A DNA stretch of 64,000 bases, taken from contig NZ_PVZS01000006.1 of the NCBI RefSeq assembly GCF_003004785.1, positions 1 to 64,000 on the forward strand, read 5' to 3'. Each line of letters starts with the position of its first letter. Within the stretch, counting starts at the first letter, position 1. Positions 1 through 64,000 of this stretch are shown here, one piece after another. The notes beneath the pieces are model-generated. The model saw only the letters and a list, made by a program, of their open reading frames with translations. It did not search any database and was not told the DNA's origin. The position numbers were made by a program, and so were the translations under genes. Source of the stretch: Alsobacter soli (GTDB taxonomy: Bacteria > Pseudomonadota > Alphaproteobacteria > Rhizobiales > Beijerinckiaceae).

Positions 1-213
1 ACCGCGACCCTGGTCGGCCTGTTCGTGTTATGCGAGCTCGCGGCCCTGGTGTGGCCGACCGCGGGGCTGGCGCACGGCTGGGTCCGCCTGTTCGCCAGCG
101 ACCCGGACAACGTCGGCCGGACCTTCGTCGAGGGCGTGCTGGGCAGCATCGCCGGCGCGTGGCTAGCGACGCTTCTGTTCGTGCCAGTCTACAACCGGCT
201 CGTTCGACGGTGA
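1..213 (+). CDS. C-terminal fragment of an unidentified membrane protein
   Basis: An open frame runs in from the left edge and stops at 211-213, so only the last 70 residues are visible. The sequence is hydrophobic, with two probable membrane segments (one near the window edge, one near GSIAGAWLATLLFV) separated by a polar loop, and ends in a short basic tail (NRLVRR), which suggests a cytoplasmic C-terminus. I do not recognise the family. It lies upstream of a DUF411 metal-associated gene on the same strand, with a gap of about 115 bp. A start inside the visible part is possible but unlikely, because the frame is open to the edge. Confidence 0.5.
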   Translation, partial: TATLVGLFVLCELAALVWPTAGLAHGWVRLFASDPDNVGRTFVEGVLGSIAGAWLATLLFVPVYNRLVRR

Positions 214-268
214 CATGCAGTGCGCCGGGCGCGCGACGGCCCGCCCAGCGCTCCGTCCGCAGCCCTAA

Positions 269-280
269 ATACTGCCGTAT
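269..280. promoter_or_regulatory. Short inverted repeat upstream of the DUF411 gene
   Basis: ATAC-TGCC-GTAT is a perfect 4+4 bp dyad in a locally AT-rich patch about 50 bp before the DUF411 start codon. Its position would suit an operator or promoter element. The arms are short and could arise by chance; no regulator is assigned. Confidence 0.2.
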
Positions 281-328
281 AGTGATTGGAATCGCGCCTG
301 CCGGGCGCACGAACATGGAACGGAGACG

Positions 329-805
329 ATGACCACACATCCCGACCGGCGCGCCGCCCTGATGATGCTGGCCGCCCCGCTGGCCCTCGCCGCCGTGCCC
401 GCGCGGGCCCAGGCCCTGCCCAAGGTCGCGGTGAGCAAGGATCCGTCCTGCTCGTGCTGCGCGGGCTGGGTGGCGCACATGCGGCGCGCAGGTTTCCAGG
501 TCGACGTCACGGAGGCGCAGGACATGGAGGCGGTGAAGCGGCGCCTCGGGGTGCCGGAGGACCTCGCCTCCTGCCACACCGCCCTGGTCGAAGCCTACGT
601 CGTCGAGGGCCACGTGCCGGCTGACGCGGTCAAGCGCCTCCTGGCCGAGCACCCTGCCGGCAAGGGGCTCGCGGTTCCGGGCATGCCCGTCGGCTCGCCC
701 GGCATGGAGGTCCGGGGCGCGGCGGCGGACGCCTACGCGGTGGTCCTGTTCGGCGGCGGGAGCCCGAAGGTGTTCGCGCGCTACAGGGGCGCCACGCCCC
801 TCTGA
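329..805 (+). CDS. DUF411 family periplasmic metal-associated protein
   Basis: This 158-residue protein has an N-terminal export signal (basic start, then a hydrophobic MMLAAPLALAAVPARAQA stretch with an AxA-like cleavage site), so it should act in the periplasm. The mature part opens with SKDPSCSCCAGWVAHM, the Cys-rich motif typical of DUF411 proteins, which are often found beside copper and other metal resistance genes. A later SCHTA motif is also typical. A role in metal binding is inferred from the family and from the neighbouring arsenic and metal genes; no reaction is known. The ATG lies about 5 bp after a GGAG sequence. Confidence 0.85.
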   Translation: MTTHPDRRAALMMLAAPLALAAVPARAQALPKVAVSKDPSCSCCAGWVAHMRRAGFQVDVTEAQDMEAVKRRLGVPEDLASCHTALVEAYVVEGHVPADAVKRLLAEHPAGKGLAVPGMPVGSPGMEVRGAAADAYAVVLFGGGSPKVFARYRGATPL

Positions 806-1020
806 TCGACCGCGCGCCGCCTCGCGAGTTCGCGGTACAGCGCCTCGTGGCTGACGCCGATCTGGGCCGCCACGACCTTCCACTGGCCGTGGCGGCCGGG
901 CACGGTGTTGAACTCCAGCCAGGCTGACAGGCGCTGCGGGACCGTTCGCAGCTATAGGATCTCGGCCCGAAGCCGAGCCGCCGACCAAAGGAATTGAGCC
1001 GCATCATCTCGACGTCGACC
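781..1020 (-). pseudogene. Remnant of a Crp/Fnr-type transcription regulator (C-terminal HTH)
   Basis: Read on the minus strand, 954 down to 781 gives a winged-helix tail with the recognition-helix text AAQIGVSHEALYRELARR, as in Crp/Fnr regulators. It is preceded by AQFLWSAARLRAEIL, which fits the dimerisation helix just before that domain. The two parts are split by an in-frame TAG at 952-954 where the family usually has a residue joining EIL to LRTVPQRL, so one nonsense change separates them. Further upstream the frame breaks again near 1015, and no effector-binding domain is recognisable. The remnant's 3' end overlaps the end of the DUF411 gene on the other strand. Confidence 0.6.
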
Positions 1021-1091
1021 CGAGGCGGTAGCTTTGGCGCACTGAGAACGGCGCCCTTTCCGCTCTGGCAGCCGTGGAGAAGGAGGCCGGC

Positions 1092-1370
1092 ATGGACCGA
1101 CTGGTCGTCGCTGCACTGGCGGGAGCGGCTGGCGTGATCGCCTGGAACCTGTCGCAGTCGGGCCGCCAAGGCCCGGGCGCGCCAAGGCAAGGCTGGCTGG
1201 CGAGGCACATGCTCGATCACATGGAGCGCATGATGGCGAGCCTGCCCGAGAACGCGCCGCCCAAGCTGGTCATGTCGATCCTGCCGAAGTTGCAGGCGCA
1301 GAACGAGACCATCATCGCGCTCCTCCGAGAGCAGAACGAGCTCCTGCGGGGGCGCCGCGCGCCGCCCTAG
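1092..1370 (+). CDS. Small membrane-anchored hypothetical protein
   Basis: 92 residues. The start is the ATG at 1092, 4 bp after a strong AAGGAGG ribosome-binding site (1081-1087), rather than the GTG 18 bp earlier. An N-terminal hydrophobic helix (LVVAALAGAAGVIAWNL) would anchor it in the membrane. The remainder is an amphipathic, Met/Gln/Glu-rich helix (MLDHMERMMASLPENAPP, then LPKLQAQNETIIALLREQ) that looks able to form a coiled coil. I do not recognise a family. It sits directly upstream of the arsenite sensor gene on the same strand and may be co-transcribed with it; a link to arsenite sensing is only positional. Confidence 0.6.
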   Translation: MDRLVVAALAGAAGVIAWNLSQSGRQGPGAPRQGWLARHMLDHMERMMASLPENAPPKLVMSILPKLQAQNETIIALLREQNELLRGRRAPP

Positions 1371-1506
1371 CCGCGAGGCTGTGTCCGTGGCCCAGCTCCA
1401 GACCGTGCTTGAGGTGGCCCCCCGCTCCGCGGGCTCGCCCAAGCGTGGCCTTGCTCCACGTGGTGAAGCGCGTAACCTCGGCCATCTGTACGGGAGGGAG
1501 GGGCGA

Positions 1507-2373
1507 TTGTTCGACAAGGTCGACCGCCGCCAGGTCCTGGCGTGGACCGCCGCGGCTGTGCTCGGCGGCTCAAGCCAGGCGCGCTCGGCCTCGTCTGAAC
1601 TTCGGTTCGGGCTCACGCCCGTGTTCCTCACCTCCGACCTGGAACTGCTCGCGCGCCTGAAGGCCTATCTGGAGAAATCGACCGGCTTCCCGGTGCGCCT
1701 GATCACCCGGCGCACGTACCAGGAGATAACGGCGCTGCTGCTGTCGGGCCAGATCGACGCGGCCTGGATCTGCGGGTTTCCCTATGTGGTCTACAGGCCG
1801 CAGCTCGCCCTCGTCGCGGTGCCGGTATGGCAAGGGAAGCCGCTCTACCGGTCGTACCTGATCACCGGTCGAGACCGCCCGGCGAACTCCATCGACGACC
1901 TCAGGGGCGACGTCCACGCCTTTTCCGATCCGGACAGCAACTCGGGCTGGCTGGTGACGGCGACGGCGCTGGCGCGGCGCAACCAGGCGCCCGACACCTT
2001 CTTCTCCCAGTCAATCTACACCTGGGGCCATCGCAACGTGATCCGCGCGGTGGCGTCGGGCTTGGCTCAAAGCGGCAGCGTGGACGGCTACGTCTACGAG
2101 GTCATGCGGGAGACCGACGCCGACCTCGTCGGACAGACCCGTGTGGTCGCGCGATCCGACCTGCTTGGCTTTCCACCCGTGGCCTGCGCGGCCTCCTCGG
2201 CCAGGGAGCCGCGCACGGCTGCCCTTCAGTCCGCCCTCGTCGGCATGCGGGACACCGATCAGGGTCGCGCTGTGCTGTCCATGTTGCGCCTGGATGCGTT
2301 CAGCATCGAGCCCCCTTCCCTTTTCGACGGCATCGCACAGGAAGTCGCTGTGGTGCGGGGAGCTGCGGGATGA
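1507..2373 (+). CDS. aioX: AioX-type periplasmic arsenite-binding protein (PhnD-like fold)
   Basis: 288 residues from a TTG start preceded by a GGAGGGAGG ribosome-binding site. A twin-arginine-like signal (DRRQVLAWTAAAVLGG) leads to a phosphonate/phosphate-type substrate-binding fold with the motifs DAAWICGFPYVVY and FSDPDSNSGW. In AioX proteins a conserved cysteine in the WICGFPY stretch takes part in arsenite binding. The stop overlaps the start of the kinase gene (ATGA), the usual aioX-aioS-aioR order. The protein is inferred to present arsenite to AioS in the periplasm and so switch on the oxidase genes. A longer in-frame GTG start at 1381 is possible but would bury the signal peptide. 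Confidence 0.87.
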   Translation: MFDKVDRRQVLAWTAAAVLGGSSQARSASSELRFGLTPVFLTSDLELLARLKAYLEKSTGFPVRLITRRTYQEITALLLSGQIDAAWICGFPYVVYRPQLALVAVPVWQGKPLYRSYLITGRDRPANSIDDLRGDVHAFSDPDSNSGWLVTATALARRNQAPDTFFSQSIYTWGHRNVIRAVASGLAQSGSVDGYVYEVMRETDADLVGQTRVVARSDLLGFPPVACAASSAREPRTAALQSALVGMRDTDQGRAVLSMLRLDAFSIEPPSLFDGIAQEVAVVRGAAG

Positions 2374-3803
2374 CCGAGCGCTCCATCCCGCTCGCGATCA
2401 AGCTTCCGGTCGTGGTGACCGTGTTCATGGCCGTTGTGGCCGCGTTCGTGTCGGAGCGGGTGTTGGTGCGCCTTGAGGAGACCCAGGCGCGGCACCTCGG
2501 CGACCTGGCGACGGTGTATCTCGACGGTCTGTCGTCGGCGCTGGCGAGCCCGGTCGTGCGGGAGGATGTCTGGGAGACGTTCGATATCTTGGACCGCGCC
2601 CGTCAGACCAATGCCGGACTGAAGCCTGTGCTCACGGTGGTGGCCAACACCGCGGGGCGCGTCATCGCCTCGTCGGACCCGAAAGCCGTACCGTCCTGGT
2701 CCGAACTGCCTTCCCGCTTCCTTCACCAGGGCGCCGCCACCCCCGCCATCGAGCCGCGTGACCAGGAATCCGAAGCCGTGGCGCGGGTCGACCTCTCGAC
2801 CGGCGGGCAGGTCGTGGGCTCGATCCACGCTGTGTTCGACACCGCCCCGCTCCTGGCGGAGCGGCGCTCGGTGTTGATCACCCTGATCGGGACCAATCTC
2901 GCGCTTACCAGCGTCCTGGCGGGCGTCGCCTTCCTGGTGGTGCGGCGCATGATGCGCCCGGTCGGTGTGTTGGCCGGCCATCTGCAGGCGGGTGCCGACC
3001 GCGGGGTCGAGCCGATCCCAGCTTCCGTGATCGAGCGTGCTCTCAAGGAGTTCAAGCGTCTCTACGCCTCGTACAACGACATGGCCGTGGCGGTCCGCGA
3101 GCGCGAGGAGTGGTCGCAGCGGATGGCGGAAGACGAGCGGCTGGCGAGCCTCGGCCGGCTCGCCTCCGGCATGGCGCACGAGATCAATAACCCCCTTGGC
3201 GGGCTGTTCAACGCACTGGACACCCTGCGCCAGCACGGCGAGCGCTCCGACGTCAGGGCCAAGACACTGGATCTCATAGAGCGGGGGCTGCGCGGCATCC
3301 GTGACGTGGTTCGGGCCGCGCTCGTCACGTACAGGGCGGACGAGGCGCCCCGGCTGCTCCACCGGGAGGATGTCGACGACCTGAGGCTGCTCGTCGCGCC
3401 GGAGATTAGGCGCAAGGACATCGCCTTGGCTTGGACCAATGGGGCCTATGCTCCCTTGCCGCTCGGAGCGTCGCCTGTCCGTCAGGTTCTGCTGAACCTG
3501 CTACTGAACGCCTGCGAGGCGACACGCTTCGGTGGCGAGATCCGGTTCTCGGCCGATGTCGACGAAGGCCAGTTCGTCGCCGTGGTCGACGACGACGGCC
3601 CTGGCCCACCGGACCGCCTGCGGAGCATCCTTGAGAGCCAGGCGAACTTCGTTCCAAGGGAACGAGGGCTGGGGCTGTTGATCGTGCAGCGGCTGCTGAC
3701 GGACTTGGGAGGCTCGGCGACCGTCCACCCCAGTCCCAGCGGCGGAACCCTGATCCGCGTCGTCGTCCCGTTGCCTTCGGAGGTTCTCGCCGATGTCGCT
3801 TGA
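2370..3803 (+). CDS. aioS: AioS sensor histidine kinase
   Basis: 477 residues. The N-terminal membrane helix (about 10-30) and a second helix near 170-190 bracket a periplasmic sensor domain, followed by a HAMP-like linker. The transmitter has the H box GMAHEINNPLGG with phospho-acceptor His270, the N box LLNLLLNACEA, the D box VVDDDGPG and the GLGLLIVQRL G2 box, so it is an intact HisKA/HATPase_c kinase. It starts inside the aioX stop and overlaps aioR by 11 bp, implying coupled translation. Its role is inferred from this context: sense AioX-arsenite and phosphorylate AioR. Confidence 0.88.
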   Translation: MTERSIPLAIKLPVVVTVFMAVVAAFVSERVLVRLEETQARHLGDLATVYLDGLSSALASPVVREDVWETFDILDRARQTNAGLKPVLTVVANTAGRVIASSDPKAVPSWSELPSRFLHQGAATPAIEPRDQESEAVARVDLSTGGQVVGSIHAVFDTAPLLAERRSVLITLIGTNLALTSVLAGVAFLVVRRMMRPVGVLAGHLQAGADRGVEPIPASVIERALKEFKRLYASYNDMAVAVREREEWSQRMAEDERLASLGRLASGMAHEINNPLGGLFNALDTLRQHGERSDVRAKTLDLIERGLRGIRDVVRAALVTYRADEAPRLLHREDVDDLRLLVAPEIRRKDIALAWTNGAYAPLPLGASPVRQVLLNLLLNACEATRFGGEIRFSADVDEGQFVAVVDDDGPGPPDRLRSILESQANFVPRERGLGLLIVQRLLTDLGGSATVHPSPSGGTLIRVVVPLPSEVLADVA

Positions 3804-5097
3804 AGGCCGGACAATCGCGCTCGTCGAAGACGATCCGATCATGGGCGAGTCGCTTGTGGACCGCCTCACCCTGGACGGGGCCAAAGTGCACTGGTTCTCG
3901 ACGTGCCGGGCGGCGGCGGCCGGGATCGCCGAGCAGGCTCCCGACATCGTGCTCTGCGACATACGTCTTCCGGACGGGACCGGCGAGGACATCTATGCGG
4001 CCTCGAGCGCCGTGCCCGACGCCCCGCCCTTCATCTTCATGACCGGCTTTGGCGACATCGACCAGGCGGTTCGCCTGATGAAGAACGGCGCAGGCGACTA
4101 CGTGACGAAGCCGTTCGAGACCTCGGCCTTCCTGGCGCGCGTGGAGCAGCTTATCCGCGCGAGGACGCCACCTGATGAGCCGGTTCTCGGGGTTTCCGCT
4201 CGGATGGCGGAAACCGAGCGCCTGCTCAGGAGGTTCGCCAGGCTGTCCGCGCCCGTCCTGCTCCAGGGTGAGACCGGCGCGGGCAAAGAGGTGTGCGCCC
4301 GCTTCCTCCACGATCTCTCACGGGGCGGCCACCCCTTCATGGCCGTGAACTGCGCGGCTATCCCGAAGGATCTGCTGGAGAGCGAGCTGTTCGGACATGA
4401 ACGTGGGGCGTTCACGGGCGCGCAGGCGCGCCACCGCGGTTACGCCGAGCGCGCCGGCAAGGGCACGTTGTTCCTGGACGAGATCAGCGAACTAGAGCCC
4501 AAGCTTCAGGCCAAGCTACTCCGGCTGATCGAGGATCGCGTGTTCCACCGTGTCGGCGGCGAGGAGCCCGTCAGGATCCAGGCCCGCCTGGTGTGCGCAA
4601 CGAACGCCGACCTCTCCGCCCGCGTCCGGACTGGCGCCTTCCGCGAGGACCTCCTGTACCGGATCAACGTCCTCGCCCTGCAGGTCCCTCCCCTGCGCGA
4701 CCGGCCCGACGACATCGAGTGGCTCGCGGAGCGCTTTTTCCAGGAGTTCTCGCGGGAGGCTGATACAGAGCTGCTGGGGCTCAGCGCCAACGCCGTTACC
4801 GCCCTTTGCGGACATGGGTGGCCGGGCAACGTGCGCGAGCTCCGCAACCGCATGGAGCGGGCGGCCGGCATGGCCCTCGGCCCCTGGGTCCTGCCCGGCG
4901 ACCTGTTCCCCGAAAACGCCCATGTTCCGGAGCGGCCCGCGGCGACCTTGGAGGAGGGCCGCAACGCGGCGGAGAAGCGGCTCATCCAGCAGGCCATCCA
5001 GGAAGCAGGGGGCGTGCTGGGCGCCGCCGCCAGCCGGCTCGGCGTCTCGCGCACGACTTTGTGGGAGAAGATGCGCAAGTACGGGATCGATGGCTGA
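3793..5097 (+). CDS. aioR: AioR sigma54-dependent response regulator
   Basis: 434 residues with three domains in order. The receiver (1-120) has the acidic pocket VEDD and phospho-acceptor Asp56 in LCDIRLPDG. The AAA+ activator domain (about 135-370) has Walker A GETGAGKE, the sigma54-contact loop GAFTGA and Walker B LFLDEIS. The C-terminal Fis-type helix-turn-helix (about 390-434) contains LGAAASRLGVSRTTLWEKM. It should drive a -24/-12 promoter by ATP hydrolysis. Matching upstream dyads and a -24/-12 element lie immediately downstream, before aioB, so its target is probably the oxidase operon. Confidence 0.9.
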   Translation: MSLEGRTIALVEDDPIMGESLVDRLTLDGAKVHWFSTCRAAAAGIAEQAPDIVLCDIRLPDGTGEDIYAASSAVPDAPPFIFMTGFGDIDQAVRLMKNGAGDYVTKPFETSAFLARVEQLIRARTPPDEPVLGVSARMAETERLLRRFARLSAPVLLQGETGAGKEVCARFLHDLSRGGHPFMAVNCAAIPKDLLESELFGHERGAFTGAQARHRGYAERAGKGTLFLDEISELEPKLQAKLLRLIEDRVFHRVGGEEPVRIQARLVCATNADLSARVRTGAFREDLLYRINVLALQVPPLRDRPDDIEWLAERFFQEFSREADTELLGLSANAVTALCGHGWPGNVRELRNRMERAAGMALGPWVLPGDLFPENAHVPERPAATLEEGRNAAEKRLIQQAIQEAGGVLGAAASRLGVSRTTLWEKMRKYGIDG

Positions 5098-5104
5098 GGA
5101 GGAT

Positions 5105-5153
5105 GTTCGGAATGCCTGACACGCTCGCCAGAGCGACGTTCGGAAATCCTAAC
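5105..5153. promoter_or_regulatory. Pair of candidate AioR upstream activating sites
   Basis: Two related 16-bp dyads lie head to tail. The right one (5138-5153), GTTCGGAAATCCTAAC, is an inverted repeat of GTTnGGA. The left one (5105-5120), GTTCGGAATGCCTGAC, is an imperfect copy. Their starts are 33 bp apart, about three helical turns, so both face the same side of the DNA. They lie roughly 95-130 bp upstream of the transcription start predicted from the sigma54 promoter, the usual place for enhancer-binding-protein sites. A small CGCTC-GCCA-GAGCG dyad sits between them. Assignment to AioR is inferred from location. Confidence 0.7.
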
Positions 5154-5214
5154 GCCCCCACAACCGCGTCCAATTTACCTTCGCGATGTCAGCTGTTTAG
5201 ACCAACGCGCCTCC

Positions 5215-5230
5215 TGGCATGTCCCCTGCG
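5215..5230 (+). promoter_or_regulatory. Sigma54 (-24/-12) promoter of aioBA
   Basis: TGGCATG-N4-CTGCG matches the RpoN consensus TGGCAYG-N4-TTGCW except for one base in the -12 box. The invariant GG (5216-5217) and GC (5228-5229) are exactly 10 bp apart. The predicted transcript start is near 5240, about 35 bp before the aioB ATG. The element follows a gene for a sigma54 activator and two matching dyads, which makes it strongly plausible. Confidence 0.8.
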
Positions 5231-5274
5231 TAGCTCCATCCCGCCAAAACAACACACAGCGGGGGAGTACGCCT

Positions 5275-5799
5275 ATGAAGAGATGCGATCTGCTCGTCGA
5301 CGTCGGCCGTCGACGCTTCCTGTCCGGCGCCGGCCTGGCGGCCGCTGGCGCGGCCGCAACCACCATGGTTCCGCAGGCGCCGGCTCGCGCAGCCACAGCC
5401 CCCGCCCGCGTCACCTATCCCTCCGCGCGCTTGGTCAACATCAAGGACCTGAAGGAGAACGAGCCCATCGCGGTGACTTATCCCGACGCTGACGCGCCGG
5501 GGGTGATCATCAAGCTCGGCAAGGCCGTCCCCGGCGGCGTAGGCCCGGACCGGGACGTGGTCGGCTTCACCACCATGTGCCCGCACAAGGGCTTCCCCCT
5601 CCACTACAACCATGAGCGGCGCACGCTGAACTGCTCCGGCCACTACTCGGTGTTCGACTGCGAGGCCGGCGGCCAGGAGACGTGGGGTCACGCGACCCAG
5701 AACCTGCCGCAGTATTCGCTGCGGGTGGACGCCAACGGCGACGTGTTCGCGGAGGGGCTGGACGAGCTCCTCTACGGCCGCCTTTCGAACGTGCTGTGA
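5275..5799 (+). CDS. aioB: Arsenite oxidase small subunit, Rieske 2Fe-2S protein
   Basis: 174 residues. A twin-arginine signal (GRRRFLSGAGLAAAGAAA) exports the folded subunit with AioA. The Rieske ligands are the MCPHKGFP box (Cys, His) and the NCSGHYSVFD box (Cys, His). The extra cysteines that make a disulfide bridge in many Rieske proteins are replaced by Phe and Gly, as reported for rhizobial AioB. The subunit passes electrons from the molybdenum subunit to a soluble carrier. It is preceded by a GGGGGAG ribosome-binding site and followed 10 bp later by aioA, giving the usual BA order. Confidence 0.93.
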   Translation: MKRCDLLVDVGRRRFLSGAGLAAAGAAATTMVPQAPARAATAPARVTYPSARLVNIKDLKENEPIAVTYPDADAPGVIIKLGKAVPGGVGPDRDVVGFTTMCPHKGFPLHYNHERRTLNCSGHYSVFDCEAGGQETWGHATQNLPQYSLRVDANGDVFAEGLDELLYGRLSNVL

Positions 5800-5809
5800 G
5801 GAGGTCGTC

Positions 5810-8428
5810 ATGGCTTACAAGCGTCAAACCGACCGGCTCCCGATCATCCCGGCCAACGCCAAGGAGCACAACGTCACCTGCCACTACTGCATCGTGGGCT
5901 GCGGCTACAAAGCCTACACCTGGGACATGGACCAGCAGGGCACGACCGAGCCCGGCGGCAACAAGTTCAACACTGACCTGTCCAAGCAGCAGGGGGCCGA
6001 GACGGAGGCCTGGTACTCGCCGTCGATGTACAACGTCGTCCGGCAGAACGGCAAAGACGTCCACCTCGTCATCAAGCCCGACCCGGGCTGCGTCGTGAAC
6101 TCGGGCCTGGGATCGATCCGGGGCGCCCGGATGGCCGAAATGACCTACTCGCCCGTGCGCAACACGGAGCTGCAGCGCCTCACCGACCCGATGGTCTGGC
6201 GCTACGGTCAGATGCAGCCGACGTCCTGGGAGGACGCCCTCGACCTCGTGGCGCGGGTCACGGCCGCGGTGATCAATGAGCAGGGCGAGGACGGTCTCTT
6301 CGTCTCGGCCTTCGACCACGGCGGCGCCGGCGGCGGCTACGAGAACACCTGGGGCACCGGGAAGCTCTACTTCACCGCCATGAAGGTGAAGAACATCCGC
6401 ATCCACAACCGACCCGCCTACAACTCCGAGGTGCACGCCACCCGCGACATGGGCGTCGGCGAACTCAACAACTGCTACGAGGACGCCGAGCTGGCCGACA
6501 CCATCGTGGCGGTCGGCGCCAACAGCCTTGAGACGCAGACGAACTACTTCCTGAACCACTGGGTGCCCAACCTGCGCGGCATCTCCATGGACAAGAAAAA
6601 GGAGCAGCTTCCGAACGAAGCGCACGCCCCGGCCAGGGTCATCATCGTTGACCCCCGCCGCACCGTGACCGTGAACGCATGCGAGATCGAGGTGGGCAAG
6701 GACCGGGTGATGCACCTCGCGATCAACTCGGGCACCGACCTCGCTCTGTTCAACGCATGGCTGACCTACATCGCGGACAAGGGCTGGACGGACAAGGCGT
6801 TCATTCAGACCTCCACCGGCAACTTCGACCAGGCGCTGACGGGCAACCGGACGACGCTGGAGGAGGCCGCCAGGATTACGGGTCTGAGCGTCGACGAGAT
6901 CCGTCAGTCGGCTGAGTGGATCGCCCAGCCCAAGGAGGGCGGCGCGCGTCGTCGCACCATGTTCGCCTACGAGAAGGGGCTGATCTGGGGCAACGACAAT
7001 TACCGCACCAACGGCGCCCTGGTGAACGTGGCGCTGGCCACCGGCAACATCGGCCGGCCCGGCGGCGGCTGCGTCCGGCTCGGCGGCCACCAGGAGGGGT
7101 ACTCCAGGCCGTCCGACGCGCATGTCGGGCGCCCGGCCCCCTACGTCGACCAGCTGCTGATCGGCGGCAAGGGCGGCGTGCACCACATCTGGGGCTGCGA
7201 CCATTACAAGACCACTCTCAACGCCCTGAAGTTCAAGCAGGCGTACAAGCGCCGGACGGACATGGTGAAGGACGCCATGTCGGCCGTGCCCTGGGGCGAC
7301 CGGCCGGCGATGGTGGCCGCCATCATGGACGCCATCCGCAAGGGCGGTCTGTTCTCGGTCGACGTCGACATCATCCCGACCCAGATCGGCCAGGCCGCCC
7401 ACGTGTGGCTGCCCGCCGCGACCTCGGGCGAGATGAACCTCACCTCCATGAACGGCGAGCGCCGCATGAGGCTCACGGAGCGCTACATGGATCCGCCCGG
7501 GCGGGCCATGCCGGACTGCCTCATCGCGGCCCGGATCGCGAACAACCTGGAGCGGGTCTTCCGCGAGCAGGGCAAGAACGAGGTGGCCGACCGCTTCAAG
7601 GGCTTCGACTGGAAGACCGAGGAAGACGCCTTCATGGACGGCTACCACCAGCATGAGAAAGGCGGCGAGTTCGTCACCTACGCCCGGCTCCGGGCGATGG
7701 GGACGAACGGCTTCCAGGAGCCGGCCATCGGCCTGGAGGGCGGACCGCCGGCGGCAGGCGGCACGACCACCGGGCAGACGGCCGGCGTCGTCCTCCAGGG
7801 TCCCGCCATCCAGGGCGCCAGGGGCAAGGAGCCGGTCCTGCTCGCGTCCCCCCAGCCGGGAGGTTCGGCCGCAGGCGTGGTGGCCGGCTCCGAGCGGATC
7901 GTCGGCACCAAGCGCCTTTACGCCGACGGCAAGTTCAACACCAAGGACGGCAAGGCCGTCTTCATGGAGACCAAGTGGCGCGGGCTCCAGGCCGCCGGAA
8001 AGGAGGAGGAGTCGAAAAAGTTCGCCTTCCTCATCAACAACGGGCGGACGAACCACGTCTGGCAGAGCGCGTACCTGGATCAGCAGAACGACTTCGTGGT
8101 CGACCGCAACCCCTGGCCGTTCATCGAGATGCACCCTGACGACATGGCTGAGCTCGGCCTCAAGCCGGGAGACCTCGTCGAGGTCTACAACGACAACGGC
8201 TCGACCCAGGCCATGGCGTACCCGACAGACCGGGCCCGGCGGAAGCAGACCTTCATGCTGTTCGGTTTCCCGTCTGGCGTGCAGGGCAACGTGGTGTCCG
8301 CGGGAGTGAACGAGTTCATCATCCCCAACTACAAGCAAACCTGGGGCAACATCCGGAAACTCGCGGACGCGCCCGAGGCGCTGCGAGGCTACTCCTTCAA
8401 GTCCAAGGAATACACGCCGCCCGCTTGA
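5810..8428 (+). CDS. aioA: Arsenite oxidase large subunit, molybdopterin and 3Fe-4S protein
   Basis: 872 residues. It oxidises arsenite to arsenate at a bis-MGD molybdenum centre in the periplasm, carried across by the AioB Tat signal since it has none itself. The N-terminal CHYCIVGCGYKAYTW (Cys24, 27, 31) is the three-cysteine 3Fe-4S motif characteristic of AioA. Further family blocks are FDHGGAGGGYENTWGTG, RNTELQRLTDPMV and the C-terminal FLINNGRTNHVWQ. It is longer than most AioA proteins I know (about 825-845), because residues 645-696 form a Gly/Ala/Pro-rich stretch that interrupts an otherwise conserved region. The start has a GAGGAGG site. Confidence 0.95.
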   Translation: MAYKRQTDRLPIIPANAKEHNVTCHYCIVGCGYKAYTWDMDQQGTTEPGGNKFNTDLSKQQGAETEAWYSPSMYNVVRQNGKDVHLVIKPDPGCVVNSGLGSIRGARMAEMTYSPVRNTELQRLTDPMVWRYGQMQPTSWEDALDLVARVTAAVINEQGEDGLFVSAFDHGGAGGGYENTWGTGKLYFTAMKVKNIRIHNRPAYNSEVHATRDMGVGELNNCYEDAELADTIVAVGANSLETQTNYFLNHWVPNLRGISMDKKKEQLPNEAHAPARVIIVDPRRTVTVNACEIEVGKDRVMHLAINSGTDLALFNAWLTYIADKGWTDKAFIQTSTGNFDQALTGNRTTLEEAARITGLSVDEIRQSAEWIAQPKEGGARRRTMFAYEKGLIWGNDNYRTNGALVNVALATGNIGRPGGGCVRLGGHQEGYSRPSDAHVGRPAPYVDQLLIGGKGGVHHIWGCDHYKTTLNALKFKQAYKRRTDMVKDAMSAVPWGDRPAMVAAIMDAIRKGGLFSVDVDIIPTQIGQAAHVWLPAATSGEMNLTSMNGERRMRLTERYMDPPGRAMPDCLIAARIANNLERVFREQGKNEVADRFKGFDWKTEEDAFMDGYHQHEKGGEFVTYARLRAMGTNGFQEPAIGLEGGPPAAGGTTTGQTAGVVLQGPAIQGARGKEPVLLASPQPGGSAAGVVAGSERIVGTKRLYADGKFNTKDGKAVFMETKWRGLQAAGKEEESKKFAFLINNGRTNHVWQSAYLDQQNDFVVDRNPWPFIEMHPDDMAELGLKPGDLVEVYNDNGSTQAMAYPTDRARRKQTFMLFGFPSGVQGNVVSAGVNEFIIPNYKQTWGNIRKLADAPEALRGYSFKSKEYTPPA

Positions 8429-8439
8429 TCCCGGGCCTC

Positions 8440-8466
8440 GCCCGGGCGGCCAACCGCCGCCCGGGC
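8440..8466 (+). terminator. Strong GC hairpin between aioA and moeA
   Basis: An 11-bp perfect stem (GCCCGGGCGGC paired with GCCGCCCGGGC) closes a 5-nt CAACC loop just after the aioA stop. No T-run follows, so it may stabilise the aioBA message or slow polymerase rather than terminate fully; moeA probably still receives read-through. Confidence 0.45.
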
Positions 8467-8488
8467 TGCTTCTGCAGAGGGGGCGCCC

Positions 8489-9748
8489 ATGAACTTCCAA
8501 GCGATGCCGCCCGAGGTGCTGGCGCAAGAGCGCGGGCTGATCGGGATCGACGAGGCGCGCGAGCGCGCTGCCTCTTACGCCGGCTCCGGGTTGGCGACCG
8601 AGGTCGCGCCGCTCGTCTGCGCCGCGGGACGTGTGCTCGCCGCCGACCTGAGGGCGAGGCATGCGCAACCGCCGTTCGACAACTCCGCCATGGACGGCTA
8701 CGCGGCCTTCACCAACGGGGAGCCGCTTGAGGCCGGCTCAAGGCTGCAGGTGACGTCCAGGACACCGGCCGGATCCGTGGCGACACCTATTTCTCCCGGC
8801 ACCTGCGCGAGGATCTTCACCGGGGCCTCGTTGCCCGCGGGCGCCGACGCGGTCGTGATGCAGGAGCACGTCCTTCGCGACGGGGATCACATCGTGCTTC
8901 GGCGGGCGCTCATGCCGGGCGACAACATCCGTCGGCAAGGCGAAGACATTCAGCCTGGAGAGCTTCTCCTGAGCGCGGGACAGAGGCTGGACGCACGTCA
9001 CGTCGCCCTGATCGCGAGCCAGGGCCACGCGCTCGTCAGGATCCAGCAGCGCATCCGGGTCGGCGTGATCTCGACCGGCCGAGAGCTCGTCCAGCCGGGA
9101 CGCGAGCTGGAGGCCGCGCAGATCTACGACAGCAACAGGCCGATGCTTGCGACGCTGGCCGCCCATGCCGGGGCGGAGGTGGTTGACGGGGGATGGGTGG
9201 ACGACGAGGCCGACGCGCTCGCCGCGCGGATGCAGGACCTCGCGGCGACATGCCAGCTCGTCGTGACGACCGGCGGGGCCTCCGTTAGCGAGGAGGACCA
9301 CTCCTTTGCGGCCCTCAAACGAGCCGGTGGTCATGGCGAAGTCCTGCGCATCGCCTTGAAGCCGGGCAAGCCAGCCGTGGTGGGCCGGATGGGCGAAGCC
9401 GCCTACCTCGGGCTGCCGGGCAACCCGGTCGCCGCGCTGGTGTCGTGGCTCATGCTGGGCAGCGCGGTCCTCGGCCGCCTGCGCGGGTTCGACTTCGAGC
9501 GGCCACGGGGCGAACCGCTGACCTGCGCCGTCGCCCACCAGCGCAGGCCGGGCCGGACCGAGTTCGCGCCTGCTCGCGTCGTGACCCGTCCTGACGGCGG
9601 GAAGGGCCTGGAGATCCTCGGCCGCGGCGGATCCGCCCGCCTGATGCCTCTCGTCCTGGCGGACGGCCTGGCCGAGATCCCGGCCGCCGTCGCGCATGTG
9701 CCGGCCGGGATGGAGCTGGCCTTTCACCGCTTCGGAGGATGTGCCTAG
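8489..9748 (+). CDS. moeA: Molybdopterin molybdenumtransferase (MoeA family)
   Basis: 419 residues, the usual MoeA length. It inserts molybdate into adenylylated molybdopterin to give the cofactor that AioA needs. Visible family motifs are the MDGYA block near the N-terminus, [11 protein letters not shown], the [12 protein letters not shown] nucleotide-binding block and [11 protein letters not shown] moeA gene next to aioBA is common and probably supplies extra cofactor capacity during oxidase induction. It is on the same strand, 60 bp after aioA, with a hairpin between. Its stop overlaps by 4 bp the end of the convergent arsH. Confidence 0.92.
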
Positions 9749-10455
9749 ATCCGCCCCAGGCCGGTGCGCTGGGCCAGCTTCTCGGCCGCCTCCTTCCGCT
9801 CGCTGTAGCGGCTGGTCAGGTAATCCGACACGCCGCGGGTCAGGAGCGTGAACTTCATCAGTTCTTCCATCACGTCGACGACCCGGTCGTAGTAGGAGGA
9901 AGGCAGCATCCGGCCCGCCTCGTCGAACTGCTCGTAGGCCTTGGCAACCGAGGACTGGTTCGGAATCGTGATCATCCTCATCCAGCGCCCGAGCACGCGC
10001 AGCTGGTTCACGGCGTTGAAGGACTGCGAGCCTCCGCTGACCTGCATGACGGCCAGCGTCTTGCCCTGAGTGGGCCGGACGGCGCCGATGGACAGCGGGA
10101 TCCAGTCGATCTGCGCCTTCATAATTCCCGTGATGGCGCCGTGCCGCTCCGGGCTGCACCAGACCTGGCCCTCGGACCAAGCCGACAGGTCCCGAAGCTC
10201 GCGCACCTTGGGGTGATCGGCGGGGGCGTCATCCGGCAGCGGCAGGCCGCTCGGGTCGAAGATCCGCGTCTCGGCCCCGTAGGCTTCAAGCAGCCGGGCC
10301 GCCTCATGCGTCAGAAACCGGCTGTAGGAGCGCTGCCTCACCGATCCGTAGAGCAGCAGGATGCGCGGCGGGTGGCTCGGAGCCTCACGCCGCAGCGCGG
10401 CTTGGTCGACGGGGCTGAACGCCTCCGCCGCGACGTTCGGGAGGTCCTCAAGCAC
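9745..10455 (-). CDS. arsH: ArsH NADPH-dependent FMN reductase
   Basis: 236 residues of the flavodoxin-like NADPH:FMN reductase family. The phosphate-binding loop [13 protein letters not shown] and the downstream [19 protein letters not shown] are typical of ArsH. Some ArsH enzymes oxidise trivalent organoarsenicals; others protect against oxidative stress. Which applies cannot be told from sequence. It is the last gene of the ars operon and starts 8 bp inside the upstream arsC, so translation is probably coupled. Confidence 0.92.
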
Positions 10456-10864
10456 GGGGTGAGCCGCTCTCGACGACGTCGCCGTCCTCCTTCACGTACC
10501 GGCCAATGTCCGGGTTCGGCAGGATCTCCAGCACAGCTTCGGAGGGGCGGCACAGCCGCGCGCCCTTCGGCGTCTCCACGATGGGCCGGTTGATCAGGAT
10601 CGGGTGCATCATCATGAAGTCGATCAGCTGGTCGTCCGTCCACTTCGGGTCCGCCAGCCCGAGCTCGCCGTAGGGGGTCCCCTTCTCGCGCAGCAGCTGG
10701 CGCGGGGTGATACCTATCTTGGCGATGAGCTCGATCAGGCGCTCGCGGCTTGGCGGCGTCTTCAGGTACTCGATGACGACCGGCTCCTCGCCGCTCTGCC
10801 GGATCATGGCCAAGGTGTTGCGGGACGTCCCGCAGGCGGGGTTGTGGTAGATGGTGACGGTCAC
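10448..10864 (-). CDS. arsC: Glutaredoxin-linked arsenate reductase (ArsC, Spx/ArsC family)
   Basis: 138 residues from a GTG start at 10864 that overlaps the acr3 stop (GTGA). The [17 protein letters not shown] block carries the catalytic Cys, and [16 protein letters not shown] carries the conserved Arg region of this family. The enzyme reduces arsenate to arsenite using glutathione and glutaredoxin, in the cytoplasm, so that Acr3 can export it. A second, unrelated arsenate reductase lies two genes upstream in the same operon. Confidence 0.93.
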
Positions 10865-11919
10865 GGCTTGGCCTCCACGGGCTTGGTCGGGGTTTCGCCG
10901 GCGCCGCGCTCGTACCAGTCCTTGGACCGGTTCACGATCCAGACCACGGACAGCATGACCGGGACCTCGATGAGGACGCCCACCACGGTCGCCAGCGCCG
11001 CGCCAGAGTTGAACCCGAACAGGCTGATGGCGGCCGCCACGGCGAGTTCGAAGAAGTTGCTGGCGCCGATCAGGGCGGAGGGGCCCGCGACGCAGTGCTG
11101 CTCGCCGGCGATCCGGTTCAGCAGGTAGGCCAGCCCGGAGTTCAGGTAGACCTGGATCAGGATCGGGACGGCCAGCATGGCGATCACCGCCGGCTGAGCC
11201 AGGATCTGCTCGCCCTGAAATCCGAACAGCAGCACCAGAGTAGCGAGCAGGGCGACGAGCGACAGCGGCTGCAGGGTCCGCAGCAGGCCGGCGAGCGCCG
11301 CCTCGCCCTGGGACAGGAGGCTGCGGCGCAGCACCTGCGCGAAGATCACCGGCACGACGATGTAGAGCACGACGGAGATCGCCAGCGTGTCCCACGGCAC
11401 GGTGATCGCTGAGAGCCCGAGCAGCAGGCCGACGATGGGCGCGAAGGCGACCACCATGATCACGTCGTTGAGCGCCACCTGCGACAGGGTGAAGTGGGGC
11501 TCGCCCTTGGTCAGGTGGCTCCACACGAACACCATGGCGGTGCACGGCGCGGCGGCGAGGATGATCAGGCCGGCGATATAGGAGCTGATCTGGTCCGCAG
11601 GCAGGTAGGGCCGGAACAGGTAGCCGACGAAGAGCCACCCGAGCAGCGCCATGGAGAACGGCTTCACGGCCCAGTTGATGAACAGGGTGACGCCGATGCC
11701 ACGCCAGTGCTCGCGCACCTGGCCCAGCGAGGCGAAATCGATCTTCACCAGCATGGGGACGATCATGAGCCAAATCAGCACCGCCACGGGGACGTTGACC
11801 TTGGCGACCTCCATGGCGCCCACCGCATGGAAGACGGCCGGAAAGGCGTGGCCGAGCGCCACGCCGACGACGATGCACAGGGCGACCCAGAGGGTCAGGT
11901 AGCGTTCGAAGATCGACAT
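10861..11919 (-). CDS. acr3: Acr3 arsenite efflux permease
   Basis: 352 residues, about ten membrane helices, with the family signature AAPCTAMVFVWS holding the Cys needed for arsenite transport. Other conserved stretches include WLMIVPMLVKIDF near the N-terminus and GASNFFELAVA near the C-terminus. It exports arsenite by proton antiport across the inner membrane. It follows the LMW-type arsC with only 7 bp between and overlaps the glutaredoxin-type arsC by 4 bp, so the genes form one tightly packed operon. Confidence 0.95.
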   Translation of the reverse strand: MSIFERYLTLWVALCIVVGVALGHAFPAVFHAVGAMEVAKVNVPVAVLIWLMIVPMLVKIDFASLGQVREHWRGIGVTLFINWAVKPFSMALLGWLFVGYLFRPYLPADQISSYIAGLIILAAAPCTAMVFVWSHLTKGEPHFTLSQVALNDVIMVVAFAPIVGLLLGLSAITVPWDTLAISVVLYIVVPVIFAQVLRRSLLSQGEAALAGLLRTLQPLSLVALLATLVLLFGFQGEQILAQPAVIAMLAVPILIQVYLNSGLAYLLNRIAGEQHCVAGPSALIGASNFFELAVAAAISLFGFNSGAALATVVGVLIEVPVMLSVVWIVNRSKDWYERGAGETPTKPVEAKP

Positions 11920-11926
11920 GCCGGCC

Positions 11927-12463
11927 TCAGACGGTGAGCTTGGATTGGCGCGCGCCGGCGGAGGCGCCCTCGGCGGCGCCGATCTCGCGGACCCGGTTGC
12001 GCAGCGAGGCGGCGTCGAGCTTGGCCATCGGCAGCGCCAGGAAGGCGGAGATCCGGTTGCGCATCAGCCGGAAGGCCTCGACGAAGGCGCGCTCCTTCTC
12101 GGCGGCGGTCCCCTCGACGGCGGCGGGGTCCTCGATCCCCCAATGGGCGGTCACCGGCTGGCCCGGCCACACCGGGCAGGCCTCGCCGGCGGCGCTGTCG
12201 CAGACGGTGAAGACGAAGTCCATGACCGGGGCGCCGGGGACGGCGAACTCGTCCCAGCTCTTCGACCGGTAGCCCTCGGCAGGGTAGCCGAAGTTGCCGA
12301 GGACCTTGGGCGCCAGCGGGTTCACCGCGCCCTTGGGCTGGCTCCCCGCCGAGAAGGCTTGGAAGCGCCCCTCCCCGTCCTTGCGCAGGATGCCCTCGGC
12401 CAGGATCGAGCGGGCGCTGTTGCCCGTGCAGAGGAACAGGACGTTGAACACCTTGTCAGGCAT
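11927..12463 (-). CDS. arsC: Low-molecular-weight-phosphatase-type arsenate reductase
   Basis: 178 residues. The P-loop LFLCTGNSARSILAE (CxGNSARS) is the active site of LMW-PTPase-like arsenate reductases. Downstream MDFVFTVCDSAAGEACPVWPG supplies the second and third cysteines used in the thioredoxin-coupled cycle, and HWGIEDPAAVEG is the acidic loop. It converts arsenate to arsenite in the cytoplasm. It overlaps arsR by 8 bp. The C-terminal 25 residues are a variable tail. Confidence 0.92.
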   Translation of the reverse strand: MPDKVFNVLFLCTGNSARSILAEGILRKDGEGRFQAFSAGSQPKGAVNPLAPKVLGNFGYPAEGYRSKSWDEFAVPGAPVMDFVFTVCDSAAGEACPVWPGQPVTAHWGIEDPAAVEGTAAEKERAFVEAFRLMRNRISAFLALPMAKLDAASLRNRVREIGAAEGASAGARQSKLTV

Positions 12464-12806
12464 CGGCGGGCTCCGGGCAGCAGCGGGCGAGCCCGGCCAG
12501 CGCCGGGCTGCAGACTTCGGGATGACCCTGGCAACAGTCCTCCGTCAGGAAGCGGAGGACCTCGCCCAGGCCGGAAAACGAGGCGCTGTAGATGATCGAG
12601 CGGGACTGGCGGCGCGACGTGACGAGGCCCGCGTGCTCCAGCTCCTTGAGGTGGAAGGACAGGCGCGAGGACGTGGCCCCCACAGCCTCGCCCAACGCGC
12701 CGGCGGCCATGCCGTCCGGGCCGGCCTTCACCAGCAGGCGCACGATCTGTAGCCGGGTTTCCTGGGCGAGCGCCGCAAAGGCGGGGACGGCGTCACGTTC
12801 CAGCAT
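12456..12806 (-). CDS. arsR: ArsR-family arsenite-responsive repressor
   Basis: 116 residues with a winged-helix fold; ATSSRLSFHLKELEHAGLV is the recognition helix region. Unlike the classical ELCVCDL type, the likely arsenite-binding cysteines are near the C-terminus: DCCQGHPEVC and then ARCCPE. This is the layout of the C-terminal-thiol ArsR groups, where release of DNA follows As(III) binding. It leads the ars operon, and an 18-bp dyad 10 bp before its start codon is the probable operator, so it should repress its own operon. Confidence 0.92.
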   Translation of the reverse strand: MLERDAVPAFAALAQETRLQIVRLLVKAGPDGMAAGALGEAVGATSSRLSFHLKELEHAGLVTSRRQSRSIIYSASFSGLGEVLRFLTEDCCQGHPEVCSPALAGLARCCPEPADA

Positions 12807-12815
12807 CTATCATGA

Positions 12816-12833
12816 TCTCAAGAGAGGTTGAGA
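12816..12833. promoter_or_regulatory. Candidate ArsR operator
   Basis: TCTCAA-N6-TTGAGA is a perfect inverted repeat located 10-27 bp upstream of the arsR start codon on the minus strand. Size and place suit autorepression by a winged-helix dimer. Confidence 0.65.
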
Positions 12834-13118
12834 CTTACAGGTGCACTATCCGCTAGGACGGCGCAAGCCTTTCCTAGATGCGCCTCATGACAGCGGCGTG
12901 ACGCCCCGCCAACGCGATCCGCTTCCCACGGCGGCCGCGCCATGGCCATCAGTGCAGATACCGCCGGGCCGCGCCGAGCCCAGCGATGGTGAGGTTCTGG
13001 TCCGCGGCATCTCGGACCCATGCGCGGCCATCGTGGTCGCATGCCGCCTCGGACACTCTCGCGCTCGTGACGCGCCCGGACTTCCCAACCCGGCCCTGGT
13101 GTGAGAGGGTGCCGCCGC
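12834..13118. other. Intergenic region between divergent ars and cus operons, nothing recognised
   Basis: About 285 bp between the ars operator and the first gene of the cus-like operon. Open frames here have no family-like sequence and no ribosome-binding site. Promoters for both directions must lie in it, but I could not place convincing -35/-10 elements. Confidence 0.4.
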
Positions 13119-13496
13119 ATGAGACTTTGGCTCGCCATCACACGCCTGCTATCAATCATTGCGATTGTCAGCGTCGTGCTTGCGCCGTTCACCGCGCCGG
13201 CGGGAGCCGGCGGCATGGCCAAGGAGATGCCCGGCGCAGCGTCGGACAACACGTCCAATGACGGTGCCACAGCGACGGTAGATATGCCGTGCTGTCCGCC
13301 TGCGAAGCCCGCGGATGCAGATTGCCGGAAGGCCTGTCCGCTCGCGACCTTGTGCTTCGCCAAGCTTATCCAAGGCGTCCTGCCTGTTAGCGCGGTGCGG
13401 GCCCGCATCGACCTCGCCATGGCGTTCCTCCCGGTAGATGACGCGACGCCGGAGACGCAGGCGCCCTCGCCACCGCCCAGACCACCGCAAGCCTGA
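13119..13496 (+). CDS. Cys-rich putative periplasmic protein at the head of the cus operon
   Basis: 125 residues from ATG 13119; a GTG 18 bp earlier is possible. A long hydrophobic signal or anchor (LWLAITRLLSIIAIVSVVLA) is followed by a mature part with DMPCCPPAKPADADCRKACP, five cysteines in about 20 residues, which could bind soft metals. The tail is Pro-rich. I do not know a named family. Similar short Cys-rich proteins sit ahead of copper and silver RND operons, so a periplasmic metal-binding role is inferred from position and cysteine content. Confidence 0.65.
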   Translation: MRLWLAITRLLSIIAIVSVVLAPFTAPAGAGGMAKEMPGAASDNTSNDGATATVDMPCCPPAKPADADCRKACPLATLCFAKLIQGVLPVSAVRARIDLAMAFLPVDDATPETQAPSPPPRPPQA

Positions 13497-13505
13497 GATC
13501 GTCGC

Positions 13506-13551
13506 CCGGCCCCTGGGCCGGTTTGATCCCGCGTGGCTTTGGTCACGCGGG
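13506..13551. other. Two hairpins between the first two cus-operon genes
   Basis: CCGGCC-CCTG-GGCCGG (13506-13521, followed by TTTG) and CCCGCGTG-N8-CACGCGGG (13528-13551) both fold well. The first is a weak terminator-like element. They may set relative expression of the Cys-rich protein and the genes downstream. Confidence 0.35.
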
Positions 13552-13598
13552 CGACAGGTCGCATCCCGCGGCCGCCAGCATCTCAGGAGACACAGACG

Positions 13599-13994
13599 AT
13601 GAAGTCGTCGAAACCCTCGCTCGTACTCGGGGCCGCGCTGCTTGGCCTTGCCCTTGTCGGATCTGCAAAAGCCGACCCCAAGGATTACGAATTCCAACTC
13701 GTTCAGAAGGAAATCAAGGTAGGCGAGGCCGTCGTCGCAGCCCGTCTCGTCGACAGGCGCTCTGGCAAGCCCGTGCCGGATGCTGTGATCTTCGCCAAGC
13801 GCATCGACATGGCCCCGGACGGCATGGCGATGATGGCATCGCCCATCGAGCAGGAGCCCTCCACCGAGCCCGGCGTCTATCGCTTCAAGACACGGCTGAC
13901 GATGGCCGGCGGCTGGCAACTCTCGCTCGGCGCCAAGATCCAGGGCGAGGAAGGAACGGTCGAGAACAAGCTGGTCCTCAAGGCCACACAATGA
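13599..13994 (+). CDS. FixH/YtkA-like periplasmic protein
   Basis: 131 residues. The ATG at 13599 is preceded by CAGGAGA, and the protein begins with a signal peptide (LVLGAALLGLALVGSAKA). The mature part reads like the immunoglobulin-fold FixH/YtkA-like domain: a VGEAVVAARLVDRRSGKPV strand pair, then TEPGVYRFKTRLTMAGGW. A Met-rich patch (MAPDGMAMMASP) may bind Cu(I) or Ag(I). It overlaps cusB by 4 bp (ATGA), so it belongs to the efflux operon. Function is inferred from context. Confidence 0.75.
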   Translation: MKSSKPSLVLGAALLGLALVGSAKADPKDYEFQLVQKEIKVGEAVVAARLVDRRSGKPVPDAVIFAKRIDMAPDGMAMMASPIEQEPSTEPGVYRFKTRLTMAGGWQLSLGAKIQGEEGTVENKLVLKATQ

Positions 13995-15424
13995 CTAAGG
14001 GCTCATGGATCGCCGGAGCTCTCGCCGCGCTCGCGGCGGGGGCGGGAGGCTATTGGGCGGGCCGCGACGGACTCAAGCTGCCGGAGGTGAGTGAGCTGGC
14101 GTCAACGGTCCAGAAGCAAATCGGTCTGGAGCAGTCGAAGGCCGCCTCCGAGGAACCCAGATCGGCGCCGGCCGGCCCGGTGGTCTACTACCGCCATCCG
14201 GACGGGAAGCCGTTTTATTCCTTGGAGTCGAAGCAGAGCGAGGATGGACGGGACTACCGTCCCGTCCACGCCAGCGAGGACATCAGCTTCGAGGGTGATC
14301 CGCCGCCCGTGTCGGAGCAGCCCGCACGCCCGGTGACGCCGGGAGCAAGGCGCGTCCTCTTCTACCGAAACCCGATGGGCCTGCCGGACACCTCGACCGC
14401 GCCGAAGAAAGACTCGATGGGGATGGATTACATCCCGGTCTACGAGGGCGAAGCCGAGGCTTCGACCGTCGCCATCTCTCCGGGCAAGCTCCAGCGGACC
14501 GGGGTACGGTCCGAGGTGGTGGAACGGCGCGCTCTGACGAGGCCTGTTCGGGCCCCCGGTGCCCTCGACGAGGACGAGCGCCGGGTTTCGGTCGTATCGG
14601 TGCGCTCGGAGTCCTTCATCGAGGCCGTCGAGAACGTCACGACGGGCGATCACGTCCACAGGGGGCAACCCTTGTTCCGGCTCTACTCGCCCGAGATCGC
14701 CGCCGCGGCTGCCCAGTACCTCACCGCTATCGGCATGGAGGGAGCGCGGCGTCGCCTTCAGAACCTCGGAGTTCCGCCCGATGTCGTCAATGAGATCGAA
14801 CGCACCCGCAAGGTGCCTCTGACCATCACCTGGACGGCGCCGCGAGACGGCGCAGTCGTCCAGCGGAACGTCAGCAACGGCATGCGGGCGATGCCTGGCG
14901 ACGTGCTGTTCCGCATCGTCGACCATTCGTCGGTCTGGGTCATGGCTGACGTCTCCGAGCGCGACTTGGCCGGTGTCGAAGAGGGCCAACCCGCGACCGT
15001 TCGGGTCCGGAGCTTTCCCGGGCGGACGTTCACGGGAGTTGTCGCCCGGATCTATCCGCACCTGTCGGCGGAGACCCGGACGGTTCGCATCCGAATCGAG
15101 CTCGCCAACCCGGACGGGGTTCTGCGGCCGGCCATGTACGCCGATGTGGAACTGGAGTCCGGATCACGTGCGCCCGTCGTTGCCGTGCCGGACAGCGCCG
15201 TGATCGACACGGGCGCGCGACAGGTCGTGATCCTCGACAGGGGCGAGGGCAGGTTCGCGCCGCGCGAGGTCCAGGTCGGCGTGCGGGGATCCGGCTTCAC
15301 CGAAATTCGGAACGGGGTCGCCGAAGGTGACCGGGTGGTGGTGTCGGCCAACTTCCTCATTGATGCCGAAAGCAACCTGAAGGCCGCGCTCCAGGGCATG
15401 GCCACGTCGAAGGCGACGCCATGA
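13991..15424 (+). CDS. cusB: CusB-type RND efflux periplasmic adaptor
   Basis: 477 residues. An N-terminal hydrophobic segment with a WAGRDG end anchors or exports it. Residues about 55-155 hold two heavy-metal-binding-type repeats, each ending in a DYxPVxxxE motif (DYRPVHASED, DYIPVYEGEA), though both lack the Cys of the classical YxCPMHP form. The adaptor core follows (barrel-sandwich, then a helical hairpin, then beta-barrel: VTTGDHVHRGQPLFRLYSPE ... DVSERDLAGVEEGQ). It links the inner membrane pump to an outer membrane channel and may hand metal to CusA. It overlaps cusA by 4 bp. No outer membrane CusC gene is present here. Confidence 0.88.
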   Translation: MTKGSWIAGALAALAAGAGGYWAGRDGLKLPEVSELASTVQKQIGLEQSKAASEEPRSAPAGPVVYYRHPDGKPFYSLESKQSEDGRDYRPVHASEDISFEGDPPPVSEQPARPVTPGARRVLFYRNPMGLPDTSTAPKKDSMGMDYIPVYEGEAEASTVAISPGKLQRTGVRSEVVERRALTRPVRAPGALDEDERRVSVVSVRSESFIEAVENVTTGDHVHRGQPLFRLYSPEIAAAAAQYLTAIGMEGARRRLQNLGVPPDVVNEIERTRKVPLTITWTAPRDGAVVQRNVSNGMRAMPGDVLFRIVDHSSVWVMADVSERDLAGVEEGQPATVRVRSFPGRTFTGVVARIYPHLSAETRTVRIRIELANPDGVLRPAMYADVELESGSRAPVVAVPDSAVIDTGARQVVILDRGEGRFAPREVQVGVRGSGFTEIRNGVAEGDRVVVSANFLIDAESNLKAALQGMATSKATP

Positions 15425-18400
15425 TCGCTCGTCTCATTGCCTGGTCGGCCCGTAACCTGCTGTTGGTGTTCATCGGCGCGGCGTTTGCTGTCTTGGCGGG
15501 CGTCTACGCGCTGCGCACCCTGCCGCTCGACGCCATTCCCGACCTCTCGGATGTGCAGGTCATCGTCTACACCGATTACCCCGGCCAGGCGCCGCAGGTG
15601 GTCGAGGATCAGGTCACCTATCCATTGACGACGTCGATGCTGACGGTGCCGAAGTCGAAGGTCGTGCGCGGCTTCTCGTTCTTCGGCGTGTCTTTCGTCT
15701 ACGTGATCTTCGAGGACGGCACGGACCCGTACTGGGCCCGCAGCCGGGTGCTCGAATACCTGAACTCCGCCTCCAGGCGCCTCCCGGCGGGCGTGACCCC
15801 AAGCCTCGGGCCGGATGCGACCGGCGTGGGCTGGGTCTACCAGTACGCCGTCGTGGCCAAGGACATGACGCTGGCCGAATTGCGCTCGCTCCAGGACTGG
15901 GTGGTGCGCTATGCCGCCTCCAAGGCCGAAGGGGTGGCCGAGGTCGCGAGCGTCGGCGGCTTCGTCAAGCAGTACAACGTGGTCGTCGATCCGCGCCGTC
16001 TTCGGGCGCAGGGCATCCCGCTCCAAAGGCTGAGGGACGCGATCCGCACCAGCAACATGGACGTCGGCGGACGCACGGTCGAGCTGTCCGAGTTCGAGTT
16101 CATGGTCCGCGGGCGGGGCTACCTGAAGAGCATCCAGGACATCGAGGCTATCGTGCTCAAGACCGAGGCGGGCGTTCCCGTCCGCGTCGGCGACGTCGCC
16201 CGAGTCGAACTCGGACCGGACGAGCGCCGCGGCCTCACGGAGCTGAACGGCGAGGGAGAGGTCGCGAGCGGCATCATCTTGCAGCGGTTCGGGGCCAACG
16301 CCCTCAATGTCATCGACAGCGCCAAGTCCAAACTAACCGAGATCGCGGCCAGCCTGCCCAAGGGCGCCAAGATCGTCCCGGTCTACGACCGTTCTCAGTT
16401 GATCAACGACGCCATCGCCACCCTCAGGCACACGCTGGTCGAGGAGAGCGTCGTCGTCGCGCTGGTGTGCATCGTCTTCCTCCTGCACGTCAGAAGCGCG
16501 CTCGTGGCCATCCTGATGCTGCCCGTCGGCATCCTGATGGCGTTCGCAGGCATGAGGCTGATGGGCCTCGGCTCGAACATCATGAGCCTGGGAGGCATCG
16601 CCATCGCCATCGGGGCGATGATCGACGCGGCCATCGTGATGATCGAGAACGCCCACAAGCACCTGGAGCGGGCGCCGAAGGACAAGCCCCGGATCAAACT
16701 CCTGATCGCTGCCGCGAGCGAAGTCGGGCCGGCACTGTTCTTCAGCCTGCTGATCATCACGGTGTCGTTCCTGCCAATCTTCACTTTGGAAAGCCAGGAG
16801 GGACGGCTGTTCGGCCCGCTTGCCTTCACCAAGACGTTCGCAATGGCCGCGGCGGCCCTGCTCTCGGTCACGCTCGTCCCGGCCTTGATGGTGATCTTCG
16901 TGCGTGGGCGGATCGTCCCGGAGCATCGCAACCCCATCAACCGGCTGCTGATCTGGATGTACCGACCCGTGATCCGTGGCGTGCTCCGGGCCAAGACGCT
17001 GACCATCCTCGTCGCGCTCGCGGCCTTGGCGGCAACGGTTTGGCCGGCGCGCCAGCTCGGCTCGGAGTTCATGCCGGACCTCGACGAGGGCACTCTGATG
17101 TACATGCCGACGACCCTGCCGGGCCTGTCGGTGACCAAGGCGGCGGAACTCCTCCAGACACAGGACCGGATCATCAAGTCCTTCCCGGAGGTCGCCTCCG
17201 TCTACGGCAAGGCCGGGCGGGCTCTCACGGCCACCGATCCCGCGCCCACGGAGATGTTCGAGACGATTATCAACCTGAAGCCGAAGGGCGAATGGCGGCC
17301 GGGGGTGACGCTGGCGAGCCTGAAGGCCGAGATGGACCAGGCCCTCCAGTTCCCCGGTGTCTCGAACGCCTGGACGATGCCGATCCGGGCGCGCATCGAC
17401 ATGCTCTCGACCGGCATCCGCACGCCCGTGGGCATCAAGGTGTTCGGCGCCGACCTCGCCGAGATGGAGAGGACGGCCCGCCAGGTGGAGGCCGTGGTCA
17501 AGGCCGTGCCCGGCACCACCAGCGCCTACGCGGAGCGGGTGATCGGGGGCTACTACCTCGACGTCGTGCCCGACCGAATGGCGCTCGGCCGCTACGGCCT
17601 GACCATCGGCGACGTGCAGGACGTAATCGCGACGGCGATGGGGGGCGAAGTCGTCACGACAACGGTCGAGGGACGGGAGCGCTACGCCGTCACCATCCGC
17701 TATCCCCGCGACCTGCGCTCTGACCCGCGGGCCATCGCGACCGAGGTGCAAGTGCCGCTGCCGGCGGGCGGCGCCGTGCCGCTCGGGGAGGTGGCCGAGG
17801 TCAAGCTCAACCGGGGCGCGACTTCGATACGCACGGAGAACGGGCAGCTGGCGATCTACATCTTCGTGGACATGGCCGGCCGCGACCTCGGGGGCTACGT
17901 CGCCGAGGCCCGACGTGCGGTCGCGAACGAGGTGAAGTTCCCCGCGGGCGCCTACGTCCAGTGGAGCGGACAGTTCGAGTACCTGGAGCGAGCGGAGGCC
18001 CGCCTGAGGATCGTCGTGCCGGTCACGCTCCTGATCATCTTCCTGCTGCTCTACCTTAACTTCCGTCGGATCACGGAGACGCTGATCGTGATGCTGTCGC
18101 TGCCCTTCGCCTTGATCGGCGGCGTGTGGCTGATGTGGTGGCTTGGGTTCAACATGTCGGTCGCGGTGGCCGTCGGGTTCATCGCCCTGGCCGGCGTCGC
18201 GGCGGAGACCGGGGTCGTGATGCTGATCTATCTTGACCAGGCCCTGGAGCACCGGGCGGCCGAGCGGGCGGCCCAAGGGCGTCGGTTCACCCGGGCCGAC
18301 CTCTACGAGGCGATCATGGTCGGCGCGGTCGAGCGAGTCCGGCCCAAGATGATGACGGTGGCCGCGATCATGGCTGGCCTGCTGCCGATCCTTTGGAGTA

Positions 18401-18594
18401 CAGGGACAGGCTCGGAGATCATGCAGCGGATCGCCGTTCCGATGATTGGCGGCATGGTCTCCTCGACCCTGCTGACCCTTGTCGTGATCCCCGCGATCTA
18501 CGGGCTCATCAAGGGACGCGGGCTGCCCGGGGCGGCGGGCGACGTGAGCTCGGCGGACGAAAGTTGCGGGGACGCCAGGCTTGCCGCCGAGTGA
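15421..18594 (+). CDS. cusA: CusA-type heavy-metal RND efflux transporter
   Basis: 1057 residues, the expected size for heavy-metal efflux RND pumps with twelve membrane helices and two large periplasmic loops. Family blocks are DAIPDLSDVQVIVYTDYPGQ near the N-terminus, AIAIGAMIDAAIVMIENAHK in the TM4 proton-relay region and EFMPDLDEGTLMYMP at the start of the second half. Met-rich sites and this signature point to monovalent Cu/Ag rather than divalent metal, but substrate choice is an inference. It pumps ions from periplasm or cytoplasm outward with CusB; the channel must be encoded elsewhere. Confidence 0.93.
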   Translation: MIARLIAWSARNLLLVFIGAAFAVLAGVYALRTLPLDAIPDLSDVQVIVYTDYPGQAPQVVEDQVTYPLTTSMLTVPKSKVVRGFSFFGVSFVYVIFEDGTDPYWARSRVLEYLNSASRRLPAGVTPSLGPDATGVGWVYQYAVVAKDMTLAELRSLQDWVVRYAASKAEGVAEVASVGGFVKQYNVVVDPRRLRAQGIPLQRLRDAIRTSNMDVGGRTVELSEFEFMVRGRGYLKSIQDIEAIVLKTEAGVPVRVGDVARVELGPDERRGLTELNGEGEVASGIILQRFGANALNVIDSAKSKLTEIAASLPKGAKIVPVYDRSQLINDAIATLRHTLVEESVVVALVCIVFLLHVRSALVAILMLPVGILMAFAGMRLMGLGSNIMSLGGIAIAIGAMIDAAIVMIENAHKHLERAPKDKPRIKLLIAAASEVGPALFFSLLIITVSFLPIFTLESQEGRLFGPLAFTKTFAMAAAALLSVTLVPALMVIFVRGRIVPEHRNPINRLLIWMYRPVIRGVLRAKTLTILVALAALAATVWPARQLGSEFMPDLDEGTLMYMPTTLPGLSVTKAAELLQTQDRIIKSFPEVASVYGKAGRALTATDPAPTEMFETIINLKPKGEWRPGVTLASLKAEMDQALQFPGVSNAWTMPIRARIDMLSTGIRTPVGIKVFGADLAEMERTARQVEAVVKAVPGTTSAYAERVIGGYYLDVVPDRMALGRYGLTIGDVQDVIATAMGGEVVTTTVEGRERYAVTIRYPRDLRSDPRAIATEVQVPLPAGGAVPLGEVAEVKLNRGATSIRTENGQLAIYIFVDMAGRDLGGYVAEARRAVANEVKFPAGAYVQWSGQFEYLERAEARLRIVVPVTLLIIFLLLYLNFRRITETLIVMLSLPFALIGGVWLMWWLGFNMSVAVAVGFIALAGVAAETGVVMLIYLDQALEHRAAERAAQGRRFTRADLYEAIMVGAVERVRPKMMTVAAIMAGLLPILWSTGTGSEIMQRIAVPMIGGMVSSTLLTLVVIPAIYGLIKGRGLPGAAGDVSSADESCGDARLAAE

Positions 18595-18692
18595 GGGCCG
18601 CATTGGCGTGTCAGGATGCACGGCGTTCACCTGACCGGCTGCCGCCAAGCCGCATGTCGTCCGGGATCCCAGGGGTGGCCCAGACCTGCCGG

Positions 18693-19121
18693 TCACGTGA
18701 AAGGGCCGTGCCTGTGGGTGGTGTCCGCCAAGGTCTCGATGACCCGGCACTCTGCAACGCGACCCGATGCGCACTGCTCCAGCATGCGCTCCAACTCGTC
18801 CTTGAGCGCCATCAGCTTGGCGATCCGCTGCTCGACGTCGGCCAGGCGCTCGCGGGCGATGGCGTCGGCCGCGGCGCAAGGCTGATCGGGATCGTCCTGT
18901 AGCGAAAGCAGTGTCCGGATCGCGTCCACCTCGAACCCGAGCTCCCGGGCGTGGCGGATGAACGCCAGGCGCCGCAGGTCGGCGGCGTCGAACAAGCGCC
19001 GGTTGCCTTCCGTGCGGGACGGCGCCGGCAGCAGGCCGATGCCCTCGTAATACCGGATGGTCGGGACCTTGACGCCGCAGCGGCGCGCAGCTTCGCCGAT
19101 TGGGAACGTTTCTGCCGCCAT
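18693..19121 (-). CDS. MerR-family metal-responsive regulator (CadR/PbrR/ZntR-like)
   Basis: 142 residues. The N-terminal MerR winged helix has IGEAARRCGVKVPTIRYYEGIGLLP and NRRLFDAADLRRLAFI. The C-terminal half has one Cys before the long dimer helix (QPCAAAD) and two after it (EQCASGRVAEC), as in CadR/PbrR-type sensors of Cd, Pb or Zn. It is divergent from the P-type ATPase gene, with a perfect dyad between, so it probably activates that pump when metal is bound. The start ATG at 19121 follows a TAGAGGAGC stretch on the minus strand. Confidence 0.88.
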   Translation of the reverse strand: MAAETFPIGEAARRCGVKVPTIRYYEGIGLLPAPSRTEGNRRLFDAADLRRLAFIRHARELGFEVDAIRTLLSLQDDPDQPCAAADAIARERLADVEQRIAKLMALKDELERMLEQCASGRVAECRVIETLADTTHRHGPFT

Positions 19122-19130
19122 GGGGCTTGC

Positions 19131-19149
19131 TCCTCTAGCAACTAGAGGA
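19131..19149. promoter_or_regulatory. MerR-type operator between divergent regulator and pump genes
   Basis: TCCTCTAG-CAA-CTAGAGGA is a perfect 8+8 bp dyad with a 3-bp centre. It resembles the CTCTAG-type operators of ZntR/PbrR regulators, which normally lie in an overlong promoter spacer. A TTGCTC -35-like element starts at 19127 on the plus strand; the -10 is not clear. Confidence 0.7.
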
Positions 19150-19184
19150 TGTAGAGCGGGCGGAAACGGAATCGAGAGGCCGGC

Positions 19185-21440
19185 ATGACCGACGATGTTC
19201 AAACCCGTTACCGCGTCACTGGCATGGATTGCGCGTCCTGCGCCGCCAAGATCGAGACGGCCGTACGGCGCATGCCCGGCGTGCTGGACGTCGCCGTCTC
19301 CCCCACCGCCGGCTCCATGACGCTCCGCCACACGGCCGCCGCGGACCTCGCGGCAATGGAGAAAAAGGTGGCCGGCCTCGGCTACAAGGCCGTGCGCTCC
19401 GGAGATGCTGCTGCAAAGGCGGTCCCGCCCGACGCACACGCGGGCTGCTGCAGCCACGACCACCATCACGGCCATGAGCACGAAGGCCATTCACACGATC
19501 ACAAGGACCCCAACAATGGTCACGCCCACGGTGCGGAGGTCGCCGGCCTTCACGGCCATGACCACGGCCCGATGGAGGGGCCGTGGTGGAAATCCTCGAA
19601 GGGCCTGCTGACCATCACCAGCGGGATCGGCCTCGTCGGCGCCTATGTGGTCGGCAAGCTCGTCCCCGGCGTCGAACGCTGGGCCTTCGAAGCGGCGATG
19701 CTGATCGGTCTCATCCCCATCGCCAAGCGCGCGTTCATGGCGGCGCTGGCCGGGATCCCGTTCACCATCGAGATGCTGCTCACCATCGCGGCGGTCGGCG
19801 CGGTGATCATCGGCGCCGGCGAGGAGGGCGCCACCGTGGTCTTCCTATTTCTCGTCGGCGAGTTGCTGGAGGGCGTCGCCGCGGGCAAGGCCCGCGATAG
19901 CATCCAGGCGCTGACGAAGCTCGTGCCCAAGACGGCCCTGGTGGAGACGGACGGCAAGACCAAGGAGGTTCCGGCCGAGACCTTGCCCGTCGGCGCGGCC
20001 GTGCTCGTTCGCCCCGGCGACCGCGTGCCGGCGGACGGGGTGATCCTGTCGGGCGAGAGCGCCATCGACGAGTCGCCCGTGTCCGGCGAGAGCGTCCCGG
20101 TGCGCAAGGGACCGAACGAAGCCGTCTTCGCCGGCACGGTGAACGGCGACGCGGCCCTGCGCATCCAGGTCACCGCTGCCGCCGCCGACAACACCATCGC
20201 GCGCGTCGTCAAACTGGTCGAGGAGGCGCAGGAGAGCAAGGCGCCGACCGAGCGCTTCATCGACCGCTTCTCACGCTACTATACCCCTGGCGTGGTCGTC
20301 GCCGCCGCGCTTGTGGCGGTCGCGCCGCCCATCCTCGCGGGCGCCTCCTGGTCGGAGTGGGTCTACAAGGGCCTTGCCATCCTGCTGATCGGTTGCCCCT
20401 GCGCCCTGGTGATTTCGACGCCGGCCGCCATCGCGGCAAGCCTCTCTTCCGGCGCCCGGCGTGGCCTGCTGCTCAAGGGCGGTGCCGTGCTGGAGAACAT
20501 CGGCAAGGTCACGGCCGTGGCGCTGGACAAGACCGGGACCCTAACCCAGGGCAAGCCGCAGGTGACGGACGTGATCGGCTTCGCCCGCGACTCCGGCGAG
20601 GTGCTGCGCGTCGCCGCCGGCCTGGAGACTGGCTCCAGCCATCCGCTCGCCCAGGCCATCCTCGCCCGCGCGGCAGCGGACGGCGTCGCGCCGGCGCCGG
20701 CGGCCGATGGCAGGGCGCTCGGGGGCAAGGGGGTCACAGGTCTGGTGGACGGCGTCGAGGCGTTTCTGGGCTCGCCCAAGGAAGCCGCCGCAAGGACGGC
20801 ACTCGACCCTGCGGTTCAGGAGCGCATCGAAGCCCTCAACCATGAGGGCAAGACCGTTGCGGTGCTGGTGCTCGGCGGCGAACTCGCCGGGGCGCTTGCC
20901 ATGCGGGACGAGCCCCGGCCGGACGCCAGGGCTGGCCTTAAGGCGCTCACCGCCTCGGGGCTCAAAACTGTGATGCTGACAGGGGATAACCGCCGCACCG
21001 CCGAGGCTGTCGGGCGCGAGCTCGGCATCGAAGTGCGGGCTGAGTTATTGCCGCAGGACAAGCAACGCATCGTCGGCGAGATGCAGGGCGCCGGCCAGCG
21101 CGTCGCCAAGGTCGGCGACGGCATCAACGACGCCCCGGCGCTCGCCGCCGCCCACGTGGGCATCGCCATGGGCGGGGGGACGGACGTGGCCTTGGAAACC
21201 GCCGACGCGGCGGTGCTGCACGGGCGGGTGACGGATATTGCCGAGATGATCGCGTTGTCCAAGCGCACCATGGCCAACATCCGTCAGAACATCGGCATCG
21301 CCCTCGGCCTAAAGGCCGTGTTCCTGGTCACCACCATCATGGGCCTGACCGGGTTGTGGCCGGCGATCCTCGCCGACACCGGGGCGACCGTGCTGGTCAC
21401 CGCGAACGCCATGCGCCTGCTGCGGGCGCCGGCTGGCTGA
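19185..21440 (+). CDS. Heavy-metal P1B-type ATPase (Zn/Cd/Pb exporter)
   Basis: 751 residues. An N-terminal HMA domain has the metal site GMDCASCAAK, followed by a His-rich linker (residues about 85-130, many HxH and DHHHGHEHEGHSHDH) that can bind Zn or Cd. The membrane metal site is IGCPCALVISTPAA (CPC), the phosphorylation motif DKTGTLTQGKPQ, and the ATP hinge motif GDGINDAPALA. The divergent CadR/PbrR-like regulator and the CPC with His-rich region point to the ZntA/CadA group, not CopA. It pumps divalent metal out of the cytoplasm. Confidence 0.92.
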   Translation: MTDDVQTRYRVTGMDCASCAAKIETAVRRMPGVLDVAVSPTAGSMTLRHTAAADLAAMEKKVAGLGYKAVRSGDAAAKAVPPDAHAGCCSHDHHHGHEHEGHSHDHKDPNNGHAHGAEVAGLHGHDHGPMEGPWWKSSKGLLTITSGIGLVGAYVVGKLVPGVERWAFEAAMLIGLIPIAKRAFMAALAGIPFTIEMLLTIAAVGAVIIGAGEEGATVVFLFLVGELLEGVAAGKARDSIQALTKLVPKTALVETDGKTKEVPAETLPVGAAVLVRPGDRVPADGVILSGESAIDESPVSGESVPVRKGPNEAVFAGTVNGDAALRIQVTAAAADNTIARVVKLVEEAQESKAPTERFIDRFSRYYTPGVVVAAALVAVAPPILAGASWSEWVYKGLAILLIGCPCALVISTPAAIAASLSSGARRGLLLKGGAVLENIGKVTAVALDKTGTLTQGKPQVTDVIGFARDSGEVLRVAAGLETGSSHPLAQAILARAAADGVAPAPAADGRALGGKGVTGLVDGVEAFLGSPKEAAARTALDPAVQERIEALNHEGKTVAVLVLGGELAGALAMRDEPRPDARAGLKALTASGLKTVMLTGDNRRTAEAVGRELGIEVRAELLPQDKQRIVGEMQGAGQRVAKVGDGINDAPALAAAHVGIAMGGGTDVALETADAAVLHGRVTDIAEMIALSKRTMANIRQNIGIALGLKAVFLVTTIMGLTGLWPAILADTGATVLVTANAMRLLRAPAG

Positions 21441-21449
21441 GGAGGCCCG

Positions 21450-22133
21450 ATGCCGGTTTGGGCCTATGTCTTCATCCCAGTGGTGGCAGCGGTCGGCGGC
21501 GCGGTCCTCGCGGTTCGCCGACCGCCCGGTCCGACGCTCACCAGCGCCATCCAGCACTTCACAGCGGGCGTGGTCTTCGCTGCCGCCGCCGGCGAGATCC
21601 TGCCCGACCTCAAGCACAAAGGATTCTGGCCCGTGGTGCTCGGCGCCGTGGCGGGCGTGGCCGCCACGCTCGGAGTCAAGCGCCTAGGGGGCGTGGCACG
21701 TGGCTCCGTTGGGCTGCTCGCTGCGGTCGGCGTGGATGTCTTTATCGATGGACTGGTGCTCGGACTCGGTTTCGTGGCCGGCCAGCGAGAGGGCCTGCTG
21801 CTCACGGCAGCCCTGACCCTGGAGATCCTCTTCCTGGGGCTGACTGTCACTACGGAGTTGAGCGAGTACATCGGGTCGAAGACGGCCGTCGTTGCGGCGA
21901 TTGCGGGTCTCGCCTTCCTCCTCCCGCTGGGAGCACTGGCTGCGGTCCCAGTCTCGGGGCTGTCACAGCCCGTGGTCACCGGCTTCTTCGCCTTCGGTTT
22001 GATCGCTCTACTCTACCTGGTCACCGAGGAGCTCCTGGTGGAGGCGCATGAGCAGCCAGACAACTCCTGGGTCACGGAAATGTTTTTCGCCGGCTTCTTG
22101 CTGCTGTTCATGCTGGAGCAGGCCATAGGCTGA
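21450..22133 (+). CDS. ZIP-family metal transporter
   Basis: 227 residues with about seven or eight membrane helices, starting 9 bp after the ATPase stop and so probably co-transcribed. HFTAGVVFAAAAGEILPDL matches the ZIP helix 2, VDVFIDGLVLGLGF takes the place of the metal-site helix 4 (normally HN..DG), and LTLEILFLGLTVTTEL that of helix 5 (normally HE..). The His residues of both metal-site motifs are absent. Zn or Cd transport is a family inference, and direction is unknown; coupling to an exporter suggests a detoxification role. Confidence 0.75.
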   Translation: MPVWAYVFIPVVAAVGGAVLAVRRPPGPTLTSAIQHFTAGVVFAAAAGEILPDLKHKGFWPVVLGAVAGVAATLGVKRLGGVARGSVGLLAAVGVDVFIDGLVLGLGFVAGQREGLLLTAALTLEILFLGLTVTTELSEYIGSKTAVVAAIAGLAFLLPLGALAAVPVSGLSQPVVTGFFAFGLIALLYLVTEELLVEAHEQPDNSWVTEMFFAGFLLLFMLEQAIG

Positions 22134-22176
22134 AGTTTCCGGGAAGTGAGCCGGGGCCGCAGCCATCCCCCGTCCC

Positions 22177-22385
22177 TCAATCGGCCGAGAGGATCAGACC
22201 AGCCAAGAGGTCCCCTCGGCCGACGATCTTTCCGACGGGATCGCGGGTGAAATTTCCGCGGGGATCGTGGATCCCCAGCAGTTGTCCTGTGCATCTCGCG
22301 CTGCCGCCTTGCCGTCCAATCGCTGTGTTTCGATGTGGCCGATGATGGCACCCCGAGCGTCTCGAAGTACCTGGATCACGCTCAT
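22177..22385 (-). pseudogene. Frameshifted small protein gene
   Basis: Read from 22385, the protein begins MSVIQVLRDARGAIIGHIE and reaches ...DAQDN. In the next frame it continues as LLGIHDPRGNFTRDPVGKIVGRGDLLAGLI to a stop at 22177-22179. Joining the frames gives a product of about 69 residues with repeated DxRGxxxG turns, a layout I associate with small uncharacterised alphaproteobacterial proteins. A single lost base near 22286 (an expected AACCTG now AACTG) explains the break. The start overlaps the stop of the 377-residue gene upstream (ATGA). Confidence 0.55.
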
Positions 22386-23515
22386 GCGGGTTCGTCCAAG
22401 GGTTCAATCAACAGGTCAGAACCGTCGAGGCGGTCGCGGTTCCAGCCCCACATGCCGAAGCTTTCCGCCAACTTGGCCAAATAATCAGGATCACCGGGTG
22501 CATGATCCGGAACCGAGATGCCTGCATTCCGCAGCATGATTCTAATCTCCTCCTGGAGCGGCAGCGGAACGCGGTCGTTGTTCGGGCCATATACGGACGC
22601 GAGAAGCCATCCAGTAGAAATTCGTGACAGTTCAACAATTGCCCCCGCCGACGAGTGACCCTTCATCAGTTCAACGTAGTACCGCCGACCAAGCGCCACT
22701 TCAGGGACCTTTTCCGCAAGGCAGTTCCGGAACCGCCTCCCGGCATCGAGCATGGCGGGGCCGCTTGCGAGCGGGATGAACCCGCTAGCGAAATTAACGG
22801 GTGGCTCGAATGGAAGGCGTGTCATGCGTTCTGCCCAGGCCCTCAACCAACGTTTAAGGCCACCACGGGCGAACAAGACGAAAGACTCGCGGATGTTGGC
22901 GTCCGATGCCGTTGAGCAGTGTTCTCGAACCCACCTCAGGGCGGCGTTGGCGGCGTATGCCGTTGGGACATTTACGTTCGCCACTACCGCCGGGTGGAGG
23001 AAGATGGGGTCAAGAACATGCAGTACACGGAGCATTTCGACCGCTATAGGTCCGGAGATCTGCCCAAGAACCTTGGCGCGCTGCCGGTCCAAAGGGGAAC
23101 GGCTTTTGAAGATGCCGACCAGCCGCTCGTAGGAGCCAGGAAGCGGCAGTGGCTGGCTCCCAAGTCGCGCCAGCGTTCCGAGGAGGCCCGGAGGAGGAAC
23201 TTGTCCGAGAATCGCCTCAAGCATTGCCTTCGCGCGGAGCATAGCGAGCGAACGAGCGACGCCATCGCCGAGCGTACTGCACGAATTCAGAAATGCTGGC
23301 GCGACCTTCAACAGCCGCGCGCGGATTTCCACGTCTTGGCCAATTTCGAAGGTGGCCAATGCGAGAAACAGGCACTGCCGCCTGAGTGGAGAGAAGTAGA
23401 AGGAAGACGCAAGAAGTTCGGGGCAAAGCCTCAGAGCAGCGCGCAAGGCCCAGCCGTCGTATGACTTGGGGTGCCGTTCTACTGTGTCCTGATCGACATG
23501 CACCGTCATGCACAA
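22382..23515 (-). CDS. Hypothetical protein, 377 residues
   Basis: A long soluble protein with no signal or membrane helix. The C-terminal half contains a GRRFRNCLAEKVPEVALGRR block followed by AIVELSRISTGWLLASVYGPNN, a pattern somewhat like the PcfJ-like proteins of mobile elements, but the match is weak and I would not name it. The N-terminal 180 residues are helical and Leu/Arg-rich. It starts about 12 bp from the 3' end of the resolvase gene on the same strand, so it may be co-transcribed with it. There are two possible Met starts (23515, 23509). Confidence 0.65.
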   Translation of the reverse strand: MCMTVHVDQDTVERHPKSYDGWALRAALRLCPELLASSFYFSPLRRQCLFLALATFEIGQDVEIRARLLKVAPAFLNSCSTLGDGVARSLAMLRAKAMLEAILGQVPPPGLLGTLARLGSQPLPLPGSYERLVGIFKSRSPLDRQRAKVLGQISGPIAVEMLRVLHVLDPIFLHPAVVANVNVPTAYAANAALRWVREHCSTASDANIRESFVLFARGGLKRWLRAWAERMTRLPFEPPVNFASGFIPLASGPAMLDAGRRFRNCLAEKVPEVALGRRYYVELMKGHSSAGAIVELSRISTGWLLASVYGPNNDRVPLPLQEEIRIMLRNAGISVPDHAPGDPDYLAKLAESFGMWGWNRDRLDGSDLLIEPLDEPA

Positions 23516-23527
23516 TTATCTCTGAAT

Positions 23528-24088
23528 TCAAGTGCCGTTCTGACGAGCTTCAGCCAGGGCCCGATAAACGCTGGCTCGCGCGACTCTAAGAGCCTTGGCG
23601 ATGTCGCTGGGCCGCATGCCCTCACTGTGGAGCCTTACGACTTCGTCGCGCTTCACGGACCGCTTCCGGCCCTTGTAGACGTTCTCGGCCTTCGCGCTGG
23701 CGATGCCTTCCATCTGGCGCTCGCGACGAATCGCTGTTTCAAATTCGGAAAAAACTCCTAACATTTGCAGAAATGCCCGACCGGTTGGTGTGCCGGTGTC
23801 CAGGGCTGCGTTAAGGATACGAAGCTTCGCCCCGCGCTCCTCAAGTAAGGCCACGATGGCCGACAGGTCCGCGACGGAACGGGCCAACCGATCCAGCTTG
23901 GTGACCACCAGCGTGTCGCCGGCTCGCAGGAACTCCAGCAGACTCTCAAGTTCCGGACGCCCCTTACGCGAGGTGCCGCTTGCCCTCTCTGCCCGGACGA
24001 TCTCGCATCCTGCGGACTTGAGGGCCTCGGTCTGAACCTGCAGGTTCTGATCGATGGAGGAAACTCTGGCGTAGCCGTAGGTAGCCAT
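23528..24088 (-). CDS. Serine recombinase, resolvase/invertase family
   Basis: 186 residues from ATG 24088, the right size for a Tn3-type resolvase or invertase. The catalytic Ser lies in YGYARVSSIDQNL, the conserved LVVTKLDRLARS follows, then the long E helix (LGVFSEFETAIRRERQMEGI), and a C-terminal Hin-like helix-turn-helix (MRPSDIAKALRVARASVYRAL). It should cut and rejoin DNA at a cognate res site, and such a site appears directly upstream. No transposase gene was seen nearby, so this is an orphan or stability resolvase. Confidence 0.92.
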   Translation of the reverse strand: MATYGYARVSSIDQNLQVQTEALKSAGCEIVRAERASGTSRKGRPELESLLEFLRAGDTLVVTKLDRLARSVADLSAIVALLEERGAKLRILNAALDTGTPTGRAFLQMLGVFSEFETAIRRERQMEGIASAKAENVYKGRKRSVKRDEVVRLHSEGMRPSDIAKALRVARASVYRALAEARQNGT

Positions 24089-24101
24089 CGGCGGGCGGCC
24101 C

Positions 24102-24169
24102 TGTCTCAATAGGGTTTAGACCCCGTCTTTGTAGTGTCTCAAAACTTGAGAGTCAATCCTATTGAGACA
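24102..24169. other. Candidate res/crossover site of the resolvase
   Basis: Just upstream of the resolvase gene, a 12-bp perfect inverted repeat, TGTCTCAATAGG (24102-24113) and CCTATTGAGACA (24158-24169), flanks an inner dyad TCTCAA-AAC-TTGAGA (24137-24151). All three share the TCTCAA half-site, as expected for multiple resolvase dimers. The site probably also allows autoregulation. Confidence 0.65.
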
Positions 24170-24331
24170 CGTATTGCGTCTCATCCGCATGTCTTCATGA
24201 GGTACACGCTAATGCGTCAGCGCCGGCGCGAAGGACAGCTTCGGGATTCCATTGCGAGCGCATGGAAGTCGAGGCGATTGACCTCTCGGCGCGGTGGAGG
24301 CTCGCGGCGCCTCTACCGCGCCGGGGTCGCA

Positions 24332-24718
24332 TTAAGCGGCGTTGTTGCGGGCGTTCTCGGCAATCGTGCGCATCTGGCGCAGCGTGGCGGCCGTACGGTT
24401 CACGCGCACCTCTTCCTTGATCTCGTCCAGCGCGATCACGTAGTTCGACCCTCCTCCCATTTCGATGTCGATGGCACTCAACAGGACCTGCATGTCCTTC
24501 TCGGCGCCGCGCTCGGCGGCGTCCACAAGGTCCCGGCCGAAGCAGCTGAGCTTGCGCTGGTGGTAGGCGGAGTCGGTCTCGAACAGTTCCCTCGGGAACA
24601 TGAACTTGAGTCCAGCCAGCGGCTTCACCCTGACGAGGGCGCCCGAAGTCGTGCCGTCGGCGTAGTAGATAATGAGCATGGCTGCGATCTTCTTAGTCTT
24701 GATCACGATGGTCCTCAA
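24332..24718 (-). CDS. Hypothetical protein, 128 residues
   Basis: Not recognised. The N-terminus (IVIKTKKIAAMLIIYYADGTTSGALVRV) looks like paired beta strands, the centre has MFPRELFETDSAYHQRKL, and the C-terminus is helical and Arg/Asn-rich. No export signal or membrane helix. Sequence composition here is less GC-rich than in the metal block, consistent with the island setting. It is on the same strand as the 98-residue gene upstream, with a gap of about 150 bp. Confidence 0.55.
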   Translation of the reverse strand: MRTIVIKTKKIAAMLIIYYADGTTSGALVRVKPLAGLKFMFPRELFETDSAYHQRKLSCFGRDLVDAAERGAEKDMQVLLSAIDIEMGGGSNYVIALDEIKEEVRVNRTAATLRQMRTIAENARNNAA

Positions 24719-24869
24719 ATATTTCGTTCTTGAAATCTTGGTTTCGTTTTGTCAGGCGAGCCTGAGCTTGGCCCAGAAACCTTGGTCTGGTTGTGAACAC
24801 GACGGGTCCACTACTTGACGATGTGGGTCTCGCCAGTGGTCGGGTGGGTGAGGAAGGCGCTCTCCTCCA

Positions 24870-25166
24870 TCACGCGTCGTCGTCATCGTTCTGACCGGTC
24901 CAATCGAGATGGTCATCGATTTCCTCGGCGCTCAGCGGGCGGCTACGCCCAGCGGTGAAGGCGACCGCCGCCTCGGTGGTCTCGAAATCGACGCGGACGA
25001 TCTCCCAGTCGGCGTCGAACCCGTCCGGCTCTTCGCCGCCCTCGTTGGTCTGGGATTCCCGCTCGGCGCAGATGGCGCCAGGGAAGCGACCCGCGCTGAA
25101 GCAGATCTCGCCGATGTTGTAGAACTTGACCCAGTAGTAACCGCTGATGGTGTTGATAGCAGACAT
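24870..25166 (-). CDS. Hypothetical acidic protein, 98 residues
   Basis: Not recognised. It begins MSAINTISGYYWVKFYN, continues through GEICFSAGRFPG and ends in a strongly acidic tail (SAEEIDDHLDWTGQNDDDDA). No membrane helix or signal. The ordered aromatic pattern in the first 30 residues resembles a real small domain more than a chance frame. An ATGCA-N5-TGCAT dyad (25191-25205) lies 25-39 bp before its start and could be an operator. Confidence 0.55.
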   Translation of the reverse strand: MSAINTISGYYWVKFYNIGEICFSAGRFPGAICAERESQTNEGGEEPDGFDADWEIVRVDFETTEAAVAFTAGRSRPLSAEEIDDHLDWTGQNDDDDA

Positions 25167-25301
25167 AATTTCTCTCTAAATGGCTTGAGTATGCATGCCG
25201 TGCATGAAAAGGACAGTGGCATGCCATCCCTGCACGGCGACCTTGATGTCAGACCGCGACCGCCATGGCAAGGGGGTTCGGATTCCTACAGATGCTCTTT
25301 C

Positions 25302-25638
25302 ATGACGGCTGAAGACTTTTGTACGTACAATCCGTACATCAATGAAATCACCAAGCCTGACACCATCCTGACGCCCACCCGCTGGCACCATAACCCCGGT
25401 CACCGTGGTGATGCAGGATCTGCGGTTCACCAGGGTTCAATAGCCGTGCTGCTGGGCATCAACGAGAAAACGATGCAGGCATCTCGCGGGCACGCAGGAC
25501 GTGCCGAGGTCGGAGGAGATCGTGCTTTGCGTCCTGATGCGAGGTTACGTCCGCCCAGAGGTCATTCGGTGCAAGTGCTGGGCACCATACTTCTCCAGAG
25601 CTCCGACAGTGCTCGAAAACCATAAGGCGGGAAGCTGA
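25302..25638 (+). pseudogene. Frameshifted helix-turn-helix protein
   Basis: From ATG 25302 the frame gives MTAEDFCTYNPYINEI and later IAVLLGINEKTMQ, which looks like the start of a small DNA-binding helix-turn-helix. The frame then becomes poor, while another frame from about 25473 continues LAGTQDVPRSEEIVLCVLMR and reaches a stop at 25636-25638. Small XRE-like regulators commonly read ...LLGVNERTVRRWLSGxxPVPRxVEILLR..., so a deletion of a few bases near 25473 would explain the split. Moderate confidence that it is a decayed regulator. Confidence 0.45.
25319..25330. promoter_or_regulatory. 12-bp perfect palindrome
   Basis: TTGTACGTACAA is a perfect dyad close to the GntR-type pattern TNGTNNNACNA. 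It lies inside the first codons of the decayed helix-turn-helix gene and about 150 bp upstream of the divergent 98-residue gene. It could be a former operator, or chance. Confidence 0.3.
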
Positions 25639-25743
25639 CCCAACTCGTCCACGCCTCTACGTGATGTCCCTCATGCTGAAAAAAATTGCGGGGTGGACGG
25701 CCGGCTCGGTACATTCAGGCATTGTTTCGTGAGTGAATTTTCA

Positions 25744-26196
25744 ATGTCTGCTTTTTACAACTACAAGGGTAAGTGCGCCGTGCCCGGGGACGAGCCCCGC
25801 AAGAAGTGGTACCGCGCCGACGGCTTCCCGAACTGGAACACGACGCTGTTCGAAACGGCCGGATCCGGCACCGGCTGGCACGTGAAGCATCCGGTCACGG
25901 GTGCAGAGATCTACTACCAAGATCTGCTCGACCCGGTGCTCGAATTGTTTAGCAACGTGCTGCACGCCGCGTATCCTGGCGAGATCTTCGAGGTGCATCG
26001 GCGCCATGGCCGCCGCGCCTGGACGCACTTCGGCGAATACGATTGGAGACCCTACGTCCGGATCTACAGCCCTAACCGCAACGCCATTTTCCTGCTTTCG
26101 ATGACGGGCGACACCTTGTGGCCCCCGCGCACCGGCAGCGTGTGGGATGATGTCGAACGGCCTGCGCTGTTTACCAACATTCACATTTCTGACTGA
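25744..26196 (+). CDS. Hypothetical protein, 150 residues
   Basis: Not recognised. Start ATG 25744 is chosen because the text before it is low quality. The sequence is rich in aromatic residues: FYNYKGKCAVPGDEPRKKWY, then YYQDLLDPVLELFSNVL and TNIHISD at the end. No signal or membrane segment. It appears a plausible soluble domain, but nothing around it tells the function. It follows the decayed helix-turn-helix gene by about 105 bp on the same strand. Confidence 0.6.
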   Translation: MSAFYNYKGKCAVPGDEPRKKWYRADGFPNWNTTLFETAGSGTGWHVKHPVTGAEIYYQDLLDPVLELFSNVLHAAYPGEIFEVHRRHGRRAWTHFGEYDWRPYVRIYSPNRNAIFLLSMTGDTLWPPRTGSVWDDVERPALFTNIHISD

Positions 26197-26484
26197 GTAC
26201 TGCTGAAGGACAGTGACGCGTCGAAACCGGCGCGAAGCTTATTGAAAACTCCGCTCTCTGTACATGTAGCCCTCTGACATGTGATCCATGTCGGGGGGCT
26301 TCGGACTTTCGGGTTTCATGGCGCGATCTGAGACCGCCTCGACACCATGATGTTCGAATTTGACTTGGATGGAACGAAACGCCAAACGTGACACGATGTG
26401 GCAATGCGTATGCACCTGCGGCGCGTTGCGGGCTTCGGTGGACCCCACGTGCGACAGCCACTCTACTGGGTGGTCCACGCCCAC

Positions 26485-26692
26485 GATGGGCAACCCATTG
26501 GGCTCGCAGATGGTGAAGGGCGCCAGCCTGACGGGCAAGCGGCCGGACGGCTCGAAGGCGACGGTCAGCTTGAACATGCAGGCGCACGGGCCTGGACCGG
26601 CCGCCATCTAGCGCATGGTGCCAACACCATCTCGTCGAAACCCCTGACGGGTTGTGGCGACCAATTGAACCCGGCGCACGGCCGGCGGCTCC
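26485..26692 (+). repeat. Diverged direct repeat, copy 1
   Basis: About 200 bp that align with 28131-28327 on the same strand. The best-matching part encodes, in one frame, GSQ..KGASLTGKRPDG.KAT in both copies, and differences there fall mostly at third codon positions, so the repeat may derive from a protein-coding sequence on the plus strand. In this copy a two-base length difference disrupts the frame near 26590. The stretch 26197-26776 otherwise contains no gene I can support. Confidence 0.6.
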
Positions 26693-26776
26693 CTCGCGGA
26701 GGAGCGTGGTCCATGCGTGACCCACGTCCAGCTGCCGCCTGCCAGCAACTCAGCTCCGCTGCTGCACCGTCGAGAC

Positions 26777-27391
26777 TTACAGGCGACTTGCGCCCGCTCC
26801 TGTCGCAAGACCTACCAGGAACTGTTGAAGTGCTTTTATGTTTTCGCGGGCAAGGTCGATCTTGACCTTTGCAGTCGTGTAGCTCGCTAGTCCATAGCAG
26901 TAAAGCAGGGCCAGAGCCATCACCACGGCCACTAAGGTTTGGATACTAACACCCGCTATGTTCGCATCCCCTGACTTTGCGGTTTGTGCGAATGCGGACG
27001 AGATCACCGAAAACTGCAATGCAGGCCAGAGCGTAACAAGCCCCTGAACCACGACGTAGGTAGCGGCAAACACCGAAACAACGCCGAGCCAAAATTCAAG
27101 GGGATGCTTGTCAGCGATATATGCCCATCTCTGGCGAGCGGTCATCCGCACCAGAATGTCACTCTCGGTCTCGTCCGGTTGAGCTTTGGGCGAAATCTGC
27201 GTCAGCGCCGGGATCTCTATGGAAAAGCGGGGCTGAGACGAATCCCCCATAAGGACAACGGGGATGTAGGCATCCGCGCGCCGGGCCTTCTGCCGATCAA
27301 TTGAGACCGGACGGACCCCGTCCGCAACGGCGCGGTGCTGCTTCCAGCGCTCTAATGATTGGCCTGTTGTCGCAAAGAGGCGGTCAGTCAT
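26777..27391 (-). CDS. Hypothetical two-helix membrane protein
   Basis: 204 residues, not recognised. A polar N-terminal domain (about 1-95) is followed by two membrane helices: WLGVVSVFAATYVVVQGLV and TLVAVVMALALLYCYGLAS. The short C-terminal tail (KVKIDLARENIKALQQFLVG) is amphipathic. The start codon overlaps the stop of the gene upstream (ATGA), so the two are translationally coupled and probably act together. Frame and helix pattern make it a likely real gene. Confidence 0.65.
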   Translation of the reverse strand: MTDRLFATTGQSLERWKQHRAVADGVRPVSIDRQKARRADAYIPVVLMGDSSQPRFSIEIPALTQISPKAQPDETESDILVRMTARQRWAYIADKHPLEFWLGVVSVFAATYVVVQGLVTLWPALQFSVISSAFAQTAKSGDANIAGVSIQTLVAVVMALALLYCYGLASYTTAKVKIDLARENIKALQQFLVGLATGAGASRL

Positions 27392-27753
27392 TTGGCCCTG
27401 CCTAGAAGAGCGTTCCAGTCTTCGTCAGAGACTTGCATCTGAACTCGCAAAGTCTCCAGCTTGTCGCGCATCCAGATGTGAAACGACACAGCGGTCGTGA
27501 AGTCCATGACGACATCCACATCAAGCTCCCGCACCAACCCTTCCTTGCCTTCCAGTATGGTTTCTGGGCCTGGCTGGCCGTCGATAATCGGGATGGAGGT
27601 CCGCTGTGGAATCGCGACTCGCTCACTGTAAAAACCGCAGTGGATTGAGCCACGCGGCGTTAGCCCTCCATAGCAGCCGTCTGCGTGGACTACGCGGAAA
27701 AAATTGCTTTTTTGGAAAAAGGCCTCCAGAGATTTTGGTTCGTTTTCGGCCAT
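27388..27753 (-). CDS. Hypothetical protein, partner of the downstream membrane protein
   Basis: 121 residues from ATG 27753. It contains FFRVVHADGCYGGLTPRG then IHCGFYSERVAIPQ, and later VRELDVDVVMDFTTAVSFHIW. This strand and helix order loosely recalls DUF3467-like proteins, but no firm match can be claimed. No signal or membrane segment. It overlaps the two-helix membrane protein gene by 4 bp, forming a compact two-gene unit in an otherwise decayed island. Confidence 0.6.
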   Translation of the reverse strand: MAENEPKSLEAFFQKSNFFRVVHADGCYGGLTPRGSIHCGFYSERVAIPQRTSIPIIDGQPGPETILEGKEGLVRELDVDVVMDFTTAVSFHIWMRDKLETLRVQMQVSDEDWNALLGRAK

Positions 27754-28056
27754 CTTGCGCGCGCTCCCAGAGGTGGCTGAAGAAGCACGTCTGCTGCCCG
27801 AGATCAAGTCGATACCCTGCACAGGAGGTGGCGGCTTTTGCCTCGATCTCGTGCCGACCGCGATGCGAATTCCTCCCGCGCCGAGCTAAAGCCCAGAGCG
27901 CCGAGCAGGCTTTCGAGCTGCTCCACCGTTCAGCCAGCAGCTCGTGCCAGGTACTTCCCGGGCTGTGCGTCACCGTCACCGCTGGATCCCTGAGCGCCGT
28001 CACGATGCTGCGCATGGGGCGCGGATCGAAATAAAAAAGTCGGCCGGCAATGGGCA

Positions 28057-28088
28057 GTGGGGCTAAATAGTGGGGCTATGTGGGGCTA
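28057..28088. repeat. Three copies of a 9-bp motif
   Basis: GTGGGGCTA occurs at 28057-28065, 28070-28078 and 28080-28088. Clustered short direct repeats like this occur at recombinase or regulator binding sites. No protein is assigned. Confidence 0.4.
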
Positions 28089-28130
28089 AAGTTTCCAAAA
28101 AACAGGGCAAAATCAAGCTTACGCGCGCAA

Positions 28131-28327
28131 GGTGGGCAACGCCACGGGCTCGCAGGCGGCGAAGGGGGCCAGCCTGACGGGCAAGCGTCCGGACGGGCGC
28201 AAGGCGACCGTGACCATTGCGGCGCAGGCCAGGGCGTGGACCGGGCGGCGACGTTCTGGGACAGGTGCGATTTCGTCGAACCAGCGACGGACGTTGGCGC
28301 CCAGTTGAACCCGGCGCACAGCCGGTG
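28131..28327 (+). repeat. Diverged direct repeat, copy 2
   Basis: Matches 26485-26692 in the same orientation about 1.65 kb away. Here the frame stays open through KVGNATGSQAAKGASLTG, KATVTIAAQARAWTGR and TLAPS to a stop near 28304, but no convincing start is seen. Between the end of the coupled gene pair (27753) and 28672 there is no other gene I can support; this repeat, the GTGGGGCTA cluster and a candidate small RNA are the only structure found. Confidence 0.6.
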
Positions 28328-28518
28328 GGTGATGGATTTCCCGCCCGCGTGGGGCAGCTGGGCGGGTACGGCAACGCCATCTCCCGCAAGTCGCGGAAGC
28401 CTTCCTCCGGTCGGTGATGGCGATCAGTTCGACCGCAGCTTGAAGCTGTAGTGGTGCGCGCGCAATGTGGTGCCGGCTGGAAGCACCGTATTCGCCTAAT
28501 TAAAAGATCCGAAGACGA

Positions 28519-28590
28519 CCTTTGCTCCGTTTATCGATTCGCTTTCGGAGCTAGTGGAGACCCTGCCCGGAGCGATCCGGGCAGGGTTTT
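28519..28590 (+). ncRNA. Candidate small RNA ending in an intrinsic terminator
   Basis: Two hairpins in tandem: GCTCCG...CGGAGC (28524-28554 region, AT-rich loop) and then CCCTGCCCGG-AGCGAT-CCGGGCAGGG followed by TTTT. No open frame upstream on this strand would need such a terminator, so a short transcript made from the AT-rich region before it (about 28490-28515) is plausible. It could equally be an attenuator for the gene at 28672. Confidence 0.35.
28561..28590 (+). terminator. Intrinsic terminator
   Basis: A perfect 10-bp GC-rich stem with a 6-nt AGCGAT loop and a TTTT tail, about 80 bp before the Rap1a/Tai-type gene. Classic rho-independent form. Confidence 0.75.
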
Positions 28591-28671
28591 GCTTTCGACT
28601 ACCGCACCGCATTGCTCCGGCGACGTTCCACCCATTATCGTCGCCCTCCCCCTCATCGAACGAGACCCAAG

Positions 28672-29007
28672 ATGCGAACAGCAGTTATTCTGGCAGCCAT
28701 GACCCTGGTCGCCTCCCAGTACCCCGCCCGCGCTGATCAGACCGACGGCAATGCGCAGCTTGCAGTCTGCCGCCTAATCCTCGGCGAATCGAGCCTGCGA
28801 CCCTACGATCAGGGCTTCTGCATCGGCGCTGTTCACGCCATCCGGTATTCGAGAGGCCGTCTCCACATCTGCATTCCGGACGGCGTAACCAACATGCAGG
28901 CCGTGCGCGTTCTGGTGAACTACATGGAATCGCACCCAGCACGGTTGAACTTGGACATCACGGACCTCGCCATGAATGCGTTCAAGAAAGCATGGCCCTG
29001 CAAGTGA
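28672..29007 (+). CDS. Rap1a/Tai-type domain protein
   Basis: 111 residues from ATG 28672. A signal peptide (TAVILAAMTLVASQYPARA) leads to a short periplasmic domain with GFCIGAVHAIRYS, LHICIPDGVTNMQAVRVLV and a C-terminal AFKKAWPCK, which is the Rap1a/Tai pattern with its conserved cysteines. Proteins of this family include immunity proteins against type VI amidase effectors, but many have no known partner. No effector or type VI genes are visible here. A decayed second copy follows directly. Confidence 0.75.
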   Translation: MRTAVILAAMTLVASQYPARADQTDGNAQLAVCRLILGESSLRPYDQGFCIGAVHAIRYSRGRLHICIPDGVTNMQAVRVLVNYMESHPARLNLDITDLAMNAFKKAWPCK

Positions 29008-29036
29008 ACCGAAAGGGCGAAGCTCATTGCAGGGGC

Positions 29037-29171
29037 CACGCCCAAGCCAACACCAGCCGGCAGGCTTCGCGCGTCCTGGTGAGTTACTTGGACCAACACC
29101 CAGAGATACTGCCCCCGAACATCGTCCAAGTTTCATCAGACGCGTTCACCGCCGCATGTTCCTTCAAGTGA
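29037..29171 (+). pseudogene. Truncated tandem copy of the Rap1a/Tai-type gene
   Basis: In the frame ending with TGA at 29169-29171, the sequence reads TSRQASRVLVSYLDQHPEIL ... SSDAFTAACSFK, which lines up with the end of the preceding gene (TNMQAVRVLVNYMESHPARL ... LAMNAFKKAWPCK). The N-terminal part with signal peptide is missing and no start precedes it. Only the C-terminal third remains. Confidence 0.6.
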
Positions 29172-29377
29172 TCGAGGCACGCCTGTTTACGGCCTCGTAG
29201 AAGCCCTTACAGCAGCCATCAGCATCTCCCCATTGCCGTAGAGCCGAAAGGCCGGCGAGCCTGCCGGGAGTGCTTCTGGAAGGCGCTAGACCATAAGGCC
29301 AAGAGCGTCCTCTATCGTAAATACCTGACCATCGCTCATGATGGTCGGACCTGCGATGGAGCGGCAAGCACGCCCCC

Positions 29378-29581
29378 ATGAAGGCGACCGATGCGGCGAA
29401 GGCGTACCGGCGGCCGCTGACCGTGGGCCTCAACCTGGATCAGACGACCCTGGAGACTCTTCTGGCCATGGAGGTGATTATCCGGCGGTCGCACGGTGGC
29501 CTCGTTGCATGGCGCCCTGGAAGCTTGGGAACGGATGACCAGGATCAGCGTGAGGCCGTGATCGCTAGTCTTCCGGCTTGA
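29378..29581 (+). CDS. Small hypothetical protein, 67 residues
   Basis: Not recognised. ATG 29378, reading MKATDAAKAYRRPLTVGLNL and later LLAMEVIIRRSHGGLVAW. No signal or membrane helix. It ends convergently with the next gene, with a 17-bp overlap of the 3' ends. Support is limited to a plausible composition. Confidence 0.3.
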   Translation: MKATDAAKAYRRPLTVGLNLDQTTLETLLAMEVIIRRSHGGLVAWRPGSLGTDDQDQREAVIASLPA

Positions 29582-29819
29582 AGTGGGCGCGCATCTCAGG
29601 CCCGGTGCTCGCTGTCTTGGACCAGAAGTGCTCGCGGTCGCCCGTGATCACCTCAGCGACCTGATCTATGGCCGCCGTCACCCCGCTGACCGCGCGCGCA
29701 ACTGGACCGTTGATGGGAGCCTTGGCCAGGGCGCGGACGCAGGCGCGCCGACAATCCTTCAGATCCGCCAGCAGGGCGTCGGCTTCGTAGGGCGTGAAGA
29801 GTCGTCGGGTTCGGACCAT
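29565..29819 (-). CDS. Small hypothetical helical protein, 84 residues
   Basis: Not recognised. It starts MVRTRRLFTPYEADALLADL and is almost all helix, with Ala, Arg and Asp in a regular pattern (KDCRRACVRALAKAPINGPV), then AIDQVAEVITGDREHFWSK. The 220 bp upstream (29820-30038) hold nothing I can identify. It looks like a plausible small soluble protein of the island. Confidence 0.5.
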   Translation of the reverse strand: MVRTRRLFTPYEADALLADLKDCRRACVRALAKAPINGPVARAVSGVTAAIDQVAEVITGDREHFWSKTASTGPEMRAHFKPED

Positions 29820-30038
29820 GAGAACAAAAAGAGAACATTTCGCTGATCCGCGTCAAGGTCCGCCAGAGGTTTTCCCAATAGACCGAGTGCAGTCAATGTA
29901 GCGGACGCACTCACCAACTGCCCCCCGGCCGCGAGGTGACGCCATCACCATGTGGTCGCCAGGGCGTGAACTGGCGGCCGAGTTCGGCGCGGTCACTCGT
30001 TGCATCATCGGATGTGGATTTCCGGAACTATCAAGCTG

Positions 30039-30860
30039 TCAGCCCTCCTCGAACATCAGATCCGTCAGCATGAGCATCGCATGCTCCAGGCCGCCGCCCA
30101 GCCGCTCGCGCTCCGCCGCAATCACTTCGGAGCGCCGGGCGGGATCACGGAAGGCGTTAATGGCTCGGGTGAGATCCGTGGGCGAGAAGATGGCGCGGAT
30201 ATCCGACATGATGGCTCCCCAGTAGTGCTCGTCCGGTACCGGCTCAGGCCGCTTCCTCATCATCCAGGGCTCCACGTGCGGCGGCACGCCCCGATAAAGC
30301 CCCGTCTCCTCCTCAGCCTGATCGGCGGGCTGCGGCTCTTTGACGGGCTTGGGCTTCTCCTCCCCCAGATGTCCCCTTACGGGTCCATTCATCTCTGTAT
30401 TCGGTGTAGAAGGTTGAGCCGTCTTTTGGGCTCGGCCATGGGAAGGGAAAAGGGCGGCGATTTCAGCCGAAAAGGCGTACCAAGCCGCGCGCATCTGGGG
30501 CTCGCCGGGATTGCGGCAGAGGCCATCGGCGTAAGCTTCGGCGTACGGGATCTGCTCCAGCAGGAAGGCGGCGCGCAGCGTCTTGATGGCGCCCTTGATC
30601 TGATCCTCCGTCAGCTTCAGGGCGGGATGGCCGGCGAGCTTGCGTCGGTCGATGGTCATGCGGCGCATGCCGGAGCGCCAACCGGTGTGGAAGCGCGCCA
30701 AAAACACGAACAGCTTGAAGGCGGCTTCCTTGTTCTTGAAGCTCGCCAGCATAATGCGGATGCGTTCGCTGATGAGGCCGGGCAGGCGATAGCCGCCGCT
30801 GTAAGACGAGGGCAGCCAACGGGAGTAGTTCACGGTCCACCTCATGGTGGCCGCGCTCAA
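30039..30860 (-). CDS. Hypothetical protein with possible winged-helix N-terminus
   Basis: 273 residues (an internal Met at 30845 is another start). Residues 20-135 are helical with a possible helix-turn-helix near DRRKLAGHPALKLTEDQIKG, and the text RYLPGLI...KNKEAAFKLFVFLARFHTGW looks like a replication- or DNA-binding protein, although I cannot name it. A Pro/Glu-rich linker (140-190) leads to a C-terminal helical domain (SDIRAIFSPTDLTRAINAFR). Two inverted repeats lie upstream between it and tRNA-Arg, which would suit a DNA-binding or replication role. Confidence 0.6.
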   Translation of the reverse strand: MSAATMRWTVNYSRWLPSSYSGGYRLPGLISERIRIMLASFKNKEAAFKLFVFLARFHTGWRSGMRRMTIDRRKLAGHPALKLTEDQIKGAIKTLRAAFLLEQIPYAEAYADGLCRNPGEPQMRAAWYAFSAEIAALFPSHGRAQKTAQPSTPNTEMNGPVRGHLGEEKPKPVKEPQPADQAEEETGLYRGVPPHVEPWMMRKRPEPVPDEHYWGAIMSDIRAIFSPTDLTRAINAFRDPARRSEVIAAERERLGGGLEHAMLMLTDLMFEEG

Positions 30861-30906
30861 ATGGGCAAAGCTTCGCCCCTCGCGGTGTTGACCGCGATTC
30901 GATGTT

Positions 30907-30946
30907 GCTGCACTGTCCGGGGTGTTCAGTCTCCGAGCAGTGCAGC
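30907..30946. repeat. 9-bp inverted repeat upstream of the 273-residue gene
   Basis: GCTGCACTG (30907-30915) and CAGTGCAGC (30938-30946) are perfect inverted copies separated by 22 bp. They could form a stem in the leader of the minus-strand gene or bind a dimer. Confidence 0.45.
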
Positions 30947-31107
30947 GCTCTAGGTGGGTCCTCCCCGCCTGGGGCGTTTGCTTTTACGTCTGGGCGCGGC
31001 TCTCCGGCGCGCACCGGATTGTGCGCGGCCGCGAGCATAGGAGCGTCGCTGCTTGACGCAAGTCATTTCAAACTTTGAGTATTGAAGATGTAAAGAGTGA
31101 AAGAGTT

Positions 31108-31122
31108 GGGACATAGTGTCCC
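31108..31122. repeat. Perfect dyad near tRNA-Arg
   Basis: GGGACA-TAG-TGTCCC is a 15-bp inverted repeat in an AT-rich stretch 90 bp from the 3' end of tRNA-Arg. It may be a recombinase or regulator site. The region 30861-31212 contains no gene that I can support. Confidence 0.45.
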
Positions 31123-31212
31123 CTGGATAGTTCCGCTAAACTGCGGCTAATCTATCCCCCTAAACCCATTGGCCGGCCCCGCAACCAATTGAAATCGCTA
31201 CATAAAAAACAC

Positions 31213-31289
31213 TGGCGACCCCGGCAGGATTCGAACCTGCGACCTCGGACTTAGAAGGTCCTTGCTCTATCCATCTGAGCTACGGGGCC
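31213..31289 (-). tRNA. tRNA-Arg (TCT anticodon)
   Basis: The minus strand folds as a full cloverleaf: acceptor GGCCCCG pairing with CGGGGTC, D-arm with AGCTCAGATGGATAGAGC, anticodon loop CTTCTAA (anticodon TCT), T-arm GCAGGTTCGAATCCTGC, and an encoded CCA at 31213-31215. Its 3' end faces the accessory region, the usual side for integration of islands. Confidence 0.95.
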
Positions 31290-31314
31290 GAACCCGAGCG
31301 GGCTGGCGATTGGG

Positions 31315-31617
31315 TCAGTGGGTCCACTGCCCCACGCGGTTGAAGCGGAAATTGTCGGAGTAGGCCATCTGGCGTCGCTTGGGCTCGTGCGGCTCCTCGA
31401 CGGTGGCCGCGATGCCGTTGCGCTCGGCGTAGGCGATGGCCTCTTCCTTGGTGTCGAACCAGAGCTTCACCTGTTGGCGGGTGTCGCCCGAGCTGGTCCA
31501 CCCCATGAGCGGATCGATGTCCTTCGCCTCGCGCTCGAACTCGAGAAGCCAGCGGGTGTACTTCGCCGTCCCGGACTGCATGGCGTTCTTGGCGGGGCGG
31601 TAGATCCGTGCGGACAT
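31315..31617 (-). CDS. NDUFS4-like (ETC complex I conserved region) protein
   Basis: 100 residues from ATG 31617. It matches the NADH-ubiquinone oxidoreductase 18-kDa subunit region: [20 protein letters not shown] at the start, then [20 protein letters not shown] and [15 protein letters not shown] at the end. In mitochondria and alphaproteobacteria this accessory protein binds complex I and helps assembly. It lies between two tRNA genes on the same strand. Confidence 0.92.
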
Positions 31618-31657
31618 GGCCTGCTCGCTGCTCGAATTCGTCGAAGGGGCTCGCCGG

Positions 31658-31734
31658 TGGTCGGGGCAGCAGGATTCGAACCTGCGACCTGAAGTACCCA
31701 AAACTTCCGCGCTACCAGGCTGCGCTATACCCCG
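31658..31734 (-). tRNA. tRNA-Pro (TGG anticodon)
   Basis: The minus strand begins CGGGGTATAGCGCAGCCTGG, the typical tRNA-Pro start. The anticodon arm GAAGT-TTTGGGT-ACTTC gives anticodon TGG. The T-arm is GCAGGTTCGAATCCTGC, and the acceptor closes with TGCCCCG-A plus an encoded CCA at 31658-31660. Confidence 0.95.
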
Positions 31735-32033
31735 GCGTGGCGAGCCACGTTGAAGCGTCTACGTTTTCTGGCCCCTCGCGGCAAGAGGCGATTTCGCCAC
31801 TCTGGCCCCAAACGCGGTCGTCTTGTTGCGAGCAGCAGACCGGAGCACGGTTCCCCATCGCCGCCGCCGGCGCCTCGCAGCGCTCGGGGGGCGTGCCGCG
31901 CCAGGATCCAGAGCGAGGAGCTCACAGGCTTCCCGAGATCGCTTCGTCTTCGACGCGCAGGAGACGGGGACGGAAGAATCACGGTCACTTCGGTAGGGCG
32001 CGCCTCGCGAAAGCCCCAGAAGGCGCGAGCCGT

Positions 32034-32396
32034 CTAACTCACGATCGCCGCGATCGCCCTGACCAGATCTTGGGACCGGACCGGCTTCTCCAGCACCGGA
32101 GCCCCTTCGAAATCCGGCTGGCCGGCGACGTTCACGTTCCCGGTCGCCAGCACGAAGGGCGTCCGCCGGGCGCGGAGCTCCTTCGCCAGCTCGTGCGCCG
32201 TCTCGCGGCCAAGGGCGACGTCGAGCACCGCGGCGTCCAGGTTGACGGTTCGAACCAGGGCCATGGCTTCCGCCACGCCCGGAACGGGGCCGAGCACCTG
32301 CGCCCCGGCTTGCCGCAAGGCGTTGTCGACATCCATCGCGATCAGGTAGTCGTCCTCCACCACGAGGATGCTGCGCCCCGCGAGCAGTCCCTGCAT
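32034..32396 (-). CDS. Single-domain response regulator receiver
   Basis: 120 residues, a stand-alone CheY-like receiver. SILVVEDDYLIAMDV gives the acidic pocket, AAVLDVALGRE the phospho-acceptor Asp, LATGN the switch Thr, and LEKPVRSQDLV the conserved Lys. The ATG follows the stop of the HWE kinase directly (TGAATG), so the two form a kinase-receiver pair. Without an output domain, it probably acts by protein contact. Confidence 0.9.
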   Translation of the reverse strand: MQGLLAGRSILVVEDDYLIAMDVDNALRQAGAQVLGPVPGVAEAMALVRTVNLDAAVLDVALGRETAHELAKELRARRTPFVLATGNVNVAGQPDFEGAPVLEKPVRSQDLVRAIAAIVS

Positions 32397-33902
32397 TCAA
32401 TCCGGCCCCTGTTCCCGCTGGTCACGATCGTCGCCCAGCGGCATTTCGATCTCGCAGCGCACGCCGTCGGAGCCGAGTTCGAACTTGCTGCGGGCGCCGA
32501 CGGCGTAGCCGAGCCCTCGCTCGATCAGCTCGCGACCGTACCCGCGATGGCTTTGCGCATCCTGGGGAAGCGTCACACCGGTCTCCGTCCAGTTGAGGAC
32601 GAGATGCCGGCTCTCGCCCCGGCCTTTTGTCTTCCAGGATATGAAGAGAAGTCCCGCCTCTTCCCTCAGGGCCCCATGCTTCATGGCGTTGGTCGCCAAT
32701 TCGTGCAGGGCGAGGGCGAAGTTTTGAACCTGGGCCGCCTTCAGGCGGACAGATGGCCCCGAGATCGAGAGCTTGGGCGAGCCCAGGTCCACATGCGCCG
32801 CCAGTTCAGTTCGGATGATGTCGCTCAGTGGCACAGGATCCATGACGGAGCGGCTCAGCAGGCCTTGGGCGCGGCTGAGAGCGGTAAGCCGGTCCTCGAA
32901 GGCGTCCAGCGGGCCTCCCTGGCCAATGGTGCGCTTGGCGATGGCGGCGATCACGCCGAGCAGGTTGCGGCCGCGGTGCTGAAGTTCGTTGATCAGCACC
33001 TGCATGCGCTGCTGGGCTCTCTTCTGGTCCGTGAGATCCTGGCCGATCTTGAGGAAGCCCAGCAGGACGCCGGCTTCGTCCCGCAGGGCCCGGACGGAGC
33101 CGTGGATGAAGACCAGGGAGCCGTCCTTGCGCACATGCCACCGGACGTCGGGCGCGGCTCCGTCGCGCGCCGCCGTCGACGCCTCCTTCTTGTCCTCGTT
33201 CTGCGCGCGGTCTTCCTCCGTGAACAAGATGGCGGCGGGCTCCCCCGCCGCCTCATCCGCCGTCCACCCGAACACGGCCTGGGCGCCGGGATACCAGTCC
33301 CGAATCCGGTCCTGCTGGTCCGTGGTGAAGATGGCGTAGTCCCTAGCGCTCTCGACGATCAGGCGGAACTGCTCCTCGGTGCTGCGCAACGAGGTCGAGA
33401 TCTGGAGGCGGTCGATGACTGGGCCCAGGACGATGGCGTAGGTGCGCAGGAACTCGGTGTCCGCCTCGCTGAAGTCCCGCGCCTGAGTATCGTCCACCTC
33501 GATGAGACCGTACGCCTTGCCCCCCGGCAGGAAGATCGGCGCGTTCGCCAGCGCCACGATGCCCGCCTTCTTCATGAAGTCGGGGACCTGGAACCTGTCC
33601 TCCTTGTGGATGTCCTGCGTGATGACAGGCTTGCCCGCCTTAATGGCGAAGCTCTCCGACGAGAGCTCCTTCATCGGGAGGCGAAGCGCGCCGATCAGGC
33701 CTTCGTCCCAGCCTCGCCCAGCCCGGAGCAGACAACTGTCGCCCTGGATTTCAAGAATCTTGGATCGCTTGGCGCCGAGCGCCTCGGCGACCTGCAGGCA
33801 TGCCTTGTCCAGAATGGCGTCGAGGCTCTCGCAACGCAGCGCGAACTCGCCGAAGTCAGCGAGGATCTTCTGCCGTCGGAAGAGCTGTTCTGAACTGGGC
33901 AT
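32397..33902 (-). CDS. GAF-PAS HWE-family sensor histidine kinase
   Basis: About 501 residues from ATG 33902 (MPSSEQLF); an ATG at 33917 and one at 34121 are alternatives. The domains are GAF (about 1-165, with KPVITQDIHKEDRF and KAYGLIEVDD), PAS/PAC (about 175-300, with RDWYPGAQAVFGWTADEAAG and HVRKDGSLVFIHG), then the HWE transmitter with the H box INELQHRGRNLLGVIAAIAK and the N box LALHELATNAMKHGAL and the WTETG block. It is soluble, as no membrane helix is seen. It is likely to phosphorylate the receiver encoded immediately after it. Signal unknown. Confidence 0.85.
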   Translation of the reverse strand: MPSSEQLFRRQKILADFGEFALRCESLDAILDKACLQVAEALGAKRSKILEIQGDSCLLRAGRGWDEGLIGALRLPMKELSSESFAIKAGKPVITQDIHKEDRFQVPDFMKKAGIVALANAPIFLPGGKAYGLIEVDDTQARDFSEADTEFLRTYAIVLGPVIDRLQISTSLRSTEEQFRLIVESARDYAIFTTDQQDRIRDWYPGAQAVFGWTADEAAGEPAAILFTEEDRAQNEDKKEASTAARDGAAPDVRWHVRKDGSLVFIHGSVRALRDEAGVLLGFLKIGQDLTDQKRAQQRMQVLINELQHRGRNLLGVIAAIAKRTIGQGGPLDAFEDRLTALSRAQGLLSRSVMDPVPLSDIIRTELAAHVDLGSPKLSISGPSVRLKAAQVQNFALALHELATNAMKHGALREEAGLLFISWKTKGRGESRHLVLNWTETGVTLPQDAQSHRGYGRELIERGLGYAVGARSKFELGSDGVRCEIEMPLGDDRDQREQGPD

Positions 33903-34195
33903 AGGCTCGTCCCGCATCAGCCGGCGAAGCTGGCGACGCCTTTCGACGCAGGGCCGTTCACTTCTGTCCGCGGCCGCAGATAGTCCGTTCCATTCCTCAT
34001 CGGGGCCTCTCGCCTTTGCGTCACCCCCGGAAGCGGAGCACGGGGACAAGTCGGCACGCCACGCGCGGTTCCATTCTGCGCGGCTCCTGGCTCTGTCCGG
34101 CGAAGCGTTGGCCCTCTTCATTTCGCCAGCCGGCCCTTGATTGATCGGATCGGTACCCTCGCGTTCTGGCAAGCGGGGCTTCTCCGGCCAGACGC

Positions 34196-34465
34196 TCAGC
34201 GCAGCTCGTAGCAGTTCGTCCTGACCCGCTCCGTCATGCGCGCGCCGCGGGTGGTGTCGTAGAGAACGGAACACTGGACCAGGTATGGCCGGTCATCATG
34301 CCGGAACAGGATGTACATGGTGCCCTGGCCGGCGTAGCCGGCCACCTTCCAGCCATCGTTCAGCAGTTGCTCCACCGTGAGATGCGGATCGCCCTGCGCC
34401 GCTGCAGGGCCGCCCACGACGATCGCGGCTGCGAGCATGACGCTTGTTCCGAAGAGCCGTCTCAT
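34196..34465 (-). CDS. Small secreted hypothetical protein
   Basis: 89 residues from ATG 34465. A signal peptide (LFGTSVMLAAAIVVGGPAAAQG) precedes a short mature domain with HLTVEQLLNDGWKVAGYAG, MYILFRHDDRPYLVQC and a second Cys near the end (RTNCYELR), possibly a disulfide pair. I do not know the family. It is monocistronic here, with 195 bp of sequence between it and the kinase gene. Confidence 0.65.
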   Translation of the reverse strand: MRRLFGTSVMLAAAIVVGGPAAAQGDPHLTVEQLLNDGWKVAGYAGQGTMYILFRHDDRPYLVQCSVLYDTTRGARMTERVRTNCYELR

Positions 34466-34720
34466 GTGGCTGCTCCTTGTCGCCGAGGACGCGGCTTCGA
34501 TGAACATGGGCTTTTGGCGCAACAAGGCCAGTGCACGGCCTCGTGCGTCCGACGCACCTGATGGAGCGCGCCGCCAAGAGCCCATGTTGATCACGAATTT
34601 CAAGACGTCGTTTGACTTATTATGTACACCGCACCCCGACAGACTGGTTCCTCCAATCACCGCCAGCGTAACTGCGTAGAAAGACTTAGCGAATACGTTT
34701 CCCCGCACAGGGAGGCGACC

Positions 34721-34984
34721 GTGAGCGCTGTCGAAAAATCACACGAATGTTTCAGCTGCGGACGCCTGGTGCCACAAGGCAGGGCCGTCCGGTGCACCAT
34801 CACGGTGGAAGCTCCTGGACGCCAGAAGCGGGCCTTCTTCCTGTTCAAGCGCGTGCGCCGGCTCACACGCTACTCGTGCGGCGACTGCTACGTGTCCAGG
34901 ACGATCCGGGAACTGCTCCGCAAGCTCCCGGACGTGCTCATCGTCGTCGCGGCGCTCTGCGGCCTGCTCTACTGGCTGCGGTAG
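34721..34984 (+). CDS. Small zinc-ribbon-like membrane-tail protein
   Basis: 87 residues from a GTG start with a GGAGG site 6 bp before. Two CxxC pairs, ECFSCGRLVPQG and YSCGDCYVS, suggest a zinc ribbon, followed by a C-terminal membrane helix (VLIVVAALCGLLYWL). The basic stretch between the pairs (KRAFFLFKRVRRL) could contact nucleic acid or lipid. I do not recognise the family. The segment from 34466 to 34720 holds no other gene. Confidence 0.6.
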   Translation: MSAVEKSHECFSCGRLVPQGRAVRCTITVEAPGRQKRAFFLFKRVRRLTRYSCGDCYVSRTIRELLRKLPDVLIVVAALCGLLYWLR

Positions 34985-35082
34985 CGACGCGCCCTGCGTC
35001 AGCGGGCGCCCGGGAACAAGGGCCGCCGTGATGCGTTGTTGACACGCAATCGGACACGCCCCCCTCCGGTCGCAGTTCAAAG

Positions 35083-35118
35083 GCCCCGCGGTGTCAGCTC
35101 CCGCGGGGCTCTTTGTTT
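35083..35118. terminator. Bidirectional intrinsic terminator
   Basis: GCCCCGCGG (35083-35091) pairs with CCGCGGGGC (35101-35109), followed by TCTTTGTTT on the plus strand and a short T patch on the minus. It lies between the plus-strand zinc-ribbon gene and the minus-strand DUF192 gene, which converge here. Confidence 0.7.
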
Positions 35119-35161
35119 GTGGGCTGCCGGAGCGCCGCGCCGCGGGGTCGGCTGGGGCCGG

Positions 35162-35644
35162 TCACTTGCGGCCGAAGAGCGGATGCTGGACCGCATCCCC
35201 CGGCTTCATGCCAAGCTTCGCCGAAACGCCGGCGTTGATCTCCAGAACGGCGTAGACCGGTTCGCCGGACGAGATGGTGCGGGTGGAATGCGGCTCGGTG
35301 TTCTCGGCGATGCGGGCGATCGTGCCGTCCTTGCGGATGAACACCATGTCGAGGGGAATGAAGGTGTCCTTCATCCACATCATGACAGGCTGCGTCTCCT
35401 TGAAGTCGAACAGCATGCCGCGGTCTTCCGGCATGTAGCGCCGGAACATCAGGCCCTTGGCGCGCTCCTGCTCGGTGCGCATCACCTCGACCTCGAAGGC
35501 GCGCGGTCCGCCGGCGGTGACGACGACCAATTTCTCGAGCGCCGATTCGGCCCAGGCCGCAGCGGACGACGCAGTCACCGCGAGGGCGATCAGGGCGGGC
35601 AAGACGGCCGAGCCGACGGCCCGGCGGAGGGAAGTGATTCTCAT
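35162..35644 (-). CDS. DUF192 family secreted protein
   Basis: 160 residues from ATG 35644. A signal peptide (AVLPALIALAVTASSAAAWA) leads to the DUF192 domain: FEVEVMRTEQERAKGLMFR, GMLFDFKETQPVMMWMKDT, IPLDMVFIRKDGTIARI, and VYAVLEINAGVSAKLGMKPGD. These are nearly invariant motifs of the family. DUF192 proteins are periplasmic and of uncertain function. It stands 80 bp after the cold-shock gene on the same strand. Confidence 0.9.
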   Translation of the reverse strand: MRITSLRRAVGSAVLPALIALAVTASSAAAWAESALEKLVVVTAGGPRAFEVEVMRTEQERAKGLMFRRYMPEDRGMLFDFKETQPVMMWMKDTFIPLDMVFIRKDGTIARIAENTEPHSTRTISSGEPVYAVLEINAGVSAKLGMKPGDAVQHPLFGRK

Positions 35645-35724
35645 GGGGCTCCTCGCAGAGGCAGGGATGCTGCCTCCGGCCGTGGCGCCGGTCAAATGCG
35701 CACGCCGCGCAGGTGACCTCCCGT

Positions 35725-36339
35725 TCAGTGGGAGGACGGCGCCTGCCCGCTCACAGCCAGCAGACGCACCTCGGCCGCCATCAGGCCCTTGGGGCCGTCG
35801 CCGAACCGCACCATCACGGTCTCCCCCGGGCGCAGCTCGGTGATGCCGTAGCGGCGCAGGGTCTCCATGTGGACGAAGATGTCGGGCGTCCCGTCTCCGC
35901 GGGACACGAAGCCGAACCCGCGCAGGCGGTTGAACCACTTCACGACCACCGGCTCGAGCCCGCTCGTGGGCGTCACCGTCACATGCGTGCGCGCCGGGGG
36001 CAGCAACGACGGATGCGGCGCCGTGGACGTGTCCATGGAGAGGATGCGGAACGCCTGGAAGCCACGGGCCCGACGCTGCGCCTCGCAGACCACGCGCGCG
36101 CCCTCATAGGCCACCTGGAAGCCGTCCCGGCGCAGGCAGGTGGCGTGCAGCAGCACGTCCGGCATGCCGTTGTCCGGCACGATGAACCCATAGCCCTTGG
36201 CGACGTCGAACCACTTGATCACGCCCGAGATCTCGATGAGATCGAGCTGCTCTCCGTCGCCGGCCTGCTCGCCGGCCATGCCTAACGGATCATGGGCCTG
36301 CTGCATGGGCCTGGTTTTCCCGACAAATTCGTCCGACAT
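35725..36339 (-). CDS. Tandem cold-shock-domain protein
   Basis: 204 residues from ATG 36339. Two cold-shock domains: residues about 35-110 ([20 protein letters not shown] with [11 protein letters not shown]) and about 130-200 ([20 protein letters not shown] with [11 protein letters not shown]). The RNP1- and RNP2-like aromatic residues are kept in both. A Pro/Thr-rich linker joins them. Such double-CSD proteins are common in alphaproteobacteria and probably bind single-stranded RNA or DNA. Confidence 0.9.
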
Positions 36340-36582
36340 CGGCAAACACCACCCGAGCGGTTGTTGAAGGCCTAGTCCAAGCTCAAGCTATCGGGCCTAC
36401 TGATTCTCTGTTTTGAGCATAGCACCACCCGTCCCCCGCAACAGATGCAATTGAGGGCGGCAGAAGGCGGGAAGAACATCTTCACAGTATTTTTTGACGA
36501 GGCTCTCGCAGCTGCTCAATCGATGGTTGCAATCGAACCCTCCCCGCCTGCGGGCCGCGCGCCAAAAACGTACGCCGTGCTC

Positions 36583-36622
36583 TGGACGAAGTGGTAAGGG
36601 ACCCTATATTAAGCAGGCTTAT
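36583..36622 (+). promoter_or_regulatory. Promoter and likely MarR operator of the emr operon
   Basis: TGGACG (36583-36588) and TATATT (36605-36610) are spaced 16 bp as -35 and -10. TTAAGC-AG-GCTTAT (36609-36622), an almost perfect dyad, overlaps the -10 and start point, where a MarR dimer would block transcription. The stretch 36340-36582 upstream shows nothing else I recognise. Confidence 0.6.
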
Positions 36623-36665
36623 GAATTTTGCCGGACGCGACTCGCCGGCCAAACCTGAATTCGCC

Positions 36666-37160
36666 ATGCCCGAACGATCCCTTTCTCCGCAGCGCGAGTT
36701 CGGCTTCCTGATCTCGGACGCCGCCCGCCTGCTCCGCACCTACACCGATCAGCGCGCGCGCGAGTTCGGCTCAACCCGCGCCCAGTGGGCCGTTCTCAAC
36801 CGGCTCGAGCGGCGACAGGGCATGAGCCAGAACGAGCTGGCCTGCATGCTGGACATCCAGCCCATCACCCTGGCGCGCCTCGTGGATCGCCTTTGCGAAG
36901 ATGGACTGGTCGAGCGCCGACCGGACGCCGAGGACCGGCGCGTCAAGCGCCTGTACCTCACCCCCAAGGCCTACCCGGTTCTGGCCTCCCTGGGCGAACT
37001 CGGGACCGAAATCATGCAGGCGACCCTGGCCGGGCTCGACGACGCGACCGTGCGCGCGCTCGTCCGGCAACTCGAGGTCGTCAAGGACAACCTGAAGGAG
37101 TTGCTCCAGGTGGGCGCCTCCACCACCCCCTCAGACGCCGATTTGAAGACTGGAACATGA
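36666..37160 (+). CDS. MarR-family transcriptional repressor
   Basis: 164 residues from ATG 36666. An in-frame ATG at 36621 exists but lies within a few bases of the expected transcription start. The winged helix has MSQNELACMLDIQPITLARLV and the wing DGLVERRPDAEDRRVKRLYL. It leads an operon with an EmrA/EmrB-type pump (4-bp overlap with the next gene) and should repress it by binding the dyad near the promoter until a drug or phenolic ligand binds. Confidence 0.87.
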   Translation: MPERSLSPQREFGFLISDAARLLRTYTDQRAREFGSTRAQWAVLNRLERRQGMSQNELACMLDIQPITLARLVDRLCEDGLVERRPDAEDRRVKRLYLTPKAYPVLASLGELGTEIMQATLAGLDDATVRALVRQLEVVKDNLKELLQVGASTTPSDADLKTGT

Positions 37161-38353
37161 CCGACGACGCCAAGAGCGCCACCCCCGGCGCTTCCCCCAC
37201 CCTCGAGAAGGCAGCCGGAACGGAGCCCGCGGCGCTCGCCGGCGCGTCGCCTTCGCCGGCCCCCGTGGCCAGGCCCCCGCGCAAGCGCCGGGGCCTGCGG
37301 TTCGTGCTGTTTTTCATTATCCCGGCGCTGGCGCTGGCCGGCGGCGGCTACGCGTACCTGCACGGCGGACGCTATGTGACCACCGACAACGCCTATGTGG
37401 GCGCCCAGAAGGTGCTCGTCACGCCGGAGGTGTCCGGCAAGGTCGCGAAGATCTTCGTGCAGGAAGGCCAGCGCCTCGCCGTGGGCGACGAGCTGTTCGA
37501 GGTCGACCAGACCTCGTTCAAGATCGCGGTGGACGAGGCCAAGGCCCACCTCGCCAAGGTGGCCACGGATTTCGACACCCTGAAATCCACGGTGAAGAGC
37601 CTGGATTCGCAGCTCCAGCTGGCCCGCCAGACGCTCCAGCTCCGACAGGCGGACTACGGGCGCAAGCAGGACCTGCTTGCGAGCCGCGCCGGCTCGCGCG
37701 CCGATCTCGAGACATCCGAGATCGCCGTGGCCCAGGCCCGCTCCCAGATCGAGCAGCTCGAACAGCAGCGCGCCAGCATCCTGTCGCAGCTGGCGGGAAA
37801 CCCCAACCTCCCCATCGAGGGCTTCGCCCCCTGGATGGAGGCCAAGGCGGCCCTGGACCGCGCCCAGCGCGATCTGTCGCTCACCGTCCTGCGCGCGCCC
37901 ATCGCGGGCGTCGCCACGCAGGTGACCAGCATCCAGATGGGCCGCTACCTCCAGGCGGGCGCGCCCGTGTTCAGCATCGTGGCCGACGACCAACCCTGGG
38001 TCGACGCCAATCCCAAGGAGACGGACCTCACCTACGTTCAGCCCGGCCAGGAGGCCGAGGTCACGGTGGACGCCTATCCGGACCGCGTCTGGCATGGGCA
38101 CGTGGCCGCCATCAGCCCGGGAACGGGCGCGCAGTTCTCGATCCTCCCGCCCCAGAACGCCAGCGGCAACTGGGTGAAGGTGGTTCAGCGCGTGCCCGTG
38201 CGCATCGAGTTCGACCAGGGCCAGGACGTGCGCGACCTGCGCGCCGGCATGAGCACGAACGTCTCCATCGACACCCGCCGCCAGCGCAGCCTCGCCGGCC
38301 TCTTCGGCTTCGGCGGCGCCGTCGCCGGCAGCAAGGACGCGAGCGCCAACTGA
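37157..38353 (+). CDS. emrA: EmrA/HlyD-type membrane fusion protein
   Basis: 398 residues. A cytoplasmic Pro/Ala-rich head (about 1-50) precedes one membrane helix (VLFFIIPALALAGGGYAYL). The periplasmic part starts with VTTDNAYVGAQKVLVTPEVSG, the family signature, then a long coiled-coil hairpin (about 130-240), then the barrel end DANPKETDLTYVQPGQEAEV. It bridges the EmrB pump to an outer membrane channel for drug export. It overlaps marR and emrB by 4 and 1 bp respectively, which signals an operon. Confidence 0.9.
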   Translation: MTDDAKSATPGASPTLEKAAGTEPAALAGASPSPAPVARPPRKRRGLRFVLFFIIPALALAGGGYAYLHGGRYVTTDNAYVGAQKVLVTPEVSGKVAKIFVQEGQRLAVGDELFEVDQTSFKIAVDEAKAHLAKVATDFDTLKSTVKSLDSQLQLARQTLQLRQADYGRKQDLLASRAGSRADLETSEIAVAQARSQIEQLEQQRASILSQLAGNPNLPIEGFAPWMEAKAALDRAQRDLSLTVLRAPIAGVATQVTSIQMGRYLQAGAPVFSIVADDQPWVDANPKETDLTYVQPGQEAEVTVDAYPDRVWHGHVAAISPGTGAQFSILPPQNASGNWVKVVQRVPVRIEFDQGQDVRDLRAGMSTNVSIDTRRQRSLAGLFGFGGAVAGSKDASAN

Positions 38354-39921
38354 TGTCCGCCGCAGCCGCCTCCCTTCAGGCCGCGCCGGCCCACGAGGGC
38401 GGCGCCCGGCGCATGCTGCTCACCGTGTGCGTGATGATGGCCACCATCATGCAGGCGCTGGACACGACCATCGCAAACGTCGCCCTGCCTTACATGCAGG
38501 GCGGCCTCGGCACGACCCAGGACCAGGTGAACTGGGTCCTGACCTCCTACATCGTGGCCGCCGCCATCATGACGTCCCCGCTCGGCTGGATGTCGGCACG
38601 CTTCGGCCGCAAGCGGCTGTTCATCGTCTGCACCGCCGGGTTCACGCTGGCCTCCATGCTCTGCGGCGCGGCCCAGACCATCGAGCAGATGGTGTTGTTC
38701 CGCCTCCTCCAGGGCGTGTTCGGCGCGGCCCTGGTGCCGCTCTCCCAGTCCGTGATGCTGGACGCATACCCGGTCGAGCAGCGCGGCTCGGCCATGGCCA
38801 TCTGGGGCATGGGCGTCATGCTGGGGCCCATCATGGGCCCGACGCTGGGCGGCTGGCTCACCGAGACCTACAGCTGGCGCTGGGTGTTCTTCGTCAACCT
38901 GCCCTTCGGCGTGCTCACCGTGCTCGGCCTGTCGGCCATCATGGAGGAGACGAAGACCAACAAGAGCCTCACCTTCGACTGGCTGGGCTTCATCGCCCTG
39001 TCGGTCGGGATCGGCTCCCTGCAGCTGATGCTGGACCGGGGCGAGCAGGTCGGGTGGTTCGACTCGAGCGAGATCGTGGCCGAGCTCGCCATCGCGATCG
39101 CCGGGTTCTATTTCTTCCTGTCGCACGCCTTCACGACGCCGCGGCCGTTCATCCCGATCCACATCTTCAGGGACCGGAACTTCGCGGTCGGCGTGGTCTT
39201 CATGTTCATCGTGGGCATCATCCTGCTCGCCACCATGGCGCTGGTGACGCCCTTCATCCAGAACGTCCTGGGCTACCCGGTCCTCACCTCCGGCCTCCTT
39301 CTGGGCACCCGCGGCATCGGCACCCTGATCGCCATGATGGTCGTGGGCCGGCTGCTGCGGTTCGTGGACGCGCGCATCCTGGTGTTCCTGGGACTGGCTG
39401 CCTCCACCTGGGCGCTTTGGGCCATGATCGGCTTCTCGCCGAACACCTCGGCCACGCACATCAACGTGGTGAACATCGTGCAGGGGCTGGGGCTCGGCTT
39501 CGTGTTCGTGCCGCTCAACACGGTCGCCTTCGCCACACTGCCGGCCGAACTGCGCACCGACGGCACGGCGCTCTGGACCCTGATCCGGAACATCGGCAGC
39601 TCCATCGGCATCTCGATCGTGATCGCGGAGCTGACCAGCAAGACCACCCAGTTCCACAGCCAGCTGGTGGAGCACGTCACGCCCTTCAACGACGCGCTCA
39701 ACATGCCGGATGTGAAGTCGGTGATGGATTGGACCTCAGACGCGGGCCGGGCCATGCTCGACGCCATTGTGACCCAGCAGGCCGCGGTGATCGCCTATTC
39801 GAACGACTTCAAGCTGATGATGTTCATCAGCCTGTCCGCCTTTCCCCTGCTGCTCCTGATCAAGAAATCGGCGCGGCCCCAGGGCAAGCCCGACCCGTCC
39901 GAAGCCCACGTGATGGAATAA
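38353..39921 (+). CDS. emrB: EmrB-type drug transporter, MFS DHA2 family
   Basis: 522 residues and about 14 membrane helices, as in the DHA2 group. Motifs are LDTTIANVALPYM in helix 1, GWMSARFGRKRLF (the loop 2-3 MFS motif) and GPTLGGWLTE in helix 5. With EmrA it should expel hydrophobic drugs across both membranes using the proton gradient. Its stop codon abuts the stop of the convergent phosphopantetheinyl transferase gene with no base between. Confidence 0.93.
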   Translation: MSAAAASLQAAPAHEGGARRMLLTVCVMMATIMQALDTTIANVALPYMQGGLGTTQDQVNWVLTSYIVAAAIMTSPLGWMSARFGRKRLFIVCTAGFTLASMLCGAAQTIEQMVLFRLLQGVFGAALVPLSQSVMLDAYPVEQRGSAMAIWGMGVMLGPIMGPTLGGWLTETYSWRWVFFVNLPFGVLTVLGLSAIMEETKTNKSLTFDWLGFIALSVGIGSLQLMLDRGEQVGWFDSSEIVAELAIAIAGFYFFLSHAFTTPRPFIPIHIFRDRNFAVGVVFMFIVGIILLATMALVTPFIQNVLGYPVLTSGLLLGTRGIGTLIAMMVVGRLLRFVDARILVFLGLAASTWALWAMIGFSPNTSATHINVVNIVQGLGLGFVFVPLNTVAFATLPAELRTDGTALWTLIRNIGSSIGISIVIAELTSKTTQFHSQLVEHVTPFNDALNMPDVKSVMDWTSDAGRAMLDAIVTQQAAVIAYSNDFKLMMFISLSAFPLLLLIKKSARPQGKPDPSEAHVME

Positions 39922-40665
39922 TCAGGCGCGCAACACCGAGACCGAGCCGACGGTTTCGTTCCAGAGCGAGACCGCCGCCGGCAAGGCGCCCTCCTGCGTC
40001 ACGATCGTCACGTCCGCGACCGAGAACCACCCGGCGTAGCCCGGCAGGGCCACGGTTCCGGCGATCGGGCCGAAGCCGACCGACAGGGCCGTGGGGTCGA
40101 CCGAAAAACCGGACCCGGCCGCCTTGAGCACCGCCTCCTTCCGGGTCCAGAGCCGCAGGAACGCGGCGTCGCGGTCGCCTTGGGGCAGCCGCTTATAGGC
40201 GGCGATCTCCGCCTCCACCATGACGACCTCCGCGACGGCGTCCCGGTCCGGCGGCGCCGTGGGCTCGATGTCGACGCCCACCTCGCACTCTACCGTGAGC
40301 GCCAGCGCGACATGCCTGTCGGAATGGGTGAGGTTGAAACGCACGGGGGCTTCGCGGCAGAGCGACGGCTTCTCATGCCGGCCCAGGCTGATGGCTACCT
40401 CCCCGGGCGTGCAGTGGAGCCATCGCGCCAACGCCAGGCGCGCCAGGGTGCGCCCCGCCACGAAGGCGGCGGCGGTTCCGGGATGGCGCAGGCTCCCCAG
40501 CCGTTCGCGTTCTGGGGCGGACAGGAGGTCCGGCGAGGCGCTCCAGTCAGCAATGCGGCCTACCAGCACGACCACGTCTCCGCGGCCGGCAGGCTCATGG
40601 GGGAACTGGGGCGGCAAGGTCGGGCAGGTGTTCACGGGCGCTCCATACGACATGCGCCCTACCAT
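39922..40665 (-). CDS. 4'-phosphopantetheinyl transferase (Sfp type)
   Basis: 247 residues, the usual Sfp-type length, against about 120 for AcpS. It moves the phosphopantetheine arm of CoA onto a carrier-protein Ser. The Mg-binding motif VGVDIEPT and LWTRKEAVLKAAGSGFS are characteristic, with FNLTHSDRHVALAL upstream. The target may be the ACP or a secondary-metabolite carrier; none is encoded next to it. An internal ATG at 40653 is an alternative start. Confidence 0.9.
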   Translation of the reverse strand: MVGRMSYGAPVNTCPTLPPQFPHEPAGRGDVVVLVGRIADWSASPDLLSAPERERLGSLRHPGTAAAFVAGRTLARLALARWLHCTPGEVAISLGRHEKPSLCREAPVRFNLTHSDRHVALALTVECEVGVDIEPTAPPDRDAVAEVVMVEAEIAAYKRLPQGDRDAAFLRLWTRKEAVLKAAGSGFSVDPTALSVGFGPIAGTVALPGYAGWFSVADVTIVTQEGALPAAVSLWNETVGSVSVLRA

Positions 40666-40691
40666 GCCAGATCCGTCGCGCCTGCGCCCCG

Positions 40692-41159
40692 TCAGCTGAT
40701 CGCCACGACCTCGGCTTCGCCCTGCCCCGCCTCCACGACGTCGCCCACGCGCTTGCCCAGGAGAGCCTGGGCAAGCGGCGCCACGTGCGGAAGCGTGCCA
40801 TGGGCCGGATCGGCCTCGTCCTCGCCGACGATGCGCCAGGTCTGTCGCCGGCCGTCGTCGCGTTCGATGGTGACGGAGGCTCCGAAGTGAACGGTCTGCT
40901 TGTCCGCGGAGGGGTGGACCAGCTCGGCGTTGGAGAGACGGTGCTGCCAGTAGCGCAGGTCGCGCGCGGCCCGAGCCACCCGGGGCCGATCCCCCGCCTC
41001 CACCGCCTCCCCGTGTTCGCGGCGCAGACGCTCCACGGCCTCCTCGATCTGGCGCAGGCCCTCAGGGGTCACGAGATTCGGGTGGGGGCTTACGGGGCGG
41101 TCCGGGAGGTCCTCGAAGGCCTCTCCGCCCTCCTGTTCCTTCACGAAGGCGCGGCTCAT
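40692..41159 (-). CDS. GreA/GreB-like transcription elongation factor
   Basis: 155 residues from ATG 41159. After a short acidic lead, the coiled-coil domain begins at VTPEGLRQIEEAVERLRREH. The C-terminal FKBP-like domain has HFGASVTIERDDGRRQTWRIVG, EADPAHGTLPHVAPLAQALLG and VGDVVEAGQGEAEVVAI, all Gre-like. It probably rescues backtracked RNA polymerase. The acidic coil tip that would mark it as GreA or GreB is not clear enough to decide. Confidence 0.85.
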   Translation of the reverse strand: MSRAFVKEQEGGEAFEDLPDRPVSPHPNLVTPEGLRQIEEAVERLRREHGEAVEAGDRPRVARAARDLRYWQHRLSNAELVHPSADKQTVHFGASVTIERDDGRRQTWRIVGEDEADPAHGTLPHVAPLAQALLGKRVGDVVEAGQGEAEVVAIS

Positions 41160-41340
41160 GGGCGTTCCGTCCCTTGCTATTCTGGGCCCGGCTTCCGGCG
41201 GCCGGAGAGGCGCCGCCCGCCGAAAGGGGGCGCCGTAAACGAGACAATGGATCGGAACGCCGCTGCGTTCCACCACTTTAAGATGTATGCTCGTCAGCGC
41301 CCCGCCGCGTTCATGATCCCCCTGAACAGGAGGCGAACCC

Positions 41341-41919
41341 ATGACCATGGCTTCGGAAAATTACCCGCGCACCGGCTCCTCGCTGGGCAGCGGCATCGCA
41401 GCGCTGCGATCGCGCTGGGGTTGGATCGTCGCAATCGGCGTCCTGCTGGCGATCTGTGGCGTAATCGCGCTCGGCAGCGTGATGCTGGCGACCGCCGTCA
41501 GCGTCACCATTGTGGGCTTCATGATGGTGCTGAGCGGCGCCGCGGAGATGGCGCACGGCTTCGCGTCCAAAAGCTGGGGCCGCTTCTTTCTCTGGGTGCT
41601 GCTCGGCGCGCTCTACGCGCTGGCCGGCGTCTTCGCCATCCTGAACCCCTTCCTGGCCGCGACGGTGCTGACGTTGCTGCTGGGCGCGGGCCTGATTGCG
41701 TCCGGGATCGTCCGCATCGTTCTCGCCTTCCAGATGCGTGAGGGAACGCCCTGGGTCTGGGTTGCGCTCTCGGGCCTCATCACGCTGCTTCTCGGCGGCA
41801 TGATCCTTTCCCACTGGCCGGCCTCGAGCCTGTTCGTGCTCGGCCTGTTCCTGGGCATCGACCTGATCTTCGCCGGGACGAGCTGGATCGCGATGGGACT
41901 TGCGTTGCGTCGCGCGTAA
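41341..41919 (+). CDS. HdeD-family (DUF308) membrane protein
   Basis: 192 residues in six hydrophobic helices arranged as pairs. The text WGWIVAIGVLLAICGVIAL and ALYALAGVFAILNPFLAATV and LFLGIDLIFAGTSWIAMGL is characteristic of HdeD proteins, linked in enterics to acid resistance. In alphaproteobacteria the role is unknown. The ATG has an AGGAGG site at 41329-41334. Single gene, divergent from the Gre factor. Confidence 0.88.
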   Translation: MTMASENYPRTGSSLGSGIAALRSRWGWIVAIGVLLAICGVIALGSVMLATAVSVTIVGFMMVLSGAAEMAHGFASKSWGRFFLWVLLGALYALAGVFAILNPFLAATVLTLLLGAGLIASGIVRIVLAFQMREGTPWVWVALSGLITLLLGGMILSHWPASSLFVLGLFLGIDLIFAGTSWIAMGLALRRA

Positions 41920-41927
41920 GCGGACGC

Positions 41928-41937
41928 TGGTATACCA
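41928..41937. promoter_or_regulatory. Palindrome upstream of ppdK
   Basis: TGGTATACCA is a perfect 10-bp dyad about 190 bp before the pyruvate phosphate dikinase gene and just after the HdeD-like gene. It matches the TGGTnnnACCA style of GntR/FadR-family operators. Regulator not identified. Confidence 0.4.
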
Positions 41938-42129
41938 AGACCACGGGCGACCGGAACCAAGGGCAGGCCAAGGCGTTGCGGTGCGGGCGTTCACCGCCCC
42001 GCTTCAGCCATGGTCGTGCGCAAATTCCGGCTCGCACACGAGTCGATTGGGCGATTGCCTTTTGGCTGGGGCTGAGCAATTGGAAGTCGCGCTGCGCCCG
42101 CGCGCGGGCTGCAATAAAGGACGGGGCTG

Positions 42130-44808
42130 ATGACCAAGTGGGTTTACACCTTCGGTGACGGCAAGGCGGAGGGCCAGGCCGGCATGCGGGAGCTGTTGGG
42201 CGGCAAGGGCGCCAATCTGGCCGAGATGAGCAACCTCGGTCTTCCAGTCCCTCCCGGCTTCACCATCTCCACCGAGGTCTGCACCTATTACTACGCCCAT
42301 GAGCGGACCTACCCGTCCGACCTCGGCGACCAGGTCGAGGCCGCGCTGAAGCATGTCGGCGCTCTCACCGGCAAGACGTTCGGCGACGCCGCGAACCCGC
42401 TGCTCGTATCCGTACGCTCCGGCGCCCGCGCGTCCATGCCGGGCATGATGGACACGGTGCTCAACCTCGGCCTCAATGACGTCACCGTCGAAGCCGTGGC
42501 GGCGAGCTCGGGCGACGCCCGCTTCGCCTATGACAGCTACCGCCGCTTCATCCAGATGTACTCGGACGTGGTGCTCGGCGTGGAGCACCATCATTTCGAA
42601 GACATCCTCGAGGAGTACAAGGACCTCAAGGCCTACTCGCTCGACACGGACCTGACCGCGGACGACTGGAAGCTCATCGTCGGCCGCTACAAGGAGACGG
42701 TGCAGGCCGAGCTCGGCAAGCCCTTCCCGCAGGATCCCAAGGACCAGCTCTGGGGCGCGATCGGCGCCGTCTTCGGCTCCTGGATGAATCCTCGCGCCAA
42801 CAAGTACCGTGAGCTGCACGGCATCCCGGCGAGCTGGGGCACGGCCGTGAACGTGCAGGCCATGGTGTTCGGCAACCTGGGAGAGACCTCGGCCACCGGC
42901 GTGGCCTTCACCCGCAATCCGTCCACCGGCGAGAAGGAGCTCTACGGCGAGTTCCTCATCAACGCCCAGGGTGAGGACGTGGTGGCCGGCATCCGCACGC
43001 CGCAGGACATCACCGAGAAGGCCCGCATCGGCGCAGGCTCCGACCGTCCGTCGCTGGAGACGGCGATGCCGGAGGCCTATGCCGAGTTCATCCGCATCTG
43101 CGGCCTGCTCGAGAAGCATTACCGGGACGTCCAAGACGTCGAGTTCACCATCGAGCGCGGCAAGCTCTGGATGCTCCAGACCCGCAACGGCAAGCGCACC
43201 GCCAAGGCGGCGCTGAAGATCGCGGTGGAGCTCGCGGCCGAGGGCCTGATCACGGAGGAGGAGGCGGTCGCCCGCATCGAGCCGGCCTCCCTCGACCAGC
43301 TGCTGCACCCGACCATCGACCCCAAGGCCGAGCGCAAGGTGCTGGCCACCGGCCTGCCCGCCTCGCCCGGCGCCGCCGGCGGCGAGATCGTGTTCGACTC
43401 GGATGAGGCGGAATCCGCCCGCGCGGCCGGTCGCAGGGTCATCCTGGTCCGCATCGAGACGAGCCCGGAGGACATCCACGGCATGCACGCCGCGGAAGGC
43501 ATCCTCACCACCCGTGGCGGCATGACCTCTCACGCGGCCGTGGTGGCCCGCGGCATGGGCAAGCCCTGCGTCTCCGGCGCAGGCGGGCTTCGGGTCGACT
43601 ACGCCGCCCAGACCATGACGGCCAACGGCGTCACCCTGAAGAAGGGCGACTGGATCACGATCGACGGCGCCACCGGCCAGGTGATGCAGGGCGAAGTCAA
43701 GATGCTCGAGCCCGAACTCTCGGGCGAGTTCGCGACCCTCATGAGCTGGGCCGACCGCGCGCGCCGCATGAAGATCCGCGCCAACGCCGAGACCCCGCTC
43801 GACGCCCGCACCGCCCGCCAGTTCGGCGCGGAGGGCATCGGCCTGTCGCGCACGGAGCACATGTTCTTCGAGGGCGAGCGCATCGTGGCGGTGCGCGAGA
43901 TGATCCTGGCGGATGACGAGGCGGGCCGCCGCGCGGCGCTCGCCAAGCTGCTGCCGATGCAGCGGGCGGATTTCGTGGAGCTGTTCACAATCATGAACGG
44001 CCTGCCGGTCACCATCCGCCTGCTCGACCCGCCGCTGCACGAATTCCTGCCCCACTCCGACGAGGAGGTCGCCGAGGTGGCGGCCGCCATGGGCGCCTCG
44101 GCCGACAAGCTGAAGCGCCGTGCGGCGGAGTTGCACGAGTTCAACCCCATGCTCGGCTTCCGTGGCTGCCGTCTCGCGATCGCCTATCCGGAGATCGCGG
44201 AGATGCAGGCGCGCGCCATCTTCGAGGCCTCGGTGGAGGCCGCGAAGGCGACCGGCAAGCCCGTGATCCCCGAGATCATGGTTCCGCTGGTGATGGGCCG
44301 GCCCGAGTTCGACATCGTGCGGGACCGCATCCTCGCCATGGCGGCGGCGGTGGAGAAGGAGACGGGCGCCAAGCTGGAGTTCCAGGTCGGCACGATGATC
44401 GAGCTGCCCCGCGCCTGCCTCAAGGCGGACGAGATCGCGCAGACCGCGGAGTTCTTCTCCTTCGGGACCAACGACCTCACCCAGACGGGCCTCGGCATCT
44501 CCCGCGACGACGCGGCGAGCTTCCTGGGCCCCTACACGAGCAAGGGCATCCTTCCGTCGGACCCGTTCGTCACGCTGGACGTGGAGGGCGTGGGCGAACT
44601 GGTGAAGATTGGCGTGGAGCGCGGCCGCAAGGTGCGCCCCGACATCAAGCTCGGCATCTGCGGCGAGCACGGCGGCGACCCGGCCTCCATCGCCTTCTGC
44701 GAGCAGGTCGGCCTCGACTACGTGTCGTGCTCGCCCTATCGCGTGCCGATCGCCCGCCTCGCCGCCGCCCAGGCGGCCCTGGGCGTGAAGGCCGCCAGCT
44801 CGGCCTGA
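42130..44808 (+). CDS. ppdK: Pyruvate phosphate dikinase
   Basis: 892 residues, the standard bacterial length. It interconverts pyruvate, ATP and Pi with PEP, AMP and PPi. The ATP-grasp part holds GGKGANLAEMSNLGLPVPPG and TGVAFTRNPSTGEKELYGEF. The swivelling His domain holds LTTRGGMTSHAAVVARGMG with the phospho-carrier His. The C-terminal PEP domain holds KLGICGEHGGDPASIAFC with the catalytic Cys. In this kind of bacterium it may serve gluconeogenesis or PEP supply. The ATG lies about 6 bp after GGACGGGGC. Confidence 0.96.
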   Translation: MTKWVYTFGDGKAEGQAGMRELLGGKGANLAEMSNLGLPVPPGFTISTEVCTYYYAHERTYPSDLGDQVEAALKHVGALTGKTFGDAANPLLVSVRSGARASMPGMMDTVLNLGLNDVTVEAVAASSGDARFAYDSYRRFIQMYSDVVLGVEHHHFEDILEEYKDLKAYSLDTDLTADDWKLIVGRYKETVQAELGKPFPQDPKDQLWGAIGAVFGSWMNPRANKYRELHGIPASWGTAVNVQAMVFGNLGETSATGVAFTRNPSTGEKELYGEFLINAQGEDVVAGIRTPQDITEKARIGAGSDRPSLETAMPEAYAEFIRICGLLEKHYRDVQDVEFTIERGKLWMLQTRNGKRTAKAALKIAVELAAEGLITEEEAVARIEPASLDQLLHPTIDPKAERKVLATGLPASPGAAGGEIVFDSDEAESARAAGRRVILVRIETSPEDIHGMHAAEGILTTRGGMTSHAAVVARGMGKPCVSGAGGLRVDYAAQTMTANGVTLKKGDWITIDGATGQVMQGEVKMLEPELSGEFATLMSWADRARRMKIRANAETPLDARTARQFGAEGIGLSRTEHMFFEGERIVAVREMILADDEAGRRAALAKLLPMQRADFVELFTIMNGLPVTIRLLDPPLHEFLPHSDEEVAEVAAAMGASADKLKRRAAELHEFNPMLGFRGCRLAIAYPEIAEMQARAIFEASVEAAKATGKPVIPEIMVPLVMGRPEFDIVRDRILAMAAAVEKETGAKLEFQVGTMIELPRACLKADEIAQTAEFFSFGTNDLTQTGLGISRDDAASFLGPYTSKGILPSDPFVTLDVEGVGELVKIGVERGRKVRPDIKLGICGEHGGDPASIAFCEQVGLDYVSCSPYRVPIARLAAAQAALGVKAASSA

Positions 44809-44828
44809 GCGACAATTTCCAAGACTAC

Positions 44829-44859
44829 GAAGGCGCCGCACCCCTTGCGGCGCCTTTTT
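44829..44859 (+). terminator. Intrinsic terminator of ppdK
   Basis: AGGCGCCGCA (44831-44840) pairs with TGCGGCGCCT (44846-44855) round a 5-nt loop, followed by TTTTT. It is 20 bp past the ppdK stop. Confidence 0.9.
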
Positions 44860-44903
44860 CATTGGCGGCATGCTGACAGAAGACACGACGCGCGACAGGC
44901 CTC

Positions 44904-45173
44904 ATGAACCGCTTCTCGATTATCTTCGTCGCTGGTCTGGCCCTGTTCGGCCTGCTCCAGGGCCTCGCCTTCGCGCGCTGGCCCCACCTTGAGGACGCCG
45001 TCGTCCCAAGCTTCCTCTGGCCGCTCCTGGCGTCGCTGGCGGTGGACGTCGCCATTCGGCCCGCCGTGGCCGCGGGCAAGCTTCCGGACCTGCGCACGGA
45101 AACGCGCTTCGCCGGCCTCGTGGCCGCCGTTTTCGTGTTCATGGCGACGCGCTGGGTGATCCCGAGCCTCTAA
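44904..45173 (+). CDS. Small membrane protein, hypothetical
   Basis: 89 residues. Three hydrophobic segments: IIFVAGLALFGLLQGLAFA, FLWPLLASLAVDVAIRPAVA and FAGLVAAVFVFMATRWVI. I do not recognise the family. It is a single gene behind the ppdK terminator and convergent with the lipoprotein gene. Real coding is likely from its helix pattern. Confidence 0.65.
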   Translation: MNRFSIIFVAGLALFGLLQGLAFARWPHLEDAVVPSFLWPLLASLAVDVAIRPAVAAGKLPDLRTETRFAGLVAAVFVFMATRWVIPSL

Positions 45174-45195
45174 CGAAGCTGGGCCGTTTCAGAGC

Positions 45196-45612
45196 CTAGC
45201 CGGCTCCGCCGCCGCGCACGACGCGCACCAGCCTGTTGTCCTGGAAAAGGTAGAGCGCTTTCCCGGTCTGCTCCATGTAGAGCATCGTGGTCTCGCGCTT
45301 GGCGCGCGGGCTGGAGCCCGTCTGGACGCTGAGCGGCTCGCCCTTCAGGGCGACGAGCTCGCATTCCGTGAGACCCACAAGGCCCTCGCCTTCACGCCCG
45401 CGGAACTTGGAGGGGTCAATCGACAGGTCGGCGGTGCAGCGCCCATCCTCGCCCACCACGGCCTCAGTGGTAGCGACCCGCGCCGTGGCGGACTTGTCGT
45501 TCATGAAGCCGCCCACCTCCACGGCGCAGCCGGAGAGCGCCAGCGACACCGTCGCCATCACGCCCGCAACTCCCCAACCGGCGAGCCGCCGGGTCCGCGC
45601 CGCATCCATCAT
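45196..45612 (-). CDS. Predicted lipoprotein
   Basis: 138 residues, starting at the ATG that overlaps the holC stop (ATGATGA arrangement). A signal with lipobox (MATVSLALSGCAVEV, Cys after LSG) marks it as a lipoprotein. The mature part contains TAEAVVGEDGRCTADLSIDP-like and EGLVGLTECELVALKGEPLS text, then a C-terminal two-strand piece (GKALYLFQDNRLVRVV), suggesting a small SmpA/BamE-like fold. Function unknown; coupled to holC by overlap. Confidence 0.75.
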   Translation of the reverse strand: MMDAARTRRLAGWGVAGVMATVSLALSGCAVEVGGFMNDKSATARVATTEAVVGEDGRCTADLSIDPSKFRGREGEGLVGLTECELVALKGEPLSVQTGSSPRAKRETTMLYMEQTGKALYLFQDNRLVRVVRGGGAG

Positions 45613-46061
45613 GCCTTTTTCTCCCAGCGCCCGCTCTCGTTCTGCTGCCAGTAGCTCATCGCGTGGTCCTGGCCCCTGAGGCCCTTCCACACGACACGGG
45701 CGGCGGTGACGGCCTCGTCGTCGCGCCCGTCGAAGATGAGCACGATGCGCTCATAAGACGCCGCATCCGGCGGAATTGGGGCGCCGTCCACGAGGAAGCG
45801 GACCTGGGCGCCGTTCGGGTTGCCCTCTCCCGTCGTGATCACGACCGCCTCCGCCGCAGCGCCAGGCTCCGTGTCCACCGCATGGGGCAGGAAGCTGTCC
45901 TCGGCGTAGGTCCACAGGTGGTCGTCGAGCGCCGCGGCCCGCTCGGCTGTCGGCGCATGCACCACCGCCTTCCATCCGCGCGCCAGGCTGCGCTCGAGAA
46001 GGGGCGGAAGCACCGCCTCGAGCGGCTGCTGCAGCAAGTGATAGAAGAGAATCTCGGCCAT
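45609..46061 (-). CDS. holC: DNA polymerase III chi subunit
   Basis: 150 residues. The HolC pattern is clear: EILFYHLLQQPLEAVLPPLL, WKAVVHAPTAERAAALDDHLW, SFLPHAV and ERIVLIFDGRDDEAVTAAR, ending with WKGLRGQDHAMSYWQQNESG. The chi subunit links the clamp loader to single-strand-binding protein. It follows pepA by 18 bp on the same strand, an arrangement common in alphaproteobacteria. Confidence 0.93.
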   Translation of the reverse strand: MAEILFYHLLQQPLEAVLPPLLERSLARGWKAVVHAPTAERAAALDDHLWTYAEDSFLPHAVDTEPGAAAEAVVITTGEGNPNGAQVRFLVDGAPIPPDAASYERIVLIFDGRDDEAVTAARVVWKGLRGQDHAMSYWQQNESGRWEKKA

Positions 46062-46079
46062 CAGGCCCCCAGCCGCGCC

Positions 46080-47582
46080 CTACCCCTCGTAGTTGTCCGC
46101 GACGAGTCGGTCGAGCAGCCGCACGCCCCAGCCGGACGCCCATCCACGGTTGATCTCGCTCTGGGGCGACCCCATGGCGGTGCCTGCGATGTCGAGGTGC
46201 GCCCAGGGCGTGTCGTTCACGAAGCGCTTCAGGAATTGCGCCGCCGTGACCGAGCCTGCGTGCCGGCCGCCGGAGTTCTTCACGTCGGCGAACTTGCTGT
46301 CGATGATCTTGTCGTAAGCGGGGCTCAAGGGCATGCGCCACACGCCCTCCCCGGTCGCCTTGGATGCGGCCTGCAGCTTCTCGGCCAGGGCGTCGTCATT
46401 GGAGAACAGCCCGGCGTTCTCCTGGCCAAGCGCGACCAGGACCGCGCCGGTCAGGGTGGCGAGGTCGACCATGAAGGCCGGCTTGAACCGGTCCTGCACG
46501 TACCAGAGCACGTCGGCCAGCACGAGCCGGCCTTCCGCGTCCGTGTTGATGATCTCGATGGTCTGGCCCGAGAGCGAGGTGACGATGTCTCCGGGGCGTT
46601 GCGCCTCGCCACTCGGCATGTTCTCGACAAGGCCGATCGCCCCGATGACGTTGGCCTTCGCCTTGCGGGAGGCGAGCGCGTGCATGAGGCCGACCACGCA
46701 AGCCGCGCCGGCCATGTCGCCCTTCATGTCCTCCATGCTGGCGGCCGGCTTGATGGAGATGCCGCCCGTGTCGAAGCACACCCCCTTGCCGACGAAGGCC
46801 AGGGGCTTCTCCTTATTCTTCGCCCCGTTCCACCGCATGATGACGACGCGGCTCTCCTTGCGGGAGCCCTGGCCCACGCCCAGCAGAGCGCGCATGCCGA
46901 TCTTGTCGAGCTTCTTCTCGTCGAGCACCTCGACCTCGACGCCGAGCTTTTCGAGCTGTTCGGCGCGCCGGGCGAACTCCTCCGGATCGAGGACGTTCGG
47001 CGGCTCGTTGACGAGCGTGCGGGCCATGACGACGCCCTCGGCCACGGCGCTGCGGCTCTTGTAGGCCTTGCCCGCAGCCTTCGGGTCGGCCACCGCGATG
47101 ACGGCCTCGATGTCGCCCTCGGGTTCGTCCTTGTCGCCCTTCTTGGTCTTGTACTTGTCGAAGGAATAGGAACGCAGCCGCATGCCCAGCGCGATGTCCG
47201 CGGCGGCCTCGGCGTCACGGCGCAACCCGACCGGGGCGTCATGGAAGAGCACGGTCACCGAACGGCTCTTCCCCACCTTGCCGAGGATCGTCCCGCCCAG
47301 GGTCACGAAATCGGCGGAGGCGCGCTCCGTCGCGCCGCCGACGCCGACGACGACGAGGCGGGCGGCTTGCAGGCCGGCGGGGGCCAGGATGGAGAAGCCG
47401 GACCCGGACTTGCCCTTGAAGCCCTCGGCCGCGGCGGCCTTCACGACAGCATCCGCCGCGTTTTCGCCGATGAGGTCCCGGACCTCGGAGGGCAGGCCGA
47501 GGTCATCCCCGAGCAGGACGACGATCGCCCCGGAGGCAGGCAGGCTCGGCTCGGCGAAAGACGCTCTCAGACGCTCGGACAT
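46080..47582 (-). CDS. pepA: Leucyl aminopeptidase (M17)
   Basis: 500 residues from ATG 47582. Metal-site motifs are [20 protein letters not shown] (Lys and Asp ligands) and the signature [16 protein letters not shown], which is the classical cytosol aminopeptidase motif. The N-terminal domain is the usual alpha/beta regulatory lobe. It removes N-terminal residues from peptides using two Mn or Zn ions. Divergent from lptF with 235 bp between, which carry both promoters. Confidence 0.95.
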
Positions 47583-47817
47583 GGAAGGCTCCGGGAATGG
47601 AAAACAGGCGGGAGACAAGGGTCTTAGCGCGCCCGCGCGACGGACGCCAGTTTCCGCCGCGGCCCGCGCCCGGCGGCGCCATGCCTCACGCTCTTGCTGG
47701 GTCTGGCCTTGCGGCCGCCCGGTTCAGGCGCCATTGCAGGCGGCCCGGAGCGATGCTCCGGCTTGCCCGGACACGCCGAACCCTTTACCGCTTCCGCCAC
47801 CACCGCGACGCGACCTC

Positions 47818-48960
47818 ATGAGCCTGCTGGACCGCTACATCTTCCGGATCGCCGGGGTCGCCTTCGTGGCGACAGTGCTGGGCCTGACCGGCGTCATCTG
47901 GGTCACGCAGGCGCTGCGTGAGATCGACCTGGTGACAGGCAAGGGCCAGTCCATCCTCACCTTTCTCACGATCACCAGCCTGTCGCTTCCCGCGCTGGTT
48001 GCGATCATCGCCCCCGTGGCCCTGTTCATCGCGACGGTCTACGCGCTGAACAAGCTCAACGGCGATTCTGAACTGATCGTCATGAGCGCCGCCGGAGCCC
48101 CGCCGGGCCGGATTTTGCGCCCGCTGATGATGCTGACTGTGCTGGTCACCATCCTGGTGAGCTTGATGACGACCTGGGCCATGCCGGCGAGCTTCCGCGC
48201 CCTGCGCGACCTGATCACGAACGTGCGCGCCGACTTCGTGACCAATGTCGTGAAGGAAGGACAATTCACGACGCTGGATATCGGGATCACGTTCCACTAC
48301 CGCGAACGCGCGGGAGACGCGCTGCTCGGCATCTTCATGCAGGACCGGCGCGACAGGCAGAAGCCATCCATCTATATCGCCGAACGTGGCCAGACCGTCG
48401 AGATCGACGGAACGCCCTACCTCGTGCTCGAGAAGGGCAGCATTCAAAGGGAGCAGCCGGGGGCCTCCGATCCTGCCTTCGTGGTCTTCGAGCGCTACGC
48501 CATCGACCTGAGCCAGTTCGGCTCGGACAACGGCGCGTTGGTCTACAAGCCGCGCGAGCGCGACACGATGGCGCTCATCCGCCCGGACGTGAACGAGACC
48601 TACTACAAGATGCCCGGGACCCCCGGCCGTTTCCGCACGGAGTTGCACGACCGGCTTTCGGCCCCGCTTTACTGCCTCGCCATGATGGCCATCGCCTTCG
48701 GCGCGCTTGGGACGCCTCGCACCACCCGCCAGGGCCGGGGCGCGGCCATCGGCATGTCCATCATCGCGGTCGGTCTGCTTCGTATCGCCGGCTTCGCTGT
48801 TTCCAGCCTCGTGGCCCGGGCGTCCTGGGCCGTGGCCCTCGCCTATCTGATCCCGATGCTTGGCTTCCTTGGCGGGCTCGCTTTCGCGATGGGACCCTCC
48901 CTGAGCACGCTGAGACTTCGGACACCCTCGCGCCGGGGCCGGGCCCCGGCTGCAGCCTGA
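47818..48960 (+). CDS. lptF: LPS export permease LptF
   Basis: 380 residues. The typical LptF/G layout is three N-terminal helices, a periplasmic jellyroll (about 150-270), then three C-terminal helices. It begins LLDRYIFRIAGVAFVATVL and has LNKLNGDSELIVMSAAGAPP, the conserved coupling segment to the LptB ATPase. It forms the inner membrane part of the LPS transporter with LptG. The gene begins the cell-envelope cluster running to rsmA. Confidence 0.92.
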   Translation: MSLLDRYIFRIAGVAFVATVLGLTGVIWVTQALREIDLVTGKGQSILTFLTITSLSLPALVAIIAPVALFIATVYALNKLNGDSELIVMSAAGAPPGRILRPLMMLTVLVTILVSLMTTWAMPASFRALRDLITNVRADFVTNVVKEGQFTTLDIGITFHYRERAGDALLGIFMQDRRDRQKPSIYIAERGQTVEIDGTPYLVLEKGSIQREQPGASDPAFVVFERYAIDLSQFGSDNGALVYKPRERDTMALIRPDVNETYYKMPGTPGRFRTELHDRLSAPLYCLAMMAIAFGALGTPRTTRQGRGAAIGMSIIAVGLLRIAGFAVSSLVARASWAVALAYLIPMLGFLGGLAFAMGPSLSTLRLRTPSRRGRAPAAA

Positions 48961-48975
48961 CCGGAGAAAGCCGAC

Positions 48976-50061
48976 ATGCTGATCGGTCCCACTCTCGGCC
49001 GCTACCTGGCCGCTCGATTCGTGCGCGCCATCACGGGCGTTTTCGTCACGGTTTTCGCGCTCATCTACACCTTGGACTTCGTCGAGCTGGTCCGTCGCAC
49101 CAGCGACGTCGCTGACCTCTCCACACCGCTCCTGGCCGAGTTGTCTCTCTTCCGCACGCCCACCGTGGCCGAACAGATCCTGCCCTTCGCAGTGCTGTTC
49201 GGCTCGATGGCGGCCCTGCTGAACCTCTCACGGAAGCTTGAACTCGTGGTGATGCGCTCGGCGGGGGTGTCGGTGTGGCAGTTCCTCGCGACGCCGTTGC
49301 TGGTCGCGGTGGGAATCGGCCTCTTCGCGGCCACTGTCTACAACCCGGTCTCCGCCCGGCTGAAGGAGCGCGCGATTCAGGTCGAGACGGCCAAGCTCGG
49401 CCGCTCCAAGACGGCTGGCGAAAAGGAGCTGTGGATTCGTCAGCGCAGCCTCGACGGCCAGGCGATCATCCGCGCCGAGCGCTCCATGGAGGCCGGAACG
49501 CGGTTGAGTCGCGTCACCGTCTTCGAATTCAACAAGGACGGCTCGTTTCTGGACCGAGTCGAGGCTCGCGAGGCCCTGCTGCGCGACGGATTCTGGGAGC
49601 TCCAGGACGCGCGCCTGACGGGTGTGGGGATGGAGCCACAGAGCTTCGCTTCCTACAATGTCGCCACCGCTTTGACGCCCGATCAGGTGCGCAATTCATT
49701 CTCATCAGCGGATTCTGTTCCTTTCTGGGAACTGCCAGGACTGGTCGAAAAGACTGAAGCCGCGGGCCTGGATGCAACCCGATATCGGCTGCAATTTCAG
49801 TCTCTTCTGGCCCGTCCCTTACTCTTCGTAGCAATGGTTTTCATCGCCGCATCGGTTTCGTTAAGATTTTTCCGGTTTGGTGGCGTGGCGAAAATGGTTC
49901 TTGGTGGCGTGACGGCTGGGTTCGTGCTCTATGTCGTCACCCACTTGGTCGAGGATCTCGGCGCCGCTGGTCTTCTCTCGGCAACGGTCGCGGCATGGTC
50001 GCCGGCGGTTGTCGGGTGTTTGCTCGGAACGCTCGCTCTGTTGTACCAAGAGGACGGGTGA
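48976..50061 (+). CDS. lptG: LPS export permease LptG
   Basis: 361 residues with the same topology as LptF: LGRYLAARFVRAITGVFVTV at the start and the LSRKLELVVMRSAGVSVWQF coupling helix. It follows lptF by 15 bp. The last third has a lower GC run (around 49680-49880) than the rest, but the frame is intact. Together with LptF and LptB it extracts LPS from the inner membrane. Confidence 0.93.
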   Translation: MLIGPTLGRYLAARFVRAITGVFVTVFALIYTLDFVELVRRTSDVADLSTPLLAELSLFRTPTVAEQILPFAVLFGSMAALLNLSRKLELVVMRSAGVSVWQFLATPLLVAVGIGLFAATVYNPVSARLKERAIQVETAKLGRSKTAGEKELWIRQRSLDGQAIIRAERSMEAGTRLSRVTVFEFNKDGSFLDRVEAREALLRDGFWELQDARLTGVGMEPQSFASYNVATALTPDQVRNSFSSADSVPFWELPGLVEKTEAAGLDATRYRLQFQSLLARPLLFVAMVFIAASVSLRFFRFGGVAKMVLGGVTAGFVLYVVTHLVEDLGAAGLLSATVAAWSPAVVGCLLGTLALLYQEDG

Positions 50062-50063
50062 TC

Positions 50064-52664
50064 ATGGGCCGTGCGTTCTTCGGCCGATCTGGTTCGGGCA
50101 TGGTGAAGCGTCGTTACATTGCGGCTCTGGCCGCCGGCATCGCAAGCGTCGGGCCGGTCCTGTGGACCGATGCGCCCGTCGCCCAGACGTTGACCGAGCG
50201 GCTGTCTCAAAAATCGCAGAAGGCCGGTCAATCAAAGGACCGCCTGGCGGTCGAATCGCGCGAACTGGTCTACGACAAGGACAAGAATACCGTTTCAGCT
50301 GTCGGCAACGCCGTCCTCTATTACCAGGGCCGCGTGCTGGAGGCTGATCGAGTCACTTACGATCGCGAGCACAACCGCGTCTACGCCGAAGGCAACGCCA
50401 AGATGACCGAGGCCAATGGCCAGGTCGTCTACGGCTCACGATTCGAACTCACGGACGACTTCAAGGACGGCTTTATCGATTCCCTGCGGATCGATACGAT
50501 CGACAAGACGCACTTCGTCGCCCCCCGAGGCGAGCGCACCGGGGGCGAGACGACCGTCTTCGAGCGGGGCACCTACACGGCCTGCGACGCCTGCAAGGAA
50601 GATCCAACAAAGCCGCCGCTGTGGCAGGTGCGCGCCAAGCGCATCATCCACAAGAATGAAGAGCGCACGGTCTACTACGAGGACGCGACGCTCGAGTTCT
50701 ATGGCGTTCCGATCGCCTATATCCCGTATTTCTCGGCGCCCGACTCCACGGTGAAGCGCAAGAGCGGCTTTCTCGCTCCGCGCTACATCGCTTCGTCGGC
50801 CATCGGATACGGCGTCTCGGTTCCGTATTTCTGGGCTTTGGCGCCCAATTACGATCTGACGCTTACTCCCACTTTCCTCACCCGGCAGGGCGTGCTGGGC
50901 GATGTCGAATGGCGGCACCGGCTGATCAACGGCAGCTACACGGTCCGAGCCTCCGGCATCTTCCAGGCCGACCCGGGCGCATTCCTGGAGCCGCCTTACG
51001 GCGCGGGCAATCGCGACTTCCGCGGCGCCGTCGAGTCGCGCGGGCGCTTCCTGATCAATGACAAATGGGTCTGGGGCTGGGATGTCTCCGGATCCACCGA
51101 CAAGTGGTACTATTCCAACTACAAGTTTCGCGGATACCAGAACGACTCCGCCCTCAGCGCCTTCGGCAATACGATCGGCTTCCGTGAAAGCACTTCGACG
51201 ATCTATTTGACCGGCCAGGGTGAGCGCAGCTGGTTCGACGCCCGCGCCTATTACTTCCGCGGCCTGTCCTATGCAGACTGGCAGAAGGTTCAGCCCGTCG
51301 TGCATCCGGTGGTCGACTATGACCGGAGATTCACGCCTGCGTTCATCGGCGGAGAACTGAGCGTCAACGCGAACTTGACGAGCCTGACCCGGTCCCAGAC
51401 CGACTATCAGAGCCTTGTCCAGGAGAATGGCGTCACCCCCGGACGGTACCTGTTCCCCCTCGCGTACGACCCGCTTTCGCGAACAAATCCGCGCCTCTAC
51501 GACACCTGCGCGCCGGGGTTCTACACACCTGACAAGTGCTACGTGCGCGGCCCCGCAGGCACCTACACGCGCATGACCGCAGACGTCTCGTGGCGCCGCA
51601 CCTTCATCGACCCGTTGGGCCAGACATGGACGCCGTTCCTATCCGCGCGCGGGGACGTGCTGTTCAAGTCGCCCGACCTGTCGCCGCCTTTCAATCAGTA
51701 CCTGCCCAACTTCTTCGACACGAATGATGACGTCGTGTTCCGCGGCATGCCCGCCGTCGGCGTGACGTACCGCTATCCGTTCGTGGCGGACACGAGCTGG
51801 GGCACGCATGTGATCGAGCCGATCGGCCAGATCATCGCGCGGCCGAACGAGACCAACATCGGCAAAATCGTCAACGAGGACGCCCAGAGCCTCGTGTTCG
51901 ACGACACCAACCTGTTCTCGACGACCAAGTTCTCGGGCTATGACCGCATGGAAGGCGGCACGCGCGCCAATATCGGCGCGCAGTACACCTTCACCATGCT
52001 GAACGGCGGCTACATCAGTTCGCTGTTCGGACAGTCGTACCAGATTGCGGGCCTCAACTCCTATGCAAACCCGGACCTCACCCGCACTGGGCTGAATTCG
52101 GGGCTGGACACCGCCCGCTCCGATTACGTTTCGCGGATCCAGATCGCTCCCACCAGCAACATCGTGCTCACGGCCCGCTCGCGATTCAACGAGGAAGACT
52201 TCGCGCTCAAGCGAGTCGAAATGCAGGCCCAGTCGACCTTCGGCGACCTGACCACCAGCATCATCTACGCCCGGTATGCGCCGCAGCCGGAGTTGGGCAT
52301 CTACACGAAGCGCGAGGGCGTCTCGACTTCGGTGCGGTACAACATCACGCCGAACTGGTACGTGACCGGAAGCGTCCTCCTCGACCTTAGCCGGCATGCA
52401 GCCGAGCGCTTCTACCAGATCCAGGGTTATCAGGCGTCGAACCCGGTGGGCGTGGGCGCCATTTCGCTGGGGGCGGGCTACCACGACGAGTGCACGACCT
52501 TCTCGGTCGTCTACCAGAACTCGGCAAAGGGCAGCCTTGCCGAAGGGACCAAGGAGCGCGTTCAGACGGTTCTGCTCCGTCTCGAGCTGCGCACCCTGGG
52601 TGGGGCAAGCTACTCGTACAACCAGAGCACGATCCAGACGTCAGACGGCATCACTCATTATTGA
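50064..52664 (+). CDS. lptD: LPS-assembly outer membrane protein LptD
   Basis: 866 residues from ATG 50064, 2 bp after lptG; a second ATG at 50100 is possible. The N-terminal signal (YIAALAAGIASVGPVLWTDA) precedes the OstA-type jellyroll (ELVYDKDKNTVSAVGNAVLY, DREHNRVYAEGNAKMTEANG), and the C-terminal two thirds is the beta-barrel with alternating aromatic strands, ending in the aromatic-containing YSYNQSTIQTSDGITHY. It inserts LPS into the outer leaflet. Confidence 0.93.
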   Translation: MGRAFFGRSGSGMVKRRYIAALAAGIASVGPVLWTDAPVAQTLTERLSQKSQKAGQSKDRLAVESRELVYDKDKNTVSAVGNAVLYYQGRVLEADRVTYDREHNRVYAEGNAKMTEANGQVVYGSRFELTDDFKDGFIDSLRIDTIDKTHFVAPRGERTGGETTVFERGTYTACDACKEDPTKPPLWQVRAKRIIHKNEERTVYYEDATLEFYGVPIAYIPYFSAPDSTVKRKSGFLAPRYIASSAIGYGVSVPYFWALAPNYDLTLTPTFLTRQGVLGDVEWRHRLINGSYTVRASGIFQADPGAFLEPPYGAGNRDFRGAVESRGRFLINDKWVWGWDVSGSTDKWYYSNYKFRGYQNDSALSAFGNTIGFRESTSTIYLTGQGERSWFDARAYYFRGLSYADWQKVQPVVHPVVDYDRRFTPAFIGGELSVNANLTSLTRSQTDYQSLVQENGVTPGRYLFPLAYDPLSRTNPRLYDTCAPGFYTPDKCYVRGPAGTYTRMTADVSWRRTFIDPLGQTWTPFLSARGDVLFKSPDLSPPFNQYLPNFFDTNDDVVFRGMPAVGVTYRYPFVADTSWGTHVIEPIGQIIARPNETNIGKIVNEDAQSLVFDDTNLFSTTKFSGYDRMEGGTRANIGAQYTFTMLNGGYISSLFGQSYQIAGLNSYANPDLTRTGLNSGLDTARSDYVSRIQIAPTSNIVLTARSRFNEEDFALKRVEMQAQSTFGDLTTSIIYARYAPQPELGIYTKREGVSTSVRYNITPNWYVTGSVLLDLSRHAAERFYQIQGYQASNPVGVGAISLGAGYHDECTTFSVVYQNSAKGSLAEGTKERVQTVLLRLELRTLGGASYSYNQSTIQTSDGITHY

Positions 52665-52691
52665 GACCGTCCGACGAGAAGGCCTGACTGC

Positions 52692-53702
52692 ATGACCCGG
52701 CCTTTGGTCCTGACACTGGGAGAGCCGGCCGGAATCGGACCTGAGCTCACTCTCAAGGCGTGGCTCGGCCGTGAAGCCTCGGGCTTGCCGCCGTTTGCGG
52801 TCGCGGCGGGTCGCGAGCAACTGGAGAAAGTGGCGCGGAAGCTGGGTTTGGCCGTACCGTTCTCCAAGGTGGAGCCCGAAGACGCTCAGGCCGCCTTTGC
52901 GACGAGCCTGCCCGTTCTGGCCGGCAGTCCCGAAATCGATGTCGAGCCGGGAAAGCCATCGCCCGCGACGGCGAGCGTCACCATCGGGTCCATCGACCGG
53001 GCCGTGGAACTGGTACGCCAGGGGCGAGCGTCAGCCGTCGTCACCAACCCCATCGCGAAGTCCGTTCTCTACCAGGCGGGTTTCCGCCACCCAGGCCACA
53101 CCGAATACCTCGCCGCCCTCTCGGCGCGTTTCTGGGGCGGGGCCGAGCCGCGAGCCGTCATGATGCTGTGGTCGGAGACGCTGGCCGTGGTCCCGGTCAC
53201 GATTCACGTCCCGCTGCGGTCCGTGCCGGAACTGCTGACGACCGAACTCATCGTGGACACGGCCCGAATCACTGACCGGGACATGCGCGAGCGTTTCGGG
53301 CTGGCGAAGCCTCGGCTCGCCCTTTCGGGCCTCAACCCGCATGCGGGCGAAGGCGGCGCGCTTGGGACCGAGGACGACGCGGTGGTCCGCCCGGCTGTCG
53401 AAATCCTGCAGGCCGAGGGCGTCGACGCCGTCGGGCCGCTTCCGGCGGACACGATGTTCCACGCCCGGGCGCGAGCGAACTACGACGTGGCCCTGTGCAT
53501 GTACCACGACCAGGCGCTGATCCCCATCAAGGCGCTGGCCTTCGACGAGGGCGTGAACGTCACTTTGGGTTTGCCGTTCATCCGCACCTCGCCGGATCAC
53601 GGAACAGCCTTCGACATCGCCGGCCAGGGCGTGGCTCGTCCGGACAGCCTGATCGCCGCCCTGAAACTTGCCGGCCGCTTGACGGAAACCACCGAGTCTT
53701 GA
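52692..53702 (+). CDS. pdxA: 4-hydroxythreonine-4-phosphate dehydrogenase
   Basis: 336 residues. It oxidises 4-phosphohydroxythreonine in pyridoxal phosphate synthesis. Typical blocks are [18 protein letters not shown] at the N-terminus, [44 protein letters not shown] and [20 protein letters not shown] with the metal-binding His residues. It follows lptD by 27 bp; the surA gene expected between them is absent. Confidence 0.95.
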
Positions 53703-54586
53703 GCGCCATCGACGACCTGCCGCCCCTGCGCGACGTGATCCGCGAGCACGACCTCGCAGCCAAGAAGTCGCTGGGCCAGAACTTCCTCCTGGACCTCAAT
53801 CTCACGTCCAAGATCGCGCGCGCCTCCGGCCCGCTCGAAGGCGTCACCGTGTTCGAGGTTGGCCCGGGCCCCGGCGGCCTCACGCGCGCCCTGCTGGCCT
53901 GCGGCGCCGCCAAGGTGGTGGCCGTCGAGCGCGATGAGCGCTGCCTGCCAGCCTTGGCCGCGATCGCAGCCCGCTACCCCGGGCGGCTCACGGTCATCCC
54001 GGGCGACGCCCTCGAGACCAACTGGAACGCTCTGGCGGCTGAACATCGGGCAGCGCCGGATTCTCCCGTCCGAGTCGTCGCCAACCTCCCCTACAACATC
54101 GGCACGCTGCTCCTGACCCACTGGGTGGAAGCCGAGCCCTGGCCCCCCTTCTATGAGAGCCTGACGCTGATGTTCCAGCGCGAGGTCGCGGAACGGATCG
54201 TGGCGACCACGGACAACCGCATCGACTACGGCCGCCTGGGCGTGCTCTGCGGCTGGCGCACAAAGGCGCGCATCCTCTTCGATGTGCCACCCTCGGCCTT
54301 TACGCCGCCGCCCAAGGTGACATCCTCCGTGGTCCAGCTGGTTCCTCGGCCCGACCCCCTGCCCTGCTCGAGGCAAGATCTCTCGGCCGTCACCGCCGCG
54401 GCCTTCGGCCAGCGCCGCAAGATGCTGCGGCAAAGCCTGAAGCCGCTGGCGTCGGACCCTGCCCCCCTTCTGGAGGCGGCAGGCCTCGATCCCACCGCGC
54501 GCGCGGAAACAGTGCCAATCGAGGGCTTCGTCGCCCTGGCTCGCGCCTTCCGCCGGCGACGTGAGGAGATCCGGTCAAACACTTAG
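53699..54586 (+). CDS. rsmA: 16S rRNA dimethyladenosine transferase
   Basis: 295 residues from a TTG start (53699) that overlaps the pdxA stop (TTGA). Dimethylates two adenines in helix 45 of 16S rRNA. Motifs are [36 protein letters not shown] (SAM motif I), [18 protein letters not shown] (NLPY) and the C-terminal [15 protein letters not shown]. The TTG start is supported by overlap with pdxA and by homologue length. Confidence 0.94.
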
Positions 54587-54727
54587 GGTTGCAGTTTTTG
54601 CAGATGCGCAACTTGCGAGTCGCTGCTCTCCGAGATCGCGATGCTGAGCGAGCGGGTCGCGAAGTTCTGGACCCGCCAATCCTCGGGACGGCGGCTCTGG
54701 CGACCCTTGCGCGACGGCATGGGGGGC

Positions 54728-54751
54728 GAGCGGCCTGATTTCAGGCCGCTC
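54728..54751. terminator. Hairpin between convergent rsmA and gmk
   Basis: GAGCGGCCTG-ATTT-CAGGCCGCTC is a perfect 10-bp stem with a 4-nt loop in the gap between the two convergent genes. No T-run follows on either strand, so it could act as a bidirectional stop or RNA end protector. Confidence 0.6.
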
Positions 54752-54779
54752 CACGTCCGCCTTCGCGCACGCCCGTGCC

Positions 54780-55445
54780 TCAGAGCTCGTTCAGCAGGCC
54801 CTGCACGAAGTCAGGCAAGCCGGTCTGCCGCTCCCGCCGCAAGCGCTCGGCGACCAGGATCGCCCGCAGCCGGCTGAACGTGCGGTCCAGGTCGTCGTTG
54901 ACCAGCACGTAGTCGTAATCCCGCCAGCGGTCGATCTCGATCTTGGCGGCGCCCAGCCTGCGCGCGATCACCTCGGCGCTGTCCTCGGCGCGCCGCTCCA
55001 GGCGGTGCTTCAACTCCGGAATCGAGGGCGGCAGAATGAAGATGCTGACGACGTCACCGGCCGCCTTCTCCCGGACCTGCATCGCGCCCTGGTAGTCGAT
55101 ATCGAACAGGATGTCCTGGCCGGCGCCCAGGGCCTTGTCGATCTCGCGGCGCGGCGATCCGTAGTAGTTGCCGTGGACCTCCGCCCACTCCAGCAGGTCG
55201 CCCCGGTCGCGCATCTCCATGAACTCGTCGATGGTGATGAAGCGGTAGTGGACGCCATGCACCTCGCTCGGCCGCCGGGGCCGTGTCGTCACGGACACCG
55301 AAAGCGTGAGGCTCGGCTCCTGCTCGCGCAGCAGGCGGGTCAGCGTGGTCTTGCCCGCGCCGGACGGCGAGGACAGCACCAGCAGCAGCCCGCGGCGGGC
55401 CACCGTGTCGTTGGCGAGCTGCGCGGTCATGGTCTCATTCGACAT
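54780..55445 (-). CDS. gmk: Guanylate kinase
   Basis: 221 residues. It phosphorylates GMP to GDP using ATP. The P-loop [17 protein letters not shown] and the GMP-binding segment [24 protein letters not shown] and DYQGAMQV are clear. It overlaps the yicC stop by 11 bp (an internal ATG at 55430 is a second choice). The yicC-gmk pair is a common bacterial order. Confidence 0.95.
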
Positions 55446-56322
55446 TCTGCACCTGCTCGCGAAACTGCTCCACCTCGGTCTTCAGGTCGAGCCCGATCAC
55501 CGTCAACGCCACGTCGTTGGCCTTGGCGCACAAGGTGTTCGCCTCGCGGGAGAATTCCTGGGCCAGGAAGTCGAGCCGCCGCCCGACCGGGCCGCCCTTG
55601 GCGATGAGTTCGCGTGCGGCGCCCACATGGGCCCGCAAGCGGTCGATCTCCTCGCGGATGTCGGCCTTGGCGGCGAGCAGCACAGCCTCCTGGTGAAGCC
55701 GGTTGGGGTCGAGCGCCTTTGAGGCGTCCACCAGGGCCGCGACTTGCTCGGCCAGCCGGGCCTTGATTGCTTCGGGCTTGCGGGCCGGGCAAGCGTCGGC
55801 GGCGTCGGCCAGCGTGGCGATCGCGTCGATGCGCTTGCCAAGCAAGTCCGCCAGCGCGCGCCCTTCCTGCCGGCGCGTCGCGACCAGCGCGACGAGCGCG
55901 CGATCGAGCGCGGCCAGCATGTCTGCGGCGCAGGACGCGGCCACATCCGGCTCGTCCTCGGGCTCCACGACATCGACGACGCCGCGAACACCCAGGAGCG
56001 CCCCGACCGATGGGGCGCGCAGGCCCAGTCGTCCGTCGTACGGCGCCAGCGCCTCGACAAGGGAATCCAGAAGCGCCGTGTTCACCCTCGCGACCGGGGC
56101 GACCGACTCGCGGGAGGCCGCCAGGGATGCGAAACAGGTGCCGCGCTGGATGGCTTTCCCGATCCGGCCTCTGGCCTCCTCGCCGATCGCCTCGAGTCCC
56201 GGCGGCGTCTTCAGCCGGATATCGAGCCCCTTGGCGTTGACCGTCTTCAACTCCCAGACGAACTGCCAAGGGCCGGACTGCCCGACCTCGCGGGCGAACC
56301 CGGTCATGCTTGCAAGCGCCAT
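55435..56322 (-). CDS. yicC: YicC-family endoribonuclease
   Basis: 295 residues from ATG 56322. It starts [20 protein letters not shown], the family start, and ends with the DUF1732 segment: [40 protein letters not shown]. The E. coli homologue acts as an endoribonuclease on small RNAs; the activity here is inferred from family. It follows mltG by 91 bp on the same strand. Confidence 0.92.
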
Positions 56323-56413
56323 CACGTGTTCCGTGCGGAGATTTGTGGTGCGCGCTCTTTAGGCCGCCGCGGGCCCAGCGGCAAGCGGCGACGCCCCAAG
56401 GACTGCTGCGAGC

Positions 56414-57826
56414 CTACGGCTTCAGCTGCGGCACCTTCTGCGGCGAGTTCAGGTCGAAGGTCTTGTTGTTCAGCGGATCCTTCGGCGTACCCGCGACGGC
56501 GTCCAGATTGCCTCGCGGACCCATGGGGGCCAGAGCCGTGGCCCCCGACGGCGCGGACGAAGCGGTGGCGGGCGATGCCGCCGCGGCGCCCTGCCTGCCG
56601 TTCGGCTTGGCTCCGGGCTTCGCGGGCGCGCCGGACGGCGCGGCCGGCTCCCCGCCAGGGGCAGCCGGCGCCTCCTTGGCCGCGGGCGGCGCCACGTCAA
56701 CGTCGCGACGGTCCGCCTCGAGCTGCCGCCAGCGGGCGACGTTCTTGTTGTGCTGGTCGAGCGTCTCGGCGAACACGTGGCCGCCCGTGCCGTCAGCCAC
56801 GAAGTAGAGCTCCCTCGTGCGGGACGGATTGGCCACGGCCTCCATGGCCGCCCGGCCTGGGTTGGCGATGGGGCCTGGCGGCAGGCCCTGGATCACATAG
56901 GTATTGTAGGGCGTCGGTTGCTCGATGTCGGCGCGGGAAATGCTGCGGCCCAGCGTGCCCTTACCCTGCACGAGGCCGTACACGATGGTCGGATCGGACT
57001 GCAGCCGCATGTTGCGCGCGAGGCGGTTCAGGAACACCGCCGCCACCCGCGTCCGCTCATCGGCGCGCCCCGTTTCCTTCTCCACGATGGAAGCCAGGGT
57101 CACGAGGTCCGCTGGCGACTTGAGGGCCAAATCGCCGCTGCGCCGGCTCCACACCTCGCGGAGCACGCGCGCCTGCTCCTGCTGCATGCGCTCGATGAGC
57201 TGCTGCCGCGTCATGCCGCGGGCGAACTTGTAGGTGTCGGGCAGCAGGCTGCCTTCCTTCGGGGTCGGTCCGGGCTCGCCCAAGAGCACGTCGTTTTCAC
57301 CGAGGCGGTCGACGATCTGCTGCGAGGTCAGGCCCTCGGGAATCGTGACCGAGTGCAGCACGGACTTGCCCTCGACGAGGGTGTCCATCACGTCGCCTAG
57401 GCTGGCGTGCTGCCGGAACATGTACTCGCCAGCCTTCAGCTGCGAGGCCTTCCGGAGCAGATGCAGGCCGGCCAGAAACAGCGTCGGATGGTCGATGACC
57501 CCTTCCTTGGCCAATTGGTCGGCGACATCGCCTGAGCTGCCCTTCACGACCACGATCTTGTCGGAGGCGAGCGGGCCAGGAGCATAGAACTGGGTCTTGC
57601 CCAGGAACAGGCCGGCTCCCGCCAGGATCGCCAGCACCATGATCAACGACAGCAGCCCGCTGAGCATGTTCACCACCGGCCTGCGGCGGCGCTCGATCAC
57701 CGGCGGCGGAGGCGGCGGAGCGACCGGCTGGATCGCCTCGGTCGGGCTCTTGGGCACGAATCGGCCGGGACGCTTGAAGTCGCCATTCGGCTCGTTGGGC
57801 GTGAAAGGCTCGGTCGGTTCGGCCAT
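56414..57826 (-). CDS. mltG: Endolytic transglycosylase MltG
   Basis: 470 residues. A cytoplasmic head (about 1-50, Pro-rich), one membrane helix (LLSLIMVLAILAGAGLFLG) and the YceG domain with EGLTSQQIVDRLGENDVLLG, ASIVEKETGRADERTRVAAV (catalytic Glu) and TPYNTYVIQGLPPGPIANPG. It cleaves glycan strands in the periplasm during elongation. After the domain there is a C-terminal tail of about 100 residues, rich in Ala/Pro (about 370-470), not part of the fold. Confidence 0.93.
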   Translation of the reverse strand: MAEPTEPFTPNEPNGDFKRPGRFVPKSPTEAIQPVAPPPPPPVIERRRRPVVNMLSGLLSLIMVLAILAGAGLFLGKTQFYAPGPLASDKIVVVKGSSGDVADQLAKEGVIDHPTLFLAGLHLLRKASQLKAGEYMFRQHASLGDVMDTLVEGKSVLHSVTIPEGLTSQQIVDRLGENDVLLGEPGPTPKEGSLLPDTYKFARGMTRQQLIERMQQEQARVLREVWSRRSGDLALKSPADLVTLASIVEKETGRADERTRVAAVFLNRLARNMRLQSDPTIVYGLVQGKGTLGRSISRADIEQPTPYNTYVIQGLPPGPIANPGRAAMEAVANPSRTRELYFVADGTGGHVFAETLDQHNKNVARWRQLEADRRDVDVAPPAAKEAPAAPGGEPAAPSGAPAKPGAKPNGRQGAAAASPATASSAPSGATALAPMGPRGNLDAVAGTPKDPLNNKTFDLNSPQKVPQLKP

Positions 57827-57984
57827 GGATCCGTTTTCTGGATGGGTGGACGCGGCGGCTCACGCAACGGGCGGCCAATGCCGCACGGAGGCTCGGACCT
57901 TAGCGCCGAATGTGGCGAAAGGGCGGGCCTGGCGCAAGCTTGACGGATATCGATTGATGTGGAACGCGCTGGACGCCCGACGCG

Positions 57985-59250
57985 TCACGCGTCGTAACGC
58001 CGGAACACCACCGAGGCGTTGGTGCCGCCGAAACCGAACGAGTTCGACAACGCCACGTCCACCTTCCGCGCCCTCGCCTTGTGGGCCACCAGATCGATCG
58101 GCGTCTCGACCGAAGGGTTGTCGAGATTCAGCGTCGGCGGCGCGACCTGATCGCGTATCGCCAGGACGGAGAAGATCGACTCGACCGCTCCGGCGGCGCC
58201 CAGCAGGTGGCCGATGGCAGACTTGGTCGATGACATGACCAGCTCGCTGGCGGCGTTGCCGACGAGGCGCTCCACTGCGCGCAGCTCGATCTCATCGCCG
58301 AGCGGCGTCGAGGTCCCGTGGGCGTTGATGTAGTCGATGTCCGACGGCAAGACGCCGGCGCGCTTCAGCGCCGCGGACATGCAGCGATAGGCGCCGTCCC
58401 CGTCCTCGGAAGGCGACGTAATGTGATAGGCGTCGCCCGAGAGGCCATAGCCGATCACCTCGGCGTAGATCTTGGCGCCCCGCGCCTTGGCGTGCTCGAG
58501 GTCCTCGAGCACCACCACCCCGGCCCCCTCGCCCATCACGAAGCCGTCGCGATCCTTGTCATACGGGCGCGAAGCGCGCGTCGGCTCCTCGTTGTAGCCC
58601 GTGGACAGGGCCCGGCAGGCGATGAAGCCGGCCATGGAGAGGCGGTTGATCGGCGACTCGGCGCCGCCAGCGACCATCACGTCGGCGTCGCCGAGCGCGA
58701 TCAGGCGAGCCGCATCGCCGATGGCGTGCGCGCCCGTCGAGCAGGCGGTGACAACCGCGTGATTCGGGCCCTTGAGCCCGTGCTCGATCGAGACGTAGCC
58801 CGACACCAGGTTGATCAGGCGTCCGGGGATGAAGAACGGGGAGATGCGGCGGGGGCCCTTCTCGGCCAGGGTGATCGAGGCGTCGTAGATACCGCCGATG
58901 CCCCCGATGCCCGAGCCGATGAGCACGCCCGTCGTCGTCTGCTCCTCGTAGGTCGTGGGCTTCCAGCCCGCGTCCTCAAGAGCCTGCCGCGCCGCGGCCA
59001 CGCCGAAGACGATGAAGTCGTCGACGCGCCGCTGATCGCGGGGATCCATCCACTGGTCTGCGTCAAAGGTCCCGTCCGAGCCGTCGCCCCGCGGAACCTG
59101 GCACGCGATCTTCGCAGCGAGGTCGCTGACCTCGAAGCGTTCGATGCGGCTCGCGCCGCTCCGCCCCTCGAGAAGCCGCTTCCAGGTGATGTCGACGCCG
59201 CAGCCAAGCGGCGTCACCATCCCCAGCCCCGTGACGACGACGCGCCGCAT
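57985..59250 (-). CDS. fabF: Beta-ketoacyl-ACP synthase II
   Basis: 421 residues. It elongates fatty acids by condensing malonyl-ACP with acyl-ACP. The catalytic triad is seen in VVTACSTGAHAIGDAARL (Cys), INAHGTSTPLGDEIEL (His) and KSAIGHLLGAAGAVES (His). It lies 33 bp after acpP, in the cluster fabD-fabG-acpP-fabF. Probable operon with mltG downstream (158 bp gap). Confidence 0.96.
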   Translation of the reverse strand: MRRVVVTGLGMVTPLGCGVDITWKRLLEGRSGASRIERFEVSDLAAKIACQVPRGDGSDGTFDADQWMDPRDQRRVDDFIVFGVAAARQALEDAGWKPTTYEEQTTTGVLIGSGIGGIGGIYDASITLAEKGPRRISPFFIPGRLINLVSGYVSIEHGLKGPNHAVVTACSTGAHAIGDAARLIALGDADVMVAGGAESPINRLSMAGFIACRALSTGYNEEPTRASRPYDKDRDGFVMGEGAGVVVLEDLEHAKARGAKIYAEVIGYGLSGDAYHITSPSEDGDGAYRCMSAALKRAGVLPSDIDYINAHGTSTPLGDEIELRAVERLVGNAASELVMSSTKSAIGHLLGAAGAVESIFSVLAIRDQVAPPTLNLDNPSVETPIDLVAHKARARKVDVALSNSFGFGGTNASVVFRRYDA

Positions 59251-59283
59251 GCTGACCAGTCCGATGTGTTCAGGCGGCGGCGA

Positions 59284-59523
59284 TCAGGCCGCGGCCTTCT
59301 TCTCGAGGAAGGATACGGCGTCGCCGACCGTCCGGATGGTCTCGGCGGCGTCGTCCGGGATCTCCACGGAGAACTCCTCCTCGAAGGCCATCACCAGCTC
59401 GACCGTGTCGAGGGAGTCGGCGCCGAGGTCATCGATGAAGTTGGCGCTCTCGACCACCTTCTCCGGCTCGACGCCCAGGTGCTCGATGACGATCTTCTTC
59501 ACGCGGGCGGCGATGTCGCTCAT
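59284..59523 (-). CDS. acpP: Acyl carrier protein
   Basis: 79 residues from ATG 59523. The phosphopantetheine site is [20 protein letters not shown] with Ser in DSL. Acidic, all-helical, as expected. It carries the growing acyl chain between FabD, FabG and FabF, whose genes surround it. The Ser is the likely target of the AcpS or the Sfp-type transferase. Confidence 0.96.
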
Positions 59524-59745
59524 GTTTTCAACCTCGTTCATGCTGGTCGCGCGGCCTTCGCCGTCTCGACCGGAAAAGGAAAGCCGTACCGCGTTCACGG
59601 CCCGGAGTTGTCGGGGGGTCTCGCCGGGATTCACTGGCCTGCCGGACAGTTGCCCCGGATGGTCCCTCAAACGCCGCAGCGTGCGGCGCCGTCAAGCCCC
59701 CAATGGACGTGAGGGCTGAGTAACATACTTTATTTTTCTTGGCGA

Positions 59746-59761
59746 GAGGGCCAAAGCCCTC
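59746..59761. other. Small hairpin between fabG and acpP
   Basis: GAGGGC-CAAA-GCCCTC lies in the 270-bp gap between fabG and acpP, next to an AT-rich tract (ATACTTTATTTTTC, 59725-59738) that probably contains the acpP promoter or a processing site. It may give differential expression of acpP, which is needed in excess. Confidence 0.4.
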
Positions 59762-59793
59762 CCACAAAAGGTGAGGAATGAAGCCGAAGATCC

Positions 59794-60531
59794 TCAGATC
59801 ATTGCCATTCCGCCGTTCACGTGCAGCGTCTGCCCGGTCACGTAAGAGGCCTCCTGGCTAGCCAGGTAGACCACCGCCGAAGCGATTTCCGCGCCCGTCC
59901 CCAGGCGGCCCATCGGCACGGTCCCGAGGATCGATTCCTTTTGCTTCTCGTTCAGCACGTCCGTCATGGCGGTCTCGATGAAGCCCGGCGCGACGCAGTT
60001 GACCGTGATGTTGCGGCTCGCGACCTCGGCGGCCAGGGACTTGGACATCCCGACGAGCCCAGCCTTGGACGCGGCGTAGTTCCCCTGCCCCGGATTGCCC
60101 GTCGTGCCCACCACGGAGGTGATGGAGACGATGCGTCCCCAGCGCTTGCGCATCATGCCTTTCACGGCGGCCCGCATCAGGCGGAACGAGGCCTCCAGGT
60201 TGACCCGGATAACCTGGTCCCATTCCTCGTCCTTCATGCGCATGAAGAGGTTGTCGCGGGTGACGCCGGCGTTGTTCACCAGGATATCGAGTTGGCCCAT
60301 GGCCTTCTCGGCGTCCGGCACGAGCGCCTCCACGGAGTCCTTGTCCGACAGGTTCGCCGTGATGACGTGCACGCGCTCGCCAAGGTCGCCGGCGAGTCCT
60401 TCCAGAGCTTCCCTGCGGGTGCCGGAAATCGCCACTGTGGCGCCTTGGCCGTGCAGCGCCCGCGCGACGGCGCCGCCGATGCCGCCGGAGGCGCCCGTCA
60501 CGAGCGCGGTCTTGCCGGTGAGGTCGAACAT
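59794..60531 (-). CDS. fabG: 3-oxoacyl-ACP reductase
   Basis: 245 residues, short-chain dehydrogenase fold. NAD(P)-binding TGASGGIGGAVARAL, NNAGVTRDN, catalytic Ser in SITSVVG, and YAASKAGLVGM (Tyr-x3-Lys). Reduces beta-ketoacyl-ACP with NADPH. It is 23 bp after fabD on the same strand. Confidence 0.95.
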   Translation of the reverse strand: MFDLTGKTALVTGASGGIGGAVARALHGQGATVAISGTRREALEGLAGDLGERVHVITANLSDKDSVEALVPDAEKAMGQLDILVNNAGVTRDNLFMRMKDEEWDQVIRVNLEASFRLMRAAVKGMMRKRWGRIVSITSVVGTTGNPGQGNYAASKAGLVGMSKSLAAEVASRNITVNCVAPGFIETAMTDVLNEKQKESILGTVPMGRLGTGAEIASAVVYLASQEASYVTGQTLHVNGGMAMI

Positions 60532-60554
60532 GGTCGTTCTCCTGGGAAAAAGGT

Positions 60555-61496
60555 TCAGCGGGCGGCCTTGAAGGCGGCGACGTCGTCGGGCGTGCCGACC
60601 GGAACGCCCTGGGCGCTGTCGGCGATGCGCTTCACGAGGCCGCTCAGCACCTTGCCGGAGCCGATCTCATAGAAGGTCGTTACGCCGTGCGCGGCCATGT
60701 ACGCGACGCACTCGCGCCAGCGCACGGTGCCGGTGACCTGCGCCACGAGGGAGGCCCGGATGGCCTCGGGCTGCTGGATCGCCTCGGCATGGACGTTGGC
60801 GACCACCGGCACGACCGGCGGGCGGATGTCGACCTTGGCCAGGGCCTCCTGCATGGCGTCGGCGGCCGGTTGCATCAGCGCGCAATGGAAGGGGGCGGAC
60901 ACGGGCAACAGCACGGCGCGACGCGCGCCCTTGGACTTGGCGATCTCGCAGGCGCGCTCCACGGCGGCCTTGGCGCCGGACACCACCACCTGCCCGCCGC
61001 CGTTGTCGTTCGCGGCCTGGCAGACCTCGCCCTGGGCGGCCTCGGCCGCAGCTGCGGCGGCCGCCTCGAAGTCGAGGCCCAGCAGCGCCGCCATGGCGCC
61101 CTGCCCGGCCGGCACGGCCTTCTGCATGGCGTCGCCGCGGATGCGCAGCAGGCGCGCCGTGTCGCTGATCGTGAAGGCGCCGGCGGCGCAGAGCGCCGAG
61201 TACTCGCCGAGCGAATGGCCGGCCACATAGGCGGCGTCCCGCGCCAGGTCGAGGCCGGCTTCGGCCTCCAGCACCCGCATCACCGCCATGCTGACGGCCA
61301 TGAGCGCCGGCTGGGCGTTGGCCGTGAGGGTGAGTTCGGCCTCCGGCCCTTCCCACATCACCGTCGAGAGCTTCTGCCCCAGGGCGGCGTCGACTTCGTC
61401 GAACACGGCGCGCGCCTGCGGGAACGCATCGGCGAGAGCCTTGCCCATGCCGACAGCCTGGCTGCCCTGCCCCGGAAAAGTGAAAGCGGCGGTCAT
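60555..61496 (-). CDS. fabD: Malonyl-CoA:ACP transacylase
   Basis: 313 residues from ATG 61496. FPGQGSQAVGMGKALADAFP is the family start, the nucleophile elbow is VAGHSLGEYSALCA (Ser), and the SAPFHCALMQPAADAM block holds the catalytic His. It loads malonyl onto ACP. First gene of the fab cluster. The upstream start possibilities add a non-conserved tail, so ATG 61496 is favoured. Confidence 0.95.
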   Translation of the reverse strand: MTAAFTFPGQGSQAVGMGKALADAFPQARAVFDEVDAALGQKLSTVMWEGPEAELTLTANAQPALMAVSMAVMRVLEAEAGLDLARDAAYVAGHSLGEYSALCAAGAFTISDTARLLRIRGDAMQKAVPAGQGAMAALLGLDFEAAAAAAAEAAQGEVCQAANDNGGGQVVVSGAKAAVERACEIAKSKGARRAVLLPVSAPFHCALMQPAADAMQEALAKVDIRPPVVPVVANVHAEAIQQPEAIRASLVAQVTGTVRWRECVAYMAAHGVTTFYEIGSGKVLSGLVKRIADSAQGVPVGTPDDVAAFKAAR

Positions 61497-61641
61497 GGGT
61501 TCGTCTCCTCCGGACGCCTTGCAATCTGGGCGCCCGAAAGGCACGGGCGGCGTGGCGGTGTCAAGCTGAGCCTGGCGCACGGCCCGCTTGGTGGGCCGGT
61601 TGGGGTCCGTCATGGTGTGGAAATCCACCGCGAGGAACCCA

Positions 61642-62190
61642 ATGACGACCGAGAAGCAGAAGATGCTGGCAGGCCAGCTCTACGACGCCAGCGACGCCGA
61701 GCTTCAGCACGACGCGGCCCGATGCCAGGAATGGCTGGCGCGCTACAACGCATCGCTGGGCGCTTCACGCGACGCCCGCGCCGCGCTCCTGCGGGAGCGC
61801 CTGGGCGCAGTAGGAGAAGGCGCGGTCGTTCGGCCCCCTTTTCATTGCGACTACGGCTTCAACATCCGCCTGGGCTCGGGCGTTTTCCTGAACTTCAATT
61901 GCGTGATCCTCGACGTGGTCGAGGTTCTCATCGGCGGCGGCGCCCAGATCGGGCCCGGCGTGCAGATCCTGGCCGCGGACCATCCGCGCGACCCGGCAGA
62001 GCGCGCCACCGGCTTGGAGTTCGGACGCCCCGTGCGCATCGGCGCGGATGTCTGGATTGGGGGCGGGGCCATCATCCTGCCGGGCGTGACGATCGGAGAC
62101 AGCGCCCTGGTCGGAGCCGGCGCGGTCGTCACGCGGGACGTTCCGCCGGGGGCCCGGGCTGTTGGCAACCCGGCGCGTCTCCTCCGCTAA
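61642..62190 (+). CDS. Maltose/galactoside O-acetyltransferase-like enzyme
   Basis: 182 residues. A left-handed hexapeptide-repeat acetyltransferase. N-terminal MTTEKQKMLAGQLYDASDAE is the mac domain, followed by hexapeptide coils: GFNIRLGSGVFLNFNCVILD, IGPGVQILAADHPRD (with the likely catalytic His), IGADVWIGGGAIILPGVTIG. It should transfer acetyl from acetyl-CoA to a sugar or other small molecule; the natural substrate is unknown. Its stop is adjacent to the stop of the convergent VOC gene. Confidence 0.9.
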   Translation: MTTEKQKMLAGQLYDASDAELQHDAARCQEWLARYNASLGASRDARAALLRERLGAVGEGAVVRPPFHCDYGFNIRLGSGVFLNFNCVILDVVEVLIGGGAQIGPGVQILAADHPRDPAERATGLEFGRPVRIGADVWIGGGAIILPGVTIGDSALVGAGAVVTRDVPPGARAVGNPARLLR

Positions 62191-62583
62191 TCACTCGAGA
62201 GCGCGGTGGCAGACGGCCTCGAGGCGGTTGCCGTCCGGGTCTGCGAGAAAGGCAGCGTAGTAGTGCGGGTGATAGTGGGGGCGCAGCCCAGGCCCGCCGT
62301 CGCCCGATCCGCCTGCTGACAATCCCGCGCGCCAGAAGGCGTCCACCGCGCTCCTGCTGGGCGCCTTGAAGCACAGATGGCGGCCATGGGCGGGATCGGG
62401 CGCGACGCCCAGCCAAACGGTGAAATAAGAGCGCCCGGGGTGCTCCGAGTCGCAGCGCAGGCCATAGCCGAGCCAGTCGCCACGGGCCCCCACCTTGGGA
62501 TAGCCGAGAGCGGCCATGACAGCGTCATAGAAGCGCTCGGCGCGAGGGATGTCCGAAACCGTGATGGAGGCATGGTCGAGCAT
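62191..62583 (-). CDS. VOC-superfamily (glyoxalase-like) protein
   Basis: 130 residues from ATG 62583. [19 protein letters not shown] at the start, [20 protein letters not shown] in the middle and [20 protein letters not shown] with the conserved Glu at the end match the glyoxalase/bleomycin-resistance fold. Substrate unknown; metal ligands are plausible (His in the first strand, Glu near the end). Confidence 0.87.
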
Positions 62584-62753
62584 GGATCCGCTCTCGCGAC
62601 ATTGGCGCGCCAACGCCTCTTGCCACGCCGGCGTTCCGCCTGTACACAGCCGCCTTCGCAGCTTCCGGCCGGGGGCTGAACGGAAGGGCATGCGCTCGCG
62701 CAGGCCAGGGGCTCGCCCCGACTTCCCGTGTCTCCGCCTTCGGTATTCCCACT

Positions 62754-62771
62754 CGGGCCTTTCGTGGCCCG
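62754..62771 (+). other. Leader hairpin of the rpsF-rpsR transcript
   Basis: CGGGCC-TTTCGT-GGCCCG forms a 6-bp stem about 50 bp before rpsF. In many bacteria an S6:S18-binding leader lies here; I cannot confirm that motif from this stem alone. Confidence 0.35.
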
Positions 62772-62819
62772 AAGGGCTTCGCGCCGGAAGCAATCGATGA
62801 ATGGAAAGGCCAAGAGCTT

Positions 62820-63296
62820 ATGCCTCTTTACGAGCATGTGTACCTGGCGCGTCAGGACGTGACGGCGCAGCAGGTCGAGGCCATGACGGAACAGTTCAAG
62901 TCCGTCCTGGAAGGCCTCGGCGGGTCGGTCGAGAAGGTGGAGTACTGGGGCGTTAAGTCCCTCGCCTACCGGATCAAGAAGAACCGCAAGGCCCACTTCT
63001 CGCTCCTGAACATCAACGCTCCGGCGGCGGCCATCGCCGAGATGGAGCGCCAGATGAGCATCAACGAGGACATCCTTCGCTTCATGACCATCCGCGTCGA
63101 GGAGCTCGAGGAAGGCCCCTCCGCGATGATGCAGAAGCGCGACCGCGACGATCGTGACGATCGCGGCGACCGTGGCTTCGGCGGCCGTGGCGGCTTCGGC
63201 GGCCGTGGCGGCGACCGCGGCGGCTTCGGCGGCCGTCCGGGCGGCGCTCCGCGTCCTCCCCGTCGTGAAGATGCCCCTGCTGAGGAGACCGTCTGA
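62820..63296 (+). CDS. rpsF: 30S ribosomal protein S6
   Basis: 158 residues. The S6 core (about 1-100) has [40 protein letters not shown] and [16 protein letters not shown]. The C-terminal 50 residues are a charged, then Gly/Arg/Phe-rich repeat (GGFGGRGG elements), an extension seen in alphaproteobacterial S6. It pairs with S18 in the 30S platform. It overlaps rpsR by 1 bp. Confidence 0.96.
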
Positions 63297-63535
63297 TGTC
63301 TGCTGGTGGCGCCCGTCGTCCCTTCTTCCGCCGTCGCAAGACCTGCCCGTTCTCCGGCCCGAACGCGCCGAAGATCGACTACAAGGACACGCGTCTGCTG
63401 TCGCGCTACATCTCCGAGCGCGGCAAGATCGTCCCGTCCCGCATCACGGCCGTGTCGGCCAAGAAGCAGCGCGAGCTCGCCCAGGCGATCAAGCGCGCCC
63501 GCTTCCTGGGCCTGCTGCCCTACGTGATCGCGTGA
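63296..63535 (+). CDS. rpsR: 30S ribosomal protein S18
   Basis: 79 residues. [20 protein letters not shown], then [20 protein letters not shown] and [20 protein letters not shown] are S18 signatures. A single conserved Cys remains. It starts in the rpsF stop (TGATG) so the two are made in equal amounts. Confidence 0.97.
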
Positions 63536-63577
63536 TGACGCTCCGCCGCGGCGTCCTCGCCGCGGCCTGAATGTCGG

Positions 63578-63605
63578 CGCCGGCCCCTGGGCCGGCGTCT
63601 TCCTT
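63578..63605 (+). terminator. Terminator-like hairpin after rpsR
   Basis: CGCCGGCC-CCTG-GGCCGGCG (63578-63597) followed by TCTTCCTT, about 45 bp beyond the rpsR stop. It probably limits transcription from the ribosomal genes, though the T-run is weak. Confidence 0.6.
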
Positions 63606-63699
63606 GAAGAAGTCGCCCGGCGCCGGATGAACCGCCGTCGGGATGGTTGGGGAGAGGCCCTCCCCTAACCCGTCACAGGACGCGGGACAGCTCGACAGG

Positions 63700-64000
63700 A
63701 TGAACGCGATTTTCGGCATCGGCGCCGGCGCAGGCTTGGCCTCCGCCCTTCTCTTCGCGGTGATCACCACCGGGAACCCGCTCGCCATTCTCCTGTACTT
63801 CGTCGCCCCGCTCCCGGTCATCCTCGCCGCCATGGGCTGGCGTCATCGCGCCGGCCTGATCGCCGCGGTGTGCGGCGCCGTCTTCGTGGCCCTCCTGTTC
63901 TCCGTCAAGACGGGCGCCGCGTACGCGCTCAGCGTGGCGCTTCCGGCCTGGTGGTTCGCCTACCTCACGCTGCTGGCCCGAGACGAGAACGGCGTCGTCG
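63700..64000 (+). CDS. DUF2232 membrane protein, partial
   Basis: The start ATG at 63700 is visible and the gene runs off the right edge after about 100 residues. Hydrophobic helices dominate: IFGIGAGAGLASALLFAV, AILLYFVAPLPVILAAMGW, LIAAVCGAVFVALLFSV. In alphaproteobacteria a DUF2232 gene lies between rpsR and rplI, which supports the assignment. Function unknown. Confidence 0.8.
   Translation, partial: MNAIFGIGAGAGLASALLFAVITTGNPLAILLYFVAPLPVILAAMGWRHRAGLIAAVCGAVFVALLFSVKTGAAYALSVALPAWWFAYLTLLARDENGVV

Follow-up and report, generated by a model that had tools for sequence, protein, structure and literature searches.

The aio Locus of Alsobacter soli

The window, by which we mean the entire 64,000-nucleotide stretch of Alsobacter soli DNA analyzed here, carries the gene cluster aioX-aioS-aioR-aioB-aioA-moeA on its + strand, with arsH downstream on the opposite strand. 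The first gene, aioX (1381..2373, + strand), is predicted to encode a periplasmic arsenite-binding protein of the PhnD-like fold family, given its matches to PhnD/phosphonate-type substrate-binding families (E 1e-26 to 1e-28), and lies directly 5' of a histidine kinase gene, as at the annotated NT-26 and A. tumefaciens loci. The latter gene, aioS (2370..3803, + strand; the end is mapped and the start approximate), is identified as encoding a sensor histidine kinase by AtoS/ZraS-type matches and by synteny with NT-26. Downstream are aioR (3793..5097, + strand, the stop codon ending at 5097), aioB (5275..5799, + strand, ATG at 5275) for the Rieske subunit of arsenite oxidase (TIGR02694, 190 bits, above cut-off) and aioA (5810..8428, + strand) for the molybdopterin subunit (TIGR02693, 1267 bits, above the curated cut-off). 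With aioX, aioS and aioR 5' of aioB and aioA, and all five co-oriented, the locus has the composition of an aioXSR-aioBA arsenic island. The moeA-like molybdopterin molybdotransferase gene (8489..9748, + strand; MoeA family, E 1e-93, below the equivalog cut-off) probably belongs to the same operon as aioBA; moeA1 is also found in the aio operon of NT-26 (PMC6011840).

The aioR product is an NtrC-family response regulator of 434 aa in which Pfam recognizes the domains Response_reg, Sigma54_activat, AAA_lid_14 and HTH_8. Walker A is found at residue 159, GAFTGA at residues 205-210, Walker B at 226 and a Fis-type helix-turn-helix at 393-430. The protein combines the receiver, the AAA+ module with Walker motifs and GAFTGA, and the Fis-type helix-turn-helix of an NtrC-family enhancer-binding protein. 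Furthermore, rpoN is encoded in the same genome.

Tandem Dyads and a -24/-12 Element Upstream of aioB

The aioR-aioB intergenic region contains two predicted AioR sites, a distal dyad GTTCGGAATGCCTGAC (5105..5120, + strand) and a proximal dyad GTTCGGAAATCCTAAC (5138..5153, + strand), separated by a 17-bp spacer (5121..5137, no strand assigned). Their starts, at -170 and -137 relative to the aioB ATG, are 33 bp apart, which corresponds to 3.14 turns at 10.5 bp per turn. The proximal dyad agrees with GTTnGGA-N2-TCCnAAC at 12/12 positions and its arms are complementary at six of seven; the corresponding values for the distal dyad are 10/12 and four of seven, its right half being degenerate (GCCTGAC, with the end GAC rather than AAC). 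Measured against the 14 fixed positions of GTTCGGA-N2-TCCGAAC, the proximal dyad matches at 13 and the distal at 11, and the pair scores 24 where the threshold for a tandem pair is 21/28. Both sequence hallmarks of an AioR upstream activating sequence are found in the window, namely a GTT-N10-AAC palindrome closely resembling the footprinted GTTCGGATTTCCGAAC and tandem copies 100-200 nt 5' of aioB.

The dyad pattern as such is not enriched in the window (nine matches at up to three mismatches vs. 17.8 expected). The sole zero-mismatch match is nevertheless the one at 5138, and 5105 sits 33 bp from it. When matrices trained on the aioB upstream regions of other species were applied to both strands of the window, 5138 ranked first with 24.0 bits and 5105 second with 18.3, the next best site reaching 13.4. 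Genome-wide, further AioR sites are not in excess (18 at two mismatches or fewer per strand vs. 15 in a reversed control), and no site was found upstream of aioX in the same search. Three of the next-best genomic sites were inspected: L134 and L135 lie inside coding sequence and L132, the best, appears to do so as well. The genome sequence thus gives no evidence of AioR targets other than aioBA.

Downstream of the dyads lies a predicted sigma54 element, TGGCATGTCCCCTGCG (5215..5230, + strand), which reads TGGCATG-N4-CTGCG. Its GG (5216-5217) and GC (5228-5229) have the exact spacing of 10 bp, and it agrees with TGGCACG-N4-TTGCW at 9/12 fixed positions, being off consensus at the other three. 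A consensus search allowing three mismatches returned 75 matches in the window vs. 102 expected and is not above chance alone; a consensus match by itself was not taken as evidence, and a trained matrix was required. With the aio promoter matrix, 5215 ranks first over both strands of the window with 15.0 bits, followed by a site of 12.1. Taking the C at 5229 as the -12 position, transcription is predicted to start at about 5241, some 34 bp 5' of the aioB start codon, and the dyad centers would then fall near -128 (distal) and -95 (proximal). The distance from the proximal dyad to the promoter is 77 bp.

A preliminary description of this DNA had reported two 16-bp dyads 33 bp apart between aioR and aioB, about 95-130 bp upstream of the predicted start, together with an RpoN element of GG-N10-GC spacing. 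Its coordinates and sequences are right, and the matrix ranking bears out the promoter. It had also called the control region complete, which holds for the presence of dyads and promoter but overlooks the degeneracy of the distal dyad and of the -24/-12 element and the absence of a spacer sequence conserved elsewhere (see below).

Conservation across aioB Loci

From 80 aioB loci of named genomes plus further loci we assembled 102 distinct upstream regions. Conservation of the dyads in related aio clusters had been set beforehand as the test of the preliminary description, and it was found: the tandem pair (at least 21/28) is present in 82 of the 102 real regions, compared with 3 of 2040 shuffled ones. 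Of the 82 paired regions, 52 have a spacing of 33 bp and 28 one of 29-32 bp, and none has 34; the outliers of 19 and 44 (one each) are probably wrong pairings. Of the 79 loci whose fetched DNA includes AioR, 72 have the pair, vs. 10 of the 23 others (Fisher p 4e-6, relatedness ignored), and some of these ten may have aioR beyond the fetched stretch. The proximal dyad lies 78-81 bp from the TGG in 53 of 67 loci, and the better-scoring dyad is usually the proximal one (45 loci vs. 27 distal).

The same layout is seen at the named reference loci of NT-26 and A. tumefaciens. Judged by AioR, the window is closest to Methylobacterium and Microvirga; in the aligned intergenic regions it is mainly dyads and promoter that are shared, with the -24/-12 element of the window aligning with TGGCACG-type elements. 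The compared loci show no conserved block in the stretch from the proximal dyad to the promoter, and a conserved IHF-type site there is not indicated by the alignments. The predicted layout is conserved across Alphaproteobacteria and tied to the presence of AioR.

The gene order around these sites varies. In 11 loci (L024, L041, L051, L073, L087, L089, L090, L095, L096, L099 and L100) the dyad pair still precedes aioB even though aioR is either over 800 bp away or oppositely oriented. At L148 (1603-2321), from a plasmid of Bosea sp. F3-2, a MerR-family regulator and a small ORF separate aioR from aioB, and the dyads and promoter still adjoin aioB. A more distant second TIGR02694 group (L012-L022), with about 35-38% identity to AioB of the window, has no aioR, dyads or promoter nearby.

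A Conserved Spacer between the Dyads

In the 52 loci with 33-bp spacing, nearly all of them alphaproteobacterial, the 17 bp between the dyads have a mean pairwise identity of 0.55, vs. 0.27-0.30 in outside stretches of equal length. A core, CGGC-N3-GCANCAT, is matched at eight or more of its ten positions in 41 of the 52 loci. The carriers (L030, L034, L061, L072, L077 and 36 others) show nearly dyad-level conservation in this block. The core is absent in the window, where four of the ten positions match, and in the Methylobacterium relative L025. The block shows weak palindromic symmetry centered midway between the dyads, with 2.96 pairs vs. 2.14 in shuffles, a comparison in which the loci share ancestry, and it might be a third dyad. 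The conserved spacer may provide an additional contact for AioR, bind a different protein or help to bend the DNA; it does not appear to be described in the papers on aio promoters that we consulted.

We also considered that the spacer might belong to a short coding sequence: a period of 33 bp is 11 codons long, and one frame of the dyads reads FGFPN. We regard this as unlikely, however. Some loci have spacings of 29, 31 or 32, the dyads vary symmetrically (Y/R in mirrored places) and conservation does not extend beyond the proximal dyad.

Joint Loss of the GAFTGA Loop and the -24/-12 Promoter

We examined 87 AioR orthologs that are linked to aioB, a few of them from additional loci. The GAFTGA-type loop is intact in 73 and lost in 14 (L009, L028, L030, L032, L047, L076, L092, L112, L113, L122, L129, L138, L140 and L146, the last from a Rhodobacter-type strain). 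The -24/-12 promoter has been lost in all 14 of the latter and in none of the 73 former. With the promoter matrix applied leave-one-out, the two groups are fully separated: the best promoter-region site never falls below 5.8 bits in the 73 and never exceeds -0.1 bits in the 14. Five of the 73 had seemed promoterless, but inspection of their sequences revealed TGGCAC-type elements in which -12 has GA or GG. This joint loss in relatives of GAFTGA and the -24/-12 element ties the promoter element to AioR.

In a quick tree from which the loop columns had been left out, the losses of loop and promoter take four changes each, and these fall at the same places. This gives about four independent co-loss events on the best tree and at least two on supported branches; because only two changes are forced by well-supported branches, a formal correlation test is without power. 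Two dyads are kept in seven of the 14 loop-lost loci and one in the other seven. The Walker B acidic pair has also been lost in the Rhodobacterales-type loop-lost group, and is kept in the Aestuariivirga-type group. By eye, hexamers resembling TAnnnT (TATCCT, TAGACT, TACACT and similar) lie about 35-50 bp before the aioB start in loop-lost loci, in the place expected of a sigma70 -10.

A precedent exists in NtrC of R. capsulatus, a member of the same activator family that is without GAFTGA and acts at sigma70 promoters; Caulobacter NtrC is indicated to do likewise (PMC10274813). A switch of sigma factor is the likely reading of loop-lost AioR. We consider it rather probable that the sigma54 module of the window represents the intact state, which the co-loss pattern suggests has been repeatedly dismantled in several alphaproteobacterial lineages, with one or both dyads retained and AioR there having presumably switched to the housekeeping polymerase. 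With both the predicted AioR loop and the predicted promoter intact, the window is on the unchanged side. The predicted aio layout is not universal among aioXSR clusters, and the loop-lost loci are an exception to the published rule. In a literature search of partial coverage we did not find coupled loop and promoter loss described for AioR.

A Model for aioBA Activation and Its Alternatives

We regard it as very probable that the arsenite-oxidase operon aioBA is controlled by 5105-5230, which would comprise both its upstream activating sequence and its promoter. The reading of the dyads as AioR sites and of the element as a sigma54 promoter, already made in the preliminary description, gains support from the domains of AioR, its GAFTGA and Walker motifs, the presence of rpoN and the conserved layout. 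Under this model, arsenite-bound AioX would activate AioS, which would in turn phosphorylate AioR. AioR dimers would then occupy both dyads, some 95 and 128 bp 5' of the start and on roughly the same helix face, and assemble a hexameric ATPase. The latter would contact sigma54-RNA polymerase waiting in a closed complex on 5215-5230, and opening of that complex would allow transcription of aioBA from about 5241. For AioR binding, the start site and arsenite induction in Alsobacter soli, we infer from published work on relatives.

Alternatively, only the proximal dyad might be a real AioR site, the degenerate distal copy being a functionless relic. The arms of the distal dyad pair at just four of seven positions, the proximal dyad is usually the better site across loci (45 vs. 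27) and several relatives have a single dyad. Nevertheless, we find this unlikely: the 33-bp register is preserved by the distal copy, and no site in the 64 kb other than the proximal dyad matches better. Moreover, the loci with one good dyad, L071 excepted, have also lost GAFTGA, which AioR of the window keeps. That loop also weighs against a scenario in which aioBA has a sigma70 promoter, AioR activates it in the conventional way and the GG-N10-GC is coincidental. Such is the likely situation in relatives with a GAFTGA-less AioR, and the -24/-12 search alone was not above chance. In the window, however, the element is top-ranked and lies 77 bp from the dyad, near the conserved 78-81 bp, which makes this scenario highly improbable. 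Least credible of all, in our view, is that the dyads serve another regulator such as an ArsR/SmtB protein. AioF of Thiomonas, a protein of this type, reportedly binds upstream of aioB (cited in PMC7533571). However, the 16-mer matches the sequence protected by the purified AioR DNA-binding domain (PMC5335332), and the dyad pair tracks the presence of aioR.

Comparison with Known Systems

The tandem palindromes, the recognition sequence and the -24/-12 layout are known already, and the window is one more, somewhat degenerate example. The AioR recognition sequence that had been proposed from DNA alone is correct, but its implied novelty does not stand (PMC3834237, PMC5335332, PMC2848651). The added value of the present study resides in the exceptions brought out by the comparison, namely loop/promoter co-loss and the conserved spacer, more than in the window itself. 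Related activators with and without the sigma54-contacting loop offer natural pairs for testing a change of sigma factor.

Li et al. (2013) described two tandem palindrome-like sequences 100-200 nt 5' of aioB, together with a -24/-12 element, in 12 of 12 aioXSR-linked aioBA operons, and proposed the palindromes to be AioR upstream activating sequences (PMC3834237). The window is of the same kind, with a weaker distal palindrome and -24/-12 element than is usual, and our comparison extends the published 12 to about 100 loci. Shi et al. (2017), working with Agrobacterium tumefaciens GW4, obtained an AioR footprint on GTTCGGATTTCCGAAC upstream of mcp (PMC5335332). This sequence differs from the proximal dyad of the window at two central bases and one arm base; the GW4 target gene is mcp with a single footprinted site, whereas the window has two dyads before aioB.

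In Herminiimonas arsenicoxydans, aoxAB is transcribed from a sigma54 -12/-24 promoter whose start was mapped by 5'RACE and which requires RpoN and AoxR (Koechler et al. 2010; PMC2848651). There the start lies 26 bp before the start codon and the element, TGGCACGCAGTTTGC, is stronger, compared with the approximately 34 bp predicted for the window. The aioBA operon of Rhizobium sp. NT-26 also has an RpoN promoter (PMC6011840). Its locus (L143) shows, like the window, two dyads 33 bp apart with a -24/-12 element downstream, there TGGCACAACGATTGCA; the dyad and spacer sequences differ. Finally, at the NorR enhancer of E. coli a bacterial enhancer-binding protein assembles on several upstream sites before a sigma54 promoter, as we propose for AioR in the window; NorR, however, has three sites and a nitric oxide-responsive GAF domain, while the window has only two recognizable sites (PMC2941729).
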